From the NCBI GenBank assembly GCA_902773055.1, contig CACYCZ010000071.1:1-43338 (forward strand): a stretch of 43,338 bases of DNA, read 5' to 3'. Below are positions 1 through 43,338 of this stretch, one piece after another (position 1 is the stretch's first letter; each line of letters starts with the position of its first letter). The DNA comes from an uncultured Bacteroidales bacterium (GTDB lineage Bacteria > Bacteroidota > Bacteroidia > Bacteroidales > Bacteroidaceae). The position numbers and the translations under genes were made by a program. The notes below the pieces were generated by a model that worked only from the letters and a program-made list of their open reading frames with translations, was not told the origin of the DNA and searched no databases.

Positions 1-14
1 AATGACCTCTTCTG

Positions 15-87
15 TGATCCGCTTGGGGCTCGAACCCAAGACCCCAACATTAAAAGTGTTGTGCTCTACCAGCTGAGCTAGCGGATC
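15..87 (-). tRNA. tRNA-Lys (anticodon UUU)
   Basis: Read on the minus strand, 87 to 16 folds into a complete cloverleaf. The 7-bp acceptor stem pairs GATCCGC with GCGGATC. The D arm has GCTC/GAGC, the anticodon stem CAACA/TGTTG encloses the loop CTTTTAA (anticodon TTT), and the T arm is TTGGG/CCCAA around TTCGAGC. Base 15 gives an A discriminator. CCA is not encoded. It decodes AAA/AAG lysine codons. It lies downstream of the permease gene on the same strand, but a promoter box just upstream suggests its own transcription start. Confidence 0.97.
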
Positions 88-109
88 GCCAATTTTCCTT
101 TAGCGGGTA

Positions 110-117
110 CAAAAGTA
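110..117 (-). promoter_or_regulatory. Putative -7 box (TACTTTTG) for tRNA-Lys
   Basis: The plus strand reads CAAAAGTA, which is TACTTTTG on the minus strand and fits the Bacteroidota -7 consensus TAnnTTTG. It lies 22 nt upstream of the first tRNA base, a suitable distance for a short 5' leader. I did not see a convincing -33 TTTG partner. Confidence 0.5.
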
Positions 118-148
118 CTGCTTTTGATTGTAATGACCAAAATATTTT

Positions 149-1255
149 TCAATCTTTTTTCTCTTCTGTTGGTGGAGGAAGGACTTCCTTTACTATGTAA
201 CGCTTATAGTATGAAATAATTAACGTGGTCATCGGCAGGGCTATAATCATGCCGATAATACCCAGAAGGTATCCCCATACCGACAACGACAGGAGGATGA
301 GGAAGGGAGGCAGCGACATGGCCTTACCCATAATCTTGGGGGTGAGCACCATATCCTGGATAGCCTGAACGACAAGAAAGACAGCAAGCGCCGATATCAG
401 GATGAGCCAGAAGTTCTGCCCTGTATCGGCAGCTTTCATCAGACTCAGCAGGAGCACGGGTATCAGGCCCAGTGCGTGGAGGTAGGGTATGAGACTCATC
501 AGGCCGATGGTGATACCCAGAGGTATAGCCAGCGGGAAGCCTATAATGAGGAATCCTATGCAGAACAGTATGCCTACACACAGGCTGATCAGGGCCTGTC
601 CACGGAAATAGCTGTTCATGCCTCTGCTCAGGTCTTCAAGCAGGGTGGCGACAAAGCTACGCTGCTTGCCGGGTATGGCATGAAGGAAACCGTTGTAGAG
701 TTTCTCGTAGTCCACCAGGATGAAGAAGAAGTACAGCAAACCTACGAGAGAGCCTACAATAGTGATGACGATAGAGGCTGTCTGATAGACAATGTTCCAC
801 ACCTTGGGGGCCACTTCCTTGACAGCATTGATAATGTTTTCCTGATTCAGGTATTGGTCCAGCCTGAGTGTCCTGGCATGCTGCTCCACGAAGCGCTGCA
901 CCTGCTGGGGAATACTCTTGTTGCCGGAAACGCCGTTATGGACAAAGCGCTCCACGGCATCCTTGAACTGGCTGACCTCATGATTGACCGAGGGCATACT
1001 GACAGCTATCAACCCATATATAATGCCTGTAAGCAGTATGAGGGTGACGATGATAGCCAGAATGCGGTAGTGCAGGTGGAGCCTGTTCTGGAAGAACTTG
1101 ACGAGGGGAAACAACAGGTAGGCCAGGAACCATGCCACGAAGAAGGGTATGAGGACCTTACTGAGATAGCTCACTGCGATGATGCCCAGTAACATGCCCA
1201 GGAGGACGAGGAGTCCGCGGACAAAACGGTCAAATGTGATTTCTTTTTCAAACAT
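149..1255 (-). CDS. AI-2E/PerM family transporter (inner-membrane permease)
   Basis: This 368-residue protein has the layout of the AI-2E transporter family (PF01594, with YdiK, PerM and TqsA). An N-terminal pair of membrane segments (about residues 13-60) is followed by a third near 60-85. A soluble, charged stretch spans about 90-150 (VSQFKDAVERF onward). A C-terminal hydrophobic block from about 155 to 350 includes the family-typical PLAIPLGITIGLMSLIPYLH segment and a late VVQAIQDMVLTPKIMGKAMSLPP stretch, quoted here only in part. The C-terminus is short and charged (EEKKD). Family members export small molecules or ions, and the substrate cannot be told from sequence. It lies 53 bp downstream of a small secreted protein gene on the same strand and may share its promoter. 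Confidence 0.88.
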   Translation of the reverse strand: MFEKEITFDRFVRGLLVLLGMLLGIIAVSYLSKVLIPFFVAWFLAYLLFPLVKFFQNRLHLHYRILAIIVTLILLTGIIYGLIAVSMPSVNHEVSQFKDAVERFVHNGVSGNKSIPQQVQRFVEQHARTLRLDQYLNQENIINAVKEVAPKVWNIVYQTASIVITIVGSLVGLLYFFFILVDYEKLYNGFLHAIPGKQRSFVATLLEDLSRGMNSYFRGQALISLCVGILFCIGFLIIGFPLAIPLGITIGLMSLIPYLHALGLIPVLLLSLMKAADTGQNFWLILISALAVFLVVQAIQDMVLTPKIMGKAMSLPPFLILLSLSVWGYLLGIIGMIIALPMTTLIISYYKRYIVKEVLPPPTEEKKD

Positions 1256-1308
1256 TGCTTACATTAATTAATAGGGTCTGTTTTTTTTACTACTGAGAAA
1301 AACGGATT

Positions 1309-1857
1309 CTAAAGAGCCCCGCCTTTCATTCCTGCCAGCCTGTCCTGATACTTGTTCCGGAGGTCGGGGAGGAAAACGCTCAAGGCATCATACATCTCGC
1401 TGATGGTTTCATATTTTCTCCTGGCTGTCTTGTAATCATGATTTTTCTCTGCCCTCCGGCCCTCCTTGGCCAGTTGCTTGAAATAGCGGTGGCAGGACTT
1501 GGTCATTTTCTTCTTGAGTTTCCGGCCTGCCTTGTCTATCTTCTTTGAATTACGGGTCTTCAGGGTCTTGACAAATTTTTCGACAGTCCGCGACAGGCTC
1601 CTGTCGTCTTTCAGATTACCATAGAACTTTGTCAGCGACAAGAGCTTACCTATATTGAGACGGCCTATGTCCAGTCCCTCCAGCCAATCGCCCAGATGCA
1701 GGTCACCCAGACCCAGGGCACTGACTTCGGGCACATCACGCAACTGCACGACTTCGGCGATGTCGGGCTTCATGCCGGGCTGATTTCTCTTGAACCGGGC
1801 TGATGCAGGCAGCACCAGGATGACGAGCAACAGGATGAGACACTTTCGCATAATCAT
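1309..1857 (-). CDS. Small secreted lysine-rich protein, function unknown
   Basis: I do not recognise a family. The 182-residue product starts with a clear signal peptide (MIMRKCLILLLVILVLPASA) whose cleavage would fall after about residue 20. The mature part is basic. A middle segment carries a repeated L-x-(I/L)-G pattern (LGLGDLHLGDWLEGLDIG, then IGRLNIGKLLSL). The second half is rich in Lys and Arg (KIDKAGRKLKKKMTK) and probably helical, ending in a segment resembling a TPR-like helix pair (RRAEKNHDYKTARRKYETI). Starts at 1857 (MIM) or 1851 (MRK) are both possible. A TAnnTTTG box lies 17 nt upstream. The product is probably periplasmic or surface-located. It lies upstream of the permease gene and may be its operon partner, which is inference from spacing only. 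Confidence 0.68.
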   Translation of the reverse strand: MIMRKCLILLLVILVLPASARFKRNQPGMKPDIAEVVQLRDVPEVSALGLGDLHLGDWLEGLDIGRLNIGKLLSLTKFYGNLKDDRSLSRTVEKFVKTLKTRNSKKIDKAGRKLKKKMTKSCHRYFKQLAKEGRRAEKNHDYKTARRKYETISEMYDALSVFLPDLRNKYQDRLAGMKGGAL

Positions 1858-1873
1858 GTTTCTTTTTGAATTA

Positions 1874-1881
1874 CAAAGATA
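1874..1881 (-). promoter_or_regulatory. Putative -7 box (TATCTTTG) for the 1309-1857 gene
   Basis: The plus strand reads CAAAGATA, which is TATCTTTG on the minus strand and fits TAnnTTTG. Its distance to the start codon at 1857 gives a leader of roughly 10 nt. The surrounding sequence is AT-rich. Confidence 0.55.
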
Positions 1882-2017
1882 GAATTATTATTTTTCAATT
1901 GACACGCCCCCGGGAGGTTTTCTTACGGAAGATGGTTATTTTTAACTTTGCTTCAGTGTCAGGTGACCTGTTTTTTTCATCCCACACATCATTCAGGCCT
2001 CCCCGCGACAGAAAGCC

Positions 2018-2143
2018 TTCGGTATGGCGTGACAATCTATGTTTACCGATGCTGAACATACATTCACCGATGCGAAACATACGTTCAGCGTCGGTGAACG
2101 TATGTTTCACAACGGTGAACATAGAATTTCCGCCCATACCGCC
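2018..2143. repeat. Tandem array of 21-bp palindromic units (locus 1)
   Basis: Four contiguous 21-bp units occupy 2039-2059, 2060-2080, 2081-2101 and 2102-2122. Each is an imperfect palindrome with 9-bp arms close to ATGTTCACC and GGTGAACAT around 3 central bases. There are no spacers. The flanks are themselves imperfect inverted repeats (GGTATGGCG at 2021 and CGCCCATACC at about 2132), so the whole block could also fold as one long hairpin. Because 21 is a multiple of 3, several reading frames stay open through it and read as a heptad-like peptide, but I do not regard this as coding. The array lies in the 398-bp divergent gap between the secreted-protein gene and rsmI. Apart from the promoter boxes, I see nothing else in that gap. 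A second array lies at 22448-22531. Confidence 0.85.
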
Positions 2144-2240
2144 CCATTTTCATCGGCAAGACAGAGAAAAAAAATAAGGGTACCCACTGAAAGAAGAATG
2201 AAATATACGACTGAAATTCCGGCAGGTCAACAATTATTAG

Positions 2241-2248
2241 TACCTTTG
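2241..2248 (+). promoter_or_regulatory. Putative -7 box (TACCTTTG) for the rsmI run
   Basis: TACCTTTG matches TAnnTTTG exactly. Only 7 nt separate it from the rsmI ATG at 2256, so the transcript would be nearly leaderless. No clear -33 TTTG is visible. Confidence 0.55.
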
Positions 2249-2255
2249 TAGAATT

Positions 2256-2921
2256 ATGCTGTATATTGTACCCACACCGGTCGGAAACCTGGAAGACATG
2301 ACACTCAGGGCTCTCAGGATACTGAAGGAGGCCGACTTGATTCTGGCTGAAGACACGCGTACATCACGTGTGCTCCTCAAGCATTATGACATTGAGAACA
2401 GGCTGGAATCGTATCACAAATATAACGAACACGGCAAGCTGGACAGCATCGCCCGTCGGTTGCAGGAGGGCGAGACCATTGCGCTCATCAGTGATGCCGG
2501 GACACCGGGAATCAGCGACCCAGGATTCCTGATAGTCAGGGAATGCGCACGTCTGGGTATCAACGTGCAATGCCTGCCGGGAGCAACGGCAGCGATACCG
2601 GCTCTGGTAGCATCGGGGATACCCTGCGACAAATTTGTGTTTGAAGGATTCCTGCCTCAGAAAAAAGGGAGGGCATCGCGTATCGCAGCCCTGGCCGAGG
2701 AGACACGCACCATAGTGCTCTATGAGTCACCCTACAGGGTATTGAAAACCCTGAAACAGTTTGCCGAGGTTGCCGGATATGACCGCCCGACAGCCGTATG
2801 CAGGGAGATTTCCAAGGTACACGAAGAAACCATACGCGGCACCCTGGCAGAGGTCATCAACCATTTTGAAGCCCACGATCCGCGAGGAGAATTCGTCATC
2901 ATCATTGCCGGCAAAGAATAA
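2256..2921 (+). CDS. rsmI: 16S rRNA (cytidine(1402)-2'-O)-methyltransferase RsmI
   Basis: RsmI 2'-O-methylates C1402 in the decoding centre of 16S rRNA using S-adenosylmethionine. The 221-residue protein opens with the diagnostic MLYIVPTPVGNLEDMTLRAL, followed by DLILAEDTRTSRVLL (about residues 31-45), the ALISDAGTPGISDPG loop (about 74-88) and LPGATAAIPALVASG (about 109-123). These are the tetrapyrrole-methylase-fold motifs that form the cofactor and RNA sites. The length is slightly short of E. coli RsmI (286 residues) because the C-terminal extension is missing, which is common in Bacteroidota. It is the first gene of a same-strand run reaching 10632, in which the intergenic gaps never exceed about 31 bp. 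Confidence 0.95.
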   Translation: MLYIVPTPVGNLEDMTLRALRILKEADLILAEDTRTSRVLLKHYDIENRLESYHKYNEHGKLDSIARRLQEGETIALISDAGTPGISDPGFLIVRECARLGINVQCLPGATAAIPALVASGIPCDKFVFEGFLPQKKGRASRIAALAEETRTIVLYESPYRVLKTLKQFAEVAGYDRPTAVCREISKVHEETIRGTLAEVINHFEAHDPRGEFVIIIAGKE

Positions 2922-2950
2922 AAAAACAACAAAAACAAATACATAAAATC

Positions 2951-3802
2951 ATGAAAAAAATACTGTTGCCATTGATATGCATTTGTATGCTGACCGCATG
3001 TTCAGAAGAATCCAAACGTCAGGAAACTCGCGCCGAAGCCTTGCGCGACTCGCTGATGCAAGTTATCAACCAGAAAGATGCCGAGTTGAATGACATCATG
3101 GGAACATTCAACGACATACAGGAAGGTTTCCGGGAAATCAATCTGGCACAAGGCAGGGTCAACCTGAACGGACCCGGTTCAGAAAAAATGGCCAAGGAAA
3201 ACATCATGGAGAACATTTCGTTCATCCAACGTACTATGCAGTTGAACAGGGAGCGCATTGTCCGCCTGCAACAACAGTTGAAGACCAGCACGATCAATGC
3301 CGACAAACTGCAGACAGCCATCAACGAGCTGAAACGCCAGATGGAAGAAAAAGAACAGCAGATACAAGCCCTGGAATCCAAACTGAAAGAGAAAGATGTC
3401 AAAATTGAAGAACAGGACAGACAGATTTCTGACCTGAACACCAACGTTGCCTCCCTGACAGCCGCCAACGAGCAGAAGACACAGACGGTAAACCGTCAGG
3501 ACAGACAATTGCATGAAGCATGGTATGTCTTCGGCACCAAGAAGGAACTGAAGGAGCAAGGCATCGTAAAAAGCAGCCAGGTACTGAAAAACTCGGATTT
3601 CAACAAGGACTATTTCACAAAAATTGACACCCGTGTAGTAAAGTCCATCAAACTCTATTCCAAGAGTGCCTCACTGCTGACATCCCACCCCGCAGGTTCA
3701 TATAGCCTTGAAACCGATGTCCAGAAGCAATATACCCTGTATATCCACAATCCCGAAAAATTCTGGAGCGTCAGCAAATATTTAGTCATTCAAGTCAAAT
3801 AA
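2951..3802 (+). CDS. Coiled-coil lipoprotein, Cbp1-like (possible collagen-binding adhesin family)
   Basis: This 283-residue protein has a lipoprotein signal with lipobox LTAC (Cys17), so it should be lipid-anchored in the outer or inner membrane. Residues from about 25 to 185 are a long coiled coil (for example QLKTSTINADKLQTAINEL, then KEQQIQALESKLKEKDVKIE) rich in Gln, Glu and Lys. The C-terminal domain from about residue 190 (WYVFGTKKELKEQGIVKSS) to the end is probably globular and beta-rich. From memory, this arrangement is shared by many Bacteroides and Parabacteroides lipoproteins annotated after the B. fragilis Cbp1 collagen-binding protein. I hold that name loosely, because coiled coils attract false matches. 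The gene lies 29 bp after rsmI and 14 bp before another exported protein. Confidence 0.7.
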   Translation: MKKILLPLICICMLTACSEESKRQETRAEALRDSLMQVINQKDAELNDIMGTFNDIQEGFREINLAQGRVNLNGPGSEKMAKENIMENISFIQRTMQLNRERIVRLQQQLKTSTINADKLQTAINELKRQMEEKEQQIQALESKLKEKDVKIEEQDRQISDLNTNVASLTAANEQKTQTVNRQDRQLHEAWYVFGTKKELKEQGIVKSSQVLKNSDFNKDYFTKIDTRVVKSIKLYSKSASLLTSHPAGSYSLETDVQKQYTLYIHNPEKFWSVSKYLVIQVK

Positions 3803-3816
3803 TAAAAAAAATAAAT

Positions 3817-4767
3817 ATGAAAAAGATTCATCTGCTATGCATGCTGCTGGCCGTACCGGCCTTACTCACTGCCCAAACAAATGTAGAAGTAAAGTATGAA
3901 GGAAAGCCTTTGGGCAAGACCAACAGCGTGAAAGTAACCTTCATAGAGAAAATGCCCAGGGAATACGATGCCCCTTTCCAAGGTATGGACATCTACAAGA
4001 ATTACATGCTGAGCCTGCAGCACTTCGGCATGGCCAATGTTTATAAAATCAACGGGAAGAAGATAAAAAAGAAAGGTCAGTTCAAACTGGGCTCTTTCAA
4101 TGACCGGAAGACACCCAAGGATTTCAATCATGCCAATGTAGCCAGCTTCAGCCGTCAATTTTTGAACAAGGGCGACAAACTGCCCCTGCTCTATGTAACA
4201 CGCTGCAACGGCGTGACCTACTGCAAGGGTATGCAACAAGTCCTCTTTGTCGAGCATGTAGACCCCGTGAACATGAAATCTGAATGGATACAGACCATCG
4301 GGTATGACGACAGTTTCCTGAGCACCAGACATACCACGCAGTGGTGTGTCGACACAGAAAACAACATGCTGTATGGACTGGGCAACAGCAAGGAAAATCC
4401 CAACCGTCACTTCATCATAAAGTTCAAGATGCCGGAATATCGTGGTCCGCAGGACAGCATCGTACTGCTCAAGGAATCGGATGTCCTTGAACGCTATTTC
4501 ATAGAAGACTACTACAAGCGTCCCGACTGGCAGCCCCTTATACAGGGAATGTATATCCGCGACAACCTGCTCTATCTGCCCTGGGGATCAGGCCGGTCTA
4601 CGAACCCGTCGGTCATCTATGTCTGGGATTTGAAGAACCGCTGCATGCAGAATGCCATCAACGTACAGAATGAAATCCCCCATGAACTGGAGGACGGTTC
4701 TTTCTACGGTAAGAAAATCCTTATCGTACAGGCATCAAGCGGACATGTATACAAGATTGACCTTTAA
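3817..4767 (+). CDS. Secreted protein of unknown function, probable beta-propeller
   Basis: The 316-residue product has a Sec signal peptide (MKKIHLLCMLLAVPALLTAQ, cleavage after about residue 20). The rest resembles a beta-propeller. Short hydrophobic strands recur with turn motifs such as GMDIYKNYMLSLQHFG (about 55-70), LPLLYVTRCNG, TENNMLYGLGNS, GMYIRDNLLYLPWGSG and ASSGHVYKIDL at the very C-terminus, where a terminal strand often closes a propeller. I cannot assign an enzyme or binding function. A helveticin-J-like or TolB-like propeller is a possibility from pattern only. The gene is wedged between the lipoprotein gene and hflX, and its stop codon overlaps the hflX start by one base (TAATG), suggesting co-translation. 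Confidence 0.65.
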   Translation: MKKIHLLCMLLAVPALLTAQTNVEVKYEGKPLGKTNSVKVTFIEKMPREYDAPFQGMDIYKNYMLSLQHFGMANVYKINGKKIKKKGQFKLGSFNDRKTPKDFNHANVASFSRQFLNKGDKLPLLYVTRCNGVTYCKGMQQVLFVEHVDPVNMKSEWIQTIGYDDSFLSTRHTTQWCVDTENNMLYGLGNSKENPNRHFIIKFKMPEYRGPQDSIVLLKESDVLERYFIEDYYKRPDWQPLIQGMYIRDNLLYLPWGSGRSTNPSVIYVWDLKNRCMQNAINVQNEIPHELEDGSFYGKKILIVQASSGHVYKIDL

Positions 4768-6032
4768 TGAAAGAATTCGTAATTTCTGAAGCCAAGGCAG
4801 AGACTGCGGTACTGGTGGGACTGATTACCCAGGAGCAGGACGAAACCAAGACCAAAGAGTATCTGGACGAGCTGGAATTTCTGGCAGACACAGCCGGGGC
4901 CGTGACGGTGAAAAGATTCACCCAAAAGGTAGGCGGCCCCAACCAGACCACCTATGTCGGCAAAGGCAAACTGGAAGAAATAAAGGCTTACATTCAGGCA
5001 GAAGAAGATGCTGAGCGCGAAGTCGGCATGGTCATTTTTGACGATGAACTTTCTGCCAAGCAGATACGCAACATCGAAGCTGAACTGAAAGTGAAGATTC
5101 TGGACCGGACCACACTGATACTGGACATCTTCGCCATGCGCGCCCAGACGGCCAATGCCAAGACACAGGTAGAACTGGCACAATACAGATATATGCTGCC
5201 ACGCCTGCAACGCCTGTGGACCCACCTGGAGCGCCAGGGAGGCGGTTCAGGCTCAGGCGGCGGAAAAGGCAGCGTAGGACTGAGAGGTCCGGGTGAGACA
5301 CAACTGGAAATGGACCGCCGTATCATCCTGCACCGCATTACCTTGCTCAAACAACGCCTGGTGGAAATAGACAAACAGAAAACCACACAACGGCAAAACA
5401 GAGGGCGGCTGATTCGCGTGGCACTGGTCGGATATACCAACGTAGGCAAATCAACACTGATGAACCTCATGGCCAAAAGTGAAGTCTTTGCCGAAAACAA
5501 GCTGTTTGCCACTCTTGACACAACCGTCAGAAAAGTCACGATAGAAAACCTGCCGTTCCTGCTGAGCGACACCGTAGGTTTTATCCGCAAGCTCCCTACC
5601 GATTTGGTTGATTCTTTCAAGAGCACACTCGACGAGGTACGCGAAGCAGACCTCCTGCTGCATATCGTAGACATCTCCCACCCTGACTTTGAAGAACAGC
5701 TGCAGGTCGTAGAGAAAACCCTTGCCGATATCGGTGCGGGAGGAAAACCGGGCATCATTGTATTCAACAAGGTCGATGCCTATACATATATTAAAAAGGA
5801 TGAGAATGACCTGACACAGCGTACTAAAGAAAACTGGACGCTGGAAGAACTGCAGGAAACATGGATGGCACGTCTGGGCAATGACTGCATCTTCATTTCT
5901 GCAAAAGAAAGAATCAACATAGACCAGTTGAGAAAGACATTATACGACCGCGTGCGCCAACTGCACGTGCAGAAATATCCATACAATGACTTCCTGTATG
6001 ACACCTATTCGGAAGACGGAAATAAGGAATAA
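4767..6032 (+). CDS. hflX: Ribosome-associated GTPase HflX
   Basis: HflX binds the 50S subunit and splits stalled or hibernating ribosomes during stress. The 421-residue protein shows the family's N-terminal domain (VGGPNQTTYVGKGKLEEIKA, about residues 49-70) and the glycine-rich linker GGGSGSGGGKGSVGLRGPGE. The LRGPGETQLEMDRR signature follows at about 171-184. The G domain has G1 GYTNVGKST near 221, G2/G3 residues in ATLDTTVR and LSDTVGFIRKLP, and G4 NKVD near 333. The start codon overlaps the preceding stop by one base. The C-terminal subdomain is short, ending in charged residues. Length and motifs match functional HflX. Confidence 0.96.
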   Translation: MKEFVISEAKAETAVLVGLITQEQDETKTKEYLDELEFLADTAGAVTVKRFTQKVGGPNQTTYVGKGKLEEIKAYIQAEEDAEREVGMVIFDDELSAKQIRNIEAELKVKILDRTTLILDIFAMRAQTANAKTQVELAQYRYMLPRLQRLWTHLERQGGGSGSGGGKGSVGLRGPGETQLEMDRRIILHRITLLKQRLVEIDKQKTTQRQNRGRLIRVALVGYTNVGKSTLMNLMAKSEVFAENKLFATLDTTVRKVTIENLPFLLSDTVGFIRKLPTDLVDSFKSTLDEVREADLLLHIVDISHPDFEEQLQVVEKTLADIGAGGKPGIIVFNKVDAYTYIKKDENDLTQRTKENWTLEELQETWMARLGNDCIFISAKERINIDQLRKTLYDRVRQLHVQKYPYNDFLYDTYSEDGNKE

Positions 6033-6050
6033 CTCTTAACAGACAGAACA

Positions 6051-8951
6051 ATGAAAAACATTTTACTTTACATATTCGGTATCGGCATGGTACTGTCACT
6101 CCACGCCAAAGAGTACAGCTACACCAGCATCGCCAACGACCCTATGAAGACACGCATTTATACCTTGGACAATGGACTGAAGGTATACACCTCCGTCAAC
6201 AAGGAGAAACCACGTATCACAGCCCATATCGCCGTCAACACCGGGCATAAGAATGACCCTGCCGAGACAACAGGTCTGGCCCATTACCTGGAGCACCTGA
6301 TGTTCAAGGGAAGCAAGTCGTTTGGAACAACTGACTACAATGCGGAAAAACCCTATCTGGACAAGATTACACAGTTGTATGAAGAATACCGCAAACTGAC
6401 AGACCCCATTGCCCGCAAGACAAAATATCATGAAATTGACTCCATATCACAAATTGCGGCACGCTATAACATTCCCAATGAATACGACAAACTCATGGCC
6501 GCCATCGGAGGCGAAGGCACAAATGCCTACACATGGCTTGACATCACATGCTATACCGAAGATATCCCTTCCAACGAAGTTGAGGCATGGGCAAAGATAC
6601 AGTCAGACCGTTTTCAGAATCTGGTCATCCGCGGTTTCCATACAGAATTGGAAGCCGTCTATGAGGAAAAGAACATATCACTCTCCAACGACGGAGAAAA
6701 GACATCCGATGCACTGTTCGCCAAACTCTTCCCCAGCCACAGCTACGGCACACAGACGACACTGGGTACTCAGCAACACCTGAAAAACCCATCTATCGTC
6801 AACATCATGAATTATTACCATCGGTATTACGTTCCCAACAATATTGCCATCTGTATGGCCGGTGACTTTGAACCAGAAAAGGTATTACCTGTCATTGAAC
6901 ATTACTTTGGCAACTGGCAGCCCGGAGCAGACCCTTCCGGAAGGAAGTTTCCTGCACAGCCCCACTATACCAGCCCTCAAGACACAACTGTCATCGGACA
7001 GGAGCAGGAGGTCCTGGCCCTGGGATGGCGTTTCAATGCCGGCAGCAGCCGTCAGTGCGACACACTGGAAATCGTATCCAAACTCCTGAGCAACTACCGC
7101 GCCGGACTGATAGACCTGAACCTGAACCGCAAGATGAAGGTACAGCAGGCTTCTGTAGACTTCATGCCTTTGAAGGACTACAGCGTTCTCTATGCCGAGG
7201 CTGTTCCGAAACAGGGACAGACCCTGGAGGAAGCACGCGACCTGCTGCTTGCCGAAGTAAGGAAACTGAAGAACGGCGACTTTGACGAGGATATGCTGAC
7301 ATCCATCATCAACAACATGAAACGCCAGCTTTACCAGCAAATGGAGAACAACCGCAGCCGCGTATCCATGATGGTCGACGCCTTTATCAATGACGTTGAC
7401 TGGAAAGATGTTGTCGGCAAGATAGACCGGCTGAGCCGCATTACTAAAGATGACATCGTCAGATGGTCCAAAGATCATCTGGACAATGGTTATGCCATCG
7501 TGTACAAGCGACAGGGCGAGGACAAGTCGGTAGAAAAAATCGACAAACCAGCCATTACCCCCATACCGGCCAACAGAGATTACAAAAGCCAGTTCTTCAG
7601 CAATGTGGCAGAAGCAAAGACTGACCCCATCCAACCCGTTTTCCTTGATTACAAAAAGGACCTGACATTTACAGAAACAGCAGGCAAACTTCCTATTATT
7701 TACAAGCAGAATACCGAAAACGGGTTGTTCCACCTGACATACCGATATGACTTCGGACAGAATGCAGACAAACGCTATGACATGGCAACAGACTACCTCG
7801 CCCTACTGGGTACAGAGAAATATACAGCAGACGAACTGAAAAAGAAATTTTACAATCTGGCATGCGACTATCAGGTCAGTGTATCAGATGAAAATCTGTT
7901 TATTTCCATCTATGGACTATCTGAAAATATGCCGGAAGCTGTCAGGCTTGTAGAAGACATGCTTCGCCATGCCAAGGCAGATGAATCTGTCTACAAACAA
8001 TATGTAGAAACCATACTGAAACGACGCAAGGATATCAAGAAAGAACAGCGCTCGTGCTTCAACGCCCTGTATCAGTATGCCTTGTGGGGGCCAGAGTTTG
8101 TTGCCAACACAACCATGACCAACGAGGAACTGAAAAGTACCAAACCCGCCGAATTGCTCTCACTGATAAAGGCATTGCCTGATTACAGACACGAAATCCT
8201 ATACTATGGTCCTATGGCAGAAAAGGAAATTGTTGCCCTATTATCCCGGGAGCATCACGCCGGTCCGAAATTCAAGACCGCTCCCCAAAACATTGTCTAC
8301 AAATATCGCACTACACCAACGACAGAGATACTTCTTGCACCCTATGATGCAGCCAACATCTATATGCGCATGGTACACAATGAGGACAAACCTTGGAAAC
8401 CTTCTGATGAGCCCATGATTAATATGTTTAACGAGTATTTCGGTGCCGGCATGAACACCATCGTATTCCAGGAACTGCGCGAAAGCCGTGGCCTGGCCTA
8501 TAATGCCAGCGCACGCTACTATTCAGCCAGCGACAAAAAACTCCCGGAATATTGGATGGAGCATATCATTTCGCAAAACGACAAGTTAATGGACTGCATC
8601 AATGTATTCAGAGATATCACTGACAACATGCCGCAATCGGAATCGGCATTCAATGTGGCAAAACAGAGTCTGCTGAAGAATCTCTCCACACAACGCACAA
8701 CAAAAAATCGTGTACTTACCAGCTACCTTCAGGCACGCAAGCGGGGCATTGACTATGACATCAACAAGACTGTCTACGAATCGGTACCCGGCATCAGCCT
8801 TCAGGATATTGTAGCCTTTGAAAAAGAGCATCTGGCAAACAAGCCCCTGCGCTACATCATACTTGGTGACGAAAAACAGCTTGACATGAAATCGCTGGAA
8901 AAAATCGGCCCCATAAAACGCATCACACTGGAAGAAATTTTTGGCTATTAA
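6051..8951 (+). CDS. M16 family zinc metallopeptidase (two-domain, exported)
   Basis: This 966-residue, pitrilysin-type peptidase has a signal peptide (MKNILLYIFGIGMVLSLHA), so it should act in the periplasm. The inverted zinc motif HxxEH is present as His78-Tyr-Leu-Glu81-His82. The downstream zinc-ligand region is ELEAVYEEKN, about 120 residues later. Beyond the catalytic domain come an inactive M16_C-type domain (about 240-430) and a second M16 repeat in the C-terminal half. That repeat contains the ELRESRGLAYNASARYY segment typical of the substrate-binding half. The family degrades or processes short peptides. It lies 18 bp after hflX and 31 bp before the fumarase gene. Nothing suggests truncation. 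Confidence 0.92.
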   Translation: MKNILLYIFGIGMVLSLHAKEYSYTSIANDPMKTRIYTLDNGLKVYTSVNKEKPRITAHIAVNTGHKNDPAETTGLAHYLEHLMFKGSKSFGTTDYNAEKPYLDKITQLYEEYRKLTDPIARKTKYHEIDSISQIAARYNIPNEYDKLMAAIGGEGTNAYTWLDITCYTEDIPSNEVEAWAKIQSDRFQNLVIRGFHTELEAVYEEKNISLSNDGEKTSDALFAKLFPSHSYGTQTTLGTQQHLKNPSIVNIMNYYHRYYVPNNIAICMAGDFEPEKVLPVIEHYFGNWQPGADPSGRKFPAQPHYTSPQDTTVIGQEQEVLALGWRFNAGSSRQCDTLEIVSKLLSNYRAGLIDLNLNRKMKVQQASVDFMPLKDYSVLYAEAVPKQGQTLEEARDLLLAEVRKLKNGDFDEDMLTSIINNMKRQLYQQMENNRSRVSMMVDAFINDVDWKDVVGKIDRLSRITKDDIVRWSKDHLDNGYAIVYKRQGEDKSVEKIDKPAITPIPANRDYKSQFFSNVAEAKTDPIQPVFLDYKKDLTFTETAGKLPIIYKQNTENGLFHLTYRYDFGQNADKRYDMATDYLALLGTEKYTADELKKKFYNLACDYQVSVSDENLFISIYGLSENMPEAVRLVEDMLRHAKADESVYKQYVETILKRRKDIKKEQRSCFNALYQYALWGPEFVANTTMTNEELKSTKPAELLSLIKALPDYRHEILYYGPMAEKEIVALLSREHHAGPKFKTAPQNIVYKYRTTPTTEILLAPYDAANIYMRMVHNEDKPWKPSDEPMINMFNEYFGAGMNTIVFQELRESRGLAYNASARYYSASDKKLPEYWMEHIISQNDKLMDCINVFRDITDNMPQSESAFNVAKQSLLKNLSTQRTTKNRVLTSYLQARKRGIDYDINKTVYESVPGISLQDIVAFEKEHLANKPLRYIILGDEKQLDMKSLEKIGPIKRITLEEIFGY

Positions 8952-8982
8952 ATAAAATCACAATAAATAAAGACTTAAAGAT

Positions 8983-10632
8983 ATGGCAAATCCGGAATTC
9001 AAGTATGCGCCAATGTTTCAACTTGGCAAAGACACTACCGAGTACCGTCTTCTGACAAAAGAAGGAGTGAGTACCGGTGAGTTTGAAGGGAAGAAAATTC
9101 TCAAAGTCAGCAAGGAGGCACTTACCCTGCTGGCTCAACAGTGCTTTCACGATGTAGAGTTCATGCTGCGTCGCGAGCATAACCTGCAGGTAGCAAAAAT
9201 CCTAAGCGATCCTGAAGCAAGCGAGAATGACAAATATGTAGCTCTACAATTCCTGCGCAATGCAGAAACTGCAGTCAAAGGCATCCTGCCTTTCTGTCAG
9301 GATACAGGAACGGCCATCATCCACGGAGAGAAAGGCCAGCAGGTGTGGACAGGCTTTGAGGACGAAGAAGCCCTCAGCCGCGGTGTATTCAACACCTACA
9401 CACAAGACAACCTGCGCTATTCCCAGAATGCTCCTCTCAACATGTATGACGAGGTGAACACCAAGTGCAACCTACCGGCACAGATCGACATTGAGGCCGT
9501 AGAAGGTGCCGAATATCGCTTTGTTATGGTTGCCAAGGGAGGCGGCTCTGCCAACAAAACATATTTCTACCCTATGACCAAAGCTACCATTCAGAACGAA
9601 GGTACCCTGCTGCCATTCCTTGTTGAGGAGATGAAACATCTGGGTACAGCGGCATGCCCACCCTACCACATCGCTTTCGTCATCGGTGGCACAAGTGCTG
9701 AGAAAAACCTGCTGACCGTGAAACTGGCTTCCATCAAGTATTATGACAATCTGCCGACCACAGGCGACGAGACAGGCCGGGCTTTCCGTGACATTGACCT
9801 GGAAAACAAACTGCTCAAGGAAGCTCAGAAAATAGGTCTCGGTGCACAGTTCGGAGGCAAGTACCTTGCCCACGACATACGTGTCATCCGCCTGCCCCGT
9901 CACGGAGCCAGTTGTCCTATCGGAATGGGTGTAAGCTGTTCCGCTGACCGCAACATCAAGGCTAAAATCAATGAAGACGGTATCTGGATTGAGAAGATGG
10001 ATGACAACCCCTCTGAACTGATACCTGCTGAACTGCGTAATCCGGGAGAAGGTCCCAAAGGCATAGAAATAGATTTGGACAAAGGTATTGATGCCGTGCG
10101 TGCAGAATTGACAAAGTATCCTGTCAGCACACGCGTCAACCTGAAAGGCACCATCATCGTTGCCCGCGACATTGCCCACGCCAAACTCAAGGCACGCCTT
10201 GATGCCGGCGAGGAAATGCCAGCCTATTTCAAAGACCACCCTATCCTCTATGCTGGTCCGGCCAAGACACCAGAAGGCTATCCCTGTGGTTCCATGGGTC
10301 CCACTACAGCCAACCGCATGGATCCCTATGTTGACGAATTCCAATCGCATGGTGCCAGTCTGGTAATGATAGCCAAGGGCAACCGTACACAACAAGTTAC
10401 AGATGCCTGCAAGAAACACGGCGGATTCTATCTCGGCACCATCGGTGGTGTTGCCGCTGTATTATCACAGAGTTCCATCAAGAGCATTGAGTGCGTGGAA
10501 TATCCGGAGTTAGGAATGGAAGCCATATGGAAAATCGTTGTCGAAGATTTCCCCGCTTTCATTTTGGTAGATGACAAGGGCAACGACTTCTTCAAACAAC
10601 TGAAGCCTTTCTGCCCGCAATGTTCAAAATAA
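8983..10632 (+). CDS. Class I fumarate hydratase (iron-sulfur, FumA/FumB type)
   Basis: The enzyme interconverts fumarate and (S)-malate in the reductive branch of the TCA cycle, which Bacteroidales use to make succinate and propionate. The 549-residue length matches single-chain class I fumarases. The N-terminal alpha-type part includes [11 protein letters not shown] (about residues 104-114), the cysteine of which is one expected [4Fe-4S] ligand. Other conserved segments are [34 protein letters not shown] and [20 protein letters not shown]. The beta-type C-terminal part has [20 protein letters not shown] and GGVAAVL. The [4Fe-4S] cluster makes it oxygen-sensitive. It is the last gene of the run starting at rsmI, with an inverted repeat following it. 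Confidence 0.95.
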
Positions 10633-10653
10633 CAGGCAACAGACACATCCGGT

Positions 10654-10691
10654 ATATGCCCTGAGAGTCTTTCTTGACTTTTAGGGCATAT
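10654..10691. terminator. Inverted repeat after fumarase gene, possible weak terminator
   Basis: ATATGCCCT at 10654-10662 is exactly complementary to AGGGCATAT at 10683-10691, with a 20-nt T-rich loop. No U-tract follows on the plus strand, so it may be a weak terminator, an mRNA-stabilising hairpin or an operator for the next gene. Confidence 0.4.
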
Positions 10692-10748
10692 CCATTATCT
10701 AATTGTACTGATTCATTCATCCCGCATAAACCAGTTTCTCTCATCAGT

Positions 10749-11183
10749 ATGGAAATCATCAGAGCGACCCAATTAGCAGAACAGGCTGGAGCCTATTATG
10801 TCCGCATACAGGCCATGGCCCGCAAGCATCATATTCCTCTCTCCACAGAATTTGACAGTCACGACACCCCTGAGACCAAATATATCGTTGCTGTAGACGA
10901 CTATCTGCCTGTAGCCACATGCCGCCTATATGCCCTTGACTCTGACAGAATCATGTTAGGACGCATCGTCGTCCTGCCAGAATACCGTCATCAGGGTCTT
11001 GGAACACTTGTAGTCCAAGAAGCAGAGAAATGGGCACTGGAATTGGGATTCCATACAGCTGTCCTGGAAAGCCGAGACAATAAGACAGGGTTTTATGAAG
11101 CACTGGGATATACTGCCGACCACTCAAAAAAAATTATAGGAGAGACATTCATCTGCTACCGCATGGAGAAAAAACTCGGATGA
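10749..11183 (+). CDS. GNAT family N-acetyltransferase
   Basis: The 144-residue protein is a Gcn5-related acetyltransferase using acetyl-CoA. The cofactor-binding motif A is visible as LGRIVVLPEYRHQGLGTLVV (about residues 73-92), containing the R/Q-x-x-G-x-G/A pattern as RHQGLG. A C-terminal motif, LESRDNKTGFYEALGYT, is typical of ElaA or YjcF-like members. The substrate is unknown. I chose ATG at 10749 because the protein then starts MEIIRATQLAEQ, in line with family members. Upstream in-frame residues are low-complexity and lie over the inverted repeat. The gene stands alone between the fumarase and OPT transporter genes. Confidence 0.85.
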   Translation: MEIIRATQLAEQAGAYYVRIQAMARKHHIPLSTEFDSHDTPETKYIVAVDDYLPVATCRLYALDSDRIMLGRIVVLPEYRHQGLGTLVVQEAEKWALELGFHTAVLESRDNKTGFYEALGYTADHSKKIIGETFICYRMEKKLG

Positions 11184-11279
11184 GAATAATTGTTTCCCGC
11201 CGCCCGTTTTCGGCTGTTCCCAATAGGGATTTCCAGCATTGGCCATATCGGGAGGAGATAGTGATTCAAGGATTATTCG

Positions 11280-11287
11280 TATATTTG
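11280..11287 (+). promoter_or_regulatory. Putative -7 box (TATATTTG) for the OPT transporter gene
   Basis: TATATTTG fits TAnnTTTG and lies 27 nt upstream of the ATG at 11315. I see no clear -33 element. Confidence 0.5.
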
Positions 11288-11314
11288 CATCACAATTAAC
11301 AATCTTACAAGACT

Positions 11315-13276
11315 ATGGACGACAAGAAGAAAGTAGCTCTGCCCGACAATGCATTTCGGGAACTACAAGAGGGCGAAGAGTACCAACCCGTAATGAGCCC
11401 TCAGGTTAAATACAAGGAGGTAACCACATGGTCGCTGGTATTGGGCTTAGTTCTGGCTGTGATATTCTCTGCCGCATGCGCCTATCTGGGACTCAAAGTG
11501 GGTCAGGTATTCGAGGCCGCTATTCCAATAACTATCATTGCCGTGGGATTGGCGGGAGCAACCCATCGTAAAAATGCCTTGGGTGAAAACGTCATCATCC
11601 AGAGTATTGGAGCCTGTTCAGGCATGGTGGTCGCAGGAGCCATCTTTACCCTGCCGGCGCTATATATCCTGCAAGCCAAATATCCTGACATTACAGTAGA
11701 CTTTATGAAAGTATTTCTGGCATCATTGCTCGGCGGTATATTGGGCATATTGTTTCTCATACCCTTCCGCAAATTCTTTGTCAAGGATATGCATGGCAAA
11801 TATCCCTTCCCAGAGGCAACAGCCAGCACACAGGTACTGATTTCCGGCGAAGGCGACAGTAATGGAGCCAAGCCCCTGCTGTTTGCCGGTATTGTGGGAG
11901 GACTATATGATTTCATCATTGCAGCATTTGGAACATGGACCGATACCTTTACTACCAGCGCATATGCATGGGGTGAAACAATTGCTGAAAAACTAAAACT
12001 GGTATTCAAGGTCAATACAGGTGCCGCCGTATTAGGCATGGGGTACATCGTTGGCCTGAAATACGCTACAATCATCTGCGCAGGCAGCGCACTGGTTTGG
12101 TGGATTATCGTACCAGGCATTGCACTCTTGTTTCCCGAGATACAAGTTGCCGAGGGCATAACTGCCGCCAATGCCTCTCCTGAGACAATTTTCAAATATG
12201 CCAAGAGCATCGGTATCGGTGGTATTGCCATGGCAGGATTGCTGGGCATCTGGAAAAGCCGCAAGATTATTGCAGGAGCAGCAAAACTGACAGGGAAAGC
12301 CTTCCGAAACGAAGAAAACCTGTCAGAAGCAGTACGCACAGAACGCGACCTCTCCATGAAAATTATTGCTGCAGGAGCACTGATTACACTACTGGTCATT
12401 TTTGCTTTCTTCTATTTTGGTGTCATGAACGGAAATCTCCTATTCGCCACTGTAGCCATATTACTGGTTGCCTTTATCGCTTTCCTGTTTACGACCGTAT
12501 CTGCCAACGCCATTGCCATAGTAGGCAGCAACCCCGTATCAGGTATGACTCTGATGACCTTGATATTAGCATCAGTCATTATGGTCGCTGTCGGCCTGAA
12601 AGGCTCAGCCGGTATGGTAGCCGCTCTGTTAATGGGAGGCGTAGTATGCACAGCCCTGTCAACTGTAGGCAGTTTTGTCACTGACCTGAAAATAGGCTAT
12701 TGGCTGGGAGCCACACCACGCAAACAAGAAACATATAAATTCCTCGGAGTATTAGTCAGTGCCGCTACTGTCGGCGGAGTCATCATGCTGCTCAATAGCA
12801 CATACGGATTTACCTCCGGTCAACTTGCCGCACCTCAAGCTAATGCCATGGCAGCCGTTATTGAACCTTTGATGAGCGGTCAAGGTGCCCCTTGGACATT
12901 ATATGGCATCGGTGCCGCAATAGCCATACTGCTTGACTTGTGTGGAATCTCCGCTCTGGCATTTGCACTAGGTATGTTTATTCCATTAGACCTCAATCTG
13001 CCACTCCTTGTCGGCGGACTGATAAACTGGTATGTCACCACCCGTTCCCATGATAACACCATCAATAACCAACGCGGCGAACTGGGTACACTGCTTGCAT
13101 CGGGCTTCATTGCAGGAGGTGCATTAATGGGAGTTGTCAGTGCCATTCTTCGATTCGTCGGTTTCAATCCCACTGACGAGGTTTGGATAACCAGCCCCTG
13201 GAGCACGACAATAGCTCTCATTACCTATTTCGCTTTGATTCTATATTTTGTCAAAGCCTGCATGAAAAAATCATAA
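11315..13276 (+). CDS. OPT family oligopeptide transporter
   Basis: The 653-residue polytopic membrane protein belongs to the oligopeptide transporter superfamily, which moves small peptides or metal chelates with proton symport. A short cytoplasmic N-terminus contains the family-like EYQPVMSPQ..KYKEVTTWSL region (about residues 20-42). About fourteen to sixteen hydrophobic segments follow. Recognisable conserved stretches include ACAYLGLKVGQVFEAAIPI (about 52-70), the KYPFPEATASTQVL motif near 165-178 and the C-terminal ALAFALGMFIPLDLNLPLLVGG region. The length matches bacterial OPT proteins of the TIGR00733 type. It is monocistronic, with its own promoter box. The substrate cannot be predicted. 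Confidence 0.92.
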   Translation: MDDKKKVALPDNAFRELQEGEEYQPVMSPQVKYKEVTTWSLVLGLVLAVIFSAACAYLGLKVGQVFEAAIPITIIAVGLAGATHRKNALGENVIIQSIGACSGMVVAGAIFTLPALYILQAKYPDITVDFMKVFLASLLGGILGILFLIPFRKFFVKDMHGKYPFPEATASTQVLISGEGDSNGAKPLLFAGIVGGLYDFIIAAFGTWTDTFTTSAYAWGETIAEKLKLVFKVNTGAAVLGMGYIVGLKYATIICAGSALVWWIIVPGIALLFPEIQVAEGITAANASPETIFKYAKSIGIGGIAMAGLLGIWKSRKIIAGAAKLTGKAFRNEENLSEAVRTERDLSMKIIAAGALITLLVIFAFFYFGVMNGNLLFATVAILLVAFIAFLFTTVSANAIAIVGSNPVSGMTLMTLILASVIMVAVGLKGSAGMVAALLMGGVVCTALSTVGSFVTDLKIGYWLGATPRKQETYKFLGVLVSAATVGGVIMLLNSTYGFTSGQLAAPQANAMAAVIEPLMSGQGAPWTLYGIGAAIAILLDLCGISALAFALGMFIPLDLNLPLLVGGLINWYVTTRSHDNTINNQRGELGTLLASGFIAGGALMGVVSAILRFVGFNPTDEVWITSPWSTTIALITYFALILYFVKACMKKS

Positions 13277-13336
13277 ACCAACATAACAATAATCTAATTT
13301 ACTCCGATATTGTTGAAAAACTTTTATAGTTGAGTA

Positions 13337-13366
13337 TTGTCAGTTTATAAAAAAGCAGTACTTTTG
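13337..13366 (+). promoter_or_regulatory. rpsP promoter (-33 TTG, -7 TACTTTTG)
   Basis: TTG at 13337-13339 and TACTTTTG at 13359-13366 are 19 nt apart, close to the Bacteroidota -33/-7 spacing. The roughly 55-nt leader begins with a short inverted repeat, GCCGT (13371-13375) and ACGGC (13385-13389), which could form a small 5' hairpin. Confidence 0.65.
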
Positions 13367-13425
13367 CACCGCCGTTACGAGATGACGGCATTTCAAACCT
13401 ATTACATTATTTAATATTTAAAATT

Positions 13426-14025
13426 ATGGCAACAAAAATCAGATTGCAACGTAACGGTCGTAAACGGTATGCCTTTTACAGCATCGTTATTGCAGATGTA
13501 AACGCTCCACGTGATGGTAGGTTTACAGAGAAAATCGGGACTTACGATCCTAATTGTAACCCCGCAAAAGTAGATTTGAAGTTTGATCGTGCTCTTTATT
13601 GGGTAGAATGCGGCGCACAGCCTACTGACACAGTACGCAGTATTCTCTCAAAAGAAGGTGTGTATTTAATGAAGCACCTTCGCGGAGGCATCAAGAAGGG
13701 TGCTTTTGACGAAGCAGCCGCACAGGCAAAGTTTGACGCATGGAAGAAAGAAAAGACAGAGAAAACAGCTAAAGTTGTTGCTGCCTTATCAGAAGCCAAG
13801 AAAGCAGCAAACAAGACCCGTCTTGAGGCCGAAAAGAAAGTTAACGAAGAAATAGCTAAGAAAGTAGCTGAGAAAAAGGCTGCTATCGAAGCTGCACAAG
13901 CTGAAGCCTTGAAGCAGGCTGCTGAAGAGGCTGCTGCTGCAGCCGCTGCTCAGGAAGCCCCCATAGAAGCTCCTGAAACACCAGCAGAAGAGCCTGTGGC
14001 AGAAGAGACTGCAACCGAAGCTTAA
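13426..14025 (+). CDS. rpsP: 30S ribosomal protein S16 with C-terminal extension
   Basis: S16 is an early-binding small-subunit protein needed for 30S assembly. The first 80 or so residues are the canonical domain ([20 protein letters not shown], then [19 protein letters not shown] and the [20 protein letters not shown] segment). At 199 residues the protein is more than twice the length of E. coli S16 (82). The extra part from about residue 95 is first Lys/Ala-rich and helical ([20 protein letters not shown]). It ends in a disordered Ala/Glu/Pro tail ([19 protein letters not shown]). Extended S16 proteins are usual in Bacteroidota. The gene has its own promoter and a strong terminator. Confidence 0.97.
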
Positions 14026-14049
14026 AACTGAAAAATTTATTTCAAAACC

Positions 14050-14093
14050 AAGAGAGGCATCGACCAACAGGTTAATGCCTCTCTTCTTTTTAT
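14050..14093 (+). terminator. Rho-independent terminator of rpsP
   Basis: AAGAGAGGCAT (14050-14060) pairs perfectly with ATGCCTCTCTT (14075-14085). The loop is 14 nt, and CTTTTTAT follows as the U-tract. Confidence 0.9.
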
Positions 14094-14130
14094 TGCTTAT
14101 TTCATAGTGGGCCATCTTAGTTTTAATCAC

Positions 14131-14138
14131 TATCTTTG
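14131..14138 (+). promoter_or_regulatory. Putative -7 box (TATCTTTG) for tadA-yraN-birA-MATE
   Basis: TATCTTTG fits TAnnTTTG and places transcription start near 14143. This rules out the upstream in-frame TTG at 14136 as the tadA start and supports ATG at 14160. Confidence 0.6.
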
Positions 14139-14159
14139 CATACAGATAAAAGAAATAAA

Positions 14160-14603
14160 ATGCCAGACGATATTTTTTACATGAAGAAAGCTCTGGATGA
14201 AGCAAAAGAAGCTTACCAAGAGGGCGAGATTCCTGTTGGGGCCGTGATTGTGTGTAAAGACCGCATATTGGCAAGAACCCATAACTTGACAGAAAAACTT
14301 ATTGACGTAACCGCGCATGCAGAAATGCAGGCTATTACAGCAGCCGCAAACGGAATAGGGGGAAAATATCTGGAAGACTGCACCCTATACGTTACCCTAG
14401 AACCATGTCCAATGTGTGCCAGTGCTATCGGTTGGGCGCATATCAGCAGGCTAGTCTATGGCGCTCCAGATCCTAAGCATGGGTATACGACATTTGCTCC
14501 CCAAGTACTACACCCTAAAACAGAAGTTACTTCAGGTATCATGGAAGAAGAGGCTTCTGAATTATTAAAAAGTTTTTTCAAGGAGCGCAGGCAACAGGCA
14601 TAA
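14160..14603 (+). CDS. tadA: tRNA-specific adenosine deaminase TadA
   Basis: TadA converts A34 to inosine in tRNA-Arg(ACG), allowing wobble reading of CGN codons. The 147-residue zinc deaminase shows the cytidine-deaminase-fold motifs: HAEMQAI (catalytic Glu with zinc-ligand His, about residue 50) and LEPCPMCASAI (two zinc-ligand cysteines, about 80-90). EIPVGAVIV near the N-terminus and the final LLKSFFKERR are also typical. The ATG at 14160 (MPDDIFYMKKAL) is preferred because the promoter box overlaps the upstream alternative. It is first in a compact four-gene run with gaps of 15, 2 and 7 bp. Confidence 0.95.
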   Translation: MPDDIFYMKKALDEAKEAYQEGEIPVGAVIVCKDRILARTHNLTEKLIDVTAHAEMQAITAAANGIGGKYLEDCTLYVTLEPCPMCASAIGWAHISRLVYGAPDPKHGYTTFAPQVLHPKTEVTSGIMEEEASELLKSFFKERRQQA

Positions 14604-14618
14604 ACCAATTCATTTCAC

Positions 14619-15014
14619 ATGGCAGAGCATAATGATGTAGGCCGATTAGGTGAAGAAGCAGCCGCACGCTATCTGGTATTGCATGGTTATCATATCAAGG
14701 AACGTGATTGGCACATCGGCCACAAAGATATTGACATCATTGCAGAAAAACAGGGTATATTAGTATTCGTAGAGGTTAAAACACGCAGTTCTATGAACTA
14801 TGATGCCCCTGAGAATAGCGTAGATAATGACAAGAAACGTTATTTGCTAGAAGCTGCCAATGCGTATGTCAACATGCAGCAAACAGACATGGCTATACGC
14901 TTTGACATTGTCTCGGTCATTAAAGAAGGGACATTTTACAAAATAAAACATTTTCCCAATGCCTTTGACGCTTCGGATTGGAAGCCAAAACATATTCAAT
15001 ATAAACGGTTCTAA
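14619..15014 (+). CDS. yraN: YraN family protein (UPF0102, nuclease-like fold)
   Basis: The 131-residue protein belongs to the UPF0102/YraN family, a small protein with a restriction-endonuclease-like fold whose cellular role is not settled. The conserved features are GRLGEEAAARYLVLHGYHI (about residues 7-25), then the nuclease-type HKDIDIIAEKQGILVFVEVKTRS block (about 36-58). In the latter, Asp, Glu and Lys form the D-(E)-x-K pattern (D-I-D-I-I, then F-V-E-V-K). The length matches the family. It lies between tadA and birA. Confidence 0.9.
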   Translation: MAEHNDVGRLGEEAAARYLVLHGYHIKERDWHIGHKDIDIIAEKQGILVFVEVKTRSSMNYDAPENSVDNDKKRYLLEAANAYVNMQQTDMAIRFDIVSVIKEGTFYKIKHFPNAFDASDWKPKHIQYKRF

Positions 15015-15016
15015 AA

Positions 15017-15763
15017 ATGAATATTTCTCACGGCTACAGAATACTTCACATTGCTGAAACTGACTCTACAAACGCGGAAGCGCGAAGGCTTATAACCAAT
15101 GGTGAATCTGGCGACAGGCTTCTTCTGTGGACTGATTACCAATTGGCCGGCAAAGGGCAAGCCGGGAATCACTGGGAGAGCGAAAGAGGCAAAAATCTGC
15201 TATTTACTCTCTGTTTACAGCCGTCAGAACTGCTTCCGCAGGATCAATTCCTTCTGTCTGAGATAACCAGTCTCGCAGTATGTACTGCGTTGAATGAAAT
15301 TGTGCAAGGTTTTACAATAAAATGGCCTAACGACATCTATTATGAAAATAAAAAGGTATGCGGTATTCTGATAGAACACATATTAACTTCCTCCAAAATA
15401 TTGCAGTCTTTTATAGGTATAGGTATCAATGTCAATCAAAAAAACTTTTTAAGTGATGCCACAAACCCAGTCAGCATAGCACAGATTATAGGAAAAACCA
15501 TTGAACGGAGAATGGTGCTTGATACCTTTCTACACCAGTTTCATGATTATAGAGAATTACTTCTTTCAGGACAGACCGCTACGATTGAACAAACATATAG
15601 GAAATGGCTTTTCCGCAAAGATGGCATGCATACCTATCGTGACAAGGACGGGGAGTTTCACGCACGAATCATGAATATCGGTCACGACGGACAACTAATA
15701 TTAGAAGACAGCATTCAACAGGTGCGGTGTTATGCATTTAAAGAAGTGGAATTTGTATTATAG
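15017..15763 (+). CDS. birA: Biotin-[acetyl-CoA-carboxylase] ligase
   Basis: The enzyme activates biotin with ATP and attaches it to biotin-dependent carboxylases. The 248-residue protein has the catalytic core: SLxxTN-like ETDSTNAEARRL (about residues 14-25), the biotin-binding loop AGKGQAGNHWESERGKNLLF (about 45-64, equivalent to the GRGRRGR loop of E. coli), KWPNDIYYENKKVCGILIE (about 96-114) and GIGINVNQ. There is no N-terminal helix-turn-helix, so it is a group I ligase and not a repressor like E. coli BirA. The start lies 2 nt after the yraN stop. Confidence 0.94.
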   Translation: MNISHGYRILHIAETDSTNAEARRLITNGESGDRLLLWTDYQLAGKGQAGNHWESERGKNLLFTLCLQPSELLPQDQFLLSEITSLAVCTALNEIVQGFTIKWPNDIYYENKKVCGILIEHILTSSKILQSFIGIGINVNQKNFLSDATNPVSIAQIIGKTIERRMVLDTFLHQFHDYRELLLSGQTATIEQTYRKWLFRKDGMHTYRDKDGEFHARIMNIGHDGQLILEDSIQQVRCYAFKEVEFVL

Positions 15764-15770
15764 GTAAATA

Positions 15771-17111
15771 ATGAATCTGACGCCTAACTCTAAAGAAATA
15801 TTACGTATTGCCTTACCCGCCATAATATCCAACGTAACCGTACCGCTACTAGGAATGGTTGACGTAGCTATTGCAGGTCATATGGGCGCATCCTATATAG
15901 GTGCAATAGCCGTTGGCGGATTAGTATTCAGCATTATCTGTTGGATATTCGGTTTCCTACGTGCCAGTACAAGCGGCCTGACGGCCCAAGCCCTCGGAGA
16001 AAACTGTAAGGAAAAGATAAAAGCCTACTATTGGCGCTCTGTTTTCTTTGCCTTAGCTATTTCTGCTTTTCTGCTGGCAATTCAGATGCCACTCGGAAAA
16101 ATTATATTTCACTTTATCGGTGCCGATTCCGATACAACAGGACTGGTCATGACATATTACAGTATTTGCATCTGGGGCATCCCTGCCGTCATGTTAACCC
16201 AAGCCTTAAATGGTTGGTTTATTGGCATGCAAAATACACGCATTCCCATGACCATTGCCATTGTTCAGAACATTATCAACATCCCTGTCAGTTTAGTTTT
16301 GGTTTACGGGCTTGCCATGAAAATTGAAGGAATCGCCATCGGAACTGTAACAGCACAATATGTCGGGCTCTTTATTGCCCTCATATTGCGCCGGAAAAAC
16401 TATGGCACTTATTGTGGTTATCCCACAAAGACATCCGTCATGGAATGGGCAGAAGTCGGACATTTCATGTATATCAACAGGGACATATTCCTGCGCACCC
16501 TTTGTATGGTCGCTGTAACAACATTTTTCACCACTGCCAGTGCACGACAGGGAGAACTGATTCTCGCTGCCAACACGTTACTGCTACAATTGTTTTATTT
16601 CTTTTCCTATGTCATGGATGGTTTTGCCAATGCTGGCGAAGCTATCGCAGGGTGCCACTATGGAGCAAAGGAATATGCAGCCTTATCCAGCGCTGTCAGG
16701 ACACTCTTTCGTTGGGGTGTCGCCATAACGCTATGCTTTACATTAGTTTATTGCGTTGGAGGAATACCATTCCTCTCCCTTCTCACTGACAGTAAAGAAG
16801 TACTCGGCATAGCGCCCCTCTATTACTGGTGGGTCATTCTTATTCCTTCTGCAGGTTTTGCTGCATTCCTATGGGATGGTATTTTTATTGGAATGACCAT
16901 GACATTTGGAATGTTATTATCAGCATCTATTGCAACAATATCTTTTTTCATATGCTGGTACACAACAGACATATCGTTGGGTAATCATGCATTGTGGCTT
17001 GCATTCATAATATATCTCAGCATGAGAGGGCTCTTTCAGACAATAATTTATGCCAAAAGTATAAAAACGCTACTATGCAGTAACACTGGAAATAAAAAAG
17101 AAGCAAAATAA
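15771..17111 (+). CDS. MATE family efflux transporter (DinF-like)
   Basis: The 446-residue protein is a multidrug and toxic compound extrusion transporter with about twelve membrane segments. MATE-type features include the opening EILRIALPAIISNVTVPLLG with MVDVAIAGHMG (about residues 9-40), ALNGWFIGMQNTRIPM near 145-160, and the second-half segment VMDGFANAGEAIAGCHYGAKE (about 275-295). These resemble the DinF subgroup. MATE proteins use sodium or proton gradients. The substrate is unknown. It is the last gene of the tadA run, and no strong terminator is obvious before the rplS promoter. Confidence 0.92.
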   Translation: MNLTPNSKEILRIALPAIISNVTVPLLGMVDVAIAGHMGASYIGAIAVGGLVFSIICWIFGFLRASTSGLTAQALGENCKEKIKAYYWRSVFFALAISAFLLAIQMPLGKIIFHFIGADSDTTGLVMTYYSICIWGIPAVMLTQALNGWFIGMQNTRIPMTIAIVQNIINIPVSLVLVYGLAMKIEGIAIGTVTAQYVGLFIALILRRKNYGTYCGYPTKTSVMEWAEVGHFMYINRDIFLRTLCMVAVTTFFTTASARQGELILAANTLLLQLFYFFSYVMDGFANAGEAIAGCHYGAKEYAALSSAVRTLFRWGVAITLCFTLVYCVGGIPFLSLLTDSKEVLGIAPLYYWWVILIPSAGFAAFLWDGIFIGMTMTFGMLLSASIATISFFICWYTTDISLGNHALWLAFIIYLSMRGLFQTIIYAKSIKTLLCSNTGNKKEAK

Positions 17112-17187
17112 CCTATTTATGATTTAATCTATAAACACAGAAAAATATAAAAAAATACTCTGATTATCTTTAAAAAAGGCTAGAAAA

Positions 17188-17221
17188 TTTGGAAGTTATA
17201 AGAAAAAAAATAGTACCTTTG
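17188..17221 (+). promoter_or_regulatory. rplS promoter (-33 TTTG, -7 TACCTTTG)
   Basis: TTTG at 17188-17191 and TACCTTTG at 17214-17221 are 22 nt apart. The leader to the ATG at 17304 is about 78 nt. It holds a near-direct repeat (TTGCGTAAT and TTGCGCGTAAT) and ends in the palindrome reported separately. Confidence 0.65.
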
Positions 17222-17284
17222 CACCGCTTTTGCGTAATCGCTGGCAGGATGTAGAGTTCCCTGTTATGTTGCGCGTAATATTAA

Positions 17285-17303
17285 TTTAATTGATTCAATT
17301 AAA
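17285..17303 (+). promoter_or_regulatory. Palindrome abutting the rplS start codon
   Basis: Nine-base arms TTTAATTGA (17285-17293) and TCAATTAAA (17295-17303) around one base end immediately before ATG 17304. In RNA this would be an AU-rich hairpin over the ribosome-binding region. In DNA it could be an operator. Its function is unknown. Confidence 0.5.
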
Positions 17304-17675
17304 ATGACTGATTTAATCAAGATTGCTGAAGAAGCATTCCAGACAGAGAAAAAGGAATATCCTGCTTTCAAGTCAGGTGACACCATTACAGTAGCTTACA
17401 AAATTATAGAAGGTAACAAAGAGCGTATACAGTTATACCGCGGTGTTGTTATCAAAATTGCAGGACACGGAGACTCCAAGCGTTTCACTGTTCGCAAAAT
17501 GTCAGGAACTGTCGGTGTAGAACGTATTTTCCCAATGGGTTCTCCCAACATCGAGAGCATCACATTAGAGAAGACAGGTAAGGTGCGTCGCGCTAAGTTG
17601 TACTATTTACGCAAACTTACCGGTAAGAAAGCACGTATCAAAGAAAAGAAATTTATTGCCAAGACAGAAGCATAA
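17304..17675 (+). CDS. rplS: 50S ribosomal protein L19
   Basis: L19 lies at the 30S-50S interface and contributes to an intersubunit bridge. The 123-residue protein matches the family throughout: [20 protein letters not shown] (about residues 23-42), the [20 protein letters not shown] block, [16 protein letters not shown] (about 72-87) and the basic C-terminal segment [20 protein letters not shown]. The terminal extension is short. The gene is transcribed alone, with a promoter at 17188-17221 and a near-ideal terminator. Confidence 0.98.
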
Positions 17676-17701
17676 TTCTGCAACTTGAGTACAATTATGC
17701 A

Positions 17702-17743
17702 ATAACGGGATGAACATAAAAATGTTCATCCCGTTATCATTTT
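17702..17743 (+). terminator. Rho-independent terminator of rplS
   Basis: A perfect 16-bp stem (17702-17717 with 17722-17737) encloses the loop AAAA and is followed by CATTTT. It separates rplS from the convergent helicase gene. Confidence 0.93.
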
Positions 17744-17809
17744 AAATAAATACTATCACTTCACAAAGTCCAAAACGATAGATGTAACCATCAGAGAAGT
17801 GGACTGCCA

Positions 17810-19300
17810 TCATATTCCGTCCTCATCATGAAAACAGATACACTCTTGCATCTGCTCTTCTGGCCATGACAGAAGATATAACCGGCCCGTTGGCCGGGTA
17901 AAGGCTGTATAAAGCCACCTATAATAAGTAACGTCGACGCCATCGGGAGGTAACCAGCCTTGATCAAGATAGACATGACGCCACTGGCCGCCCTGGGCTT
18001 TGTGGCATGTTACGGCATAAGCATATTTTATCTGCAAGGCATTATAATTAGGATCTTGGCGTATCTGTTTCATACGTTCCTGCTTATTGCGCTCATCTGC
18101 ATAGTCTTCGGATACTCCTTGAAAGAGTTGATGGCTTTTTTCAGCCGACAATGCCGGTCCGTCACTGGTCAATGTGTCGAGAAGTACCCTGACATGGGGC
18201 ATTTCAAAACCGTCATAATCAGGAAAGCTCAGGGTTACGTCGGCAAAATGCAGTCCATAGATTTCATAATCCTGTTCATAGTGAGTAACCTCTGCAATAT
18301 CACCATTGGCAATAAAGTCCATCGGAACAGTTATTGGAGATTTCTGGTTCTTGAGTGTCACCGCCAACTGCTCGGGCCAATAATAGTTATTTCTTACCAC
18401 CATTACCATATCGCCACGCTGCAAGTTTCCTTCACGCCCAAGCAACTGGGAGCGGATACCAAGATTGTATGCATTAGCCTGCTTGTTGGATCGCGTCAGG
18501 ACAATTGTCTGCTCCTGCCCTACAAGTTCATAGCTCCGCTGCAACATTTCCACAATTTCATCTCCCAGTGGACAGCTGATATCATCATAGCCCTGCAAAC
18601 TTATTTTAGGCGGTACAGATACATCGGCTTCACTGATGAGCTGGCGCAACATTGTGGCATTTGCCAGAACCCCGCTGCCGGCAACCTGGCGCAACACTTC
18701 TGTAAGTTGAAAGCCACTGACATGAAAGCCCAATTCTGTAAAATATGCTGGCTGCAAGGCAGGACTGGCTGCATCACCGACTGGGGGCAACTGGGCATTG
18801 TCGCCTACAAACATAATGCGACACCCCTTGGCCCTGTATACGTAGTGGAGCAAATCGTGGAGTACATTTCCTGAACCAAAAATAGAATCCATACTATCAT
18901 GGGCAGACAGCATAGACGATTCATCAACAATAAACAGTGTATCACGGCAAGTGTTGGGTGCAAGGTCAAAACGGCTTTCCTCACTGGCCAGGGTACGCCG
19001 TCGGTATATCTGCTTGTGGACCGTATAGGCAGGCGCTCCCGAACTGAGAGAAAAGACCTTCGCTGCACGGCCTGTCGGAGCAAGCAGCACGACAGCGCGG
19101 TCAAGGGATTTCAAGACACGCACAAGAGCCGACACGATTTGTGTCTTGCCTGTTCCGGCATAGCCGCGCAAGATATAAAGGCTCAGATTATCATCTGAAT
19201 ACAGAAACTGATATATACTGGCAACGACTTCTTCCTGCTTAGGCGTCAGGTCATAAGGGAACTGCTGGCGAAAGCATCGGATAAATGCATCACTGAGCAT
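17810..19300 (-). CDS. RecD-like ATP-dependent DNA helicase (SF1)
   Basis: The 496-residue protein is a superfamily 1 helicase of the RecD/AAA_30 kind found across Bacteroidales. The N-terminal LTPKQEEVVASIYQFL (Q-motif region) is followed by Walker A GYAGTGKT (about residues 46-53), APTGRAAKVF, Walker B FIVDESSML and a motif III-like MFVGDNAQLPPVGDA. The C-terminal UvrD_C_2 part has YAVTCHKAQGGQW and YRWLYTAFTRPTGRLYLLS. It lacks the long N-terminal region of RecD2 and has no RecB or RecC neighbours, so it probably acts outside a RecBCD complex. Its start overlaps the end of rsmD by 11 bp. Confidence 0.9.
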   Translation of the reverse strand: MLSDAFIRCFRQQFPYDLTPKQEEVVASIYQFLYSDDNLSLYILRGYAGTGKTQIVSALVRVLKSLDRAVVLLAPTGRAAKVFSLSSGAPAYTVHKQIYRRRTLASEESRFDLAPNTCRDTLFIVDESSMLSAHDSMDSIFGSGNVLHDLLHYVYRAKGCRIMFVGDNAQLPPVGDAASPALQPAYFTELGFHVSGFQLTEVLRQVAGSGVLANATMLRQLISEADVSVPPKISLQGYDDISCPLGDEIVEMLQRSYELVGQEQTIVLTRSNKQANAYNLGIRSQLLGREGNLQRGDMVMVVRNNYYWPEQLAVTLKNQKSPITVPMDFIANGDIAEVTHYEQDYEIYGLHFADVTLSFPDYDGFEMPHVRVLLDTLTSDGPALSAEKSHQLFQGVSEDYADERNKQERMKQIRQDPNYNALQIKYAYAVTCHKAQGGQWRHVYLDQGWLPPDGVDVTYYRWLYTAFTRPTGRLYLLSWPEEQMQECICFHDEDGI

Positions 19301-19832
19301 GTTTACGGAAGATGGTAAAATTCACACTACCGTATACGCGGTGTTCCATAAAAAACGGATGCTTGGAAAAGTCATTGCTGCTTCCATGCTCAAGAATAAA
19401 CAAACCCTCGGGTTTCAGCACATTGCCCTGAAGGACGAGTTCAGGCAGAGAAGGCAACTCGCGCATGGTATATGGCGGATCTGCAAAGACTATATCAAAC
19501 GTCTCGGTTGGTTTAGACAGATAGCGTAATGCATCGGCATGCAACAGGCAGGAGGCTGGGTCGCCAAGTTTCTGAAACAATGTGCGCAGGAAGGCACAGT
19601 GCTGACGGTCTATTTCTATTGAAACAACACGGGAGCAACCGCGGGACAGAAACTCAAGAGATATACTGCCTGTACCGGCAAAGATGTCTAAAACTGTCTG
19701 ATTTTCAAAATCCGTATAGCTCCTCAGGACATTGAAGATGTTTTCTTTAGCAAAATCGGTCGTTGGCCGCGCCTTGAAACTACGCGGCACATCAAAATGA
19801 CGGCCTTTATATTTACCGGTAATGACTCGCAT
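19290..19832 (-). CDS. rsmD: 16S rRNA (guanine(966)-N2)-methyltransferase RsmD
   Basis: RsmD methylates G966 of 16S rRNA with S-adenosylmethionine. The 180-residue Rossmann-fold protein opens with MRVITGKYKGRHFDVP, typical of the family. It continues with RPTTDFAKENIFNVL (about residues 27-41), motif I LDIFAGTGSISLEFLSRG (about 51-68) and the catalytic DPPY motif in VFADPPYTM (about 121-129). Its length matches RsmD. It lies 5 bp after the DUF3822-type gene and overlaps the helicase gene, consistent with a three-gene operon. Confidence 0.95.
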   Translation of the reverse strand: MRVITGKYKGRHFDVPRSFKARPTTDFAKENIFNVLRSYTDFENQTVLDIFAGTGSISLEFLSRGCSRVVSIEIDRQHCAFLRTLFQKLGDPASCLLHADALRYLSKPTETFDIVFADPPYTMRELPSLPELVLQGNVLKPEGLFILEHGSSNDFSKHPFFMEHRVYGSVNFTIFRKHAQ

Positions 19833-19837
19833 ATACG

Positions 19838-20653
19838 CTAAAAGGCTTTCAGTATCAACACAATCATATCATAGGGGATATCCTTCAGGAGAGCCTGCAC
19901 CCGACGTCCCTGAACATCGCTGGGGTTAAAAGGATATGTATTGGGAATATATTTACCCAACTGTGCCGACAGGGTCTGTTCAAACGGGTCTCCACCGACC
20001 ACATAGACTTCATCGGCAGATGGAACAATGTTCCATTGACGGGCCACGGAAAAGATATAATACAGAGCATCTTCAACCTGCTTGACACCGGCAAAGGTAT
20101 TAAGCAGGGATAATTTATTGCCGCGAAAGGAAGCCACCGTAAGATTGCCTCCTTCTGTGGAAACGAACATCTTGCCCGAACCAGAGTTTCCCTCACACAA
20201 TGAAGCGTAATGCAGTACCAACGGCATCAGGCAGGAATGGAACGTTGCACCGGGATAGGCCTCCAACAATGTATGCTCCAAGTCTTTGTCAACAGCACCG
20301 AGCATAACGGCATTCTGCAATGGCAGCATGTCATAGAAAACACGCATGGGGCGATTGCCGCTGGAGAAATTGTATGAATAAATATCATTCATTTCATCGT
20401 CATCAAATTCATTGAGCGGCACAAGTGTAACAGGTGTATCCACACATACATAGACGCGCCCGGCACCTTCTCCCAACGAAGAGCGTGAGTTCAGCGCCTT
20501 AAGCATATTGGCATTGAGGGACATGTTTTTGTTTACGTTGAAACAACGGTAATTTAACGTATTATCCTTGACTCTGTCATAGCGGGCAAAAATCAACCGG
20601 TCTCCACCTATTCTTATATACAGCGTATCACTATTTCCTAAGGTCATCGGCAT
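19838..20653 (-). CDS. DUF3822 family protein
   Basis: The 271-residue protein resembles the Bacteroidota-specific DUF3822 family, typically found next to rsmD. The family is thought to have an ASKHA (actin/hexokinase-like) fold, but its biochemical role is unknown. Visible parts are TLYIRIGGDRLIFARY (early beta hairpin), VYVCVDTPVTLVPLNEFDDDE (about residues 67-87), FVSTEGGNLTVASFRGNKLSLLNTF, quoted only in part elsewhere, and a terminal YVVGGDPFEQTLSAQLG. The in-frame TTG at 20683 overlaps the -7 box, so the true start must be downstream. ATG at 20653 (MPMTLGNSD) or 20647 fits. Confidence 0.75.
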   Translation of the reverse strand: MPMTLGNSDTLYIRIGGDRLIFARYDRVKDNTLNYRCFNVNKNMSLNANMLKALNSRSSLGEGAGRVYVCVDTPVTLVPLNEFDDDEMNDIYSYNFSSGNRPMRVFYDMLPLQNAVMLGAVDKDLEHTLLEAYPGATFHSCLMPLVLHYASLCEGNSGSGKMFVSTEGGNLTVASFRGNKLSLLNTFAGVKQVEDALYYIFSVARQWNIVPSADEVYVVGGDPFEQTLSAQLGKYIPNTYPFNPSDVQGRRVQALLKDIPYDMIVLILKAF

Positions 20654-20680
20654 GACGGCATTATTTGGGATTTCTATAAA

Positions 20681-20688
20681 CAAAAGTA
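20681..20688 (-). promoter_or_regulatory. Putative -7 box (TACTTTTG) for the DUF3822-rsmD-helicase run
   Basis: The plus strand CAAAAGTA reads TACTTTTG on the minus strand. It overlaps an alternative TTG start, which therefore cannot be used, and it supports the ATG at 20653. It faces away from the cls promoter box at 20743-20750. Confidence 0.6.
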
Positions 20689-20742
20689 CAATTTTTAATT
20701 TGAAAATTGGTCATTCATTGCCACTTTACAATCAAAAATTCA

Positions 20743-20750
20743 TACATTTG
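20743..20750 (+). promoter_or_regulatory. Putative -7 box (TACATTTG) for cls
   Basis: TACATTTG fits TAnnTTTG. A TTG at 20718-20720, 22 nt upstream, could serve as the -33 element. The ATG follows at 20774, giving a leader of about 18 nt. Confidence 0.55.
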
Positions 20751-20773
20751 CGCTTGGAAAGGATTATATAGCC

Positions 20774-22201
20774 ATGTTCTTCTGGATTATTGTTGCCATT
20801 GTCAGCCTTTACGTCGTCATTGCTGCCAGCGCCGTAATAGAGGTCATGCTGGACAACCACCAGCCTGCCGAGACCATTGCCTGGATTCTTGTCATTATGA
20901 CCATACCCGTCATAGGCTTGCTCTTCTATTATTTTTTCGGACAAGATATCAGACGCGAGCGCGTACTTAGCCGGAAGCAACTAGACCAGCTGACCCACAA
21001 ACTGTTGTCAAAACATGTCTCCATAGAGGAGCCCTATGAAATACCAGAGGCTGACCGGCAACTCGTCAGATGGCTTGAGCAACAAAACAATGCCCTGCAT
21101 TTCACCCAAAATGAAATTGACACCTACACCAACGGCGAAGACTTTATCCTGAACCTGCTTCAGGACATCCGACAGGCACAGCATCATGTGCATATGGAAT
21201 TCTTTATCTTTGAGAACGACAGTATCGGAAATCTGGTCAGGGATGCCCTCGTAGAAGCATCCAAGAGAGGTGTTGAAGTCAGGCTCATTTACGATGACGT
21301 AGGCTGCTGGGGAGTGAGCACGCACTTCTTCCTTGACATGAGGAAAGCAGGCATTCAAACCGTCAATTTCCTTCCGGTACACTTCCACCGCCTGGCCCAC
21401 AGAATCAATTACCGCAACCACCGGAAACTGGTTGTCATAGACGGATACATCGGCTATATCGGAGGAATGAACATCGCCAAGCGCTACGTCAGGCCCACCA
21501 AGGGCAAGACATGGTATGACACCGAGATTCGCATAAAAGGAACCGGCACCTACGGCATACAGCTGCTGTTCCTGCTTGACTGGCTCTTTGCCACCAAAGA
21601 GATAATCTCCGAACCGTCATACTATGCCCCCGTTCCCCAAAGCAACGGACCCAAAATCCTTATGCAAATCGTGTCCTCTGCACCATTCTCACAGTGGCCC
21701 ACCATCATGATGAGCTACAACAAAATAATCCATACAGCCCGAAAATCCATCCTTATCCAAACCCCATACTTCATGCCGACACCATCCCTGATAGAGGCTT
21801 TGCAGACAGCAGCACTAAGTGGCGTAAAGGTTCAGATTATGCTGCCGGAGAAACCTGGCGGATTCTGGATGACATGGTGCAACAGGTCATACTTTGGCGA
21901 CATACTGAAAGCCGGAGTGGAAATATACCTGTATACCAAAGGAATGCTCCATTCAAAAGTATTGGTAGCCGATGACCACTTCTGCTCCATAGGATCGGCC
22001 AACATGGACTTCCGCAGTATGCTGGACACCTTCGAAGACAGCGCATTCATATATAACGATGATTTTGCACTCTCATACCGGAAACAATTTGACAAGGCAT
22101 TGCAAGACTGCCAGAAGATAGAATTTCAGGAATGGAAAAGAAGAGGAAAACGAAGACGCATCATTGAGTCCTTCGTCAGAATTCTATCTCCAATGTTCTA
22201 A
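20774..22201 (+). CDS. cls: Cardiolipin synthase (PLD family)
   Basis: The enzyme makes cardiolipin from phosphatidylglycerol at the inner membrane. The 475-residue protein has two N-terminal membrane segments (about residues 1-22 and 32-55) and a short cytoplasmic linker. Two phospholipase-D HKD motifs follow: NHRKLVVIDGYIGYIGGMN (about 215-233) and LHSKVLVADDHFCSIGSANMD (the latter near residue 395, quoted in part). MEFFIFENDSIG and the TPYFMPTPSLIEAL segment are also typical of ClsA-type enzymes. The C-terminus is basic. The gene is monocistronic, and the following 554 bp contain no gene. Confidence 0.94.
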   Translation: MFFWIIVAIVSLYVVIAASAVIEVMLDNHQPAETIAWILVIMTIPVIGLLFYYFFGQDIRRERVLSRKQLDQLTHKLLSKHVSIEEPYEIPEADRQLVRWLEQQNNALHFTQNEIDTYTNGEDFILNLLQDIRQAQHHVHMEFFIFENDSIGNLVRDALVEASKRGVEVRLIYDDVGCWGVSTHFFLDMRKAGIQTVNFLPVHFHRLAHRINYRNHRKLVVIDGYIGYIGGMNIAKRYVRPTKGKTWYDTEIRIKGTGTYGIQLLFLLDWLFATKEIISEPSYYAPVPQSNGPKILMQIVSSAPFSQWPTIMMSYNKIIHTARKSILIQTPYFMPTPSLIEALQTAALSGVKVQIMLPEKPGGFWMTWCNRSYFGDILKAGVEIYLYTKGMLHSKVLVADDHFCSIGSANMDFRSMLDTFEDSAFIYNDDFALSYRKQFDKALQDCQKIEFQEWKRRGKRRRIIESFVRILSPMF

Positions 22202-22755
22202 AGCAAGTTTAAGTACACCGGCCAAGCTGCCAAGGCGGAACAGGCCACCATTACTTTCTATCCCGCCGACACATACAGAGCAACCTGTATGTCCTGAGAA
22301 TCTGTTCTCTGCTATCCACAATATACATACAGCCCAACATAAATCACGCAGGAAAAAAACAATGGCTCCCTGAATGTTTTTCACACCAGCAGGGAGAAAG
22401 AACCTGCTACACGACAGCAGAAAAGCGCTTTTATACAGATAAAGTTTATGTTTACCGACGCGGAACGTATGTTTACCGATGGTGAATATATGTTTCCCGT
22501 CGGTGAACGTACGTTCAGCATCGGTGAATATAGAACATCTCATGGGGAAACATGAATGCTCACCTTATGTACACACCTTTTCCCTGCGTACAAGTAAATG
22601 TTGCAACATCAAAAATTATCTGGTATATACACATAAACATGTACGTTTCTGCAATAACGATTGCCAAATGGCAGTCGCCAGCAAAAAGCATTTTAGTAAA
22701 AGTTTAATGACAATCGGCAATCACAAGAATCATCATTCTCACGATTGCAAGAAAG
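22202..22755. other. 554-bp convergent intergenic region
   Basis: No convincing gene is present between the convergent cls and CNNM-family genes. It contains a CTCCCTG...CAGGGAG inverted repeat at about 22364-22395, the 12-bp palindrome AAAAGCGCTTTT at 22421-22432, the 21-bp-unit array (listed separately), and an AT-rich remainder to 22755. Open frames through the array exist only because its period is a multiple of three. Confidence 0.6.
22448..22552. repeat. Tandem array of 21-bp palindromic units (locus 2)
   Basis: Four full units lie at 22448-22468, 22469-22489, 22490-22510 and 22511-22531, and a degenerate fifth at 22532-22552. Each is built from arms close to ATGTTCACC and GGTGAACAT around 3 bases, the same plan as at 2039-2122. 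As at locus 1, the unit beginning ACGTTCAGC is near the right end, and the array is followed by AGAA. Some units diverge in one arm (for example GGTGAATAT), so they are not recent exact duplications. Confidence 0.85.
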
Positions 22756-24036
22756 TTAATTTTCAGTTTCCGGTATTCTGAAAACCAACACTTTGTCTAT
22801 ACGGTTACCATCCATCTGAACTACCCGGAAATGGAAAGAATGCCAGTCACACTCCTCTCCCACCTGAGGAATATGATCAAGAAGCGTCAGGATCAATCCT
22901 GCAACCGTATTGAAATCAGCATCAAAATTGACCGATTCGTCAAAATAATCCAAGAAATCAAAAAACGCACATTGCCCGCTTACAACCCAACTGACCTTAT
23001 CCTTGCGCTCAATTATCTCAGGTTCCTCAGACTGATCAGTAATATTCCCGACAAGGCCTTCAAAGATATCCCGAAACGTAATCATACCTACCACGGCGCC
23101 AAACTCATCACAAATCAATGCCACATGATAATGGCTCTGCTTCAGATGTTCCAAAGCCTTATACACCGTGATGCTTTCAGGGAGATACAAAGGTTGCAGT
23201 AAATTGTCACGCAAAGAAAAATCTGGTTTATTCAGGCGCATTACCAAATCCTTGAGAGTAACCAGTCCCAAGACATTTTCAATATCACCGTCAACCACGG
23301 GATAAGTCACGAAAGGAGTATTCTGTATGATATCCTCAATAGCCAGAGGGTGCATATTAACATCCAGCGTCACAATATCAGTACGATAGGTCATCAGTGA
23401 ACCGATACGCTGATTGCCCAAAGCAAGAGTACGTTCCATAATATCCTGCTCAACCTGGTCCACTTCACCGCTTTCCATTCCCTCTTGAATGACTGATTTT
23501 ATTTCATCTTCAGTTACTCGCTTGTCCTCCTTCTGCAGACTGAAGATTTTAATTAACGCCTCTGTACTTATTGAAAGAAACCACACAAAAGGTTTCATCA
23601 ATCTCGAAAAGAAAATCATGGGGGCCGCACACCAACGCGCCATAGAATCAGCCATGTCAATACCGACACGCTTAGGAAACAGTTCACCCAGTTCGCATTG
23701 CAGATAGGTCGCCACAAAAAGAATAATAGCCTGCGCAATTATCAAGGCATTCTGATAAGACACACCGTATCCGGCAATAATTTCAGCAAAATCAGCCGAC
23801 AACTCAGCACTAGAATAAATACCTGTCAGAATAGACACAATCGTAATACCAATCTGTGCTGTAGACAGGAACAAGTCGGGATCCTCCCGCAGTTTAAGAG
23901 CCATCTTTGCAGCCTTGTTCCCAGCCTGCGCATCCAGTTTCAGCCGATTCTTACGCGCTGATATCAATGCCACCTCAGACAGAGAAAAAAAGGCATTGAA
24001 AAGAACCAATATAAAGATAATGATAATTTGTTCCAT
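22756..24036 (-). CDS. CNNM/CorC-type hemolysin-family membrane protein
   Basis: The 426-residue protein has the full architecture of the CNNM/HlyC-CorC family, implicated in divalent cation (Mg2+, Co2+) efflux or its regulation. The N-terminal DUF21 membrane domain covers about residues 1-190 (FFSLSEVALISARKNRLK, LSTAQIGITIVSILTGIYSS, ELGELFPKRVGI). A pair of CBS domains spans about 205-335 (MTYRTDIVTLDVNMHPL and HYHVALICDEFGAVVGMITF), and the CorC_HlyC domain is at about 345-426. The GldE protein of gliding Bacteroidota has a similar layout. The gene starts 6 bp after sufB, so it is probably the last gene of the rimP operon, at a position where sufC is usual. Confidence 0.92.
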   Translation of the reverse strand: MEQIIIIFILVLFNAFFSLSEVALISARKNRLKLDAQAGNKAAKMALKLREDPDLFLSTAQIGITIVSILTGIYSSAELSADFAEIIAGYGVSYQNALIIAQAIILFVATYLQCELGELFPKRVGIDMADSMARWCAAPMIFFSRLMKPFVWFLSISTEALIKIFSLQKEDKRVTEDEIKSVIQEGMESGEVDQVEQDIMERTLALGNQRIGSLMTYRTDIVTLDVNMHPLAIEDIIQNTPFVTYPVVDGDIENVLGLVTLKDLVMRLNKPDFSLRDNLLQPLYLPESITVYKALEHLKQSHYHVALICDEFGAVVGMITFRDIFEGLVGNITDQSEEPEIIERKDKVSWVVSGQCAFFDFLDYFDESVNFDADFNTVAGLILTLLDHIPQVGEECDWHSFHFRVVQMDGNRIDKVLVFRIPETEN

Positions 24037-24042
24037 CTGACC

Positions 24043-25509
24043 CTATCCTACAGAACCTTCCAAAGAAACAGAAAGCAACTTGCGAGCCTCAACAGCAAAT
24101 TCCATCGGCAATTTATCCAATACATTGCGGGCATACCCACCGACTATCAGAGCCACGGCATCCTCCTGAGAAATACCACGCTGATTGCAATAAAATAACT
24201 GCTCCTCGGAAATCTTTGACGTAGTTGCTTCATGTTCCACCACAGCATGATTATTTTGAGCATCTATATATGGAAATGTATGCGCGCCACATTCACTGCC
24301 TAATAAAAGAGAGTCACATGAACTATAATTCCGGGCATTCTCAGCATGCTTACCTATCTTCACTAAACCACGGTAGGAATTTTGGCTATGACCTGCAGAA
24401 ATGCCCTTGCTGACTATAGTACTACGCGTATTCTTACCTAAATGAATCATTTTTGTACCAGTATCGGCTTCCTGATAATGATTAGTTACAGCAACAGAGT
24501 AAAATTCTGCCTGAGAATTGTTACCCCGAAGAATACAACTGGGATATTTCCATGTAATGGCAGAGCCCGTCTCAACCTGAGTCCAAGACAATTTGCTGTT
24601 GTCACCCTTTAGATGACCACGCTTGGTAACAAGATTATAGACTCCCCCCTTCCCTTTGTCATCTCCGGGATACCAGTTCTGAACCGTAGAATACTTCACA
24701 GTCGCGTTCTCATTTACAACAATTTCCACAATAGCAGCATGCAACTGATTTTCATCACGCATAGGAGCCGTGCAACCTTCAAGATAAGAAACATATCCCC
24801 CGTCATCACATACAATCAATGTTCTCTCAAACTGACCGACATTGACAGCATTGATACGGAAATACGTAGATAATTCCATCGGACAACGAACATTCTTCGG
24901 AATATAGACAAAAGAGCCATCACTGAAAACTGCACTGTTTAACGCTGCAAAAAAATTATCCCTATAGGGAACTACAGAACCCAGATATTGACGAACTAAA
25001 TCAGGATATAACTTGACCGCTTCCGAAAATGAACAAAACAATATGCCCAACTCAGCCAATTTTTCCCTAAACGTAGTACGCACCGACACTGAATCCATCA
25101 CCGCATCAACAGCTACACCACTCAATGCGGCACGTTCCTGCAACGGTATACCAAGTTTGTCAAAAGTCTTCTCTAATTCAGGATCGATCTCTGTAGATGC
25201 TTTCTTTTTACCCCGGGGGTCTGCATAATAAGATATTGCCTGATAATCTATTTCCGGCAAACGGACATGCCCCCAAGAAGGCTGTTCCAACGTCTTCCAA
25301 TAACGAAAAGCATTCAATCTGAAATCCAAAAGCCACTGAGGTTCCTCCTTGCGGCTAGAGATAAGACGTACTACATCCTCATTTAGTCCTTTGGCAATGA
25401 CGTCATAAGAAGAAATCTGCGAAGAAAAGCCATATTCATATTGCCTTTCCGCCACTTGCTTGATGATACTCTCTTCAGAAGAGTTCCTCTCCATTTTATT
25501 ATTGCTCAT
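24043..25509 (-). CDS. sufB: Fe-S cluster assembly protein SufB
   Basis: SufB is the scaffold subunit of the SufBC2D complex that builds iron-sulfur clusters. The 488-residue protein is full length. It has [20 protein letters not shown] (about residues 255-274) and [17 protein letters not shown]. The conserved C-terminal block includes [20 protein letters not shown] with the cluster-related cysteine, then [20 protein letters not shown], and the end [11 protein letters not shown] is intact. The start at 25509 overlaps the cvpA end by 11 bp. An alternative Met at 25494 would avoid overlap. Its partners sufC and sufD do not follow within this window. Confidence 0.96.
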
Positions 25510-26053
25510 GATGAATAGGTACCCAAACAGTATCAGCCTCTTCTTCTGGAATCGATTCCTTGGCCTTCAATTTTTTCCAATCTGCCTGAGAAAATATACC
25601 ATTTGCTATTGAAGCCACACTTTGGTAACATAAAGATTCATCCCGTTTCTCTTGACTGATAATTCCCAGCATACTCATAGCACCAAAGATAAAGCTGAGT
25701 AGAACAATATATTTCACTACTCCAACTAACAATCCCGCCATTGAGTTTAGAAAACCTATATGCAATCCATCCAAAGCCTTAGTAAACATTTTTGCCACCA
25801 AACCTAACACAATCGGAGTAACAACCCATAGAAAAATAAAAGCTAACAAACGCCCCACAATCATGCCCACATTGGAATTTGAGCTAATATGCGGCGATAG
25901 GTAATCACCGAACTGCGCATACAGATGATATGCCACAAATAAACCTAACAAAAAGCCCAGCATGGAAACAATTTCCTTTAAGAGCCCATTTTTCCAACCG
26001 CGATATGCCCCCCATACCATGATCAGAATAATGACTATATCTATCTGTGCCAT
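25499..26053 (-). CDS. cvpA: CvpA family membrane protein
   Basis: The 184-residue protein is a CvpA-family inner-membrane protein. Four hydrophobic segments are visible: about residues 5-20 ([20 protein letters not shown]), 28-45, 62-90 ([20 protein letters not shown]) and 108-130. The opening I-D-I-V-I-I-x-x-x-x-x-x-G-x-x-G-x-x-x-G pattern is characteristic. Family members were first linked to colicin V production and more recently to envelope stress tolerance. The tail is soluble and acidic. It lies between infB and sufB, the usual order in Bacteroidales. Confidence 0.9.
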
Positions 26054-26067
26054 GACCTTTTAACTAT

Positions 26068-28881
26068 TTACAGTGTCTGCTTTACCTCTATTTCTTGGAA
26101 TGTTTCAATAATGTCACCTTCAACTATGTCATTATAATTTGCAAGGCTGATACCACATTCAAAGTTAAGACCAACTTCTTTGACATCATCCTTAAAGCGT
26201 TTCAATGCATTGATTTCGCCCGTAAACTTTACGATACCATCACGAATCAGACGCGCTTTGTCATTACGGTGAACCTTACCATCAGTAACAAAAGCACCAG
26301 CTACAGTGCCGACTTTACTGATATGGTATACTTGCCGCACTTCCAATGTTGCCGTAACCTCCTCCTTAAGAACAGGTTTTAACATACCTTCCATTGCGTC
26401 CTGAACATCATGAATCGCATCATAAATCACAGAGTAAAGACGAATATCCACCTCTTGTTTTTCTGCCTCACGACGAGCATCAGCACTCGGACGAACCTGG
26501 AATCCAATGATTATGGCCTGCGAAGCCGCTGCCAGAGAAACATCTGTTTCCGTAATTTGTCCCACAGCCTTGTGAATCACATTAACTGCAATCTTTTCCG
26601 TAGATAACTTGATAAAAGAATCACTTAAGGCTTCTACCGATCCATCCACATCACCCTTGACAATCAAATTGAGTTCCTGGAAGTCACCCATAGCTATGCG
26701 ACGTCCCAATTCATCAAGAGTAGGCAATTTGTGAGTACGCAAGCCCTGTTCACGTTGCAACTGAAGCCGTTTATTCGCAATTTCACGCGCTTCCTGCTCG
26801 GTTTCCATTACATGGAAAGTGTCACCCGCCTGAGGCGCTCCGTTCAAGCCTAGTATAATCGTTGAATGAGCAGGTCCTACATTATTTGTCCGCTTCCCTC
26901 GTTCATCAGAAAGATCTTTCACACGGCCAAAACATGTTCCCGCAATAACATTATCACCTACACGTAATGTACCATTACTTACAATAACTGTAGCTACATA
27001 ACCACGGCCTTTATCCAAAGAAGATTCAATGATAGTACCTGTAGCCCGACGATTGGGATTGGCTTTCAACTCCAACATATCAGCCTCAAGCAGGACCTTG
27101 TCAAGCAGATCATTGACGCCAATTCCCTGCTTTGCTGAAATCTCCTGACACTGATACTTTCCGCCCCAATCTTCCACAAGCATATTCATGGCCGCTAATT
27201 CCTCCTTTATTTTCTCGGGATTAGCACCAGGTTTATCTATTTTATTAATAGCAAAAACTATTGGTACTCCAGCAGCCTGAGCATGAGTTATAGCTTCTTT
27301 TGTCTGAGGCATAACACCATCATCTGCGGCAATAATAATTATAGCAATATCTGTTACTTGAGCTCCACGAGCACGCATCGCAGTAAAAGCTTCGTGACCA
27401 GGAGTATCTAGGAAAGTAATGTGCCTACCATTCTCCAAAGTCACATTATATGCACCTATATGCTGGGTAATACCACCTGCCTCACCTGCAATCACTGAGG
27501 TTTTGCGTATATAATCCAATAATGATGTCTTACCATGGTCAACATGGCCCATTACTGTCACAATAGCATCTCTTATCTGCAACTCATCCTCACTGTCAGC
27601 TTCTTCCTGAACAGCCTCAGAAACAGAAGCACTGACATATTCAGTCTTAAATCCAAATTCCTCAGCTACGAGATTAATTGTCTCGGCATCCAAGCGTTGG
27701 TTGATGCTGACCATCATTCCAATACTCATACATGTTGCGATAATCTGAGTTACAGGAATATCCATCATAGTTGCCAATTCGTTAGCAGTAACAAATTCTG
27801 TTAACTTCAATATTTTACTTTGGCTTTCCTCTTCATTTCTCCGCTCTTCCATATTGGCACGAACCAAGTCACGCTTCTCGCGACGATGCTTGACGCCACT
27901 GCCAAAGGCCTTTTGCTTATTGGTCAAACGGGCTAATGTCTTTTTAACTTCCCTTGCAACATCTTCTTCACTCACCAACTGTTTAACAGGTTGAGCTTTT
28001 TGCTTCTTATTTTGTTTTTTGGAACGTTGCTGAGTATTTTGACTACTTATATTTGCACGCGTATCTTTTTCAAGTTCGTTATCCTTACGCACTTCACTGG
28101 ATATGTCCACCTTGTTACCTTGAATACGATTTCGCTTTTTGCGTGCATCTTTCTGCATATATTTTTCTTCACGCTCTTTGCGTTTCTCTTCCTTAGTCTT
28201 TTTCTGAGGATGAGTTGACTCGTTGATAGCAGACAAATCTATACTACCCAAGACCTTCGGTCCACTGATAGTCGGTTGGGTATGAGGCCGGAATATTTCT
28301 TCTTGTCCCTTTGAAGCGTGTTGCTCCACCTGTGGCATTTCTTCCTCTCTTGGAGTCTTTGCGGCTACAACAGGTTGAACTTCTTGCTTCTTCTCTGTTT
28401 TTTTAACATTTTTCTCCTCTAATTGTACTTTTTCTTCCTTTATCTGCGTTGTTGAAACTTCCTTTTTAGCTCCAACCGCCTTCTCAATAGTTTCTGCCTG
28501 CACCTCAGGATTTTTGGCAATTTTCACCTCTACAGAAGAGCCTGCTCCCTGAGATGAAATTTTCTCAAGATCTATCTGACCTACTTTTTTAAGCTGAGGG
28601 AGTACATCCTGCGGTATCTCGGTTTTTATCACTTCTTCTTTTCGAGTAGTCGCAACAGCTTTTTTCTCTTTATTTTCATGGCGCTGCGTTATCAACTTCT
28701 CTACCTCATGCTTCAGCAGTTTATCTTTGCCAAATTCATTCCTCACAATCTGATAAGCCTCATCAGAAAGTTTCGCATTGAGGTCTGCCTCTACCTTGAA
28801 ACCTTTCTTTTCAAGGTAGTCCACTACGGTTTGCAATCCAACATTAAATTCTCTTAATACCTTATTCAGTCTTACTCCCAT
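26068..28881 (-). CDS. infB: Translation initiation factor IF-2
   Basis: IF-2 is the GTPase that recruits initiator fMet-tRNA to the 30S subunit. The 937-residue protein has a short IF2_N-type start ([20 protein letters not shown]). A long, charged, low-complexity region (about residues 75-350, rich in Lys, Glu and Gln) follows, then a second IF2_N domain (about 360-415). The G domain has G1 GHVDHGKTS near 445, G3 DTPGHEAF and G4 NKID, and domains II-IV end in [19 protein letters not shown]. The linker is AT-rich in DNA (I counted 17 G+C in the 60 bases 28381-28440). It is 5 bp after nusA. Confidence 0.97.
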
Positions 28882-28886
28882 ACAAC

Positions 28887-30149
28887 TTATTCTTGGTCAA
28901 ACTCTGCTTTCAATATTCTCAACACATTGTCCATCGTATCCTCTTCAAGATCCGTTCTTTGTAAAAGCACTTCACGAGAAGCAGCAAGAACTTCACGGGC
29001 TGTTTTCCAACCTGCATTCTTGATAGTGTCAATCACCCATTGGTCTATTTCATCATTAAATTCATCCAGATAGATATCTTCTTCCGTTTCATTGTTTTCA
29101 CTCTCACGGAATACATCAATGGTATATCCGGTCAACATACAAGCCAGTTTTATGTTTAAACCACTTTTTCCTATTGCTAAAGATACTTCCTTGGGTTTAA
29201 GATAAACCTCAGCTTTACGATTTACTTCATCCAGATATACCTTTGAAACTTGAGCAGGACTCAATGCACGTTCTATATACAATTCCGTATTGGCTGTATA
29301 GTTGATCACGTCAATATTTTCATTATGTAATTCATGCACAATACCATGTATACGACGTCCACGTACACCGACACAAGCTCCTACAGGATCTATTCTGTCA
29401 TCATAACTTTCGACAGCTATTTTTGCTCTTTCACCAGGAATGCGGGCAATATCCTTTACAGTAAACAATCCGTCAGCGATTTCAGGCACCTCCTCTTCCA
29501 ATAATCGGCGCAAGAAATCTGGAGATGTGCGACTCAAATATATTTTAGGATTATTGTTTTGGTTTTCAACGCGCAGTACCACTGCCCGAACAGGCTCGCC
29601 TTTGTGGAAGAAGTCGCCTGGTATCTGTTCACTCTTTGGCAAAATCAGTTCGTTATTTTCATCATCTACGAGCAACATCTCATTTTTCCAGATCTGATAT
29701 ACCTCAGCCGACACAATCTGTCCCACCATATCTTTATATTTATTGTATAAAGAATCGTGTTCGAGTTCCAGGATCTTGCTAGCCAATGTCTGCCGAAGTG
29801 TCAAAATAGCACGCCTTCCGAACTGTTTGAAATCAAAACTTTCGCTGACTTCTTCTCCTACTTCATAATCTTCGGCAATATCACGTGCCTCACTCAATGG
29901 CATCTCTTTATTGGAATCCAAGACCTTACTGTCTTCTACAACAATACGGGTACGATGTATCTCACAATCGCCATTCTTCGGATTGATAATCACATCAAAA
30001 TTCTCGTCTGTGCCATACAATTTTGCCAAAATACTCCTGAAGCTCTCTTCTATTACTCCTACCAGCGTAGCAGCATCAATATTCCGATTTTCACGAAATT
30101 CTGCAAAGCTATCTGCCAGATTAAGGATATTATCACTCTTTTTTGCCAT
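28887..30149 (-). CDS. nusA: Transcription termination/antitermination factor NusA
   Basis: NusA binds RNA polymerase and modulates pausing, termination and antitermination. The 420-residue protein has the N-terminal polymerase-binding domain (about residues 1-130), an S1 domain (about 135-205; [20 protein letters not shown]), and tandem KH domains (about 230-350) containing [34 protein letters not shown] and [19 protein letters not shown]. The C-terminal end is acidic and short. This length fits Bacteroidota NusA, which lack the E. coli acidic repeats. It lies between rimP and infB, with 3-bp and 5-bp gaps. Confidence 0.97.
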
Positions 30150-30152
30150 ATA

Positions 30153-30638
30153 TTATTTTTTTATTTTCAATTTCTTAAAATCTATTACATAACATACTGA
30201 AGCTACATCAGCAAAAGCATAGTTTTCATCCATAGTTTCCAGTTTTGCTCTTTTGGCTCCCTCGGCTTTTATTTTTTTCTGAACCGTTAGGACAATCCCT
30301 GCTTCGTCTACATCTTTAAGAATACCCTTAATCTTTTTCTTGTCTCGGGTAACCACTTCAACTTCGTCTCCCACATGGTTGTAATACTGTCGAAGGACTT
30401 TAAACGGCTGGCCGATGCCAGCACTTCCCACTTCAAGTTCATAGTCTTCCTCATCTCGGTTCAGATGAGATTCTATGAATTTACTCAGTTCAACACAATC
30501 ATCGATCCACACACCTTCTTTATCGTCGATTTCAACGACAATATGGTCATTTTCATCAATAGTCAGATCTGTCAGAAAATAATTTTTCCCCTCCAGCCAT
30601 TTGTCAACGATTTCAGTAACCTTCTTTTTATCTATCAT
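30153..30638 (-). CDS. rimP: Ribosome maturation factor RimP
   Basis: RimP assists 30S subunit assembly. The 161-residue protein has the family's two-part organisation: an N-terminal alpha/beta domain containing DDCVELSKFIESHLNRDEED with the conserved YELEVGSAGIGQPFKVLRQY block (about residues 64-83), then an SH3-like C-terminal domain with KKIKGILKDVDEAGIVL. I chose ATG 30638 (MIDKKKVTEI). An upstream in-frame ATG at 30698 lies at or before the predicted transcription start, and the extra residues look non-native. It heads the rimP-nusA-infB-cvpA-sufB-CNNM run. Confidence 0.94.
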   Translation of the reverse strand: MIDKKKVTEIVDKWLEGKNYFLTDLTIDENDHIVVEIDDKEGVWIDDCVELSKFIESHLNRDEEDYELEVGSAGIGQPFKVLRQYYNHVGDEVEVVTRDKKKIKGILKDVDEAGIVLTVQKKIKAEGAKRAKLETMDENYAFADVASVCYVIDFKKLKIKK

Positions 30639-30702
30639 AATGTTATAAAAAAGACTAAAAAAAAGAGAAGCTCTTGCGGGCCTCCCACTCCTTTTCATGT
30701 TG

Positions 30703-30710
30703 CAAAGATA
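30703..30710 (-). promoter_or_regulatory. Putative -7 box (TATCTTTG) of the rimP-nusA-infB operon
   Basis: The plus strand CAAAGATA is TATCTTTG on the minus strand. The leader to ATG 30638 would be about 60 nt. It sets the rimP start by excluding the upstream ATG at 30698. Confidence 0.6.
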
Positions 30711-30806
30711 TGACTATTTTTTGTTATACAAAAGAAAATCAAGATATTTTTTACTTTTCTTCTAAATTTTCATTTCTACAACATTTGAGTATATCCATCC
30801 TTATAG

Positions 30807-31967
30807 TCATGGTTCGCTATCACCTGCCCACAGTTGCATAACCTGCCCGATGACTGGTGCCATATCGTAATATTTGTAACACCCCAGCCTACCACCAAAC
30901 AACACATCATCTTCTTGGCGACTCATCTGCTGATAGGCTTCGGCCAATTTATTATTTCTTATATTATTGACAGGATAAAATGGTTCCATTCCTTCAGAAT
31001 ATTCTGCCGGATATTCTTCCGACACAACTGTCTTTGGACATTTGTCTACATCAGGACCAAACATTTCAAAATGCTTGTGCTCTATTACTCTGGTGTAAGG
31101 TACTTCCACGTCGGTATAATTTACGACTGCGTTGCCTTGATAATTAGGAATATTCTTTACATAATGTTTGAAATATACCGTACGCCAATCAAGTCTGCCC
31201 AATCTAAAATCAAAATATTGATCCACTGGCCCGGTATAAACCAGCTTTTGGGCAACATCACGCCAATTATCTCTATATACCGTAAAGAAGTCGCATGACG
31301 TTTTGCATTCCACTCCATCAAGCAATCCATCTATCAGCTTGTTATATCCCCCTATCGGTATTCCTTGATAACTGTCATTAAAATAGTTATTATCAAAAGT
31401 CATTCTCAGCGGCAGGCGCATAATAATAAAAGGAGGTAATTCCCTACACGGACGTCCCCATTGTTTTTCTGTATATCCTTTTATAAGTACTTCATAAACA
31501 TCTCTTCCCACCAATGAAAGCGCCTGTTCTTCAAGATTTGCAGGAGAAAAAGAAGCGACATCTGTTATCCCCATCTCTGCCAGTGCTTCACGGCGTTGCA
31601 TGTTTATTCTTTCTATCGCTTGTTCAGGGGTTGTCACTCCCCACAACTGATAGAATGTGTTCATGTTGAACGGAAGGTTATATAGCCGATCCTTATAACG
31701 GGCTATTGGAGAATTTGTATATCTGTTGAACGACACTATTGTATTCACGAAATCCCATACTTTCTTATCTGATGTATGAAATATATGGGCACCATATTTA
31801 TGCACATTTATTCCTTCTATCTGCTCACAATATACGTTGCCACCGACATGAGGCCGTTTATCAATTACCAGACAGTTTTTTCCTTTACGCTTTGCAAAGT
31901 AGGCGAATGTAGCCCCATAGAGTCCAGAGCCAACTATCAAATAATCATACTTCTCCATCTCCTTCAT
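30807..31967 (-). CDS. glf: UDP-galactopyranose mutase
   Basis: Glf is an FAD enzyme that converts UDP-galactopyranose to UDP-galactofuranose, the donor for galactofuranosyltransferases. The 386-residue protein has the N-terminal dinucleotide-binding motif DYLIVGSGLYGATFA (GxGxxG), IDKRPHVGGNVY, and INVHKYGAHIFHTSDKKVW. Further in come NLPFNMNTFYQLWG, the ALSLVGRDVYEVLIKGYTEKQWGRP region and the C-terminal GGRLGCYKYYDMAPVIGQ, all diagnostic. Residues that bind substrate, including Arg and Tyr in the C-terminal motif, are present. ATG 31967 (MKEMEKYD) or 31958 are plausible starts; the TTG at 31979 is less likely. It is the last gene of the minus-strand glycan operon and supplies the WbbI-like enzyme encoded two genes upstream. 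Confidence 0.96.
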   Translation of the reverse strand: MKEMEKYDYLIVGSGLYGATFAYFAKRKGKNCLVIDKRPHVGGNVYCEQIEGINVHKYGAHIFHTSDKKVWDFVNTIVSFNRYTNSPIARYKDRLYNLPFNMNTFYQLWGVTTPEQAIERINMQRREALAEMGITDVASFSPANLEEQALSLVGRDVYEVLIKGYTEKQWGRPCRELPPFIIMRLPLRMTFDNNYFNDSYQGIPIGGYNKLIDGLLDGVECKTSCDFFTVYRDNWRDVAQKLVYTGPVDQYFDFRLGRLDWRTVYFKHYVKNIPNYQGNAVVNYTDVEVPYTRVIEHKHFEMFGPDVDKCPKTVVSEEYPAEYSEGMEPFYPVNNIRNNKLAEAYQQMSRQEDDVLFGGRLGCYKYYDMAPVIGQVMQLWAGDSEP

Positions 31968-31979
31968 ATGATGTTTCAA

Positions 31980-32903
31980 TCATTCGGTATATAGCATTCC
32001 CAGTCGCTCCTGGTAGAGTTCCGGATGGGCTTTCAACTCGGGGACAACTTCCTTATAGGATCGTTCCGTGTCCATGTAATGCCGCCCGTGGTCAGAAGGT
32101 AAATGTAACGGTGTCATATAGTTGTAACCAAAATAACATATCAGGGCATCATGTACATCTGTCGGAGCTGGGAACAAGGTATCCTCAAATGGCATCCATA
32201 CCTGTTTATCATATCCGCTACGTTGACGTATAAAATGATGGGTACTATATTTATAAGATAATACGGCTACCCTTTTGGCCTTATCTGAATCAACCATCCT
32301 GAACAGGTCTTCATAAAGGGCAAACGCTTTTCGATAGTCCACGAACCTATAAAATCCTTTTGACAGGACAGCAATTATCTTTTTACCAAAACTCATCTTG
32401 TCAGATAAATTTGCCAAATACCCACGAATCGACTTTTTCACAATCATAGTCGCCGTACGGTGTAAAAATCTCAGTACACCATTTTCCACGACACCGTCCA
32501 GGACAAAGACATCTATAAATATTCCTTTGCAATACGGCCTGTCTAATTCATCCATTGAGACCGATGTTGTTGTAACATCACGTATCTGGGCATGACCACG
32601 ATAGATACCTTCATCTGAATAAGTTGTCTGGAAGAAATATGGATGCTTGAACTCCTTATCCGCTATAGCCACCAGTTTGTCGTAATCCTTACGCAACATC
32701 ACGAAGTCTATGTCGTCATCCCATGGAATAAACCCTTTGTGCCTCACAGCACCAAGTAATGTGCCACATTCCATCCAACACTTTAGATTATTACGCTTGC
32801 ACACATCCAAAAAGGCCTGAGTTATTTCTATCTGCTTCGCCCAGACCTGCTTCATTGCCTTAGGGACAACATATCCCCACAGAGTTTCTTCCTCCAGATT
32901 CAT
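31980..32903 (-). CDS. LicD family phosphotransferase
   Basis: The 307-residue protein belongs to the LicD family, a nucleotidyltransferase-fold group that transfers phosphocholine or other phospho-substituents onto surface glycans. The family motif lies at residues 47-66 (GTLLGAVRHKGFIPWDDDID), with the metal-binding acidic triad Asp62-Asp63-Asp64 and Asp66. YCKGIFIDVFVLDGV near 125-140 is also family-typical. The C-terminal half has DTLFPAPTDVHDALICYFGYNY, found here in shortened quotation, and ends in conserved Tyr-rich text. The transferred group cannot be inferred, because no licA, licB or licC choline genes are present in the window. It lies 12 bp upstream of glf. Confidence 0.9.
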   Translation of the reverse strand: MNLEEETLWGYVVPKAMKQVWAKQIEITQAFLDVCKRNNLKCWMECGTLLGAVRHKGFIPWDDDIDFVMLRKDYDKLVAIADKEFKHPYFFQTTYSDEGIYRGHAQIRDVTTTSVSMDELDRPYCKGIFIDVFVLDGVVENGVLRFLHRTATMIVKKSIRGYLANLSDKMSFGKKIIAVLSKGFYRFVDYRKAFALYEDLFRMVDSDKAKRVAVLSYKYSTHHFIRQRSGYDKQVWMPFEDTLFPAPTDVHDALICYFGYNYMTPLHLPSDHGRHYMDTERSYKEVVPELKAHPELYQERLGMLYTE

Positions 32904-32921
32904 AATTTGATATTCTTTTTA

Positions 32922-33923
32922 TTATAACATAGAACTCGCTGTAGCGAATGCTTTTTTGAAATAATAGCCTTCATTCAGGCTGTCCTTCATCTGCATGGCT
33001 GCTTCTTTATATTGTGCATATTCCTGTGCAGTTATTTGTTTTAGCCTGTCAGGAAGTTCCTTCAGGGACTCCACAGCTATCCCCAAACCATTTGACACGA
33101 TAAATGGTGCCATGGCTGATTTTTTCCACACAACAACCGGCATCCCTGCACGCAGGTAAAAAGAAGCTTTATGAGGATTATTCACACGCAGATAACTTCC
33201 CCATACTCCTGAACATCCTTCTATAGTATCACCGTCCCATACCAGCCCCCAGTCAGCATTCACGCTTTTAATAAATTCATCAGAATCTATTGTTCCGTGA
33301 TACTCCATATTTTTCCACGTCCTATCGGCGCCTTCTCTTAATCCCGAGCCATACAAATGAAAGCGACATCCATCCAGAACATTGTCCAACTGATAAATAA
33401 AAGCTGTCTTGCGCTGACTTATCCCTCCTGCAAATACTATTGTGGGCTCAGATACTTGATTATATTGCCCCACCTGGGGCTCGCTGTCTGAAAGATAGTC
33501 AAATATATCCAGATTGACACGTGGCACCTTGCATCCATGATCTGTCAGCCAGTCATTCATACTCTGATTGTGCACAATGATGACATCAGTATGCGACAAC
33601 CTTTTTATTTCCTGCTCTGCCGTCAGTTTCCTACGTCTGAACGTTCCTAAGTCGTGAATCAGGGTTATTGTCTTTGCACCTTTCAGATGGGCTATGCGGC
33701 ATTGTATGACATAAAACTTTTTGAATGGATATTGAATGACCAACACGTCGCCATTGTGCAATCGCCTAAGGAGATTAACCATACTGAACAATTTGCGAAA
33801 GAACGTTGCCACTTTTCCTCTGCCAACCTTCACTGCCAAATCAGTAAATCCCATTCTTCTCATCAGTTCATCCACATGGCGTTTTGCCGTATTGGGAGAA
33901 TCCATTCCTATATAGCAATTCAT
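32922..33923 (-). CDS. WbbI-like galactofuranosyltransferase
   Basis: This 333-residue protein strongly resembles E. coli WbbI, a beta-1,6-galactofuranosyltransferase of O-antigen synthesis, as I recall that sequence. Shared features include DVLVIQYPFKKFY, a VIIVHNQSMNDWL element, LDIFDYL, and IVFAGGISQRKTAFIY. The strongest match is the run WGLVWDGDTIEGCSGVWGSY with NNPHKASFYLRAGMPVVVW just after it, in the donor-binding half. The N-terminus (MNCYIGMDSPNTAKRHVDEL) is acceptable. It should use UDP-galactofuranose made by the adjacent glf product. It belongs to the promoter-34761 operon with the kinase-like, licD and glf genes. Confidence 0.88.
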   Translation of the reverse strand: MNCYIGMDSPNTAKRHVDELMRRMGFTDLAVKVGRGKVATFFRKLFSMVNLLRRLHNGDVLVIQYPFKKFYVIQCRIAHLKGAKTITLIHDLGTFRRRKLTAEQEIKRLSHTDVIIVHNQSMNDWLTDHGCKVPRVNLDIFDYLSDSEPQVGQYNQVSEPTIVFAGGISQRKTAFIYQLDNVLDGCRFHLYGSGLREGADRTWKNMEYHGTIDSDEFIKSVNADWGLVWDGDTIEGCSGVWGSYLRVNNPHKASFYLRAGMPVVVWKKSAMAPFIVSNGLGIAVESLKELPDRLKQITAQEYAQYKEAAMQMKDSLNEGYYFKKAFATASSML

Positions 33924-33929
33924 TTTCTA

Positions 33930-34733
33930 CTAAAATTTCATTCTAAACCATTTTTTCAGTTGCCCGGTCCAATGCTTACGCCGGCGCCAAGCCCTGTCGT
34001 GGCTGATTTTCATCTGTAACACCGCTTTCATGAAAGCCTCTTGATCCAGTTTCCTTGCTACTGCATATTCCTGCATGACATAACCGAAAAGGTCTTTCCT
34101 GTCAGTCCATCTTACATAATCATCCATACAGTCTTTCCAACTCAGCCTGGCGGGGTCCTTCGTTGTCATACGGTTAATATCTATTACTGACAGCTTATAC
34201 CCGTTGCCACTTTGATGATACAATACATTGGAAAAATTCAAGTCGTGATGTACTATTCCATTGTCGTGCATTTTTGCCATCAGCAGAGCGAATTCCCGAG
34301 CCAACGCCTTGTTGAAGTCCACCTCCAGAGGCTGTCTGATGGAGCTGTCGGGGGTATAGGATGTCACATAATAGCACTGCTGCAACAATCCCTTTTTCCA
34401 TTTTTCGACATAAGCCAATGGACTGGGCGTACCACACCCCATCTCCACCAGTTTCAACCCGTTCAGATAGGCGCGCTTGGCCTTAGAAGGAACCACATAG
34501 CTGTAAATTATTTTTTGCAGGACATTCTTGAGGCAAAAACTTTTCACCACTATCTTTTCTTGCTCCGCTCCGCCGTCATCACCCGGCAGGACAAAACTCT
34601 TGATGACGTTGCGCCTGTTGCAGGCCAACAGTTCACCATGCAGCTCAAAATCCTGATCCAAACGACAGGCAAGTTCCTCCACGGCAACCTTCCGGTGACA
34701 AGCACCATTGACTTCCATATAAAGTCCGGTCAT
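33930..34733 (-). CDS. Lipopolysaccharide Kdo kinase-like protein (KdkA/WaaP type)
   Basis: The 267-residue protein has an atypical protein-kinase fold used to phosphorylate Kdo or heptose in lipopolysaccharide cores. The catalytic loop HHDLNFSNVL (residues 162-171, with Asp164 and Asn169) and the metal-binding Asp185 in VIDINR are intact. The likely ATP-binding lysine is Lys64 in EKIVVKSF. The acidic N-terminal lobe (about 30-60) and basic C-terminus (SHDRAWRRRKHWTGQLKKWF) suggest membrane-surface contact. I set the start at ATG 34733 because the promoter box at 34754-34761 lies between it and the upstream in-frame ATG at 34784. It is the first gene of the minus-strand glycan operon. Confidence 0.86.
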   Translation of the reverse strand: MTGLYMEVNGACHRKVAVEELACRLDQDFELHGELLACNRRNVIKSFVLPGDDGGAEQEKIVVKSFCLKNVLQKIIYSYVVPSKAKRAYLNGLKLVEMGCGTPSPLAYVEKWKKGLLQQCYYVTSYTPDSSIRQPLEVDFNKALAREFALLMAKMHDNGIVHHDLNFSNVLYHQSGNGYKLSVIDINRMTTKDPARLSWKDCMDDYVRWTDRKDLFGYVMQEYAVARKLDQEAFMKAVLQMKISHDRAWRRRKHWTGQLKKWFRMKF

Positions 34734-34753
34734 CGCCAAATTTCTATATATTG

Positions 34754-34761
34754 CAAAGTTA
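34754..34761 (-). promoter_or_regulatory. Putative -7 box (TAACTTTG) for the kinase-GT-licD-glf operon
   Basis: The plus strand CAAAGTTA is TAACTTTG on the minus strand. The leader to the ATG at 34733 is about 15 nt. It is divergent to the plus-strand promoter at 34811-34842. Confidence 0.6.
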
Positions 34762-34810
34762 ACAATTCCTAATGGAAAAAACATGTTTACCTCTAATATG
34801 ATTGGAAAAG

Positions 34811-34842
34811 TTTGCCAGTTTTCAAAACATTCATTACTTTTG
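34811..34842 (+). promoter_or_regulatory. GT2 operon promoter (-33 TTTG, -7 TACTTTTG)
   Basis: TTTG (34811-34814) and TACTTTTG (34835-34842) are 20 nt apart, an exact fit to the Bacteroidota consensus. Only 7 nt separate the box from the ATG at 34850, so the mRNA would be nearly leaderless. Confidence 0.78.
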
Positions 34843-34849
34843 CAAAAAT

Positions 34850-35776
34850 ATGGAACACAACACTATTGTTCATCCAACCGACAGGCCACTCTTCTCCATA
34901 CTCATTCCCTCTTGGAATAACCTGCCGTTCCTGCAGCTCTGCGTGGAGAGCATCAAATGCCATTCGGCCTACAACCATCAAATTATCATCCATATCAACG
35001 AGGGTAGCGACGGTACCCTGGAATGGGTCAGACAGCAAGGCTTTGACTATACCTTCAGCGAGGAAAACATCGGTGTTTGCCTTGCCTTGAACATGATGCG
35101 CACCAAGGTCAAAACCGACTACATCGTATTCCTCAATGATGACATGTATGTTCTCCCCGATTGGGACCGTGCGCTCTATGATGAAATACTGTCTCTTCCC
35201 GACAACCGTTTCTTTCTCTCTTCCACTACCATTCAGCCTCATACAGCAGGCGACTCCATCATTGTCAGCGACTATGGCGACAGTATTGCCACCTTCCGCC
35301 GCGATGACCTGCTCAGGGAATACCGAAGCCTTTCCATAAAGGACTGGATGGGTGCGACCTTGCCACCCAACATTGTCCACCGCGACATTTGGGACCTTGT
35401 GGGAGGCTATAGCGTAGAGTATTCTCCCGGCATGTATAGTGACCCTGACTTCACCGCCAAACTCTGGTTCTGCGGAATACGCTACATGAAGGGGTTGTCT
35501 TCCAGCCGCGTCTATCACTTTGAAACCAAGTCCACGGCACGTGTTGCCAAGAATAACGGCAGCCGCCAGTTTCTCATGAAATGGGGCATGACCAGTTCCA
35601 CCTTTCGCCGTTTCAAGACACGGCGTGGTGAGGACTTCTCGCCCCAATATGTCGGCACCGAGCACAGCAAGGCTCTGCGCCACCATATCTGTCGCAGTCG
35701 TCTCAAGGCTGTCGGCTACCTCCTTACCGGCACCTTCGGCCCTCTTTGGTCCTTCATCAAAAACACTCAGAAATGA
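34850..35776 (+). CDS. GT2 family glycosyltransferase (WbbL-like)
   Basis: The 308-residue protein is an inverting GT-A glycosyltransferase of family 2. It has the N-terminal donor-binding strand LFSILIPSWNNLPFLQLCVE (about residues 13-32) and GTLEWVRQQGFDYTFSEENI. The metal-binding acidic motif appears as VFLNDDMYVLPDWD (about 96-109). A later TLPPNIVHRDIWDLVGGYS and the acidic EYSPGMYSDPDFTAKLW stretch include catalytic-type carboxylates. It is truncated in no obvious way. I chose the start at 34850 from the promoter spacing. It probably adds a sugar to a lipopolysaccharide or surface glycan. Its stop overlaps the next gene's start by 4 bp (ATGA). Confidence 0.88.
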   Translation: MEHNTIVHPTDRPLFSILIPSWNNLPFLQLCVESIKCHSAYNHQIIIHINEGSDGTLEWVRQQGFDYTFSEENIGVCLALNMMRTKVKTDYIVFLNDDMYVLPDWDRALYDEILSLPDNRFFLSSTTIQPHTAGDSIIVSDYGDSIATFRRDDLLREYRSLSIKDWMGATLPPNIVHRDIWDLVGGYSVEYSPGMYSDPDFTAKLWFCGIRYMKGLSSSRVYHFETKSTARVAKNNGSRQFLMKWGMTSSTFRRFKTRRGEDFSPQYVGTEHSKALRHHICRSRLKAVGYLLTGTFGPLWSFIKNTQK

Positions 35777-36582
35777 AAATATCAGTAGTCGTCCACACCT
35801 ATAATGCCGCCCGCTTGCTGGCGCGCACCCTTGAATCAGTCAAAGATTTCGACGAGGTTCTTGTCTGCGATATGGAAAGCACGGACAATACCCTTGACAT
35901 AGCCCGCCGCTATGGGTGCAAGATTGTCACCTTCCCGAAGCGCAATTATACAGTACCCGAGCCGGCACGCGACTTTGCCATCCACTCCGTTTCCAACCAA
36001 TGGGTCCTTGCCGTCGATGCCGACGAGGTCGTAACGCCTGATCTGAGACAGTATCTCTACGAATACATTGCTGCTCCCAGTCACGCCGACGCCCTTTACA
36101 TCCACCGCAAGAACATGTTTTTAGGCAGATGGATAAAAGCCTCCTATCCCGACTCTCAGTTGCGCTTCATGGACCAGACCAAAGCCACATGGCCGCCTAC
36201 CATCCACTCTGTGCCCGTCATCAACGGTTCCATAGACCATATGCCCCGGGATCCGCGCTATGCCCTCATACACGCCGGCATCAGTGTGAAGGGACAGATT
36301 ACCAAGATGAACGACTATACCGACAATGATCTGGAAAAGCGCCGGCAGCCGACGGCATCCCTGTTACAGATGATTTTCTCTCCTTTCTGGCGGTTCTTCA
36401 AATACTACATATTGGAAGGTGCCATCCTGGAAGGTCGCGCAGGCTTCATCAAGGCTTGTTTCTCGGCCATCACCAAGTTTTACTACCTTGCCAAGGTCTA
36501 CGAGCGCTCTACCCTTCGTCAAGACGGAGAAGAGGAAAAGCCCGTCACTGCCCAGGAGGAGGAAGACCGCGCTCAGCCATAA
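35773..36582 (+). CDS. GT2 family glycosyltransferase (WaaE/KdtX-like)
   Basis: The 269-residue protein resembles the WaaE/KdtX branch of family 2, which adds glucose to the inner core of lipopolysaccharide. Visible features are MKISVVVHTYNAARLLARTL with FDEVLVCDMESTDNTLDIA (about residues 24-44), PKRNYTVPEPARDFAI, and the metal-binding WVLAVDADEVVTPDL (about 76-90). The C-terminal part is amphipathic (PFWRFFKYYILEGAILEG), suggesting membrane association. The end is Glu-rich. ATG 35773 overlaps the preceding stop (ATGA), so translation is probably coupled. A very stable hairpin follows the stop. Confidence 0.87.
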   Translation: MKISVVVHTYNAARLLARTLESVKDFDEVLVCDMESTDNTLDIARRYGCKIVTFPKRNYTVPEPARDFAIHSVSNQWVLAVDADEVVTPDLRQYLYEYIAAPSHADALYIHRKNMFLGRWIKASYPDSQLRFMDQTKATWPPTIHSVPVINGSIDHMPRDPRYALIHAGISVKGQITKMNDYTDNDLEKRRQPTASLLQMIFSPFWRFFKYYILEGAILEGRAGFIKACFSAITKFYYLAKVYERSTLRQDGEEEKPVTAQEEEDRAQP

Positions 36583-36615
36583 CATACACCCTTTTTCCCT
36601 GAATCCAGGATATTG

Positions 36616-36666
36616 AATTACGACCACAGCCCGATGGAGAACTTTCATCGGGCTGTGGTCGTAATT
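36616..36666. terminator. Bidirectional hairpin between convergent genes
   Basis: A perfect 21-bp stem (36616-36636 with 36646-36666) encloses a 9-nt loop (GAGAACTTT). It lies between the convergent GT2 and GH27 genes. The U-tracts are weak, so termination by hairpin alone is uncertain. Confidence 0.7.
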
Positions 36667-36679
36667 ATATTCATGTCAT

Positions 36680-38335
36680 CTACATCTTGCGCGGCGTGCG
36701 CGGTGCACTTTCCACAACGCGTTCACGGCTATTGCCGGGATATATCTTCATGAATGCCACACCGTGGGGAGCCACATCGGTATCGAAACGCTCTTCGGCA
36801 TTGAGTTCAGCCACGTCCTTCTGACGCCAGACGTCGCGCACTTTCTGATGCCCGCGAAGTCCCAGTGACCGGGGAATGAAACCTATCTTCATGGGCTTGT
36901 CCGAGATATTGAACATGGCCACGGCCATGGCTCCGTCCTCCAAGTGCTTCACATAGGTGGCATAGTCGCCCGACTGATAGTGGCGGTAAGCGTGTATGCC
37001 CAGGGGGTCCTGGTGAATGTCATTAACTTCAAAGTTGCACAGCAGACTGATGGTAAAGGGGTCCAGTCGGGACATGTCGCATCCTATCAGCAGGGGTGAT
37101 GCCAGCATGGCCCAAAGGGTCATATGGGTATATTGCTCATCGGGAGTCAGTCCTGTGTAGCGCATATTGCGGCCCCACCCCACAATACCCAGAACGAGCA
37201 TGTCGGCATCGGCCCAGTGACCTGGTCCGGAAAAGGCTGTCCATTTGTCCTGTCCCTTAAAACCGATATCGTAAACACTCTTCCAGTTGTCGCGGATGTC
37301 GCCCGTGGTCCTGTAGCAGTTGGTGTACTGCGCCCATACAGGGGCATCGCCATAGGGTGCCGAGTTGGACAGACTGTATACGATATCTCTCTTCTGTGAC
37401 CTGAGGGCCTCATACATCTCACGGGTGTCATAGTAGTCGTTAGGGTTCCAGTCGTATTTCAGGTAGTCCACATCCCAGTCGTTCCACTGTTTCACGTCGC
37501 TGCTGACAAAGGAGTAGAGCCCGTGGTAGTAGTGTTCCTTGCGCACTTGGTTGCCGAGGGTATCCTCGGGAGTGACATACTTGTAATTCTCGTTGTGCTT
37601 ACCCTCTTTTATCCAGTCGTAGGTGCCGTCGGCATTGTCCGACTCACATCCTATATGGCCGGCATAGGTTCCCACCCACGGACCGCAGTAGATACCCAGT
37701 TTGAGCCCCATGCCGTGGATGGCGTCAGCCATTTTCTTCATGTCGGGAAATTTCCTGTTTGCCTGTATGGCGTTATACTTGCCGCCACGCTTGCCCTGCC
37801 AGCCGTCGTCTATGTTGATATACGACCATCCGTAGTTTATCAGGCCCTTGTCCACCATGGCACGGGCCGATGCAATCACTTTGTCCTGGCTGACGGCATT
37901 GCCCCAGCAGTTCCAGCTGTTCCACCCCATGGGCGGAGTCAGTGCTATCCTGTCGCCCACCTCCAGGCGCAGTGTCCGCTCGTCCTTGCCTTTGGCGTTT
38001 GAGGCACGGAGGATTACCTTGTATGTCCCTGCCTTGGCCACGGTGCCACGGATAAAACCAGTCCGCCCGTCCAGCGTCAGCCCTGCCGGCAGTCCTTCGG
38101 CCGTAAACTTCATCGGCCGTTGCCCTGTGGCAGCAATATTGTACATCACGGGAGAGCCGGGCCTGACGCCAAACACCTTGGCACTGTTGATGCGCGGTGT
38201 CTCGGGAGCCGGCGGTGTCAGGATATAGGCCGAGTAGTCGGGAATCACGATATCCTTTGTCGACTGCGCCGATGCAGTCATGACAAGTGCCATACATGCC
38301 AACGCGGCAGCATGACCTAAAAACCAAGTCTTCAT
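36680..38335 (-). CDS. Secreted GH27 glycoside hydrolase (alpha-galactosidase type)
   Basis: The 551-residue enzyme has a signal peptide (MKTWFLGHAAALACMALVMT, cleavage after about residue 23). A putative Ig-like domain (He_PIG type, about residues 42-126) and the GH27 catalytic barrel (about 130-430) follow. LTPPMGWNSWNCWG (132-145) and INIDDGWQG are family hallmarks. The nucleophile is Asp295 in YLKYDWN, and the likely acid/base is Asp349 in TTGDIRDNW, equivalent to Asp231 of human alpha-galactosidase A. GPGHWADADMLVLG (371-384) completes the site. A beta-sandwich ends the protein. GH27 also contains beta-L-arabinopyranosidases and isomaltodextranases, so the substrate is not proven. No SusC/SusD pair is nearby, so this is not an obvious utilisation locus. 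Confidence 0.92.
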   Translation of the reverse strand: MKTWFLGHAAALACMALVMTASAQSTKDIVIPDYSAYILTPPAPETPRINSAKVFGVRPGSPVMYNIAATGQRPMKFTAEGLPAGLTLDGRTGFIRGTVAKAGTYKVILRASNAKGKDERTLRLEVGDRIALTPPMGWNSWNCWGNAVSQDKVIASARAMVDKGLINYGWSYINIDDGWQGKRGGKYNAIQANRKFPDMKKMADAIHGMGLKLGIYCGPWVGTYAGHIGCESDNADGTYDWIKEGKHNENYKYVTPEDTLGNQVRKEHYYHGLYSFVSSDVKQWNDWDVDYLKYDWNPNDYYDTREMYEALRSQKRDIVYSLSNSAPYGDAPVWAQYTNCYRTTGDIRDNWKSVYDIGFKGQDKWTAFSGPGHWADADMLVLGIVGWGRNMRYTGLTPDEQYTHMTLWAMLASPLLIGCDMSRLDPFTISLLCNFEVNDIHQDPLGIHAYRHYQSGDYATYVKHLEDGAMAVAMFNISDKPMKIGFIPRSLGLRGHQKVRDVWRQKDVAELNAEERFDTDVAPHGVAFMKIYPGNSRERVVESAPRTPRKM

Positions 38336-38381
38336 TTCTATATCTACTTTTTGAAATTATACAATACCTTTTTTACAGGTA

Positions 38382-38389
38382 CAAATTTA
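38382..38389 (-). promoter_or_regulatory. Putative -7 box (TAAATTTG) for the GH27 gene
   Basis: The plus strand CAAATTTA is TAAATTTG on the minus strand. The start codon at 38335 is about 45 nt downstream. It implies separate transcription from the peptide-tailoring operon that ends at 38448. Confidence 0.45.
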
Positions 38390-38447
38390 ATCAAAAAAAC
38401 AGATACGCCCGCATCTTTCTCCCCCGGTTTTTCCATGCCGGAAGCCT

Positions 38448-40103
38448 TCATGACCGGGCATCCAGGAAGATTTTTCCGTCACATATTTCTGCCACTTCCG
38501 GGCGGTGGGTGATGAGGAGGATCGTCTTTTGGGGGCACGCTTTGAAGATTCTCCCAAACAGTTCCCTCTCCGTTGCCTCGTCAAGGGCCGAGCTTATCTC
38601 GTCGAGCAGGAGTATGCTGCCTGTCAGCAGCAATCCACGTGCTATGGCAATGCGCTGAGCCTGTCCTTCGCTCAGTCCGCAGCCCCTCTCTCCCACTATG
38701 GTATCCATGCCGTCGGCCAGGTCAAAGACGAAATCCGCCACGGCCGTATGCAGGGCCCTGCGAAGCATTTCGTCGGTTGCGTCAGGGCGGGCCACAAGGA
38801 GGTTATACCTTATCGTTCCGCTCATCAGCGAATTGCCCTGGGGGATATAGGTCATATAATATCTCGTCCCGGCATTCACCTCCAGTGTTTTTCCTTCTTC
38901 GTTGTATATTGTGATACTCCCCGTCTGGGGTTCGGCCAGTCCCAGCAACAGCCTGAACAGGGTGGTCTTCCCCACGCCCGTATGGCCCATGACAGCCGTG
39001 TGCGTCCCCGGCCTGAAGTCATGCGAGAAACCTTTCATGACCGTCGCGCCCTCATCGCCGTAGCCGAATGTCACGTCACTGACCCTGATGCCCCACGGTG
39101 CCGTCGCTGCCTCTTCCTTTGCCGGCCGGGACTGCGTATCTGCCGTCTCCGCCGGCAGTTGTTCCAGTTCCGCCAGCCTGTCCACGCCGGCCATGGTGTG
39201 TATCAGTTGCGGAACACCGTTGAGCAGGTTGAGCATAGGGTGTTGCACCTGCCCTGCCAGTTGCAGGAAGGCAATCATCGTTCCCATCGTGATCTCTCCG
39301 CTCCGCATCATCAGGCCGCCCCATACGAACACCAGCAGGTAGCCCAGCCCGAATCCCGATGAAATGACCGTGCGCGCCATGACGGTAAAACGGGTGCGGC
39401 GGTCCACTTTGGCCTCCAGTCCCCGCTGCATGTCCTTTACCTGTGCCATGATCCATCCGGTGCTCCCCATGGCCCTTATCACGTCATTGTGCTCCAGTCC
39501 CTCCTGTACGGTCATCTGTATGAGGCTTTCCTGACTCCTGATGTCGTGGGTCAGGCTGCGCAGTTTCCTCGCCGTCAGCTTGCCCAGTATCAGGAACGGC
39601 GGTGTCAGCAGGAGCAGCGTCCATGCCAGTCTGCTGTCCAAGGCATACAGCATGAGGAAAGCGCCTCCCAGCTTGCAGCAGGTCACCGCCATGTCGGGCA
39701 GCAGCGCCGCCACGGTGTCGCTCACCAGGTCGATGTCCTTCTCCAGTCTTGAGACGAGGTCGCCCGAGTGCATCATCTTGCCGCCGTAGAGTTTTCTGTG
39801 CATCAGCAGGCCGAAGAGCCGCAGTTTCATGCCGTTGACGAGCCGTGTGCGCGCCCTTATGGTCATGGCGTAGCCGGTCAGGCGCAACACGATTCCGCCC
39901 AGTATGATGCCCGCCAGGAGCACCACCCCGGCCACCACGTCACGGTCGGTACCCGTGCGGATGGTCACGTCGATGAAACGCTTGCACACTGCCACCTGAG
40001 CCAGTCCCAGCCCCGTTTGCAGGATGCCCATGCCTACCCTTCCGGCCATGTTCAGGCGTATGCCCTGCACATTGCGGCCTACCCATGCCACGTATTTTTT
40101 CAT
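38448..40103 (-). CDS. ABC exporter, fused membrane and ATPase domains
   Basis: The 551-residue half-transporter carries a six-helix membrane domain (about residues 20-300) and an ATPase domain with Walker A GHTGVGKTT (373-381), Q-loop Gln422, signature GLSEGQAQR (476-484), Walker B ILLLDE (497-502) and switch His533. It has no N-terminal C39 peptidase domain, unlike double-glycine peptide exporters, so any leader cleavage needs a separate enzyme. This matches the lasso-peptide D-type exporters in layout. I use ATG 40103 (MKKYVAW), which overlaps the PqqD gene stop by ATGA. It is the last gene of the five-gene operon and is GC-rich (35 of 60 bases at 39781-39840). Confidence 0.92.
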   Translation of the reverse strand: MKKYVAWVGRNVQGIRLNMAGRVGMGILQTGLGLAQVAVCKRFIDVTIRTGTDRDVVAGVVLLAGIILGGIVLRLTGYAMTIRARTRLVNGMKLRLFGLLMHRKLYGGKMMHSGDLVSRLEKDIDLVSDTVAALLPDMAVTCCKLGGAFLMLYALDSRLAWTLLLLTPPFLILGKLTARKLRSLTHDIRSQESLIQMTVQEGLEHNDVIRAMGSTGWIMAQVKDMQRGLEAKVDRRTRFTVMARTVISSGFGLGYLLVFVWGGLMMRSGEITMGTMIAFLQLAGQVQHPMLNLLNGVPQLIHTMAGVDRLAELEQLPAETADTQSRPAKEEAATAPWGIRVSDVTFGYGDEGATVMKGFSHDFRPGTHTAVMGHTGVGKTTLFRLLLGLAEPQTGSITIYNEEGKTLEVNAGTRYYMTYIPQGNSLMSGTIRYNLLVARPDATDEMLRRALHTAVADFVFDLADGMDTIVGERGCGLSEGQAQRIAIARGLLLTGSILLLDEISSALDEATERELFGRIFKACPQKTILLITHRPEVAEICDGKIFLDARS

Positions 40104-40366
40104 ACCATCTCCAGCCGAGACCATTCTGCGAGGATATCCTTGATGTCCTTTCTGGCCGTCGCCTCGTCTACGTCATAGTCTTCCATGAGGGCGCCGAGCA
40201 GTTGCTCTTCGGTAAACTCGCCCAATTCCTCAGCCTTATGCCATAGGAACGCCGCCGTGTCGTTCAGACACAGCAGCCTGTTGAAATTGATGCATCCCAG
40301 TCCCTCGGCCATGATGACCTTCTCACCGCATATCTCACGCAGTACAAATCCTTCTTTCAGTTTCAT
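40100..40366 (-). CDS. PqqD-like RiPP recognition element (RRE) protein
   Basis: The 88-residue protein has PqqD-family features: an N-terminal beta hairpin (LKEGFVLREICGEKVIMAEG, residues 3-22), the family's LNDTAAFLWHKAEELG segment (35-50, a variant of the usual LN-x-T-A-x-x-I/L-W motif), and two further helices (EEQLLGALMEDYDVDEATA and DIKDILAEWSRLEMV). PqqD-like domains bind leader peptides of ribosomally made modified peptides and present them to the tailoring enzymes. It is free-standing, as in lasso systems (B1) and in PQQ synthesis. It overlaps both neighbours by ATGA. Its likely client is the peptide encoded at 43085-43189. Confidence 0.9.
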   Translation of the reverse strand: MKLKEGFVLREICGEKVIMAEGLGCINFNRLLCLNDTAAFLWHKAEELGEFTEEQLLGALMEDYDVDEATARKDIKDILAEWSRLEMV

Positions 40367-40821
40367 GTTGCATTAGTTTTTATACATCGTCTGAATACAT
40401 ACAGCAGGTATCTCCTTATCGGTTTAGCCCATCTCCACATCGTGGCTGCCCATCTCCTCGGCAGGGAGTACAGTGAGTGCTGCCTGCCGCTGTCGCCCTT
40501 TATCACATGGGTTGCCTTGGCTTTGATGTCACCCATCCTGCACGCTTCCGTGGCAGCCAGGTTGCCGTCGCCCATCAGGGTCACCCTGTCGCCGTCTATC
40601 CTTACGATGCGGTGGACCACATAATGGCCGGGCTCGCACCATGCCAGCACGATGTCGCCCTCCCTGACGTGTCCGGGTTTTTCAAGCACCAGGCTGTCGC
40701 GGTCGCCCACGATAAAAGGCATCATGCTCCTGCCTCTCACCTTCATGGTGACTTTCATGCCTTCGTCAACCAGCCGTATAACATCCTGTATGATGTCATT
40801 GTCACTTTTATTCTCTGTCAT
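40363..40821 (-). CDS. S24/S26 (SipW-like) peptidase, probably soluble
   Basis: The 152-residue protein has the signal-peptidase-like active-site motif GRSMMPFI with nucleophile Ser32. This is followed by the GDIVLAW strand (56-62) and, in place of the usual lysine base, VVHRI with His70. A late MGDGN (83-87) corresponds to the GDxN box. The Ser/His pairing is the SipW or ER type, not the bacterial Ser/Lys type. There is no N-terminal membrane anchor. The C-terminal helix (RRWAATMWRWAKPIRRYLLY) is amphipathic and may associate with the membrane. I infer a leader or propeptide peptidase for the cluster. The start is ATG 40821 (MTENKSD), overlapping the kinase stop. Confidence 0.82.
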   Translation of the reverse strand: MTENKSDNDIIQDVIRLVDEGMKVTMKVRGRSMMPFIVGDRDSLVLEKPGHVREGDIVLAWCEPGHYVVHRIVRIDGDRVTLMGDGNLAATEACRMGDIKAKATHVIKGDSGRQHSLYSLPRRWAATMWRWAKPIRRYLLYVFRRCIKTNAT

Positions 40822-41678
40822 CGGCCGTCGGGAGTTTTTATCGTGTTGTAACATATCCTTGCCGCCTCTTCATCGGGCAGACAGTCCAGGTGATAAACCC
40901 TGACGGCCGCCGCTGCACGGTTAAGGGTGTCATGCAGTCCGTCGGCCAGTTTCTTCTCCCATCGCTTGCCCGATGTCGCCGCGCTCATTATGCTGTAGCC
41001 GCAGACGGGTCTCACGGGTGCGATGCTGTTGCGGGGTGCCTGAGCTATTTCCACCACAGCCCCGACGGGATAATGTTCATTGATATAGCACGGTGTCTTT
41101 CCGCTCCACGGCGACCCGTATACGGTGGCGGTGCCGTCAGCACCAATCCTCACCACGGGGTTGTCGTCGTTCAGCAGACGAGTGCCGGGAATGCACCTGA
41201 GCCACAGGCTCGAATGGGTGCTCTTTCCCGTTCCGCTGGGTGCGACAAAGAGATAGCCCCTTGCATCCTTCACCACCACCGATGCGTGCATCAGCAGGGT
41301 GCCCTTGCCGGCCGTAGCCAGGGCATACATCACCATCAGGGCATTGTCGAGTGTGGCCGTCCGGCGCCCGCTGTCAGTAGTGTTCAGGATCAGCCTTGCC
41401 TCCTGATAGTCAGCATCGCATATCATCTCCCCCGTCATCTGTCCCTGGAAACCGAAACGGAAAACAGGTTTCCGGCCGTCATGGCCCACCTCGATGGTAT
41501 TTCCCTCATTCTGCTGAGTCAGTTCCAGCTCAAAGCCCGCTTCCCTGAGGCGGCCTTCCTCCACGGTCAGCCTGAACACGTCGCCGTTTTCCTCTGTCAG
41601 GAAAGGTTCGTATCCGCTGCGGATAAAACCCTCTGGCGCATCCACGGTAAAGCCGTGGCCGGCTACCATGAATCTCAT
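40818..41678 (-). CDS. HprK-like P-loop kinase (peptide-tailoring type)
   Basis: The 286-residue protein resembles the C-terminal kinase fold of HPr kinase/phosphorylase and lasso-peptide tailoring kinases. His131 starts the typical LMHASVVV strand. Walker A is APSGTGKST (146-154), an acidic pair follows at Asp171-Asp172 (LLNDDNPVVRI), and the glycine-rich loop YGSPWSGKTPC is at about 188-197. The N-terminal half (1-105) has no HPr-kinase regulatory signature and looks like a separate beta-rich domain. Lasso-cluster kinases phosphorylate a Ser of the precursor, and I infer a similar role here. Carbon-catabolite regulation is the less likely alternative, because no HPr gene is nearby. The start is ATG 41678, overlapping the previous stop. 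Confidence 0.82.
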   Translation of the reverse strand: MRFMVAGHGFTVDAPEGFIRSGYEPFLTEENGDVFRLTVEEGRLREAGFELELTQQNEGNTIEVGHDGRKPVFRFGFQGQMTGEMICDADYQEARLILNTTDSGRRTATLDNALMVMYALATAGKGTLLMHASVVVKDARGYLFVAPSGTGKSTHSSLWLRCIPGTRLLNDDNPVVRIGADGTATVYGSPWSGKTPCYINEHYPVGAVVEIAQAPRNSIAPVRPVCGYSIMSAATSGKRWEKKLADGLHDTLNRAAAAVRVYHLDCLPDEEAARICYNTIKTPDGR

Positions 41679-42790
41679 GTCCTCCCTCCTTTCCGCCTTT
41701 CGGCGTCGGCGAGCGACCAGCTCCGCGCCTTTATTCTCTGCGGGATTGTCTCTATAATCGCTTTCCAGAATTTCATTTCCAGCCACACTGCCTCTGCCGG
41801 GTTGAAGGTAAACATTGCCATACGTCTTTTCCTGCCATGGAACAGGCGTTGCCACGGCCCTGCCTCCCTGCTGCCGTCATAATGTCCGAAATTACCTTCT
41901 GCAAGGACAGCCTCCAGCATCTGGCGGCCACGTTGTTCATCAGGCGGGCATATCATCTTGGCACGTTCCAGCCCGAACAGGCTGCCCATGACCCACATCA
42001 CTGCTCCGGCGCATTTCCGCAGTCCCATCCGCCTGAGTTCATCCTCCGTAACATCACCGTTGCCACGCTTCAGCAGCATGAAATAATCCGTCAGATGCCT
42101 CAGTCCCAATCCGCTGGCGACGAAATGGCGCTGTATGTGGGCCATCTGCATTATCAGGGCAAAGCGCAGCGTGGGTGCCACAAACTCCCGGGCGGTCATC
42201 TTTGATTTCAGTATTTCCTTCTCCAGCACCTTTTGCAGATGTCGGTTGGTCAGGGGATTCCTGTTGCCCGACGAAGGGCGGAAATGCACCTCCACGTGAG
42301 CTCCGCAGAGCGGCTTGGTCAGATGGGCATGATGATAGGCAAGATGATATTGCAGCCCCATGCTGTCAAGCAACTGTGTCACATTGTCCTTGCCGCCTTC
42401 CACCCAGATGTCGACATCGCCGGGCTGCCGGCTCAGGGGCTCAGGATAGAGCATGGCGTTGGCCTGCCCTTTGAGGATAGCCGTGCGCCGGCCTTTCCGG
42501 CCAAACAGCAGGGTCAGTTCCCTGCAGGCATTCGTGAGCACCTTGTTCATCTCAGCTATACGCTCAGCCTCGACTGCCCATGTCAGCAACAAGGTCTTGG
42601 GCGGCCTCAGCTGGTCGGGCAAGGTCTTCACTCCCTGGTACACGACACCCGTCACTGTCTGTTTCCGGGCTGTGAGGTACACGGCATTCCATTCCTCCTC
42701 CGACATGACGGGCACAAGGGCATCGTCCACCTTCAGGGCATAGCGCAACAGGGTGAAGAAATTATGGTATCTCTTATCCATTGACATCAT
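41675..42790 (-). CDS. NTP_transf_5-type nucleotidyltransferase
   Basis: The 371-residue protein has the core of the uncharacterised nucleotidyltransferase family (PF14907). LKGQANAMLYPEP (106-118) leads into RQPGDVDIWVEGG (121-133), with metal ligands Asp125 and Asp127. AHVEVHFRPS continues the fold, and LGLRHLTDYFMLLK follows in the helical C-terminal part. Some relatives in lasso-peptide clusters add nucleotidyl- or sugar-derived groups to the peptide, so a tailoring role is inferred. The protein starts MMSMDKRYH; ATG at 42790, 42787 or 42781 are all possible. It is the first gene of the operon and ends in an ATGA overlap with the kinase gene. Confidence 0.85.
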   Translation of the reverse strand: MMSMDKRYHNFFTLLRYALKVDDALVPVMSEEEWNAVYLTARKQTVTGVVYQGVKTLPDQLRPPKTLLLTWAVEAERIAEMNKVLTNACRELTLLFGRKGRRTAILKGQANAMLYPEPLSRQPGDVDIWVEGGKDNVTQLLDSMGLQYHLAYHHAHLTKPLCGAHVEVHFRPSSGNRNPLTNRHLQKVLEKEILKSKMTAREFVAPTLRFALIMQMAHIQRHFVASGLGLRHLTDYFMLLKRGNGDVTEDELRRMGLRKCAGAVMWVMGSLFGLERAKMICPPDEQRGRQMLEAVLAEGNFGHYDGSREAGPWQRLFHGRKRRMAMFTFNPAEAVWLEMKFWKAIIETIPQRIKARSWSLADAERRKGGRT

Positions 42791-42866
42791 TGCTGTTAAA
42801 CCGACAGCGTTTTTTTTATTCCTGTTTTCTGACCATAGGGGCCAGTCAACCAGCGTGGCTTATATG

Positions 42867-42874
42867 CAAAGTTA
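42867..42874 (-). promoter_or_regulatory. Putative -7 box (TAACTTTG) of the peptide-tailoring operon
   Basis: The plus strand CAAAGTTA is TAACTTTG on the minus strand. The leader to ATG 42790 would be about 70 nt. No clear -33 element is present. The structured inverted repeat lies directly upstream. Confidence 0.5.
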
Positions 42875-42902
42875 AGCATAATGTTTGAAAAAGACCGCCT
42901 TT

Positions 42903-42978
42903 GGCGTGAGCAGATATTCCTTCCGGGAACTGCACTGTTGCAGTGCAGATACATTTCTGCCTTCCGGCTGCTCGCGCC
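42903..42978. repeat. Nested inverted-repeat element, possible structured RNA
   Basis: The outer arms GGCGTGAGCAG (42903-42913) and CTGCTCGCGCC (42968-42978) are complementary apart from one G-U or mismatch position. Inside is a perfect 8-bp hairpin, CTGCACTG (42930-42937) and CAGTGCAG (42941-42948), with a 3-nt loop. On the minus strand, CCGGAAGG occurs twice, in the two single-stranded internal segments. It lies between the terminator and the operon promoter. Confidence 0.6.
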
Positions 42979-42997
42979 TTCAGTTTCGCATACATAG

Positions 42998-43037
42998 AAA
43001 AAGAGCCGGAACGCATCCGTGCAATCCGGCCCTTTTT
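42998..43037. terminator. Bidirectional terminator below the peptide gene
   Basis: AAAAAGAGCCGGA (42998-43010) pairs with TCCGGCCCTTTTT (43025-43037) with one A-C mismatch. An inner GCA/TGC adds to the loop. U-tracts are available on both strands. It lies 47 nt after the stop of the 34-codon peptide gene and isolates it from the downstream operon. Confidence 0.82.
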
Positions 43038-43084
43038 CATACTGTCCTTTTAAGCCATCTGGTTATAGCTATTTATCTTTGGCA

Positions 43085-43189
43085 TCAGTTTGTCTCGTCA
43101 CCGTATTCTTCGGAGCTTTCATCAAGCAACGGTGCTTCGTAGTTTATAGGAACTACTTCCATTTCAGGCTTCTGATAAGTCTTTTTCAT
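43085..43189 (-). CDS. Candidate RiPP precursor peptide (34 residues)
   Basis: I do not recognise a named family. ATG 43189 to TGA 43085 encodes a 34-residue peptide. Its N-terminus is MKKTYQKPEMEVVP, which contains Y-x-x-P-x-M (Tyr5, Pro8, Met10). A second copy, YEAPLL (Tyr17, Pro20, Leu22), matches the lasso-leader motif YxxPxL exactly. The remaining tail DESSEEYGDETN is strongly acidic, with two Ser, one Thr and one Tyr that could be modified. YxxPxL is the element bound by PqqD-like RRE proteins in lasso systems, and one is encoded 2.7 kb downstream. Short MKKxYxxP-type genes are, as I recall, common in Bacteroidales, and their role is unknown. The gene starts 38 nt after the preceding secreted-protein stop and is followed by a terminator. 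Confidence 0.68.
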   Translation of the reverse strand: MKKTYQKPEMEVVPINYEAPLLDESSEEYGDETN

Positions 43190-43227
43190 CTTTACTGATT
43201 TTTAATTATGTTATCAATTCTTTTTTA

Positions 43228-43338
43228 TCATTTCACGAATACCTTCTTCCCGTTACGGATATAGATACCCTTTGTTGCAGGCTTGGCCTGGAGTTTCTTA
43301 CCGTCAATGGTGTACCACTCGCTGCCTTCCTCAATGAC
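43228..43338 (-). CDS. C-terminal end of a secreted protein (partial)
   Basis: Only the last 36 codons are in the window; the 5' part lies beyond 43338. The reading frame is open to the edge and ends at TGA 43230-43228. The visible sequence includes EWYTIDGKKL and then KGIYIRNGKKVFVK at the very C-terminus. Tails of the form W-Y-x-x-D/N-G-x-K/R-L ... K-G-I/V-Y-I-x-x-G-K-K-V are common on Prevotella and other Bacteroidales secreted or cell-surface proteins. They resemble type IX secretion-type or adhesin-type C-terminal domains. The main domain is unknown. It is directly upstream of the short peptide gene and probably shares its transcript. Confidence 0.75.
   Translation of the reverse strand, partial: VIEEGSEWYTIDGKKLQAKPATKGIYIRNGKKVFVK

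Follow-up and report, generated by a model that had tools for sequence, protein, structure and literature searches.

The described gene clusters closest to the locus analysed here are those of phosphorylated lasso peptides. The pseudomycoidin and bsf clusters (and, as regards the kinase, the paeninodin cluster) share with it a free-standing RRE, an HprK-like kinase with the H, P-loop and DD motifs, a gene annotated as a nucleotidyltransferase, an ABC exporter and a YxxPx(hydrophobic) leader. According to the accessible part of the bsf study (PMC10368454), the kinase BsfK, with the motif set H-GxxGxGKS-DD, is strongly sped up by the RRE protein and targets Ser3 of the core (Y+19, Tyr being residue -17); replacing either Tyr or Leu in the YxxPxL motif of BsfA by Ala left phosphorylation unaffected. 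An HprK-related protein likewise accompanies a PqqD-like peptide chaperone in the HPr-rel-A and SynChlorMet (ScmC) systems. With respect to surface cargo, the available part of an account of the type IX secretion system (T9SS) of Prevotella intermedia (PMC11969387) gives 80 predicted cargo proteins; the short-tail (CTD) cargo shares motifs B, D (GxY or GxN) and E with the tails discussed below and a T/GI-like cleavage site with those of relatives; no partner peptide is described in that part. Among the open-access titles and abstracts listed as matches, with subscription journals and preprints mostly outside the scope of the search, none concerns a T9SS-linked RRE system.

The locus lies at the end of a stretch of 43,338 nucleotides from an uncultured Bacteroidales bacterium (contig CACYCZ010000071.1, hereafter the window), which is the entire contig, so that the locus is not extendable past position 43338. 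Phosphorylation, trimming and export of a small peptide are the probable functions of these genes of a Prevotella-like bacterium (Table 1). Compared with those lasso clusters, its genome is without B2 and the locus encodes a Ser/His peptidase of the S24/S26 type instead, and the candidate substrates are spread over the genomes of relatives beside T9SS cargo.

Table 1. Features of the locus (window coordinates)
Feature	Position	Strand	Basis
Surface protein, last 36 codons, tail EWYTIDGKKLQAKPATKGIYIRNGKKVFVK	43228..43338	-	fits T9SS short sorting tail motifs B, D, E
Putative precursor peptide, 34 aa, MKKTYQKPEMEVVPINYEAPLLDESSEEYGDETN	43085..43189	-	Y5xxP8xM10 leader motif, Ser25/Ser26
Terminator-like hairpin behind peptide gene	42997..43038	-	14-bp lower stem, ends in T-run
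Promoter-like site, TAACTTTG	42867..42874	-	fits -7 box TAnnTTTG; 77 bp before first operon gene
NTP_transf_5 nucleotidyltransferase-like protein, optional tailoring gene	41675..42790	-	PF14907, E 2.3e-40
HprK-like peptide kinase, 286 aa	40818..41678	-	weak NCBIfam matches, conserved catalytic residues
S24/S26-type peptidase, likely leader peptidase	40363..40854	-	PF00717, 4e-6; Ser43, His81 invariant
Free-standing PqqD-type RRE	40100..40366	-	PF05402, 2.7e-12; lasso-RRE-like model
ABC exporter, membrane and ATPase domains fused	38448..40124	-	PF00005, 1e-21; PF00664, 2.4e-19

Gene run and its conserved core

All five ORFs of the run lie on the minus strand exactly where the earlier note had placed them, and successive neighbours, from NTP_transf_5 through the kinase, peptidase and PqqD genes to the ABC gene, overlap by 4, 37, 4 and 25 bp. 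The -7 box consensus of Bacteroidota is TAnnTTTG, and a site of this type precedes the run. An alpha-galactosidase gene (36680-38335) was left out of the operon and has its own TAnnTTTG site at 38382-38389; in the relative G017, alpha-galactosidase is located between the peptide and NTP genes.

The kinase, peptidase and PqqD genes cluster more than by chance: they occur together in 23 of the 27 PqqD loci of relatives and, among the best 80 loci out of 414 candidates encoding a relative, in 65. In the same best 80 of 414, an ABC exporter is found near the kinase in 50 loci and an NTP_transf_5 gene in 14. The core consists of the kinase, the peptidase and the RRE, and the exporter and nucleotidyltransferase are optional; thus, the linkage of the core stands from the five-gene unit originally proposed, and a fixed membership of the other two genes does not. 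The gene order of one locus (L154) is the same as in the window, the locus L155 of Segatella baroniae B14, a culturable rumen relative, contains NTP_transf_5, kinase, peptidase and PqqD genes, and a number of same-family loci hold the three core genes alone. The candidate peptide and the cut-off end of the surface protein also belong to the unit. The terminator-like hairpin stands between the peptide gene and the enzyme genes in the window (fold z -2.8, equalled by 2 of 200 shuffles; not reported by a simple terminator scan).

RRE, kinase and peptidase

The PqqD profile PF05402, failure of which the earlier note had named as refuting its reading, matches the RRE with 47.3 bits (cut-off 23.4), and a search of the genome gives this single PqqD match. 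The best structure matches of the AlphaFold model (pLDDT 90.4) are the TbiB1-leader complexes 5v1u and 5v1v (TM 0.73-0.75) and the lasso B1 protein 6jx3. Judging from the model, the RRE is closest to lasso RREs bound to their leader; by profile and by fold (5v1u, 6jx3), the B1 RRE of lasso clusters has a counterpart here.

A Pfam search with the kinase matches no HprK family, so that the Pfam label HprK_C has to be dropped. The NCBIfam matches are weak and far below cut-off, namely ScmC with 3.5e-7 (TIGR04249, 29.9 vs 125 bits) and HprK-related A with 8.5e-7; membership in the HPr-rel-A system is rejected (TIGR04352, 28.3 vs 200 bits; TIGR04353, 16.2 vs 35 bits). H131, SGTGKST148-154, N170 and D172 are invariant in all 22 aligned members, and D171 nearly so. 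The lasso-type motifs H, GxxGxGKS and D-D are present with one deviation: four of the 22 members, the window kinase and 3 others, have Ala in place of the first Gly. These residues fit the motif set of BsfK, which supports the kinase label. For the NTP_transf_5 protein, the suggested nucleotidylation is unsupported; according to the accessible part of PMC9266682, the action of PsmN, its closest relative with experimental data, resulted in a hexose on phosphoserine.

The addition of a Ser/His peptidase to the set is confirmed by the PF00717 match and by two residues, Ser43 and His81, that all 20 aligned sequences share. The structure matches are LexA/UmuD folds and, more weakly, signal-peptidase folds. 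This S24/S26-type protein is likely the leader peptidase; the Pfam listing of the ABC exporter contains no peptidase domain. The Ni-superoxide dismutase maturation protease (TIGR02754) and the SEC11-type signal peptidases are signal-peptidase-like Ser enzymes, too, and match below cut-off (2.2e-5 and 0.017, respectively), but the catalytic partner in the window peptidase is His, and its gene belongs to an RRE-kinase operon.

Candidate precursor peptides and T9SS cargo

The 34-residue peptide, for which the earlier note had proposed a search for modified forms, is a likely substrate of the operon. Relatives were searched with the pattern MKKxYxxP, so that YxxP is fixed by the search itself; the second residue past Pro is M, L or I in 48 of 67 pattern peptides. 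Ser is present at Y+18 to Y+21 in 56 of the 59 peptides behind sorting-tail proteins, with the mode at Y+19 (31/59), compared to 10-24 of 57-59 peptides for seven other 4-residue windows, all these counts coming from 59 related and hence not independent sequences. This range covers the site of action of BsfK, and BsfA similarly has Ser near Tyr+19. The paeninodin family NF033524 matches the window peptide with 12.5 of the 27 bits required (E 0.094). No export signal was recognised by eye in the peptides.

The earlier note missed that the peptide gene follows a T9SS cargo gene as the second member of a pair, an arrangement also seen repeatedly in relatives. The surface protein gene, the 5' part of which is lost at the contig end, stops 38 bp before the peptide gene. 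Its C-terminal motifs B, D and E were read by eye against section 3.5 of PMC11969387, as far as accessible; the expected position of the T/GI-like cleavage site is past the contig end, and curated sorting-domain HMMs matched 0 families on the 36-aa fragment. The source genome encodes the T9SS sortase PorU (G000:C70; 1018.9 bits, cut-off 420), and in G017 a similar tail precedes a near-identical peptide. Among relatives, 59 of 91 MKKxYxxP peptides lie directly behind a sorting-tail protein, compared to 1 of 342 control genes. This count contains some circularity, since 39 of those 59 tails had served to train the profile; outside the training set, 20 of 29 tails matched. In loci chosen by the kinase, all seven strict peptides stand behind a tail protein (gaps of 158 bp or less), and a strict test (motif D at the end plus T[GAS]I) recovers 11 of 56 tails vs 1 of 342 controls. 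The 11 tails measured have 40-51 residues, and the gap from cargo gene to peptide gene has a median of 21 bp; in three of the 59 pairs, the genes overlap by 4 bp. The family most often matched by the relatives' tails is TIGR04183, yet in 7 of 56 only (best 3.4e-4), and Pfam matches 2 of 56. Nine partner proteins have no Pfam domain common to all, and four are without any.

The peptides are linked to the gene set both in cis and in trans. In cis, where loci had been selected solely through the kinase, the 1.5 kb preceding the gene run contained 3 strict peptides against an expectation of 0.09, and L154 has the order of the window. In trans, MKKxYxxP peptides exceed background mainly where T9SS and the peptidase co-occur. 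There are exceptions. Genomes with the peptidase and without T9SS have a near-background peptide count (1.53 vs 0.84 in the control), so that a gene set always accompanied by dispersed peptides is rejected. Likewise rejected is the idea that an assembly with peptides must also contain the gene set: G017 has tail, peptide and NTP genes on one contig and no kinase, and G006 has 16 pattern matches, yet no peptidase or kinase match. G006 also lacks two genes known as neighbours of the set from a relative, which makes an assembly gap likely. In G055, peptide and gene set are both present, and there is no T9SS sortase match.

Proposed maturation and alternative readings

Gene order, motifs, predicted folds and co-occurrence make it reasonably probable that the locus matures and exports a linear phosphopeptide of RiPP type; guided by the RRE, its enzymes would phosphorylate linear peptides paired with T9SS cargo and remove their leaders. 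The RRE would bind the leader via Y5xxP8x(M/L/I)10, and the kinase, aided by the RRE, would phosphorylate the Ser about 19 residues past Tyr (Ser25/26 here); the NTP_transf_5 protein, if present, could attach a hexose or nucleotide to the phosphate, the peptidase would cut off the leader near the LLxxS stretch, and the ABC protein would export the product. T9SS-bearing Prevotella-type relatives would have several substrates per genome, mostly directly behind short-tail surface-protein genes, and one gene set would handle these dispersed substrates in trans. Against this reading count the core loci without an adjoining exporter or peptide, the Ala at the first Gly of the kinase motif, the exceptions G006, G017 and G055, the terminator-like hairpin and, for the recognition motif, the Ala changes in BsfA. 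A doubtful extension is a new RiPP class with dispersed precursors, each partnering one T9SS surface protein; these precursors would be phosphorylated and trimmed in trans by one shared set of RRE, kinase and peptidase, and at the cell surface they would act on their cargo or become joined to it, e.g., as a ligand, lock or acceptor during the sortase reaction. If the main reading is true, peptide phosphorylation would be separated from lasso folding, the lasso leader peptidase would be replaced by a signal-peptidase-like enzyme, and a peptide-modifying pathway would be tied to T9SS, the cargo of which is abundant in Prevotella. The near-fixed Ser and the leader motif make cheap direct tests feasible.

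The core might instead modify another target, such as a small secreted-looking protein or a polysaccharide, with the peptides being unrelated small genes of T9SS cargo. Peptide-less loci with an adjoining secreted-looking protein of 134-204 aa (whose gene precedes that of the kinase in several loci of the same family) and an exopolysaccharide sugar transferase adjoining PqqD in L052 speak for this unlikely reading, whereas the YxxPx(hydrophobic) leader together with the lasso-type RRE fold, the near-fixed Ser offset, the cis linkage, the co-occurrence of peptides and gene set and the lone PqqD match in the genome argue for peptide substrates. That the peptides stay unprocessed and, made from the same message, inhibit or chaperone the cargo would agree with the short gaps and overlaps and with the lack of a recognised export signal; it is quite improbable given that the leader pattern is retained across diverse partner proteins, and that the peptides are associated in cis with the kinase/RRE operon.

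A remnant or split lasso cluster, with B2 and C elsewhere or recently lost, is the reading suggested by the RRE fold, by the weak paeninodin-family match and by the RRE, kinase, NTP_transf_5 and exporter genes that phosphorylated lasso clusters also hold. The transglutaminase-like leader peptidase B2 (PF13471) has 0 matches in the source genome (95% complete), so that a defining feature of lasso clusters is missing and lasso membership is rejected; the asparagine-synthetase-like cyclase C is absent among the operon genes scanned. The distinction from lasso peptides drawn earlier thus holds for this combination of a free RRE, a lasso-type kinase and an exporter. A remnant is very improbable also in view of the relatives: a Ser/His peptidase regularly accompanies the RRE, and its profile is matched in 205 of 249 family genomes, in contrast to PF13471, which is rare (5 of 61 genomes).

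The operon and its conserved core

All five genes that the earlier note placed in one operon are present on the minus strand, with neighbouring genes overlapping by 4, 37, 4 and 25 bp. Pfam scans bear out four of the assignments (see the table), including the match of the RRE product to the PqqD domain, which had been set beforehand as a test. The HprK label of the kinase did not survive at this level: no HprK Pfam model matched, and NCBIfam gives weak matches to ScmC and HprK-related models. The window spans all of contig C71 of this genome (G000), so that its upstream end is cut.

Features of the window with positions and domain matches
Feature	Position	Evidence
Five-gene operon (minus strand)	38448-42790	
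NTP_transf_5		PF14907, E 2.3e-40
Peptidase (S24/S26-type)		PF00717, E 4e-6
PqqD-type RRE		PF05402, E 2.7e-12
ABC exporter		PF00664 + PF00005
Putative precursor peptide, 34 aa	43085-43189	38 bp behind cut ORF ending EWYTIDGKKLQAKPATKGIYIRNGKKVFVK

A genome search identifies PqqD relatives in 27 of 61 genomes including G000, at 28 places; kinase, peptidase and PqqD occur together at 23 of the 27 places outside G000, the exceptions being loci L052, L053, L054 and L055. Among the candidates, the kinase profile finds 414 relatives, and the 80 best were retained; since these are the ones closest to the window's kinase, their proportions do not stand for relatives at large. Of these 80 loci, all three genes are present in 65, an ABC gene lies near the kinase in 50 and an NTP_transf_5 gene in 14. 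Thus, of the five-gene unit proposed earlier, the three-gene core holds, but the exporter and the nucleotidyltransferase are less constant partners. Named sources of the kinase loci include Segatella baroniae B14, Prevotella ruminicola KHT3 and P. aff. ruminicola Tc2-24, and many others are MAGs with ruminant labels. Fibrobacter-labelled contigs also carry the gene set (L176, L179, L180, L187), perhaps through misbinning or transfer. In the peptide-less kinase-peptidase-PqqD loci L034, L035, L036, L039, L042, L043, L047 and L048, the first gene encodes a secreted-looking protein of 134-204 aa (IYVFGVSxSFxDS-type), one member of which, when scanned, gave no credible Pfam or NCBIfam family. In L052 (9179-12205), an exopolysaccharide sugar transferase adjoins PqqD, NTP_transf_5 and the kinase, and a YxxP peptide is encoded about 3.6 kb beyond; the genome of this locus, G030, has no T9SS sortase match.

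The earlier note saw no lasso-forming B2 or C enzyme within the window and proposed that the system may be distinct from lasso peptides, a reading that is supported. The search for PF13471 (B2) is negative across the whole of G000 (95% complete), which has one PqqD match, and this family is found in 5 of the 61 genomes, in 4 of them above the cut-off. The operon genes scanned include no asparagine-synthetase-like cyclase (C). Given the absence and rarity of B2, this is very probably not a lasso system; more likely, the conserved RRE, kinase and peptidase act on linear peptides. Kinase plus nucleotidyltransferase precedents are described in PMC9266682 and PMC10368454; in the accessible text of PMC10352776, which surveys Bacteroidales RiPPs, PqqD occurs a single time, within the reference list, and no T9SS-linked RRE system appears in titles or abstract openings among the open-literature matches listed.

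Pairing of candidate peptides with T9SS cargo

The candidate substrates are repeatedly paired with T9SS cargo. By DNA pattern, dispersed MKKxYxxP copies reach up to 16 per genome in relatives (reversed control, 0-4). The peptide set comprises 91 distinct ORFs of 25-115 aa, some of them clearly chance matches, from 60 of 80 planned regions and other fetched loci. For 68 of the 91, a same-strand ORF ends within 150 bp upstream, and 59 of these 68 bear the window-type tail, compared with 1 of 342 control genes; the tail profile was trained on 39 of the 68 and matches 20 of the other 29. In the 80 kinase-selected loci, all seven strict peptides (MKKxYxxP) follow a tail protein, and 10 of 18 tail proteins are followed by a YxxP peptide (11 were listed, one being set aside as implausible). 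The median cargo-to-peptide gap is 21 bp. Several peptide or tail genes also lie at contig ends (e.g., G031:C28, G031:C39, G028:C39 and the window at 43338), a hint that the cargo genes contain or adjoin repeats.

The tails fit the short C-terminal T9SS signals described for Prevotella intermedia, with 43-55 aa, a PT/GI site, and motifs B (Tyr-Gly-basic), D (GxY or GxN) and E (basic) (PMC11969387). GxY is found in 25 of 56 tails, GxN in 16 and T[GAS]I in 33; measured from the last site, 11 tails are 40-51 residues long. Under strict patterns, motif D and T[GAS]I coincide in 11 of 56 tails vs 1 of 342 controls. The top NCBIfam family, TIGR04183, nevertheless covers only 7 of 56 tails, and its Pfam equivalent 2. 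A T9SS sortase is present in G000.

Linkage of the peptides to the gene set

Co-occurrence was assessed in 249 genomes of the family, typed by T9SS and peptidase, the latter scored as a profile match whatever genes adjoin. The mean pattern count is 4.32 (reversed control 0.28) with both (n=173), 2.24 (1.00) with T9SS only (n=17), 1.53 (0.84) with peptidase only (n=32) and 1.48 (1.19) with neither (n=27). Compared genus by genus, the association is a modest one (stratified permutation p 0.023); in a rank test, genus g44 alone gives p 0.0015, and the window's own genus shows no clear difference, genome G006 being the strongest exception. A kinase search of 15 of the 44 peptidase-negative genomes found none.

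Among named loci, three strict peptides lie on the right strand no more than 1.5 kb ahead of the gene run, against 0.088 expected from the mean count with 2.8 Mb genomes assumed (P about 1e-4). The order is tail protein, peptide, NTP_transf_5, kinase, peptidase, PqqD, ABC in L154, and two tail-peptide pairs, then kinase, peptidase, PqqD, ABC in L164. Genome G055, from another family, has a peptide immediately ahead of kinase, peptidase, PqqD, NTP_transf_5, ABC and no T9SS sortase match, so the T9SS link looks Prevotella-type rather than general to such operons. One contig, L236 (G017:C145), carries a tail protein, a near-identical peptide, an alpha-galactosidase and NTP_transf_5, with no kinase, peptidase, PqqD or ABC match; the kinase search of the G017 genome is negative.

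Folding predicts a terminator-like hairpin 3' of the window peptide, absent from the list of a simple scan, and the NTP_transf_5 gene has a TAnnTTTG site 77 bp ahead of it; cargo-peptide and enzymes may thus form two transcription units here. Such promoter-like sites are in excess over the whole window (54 vs 28 expected).

Candidate phosphorylation site and predicted folds

The system likely phosphorylates its peptides, by a mechanism that we infer. Ser occurs at Tyr+18 to +21 in 56 of 59 tail-linked peptides (mode +19, in 31) and in 10-24 of 57-59 peptides for seven other four-residue windows, the peptides being related and not independent in this count; the window peptide has Ser at Tyr+20 and Tyr+21. 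In BsfA, the precursor of the bsf lasso cluster, PMC10368454 places the motif Tyr at -17 and the residue modified by the kinase BsfK at core Ser3, which corresponds to Tyr+19. By this likeness of spacing, the Ser near Tyr+19 is a candidate phosphorylation site. However, the same source reports that single Ala changes at Tyr or Leu of the BsfA motif left phosphorylation unaffected, and known C-terminal-Ser kinases, e.g., PadeK, are described as acting elsewhere (PMC10368454, PMC9266682).

Across 22 kinases, H131, SGTGKST, N170 and D172 are invariant and D171 nearly so, matching the BsfK motif given in PMC10368454 except for the first Gly of GxxGxGKS, which is Ala in 4 of the 22, the window kinase included. 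Ser43 and His81 of the peptidase are invariant (20 sequences). In a Foldseek search, its AlphaFold model (pLDDT 91.0) scores best against LexA and lambda repressor (1.7e-4 downwards, TM about 0.4); UmuD and signal peptidases come next. By sequence profile, there is a weak match to SEC11 (0.017). The top matches of the PqqD model (pLDDT 90.4) are the leader-bound lasso RRE TbiB1 (TM 0.75) and 6jx3.
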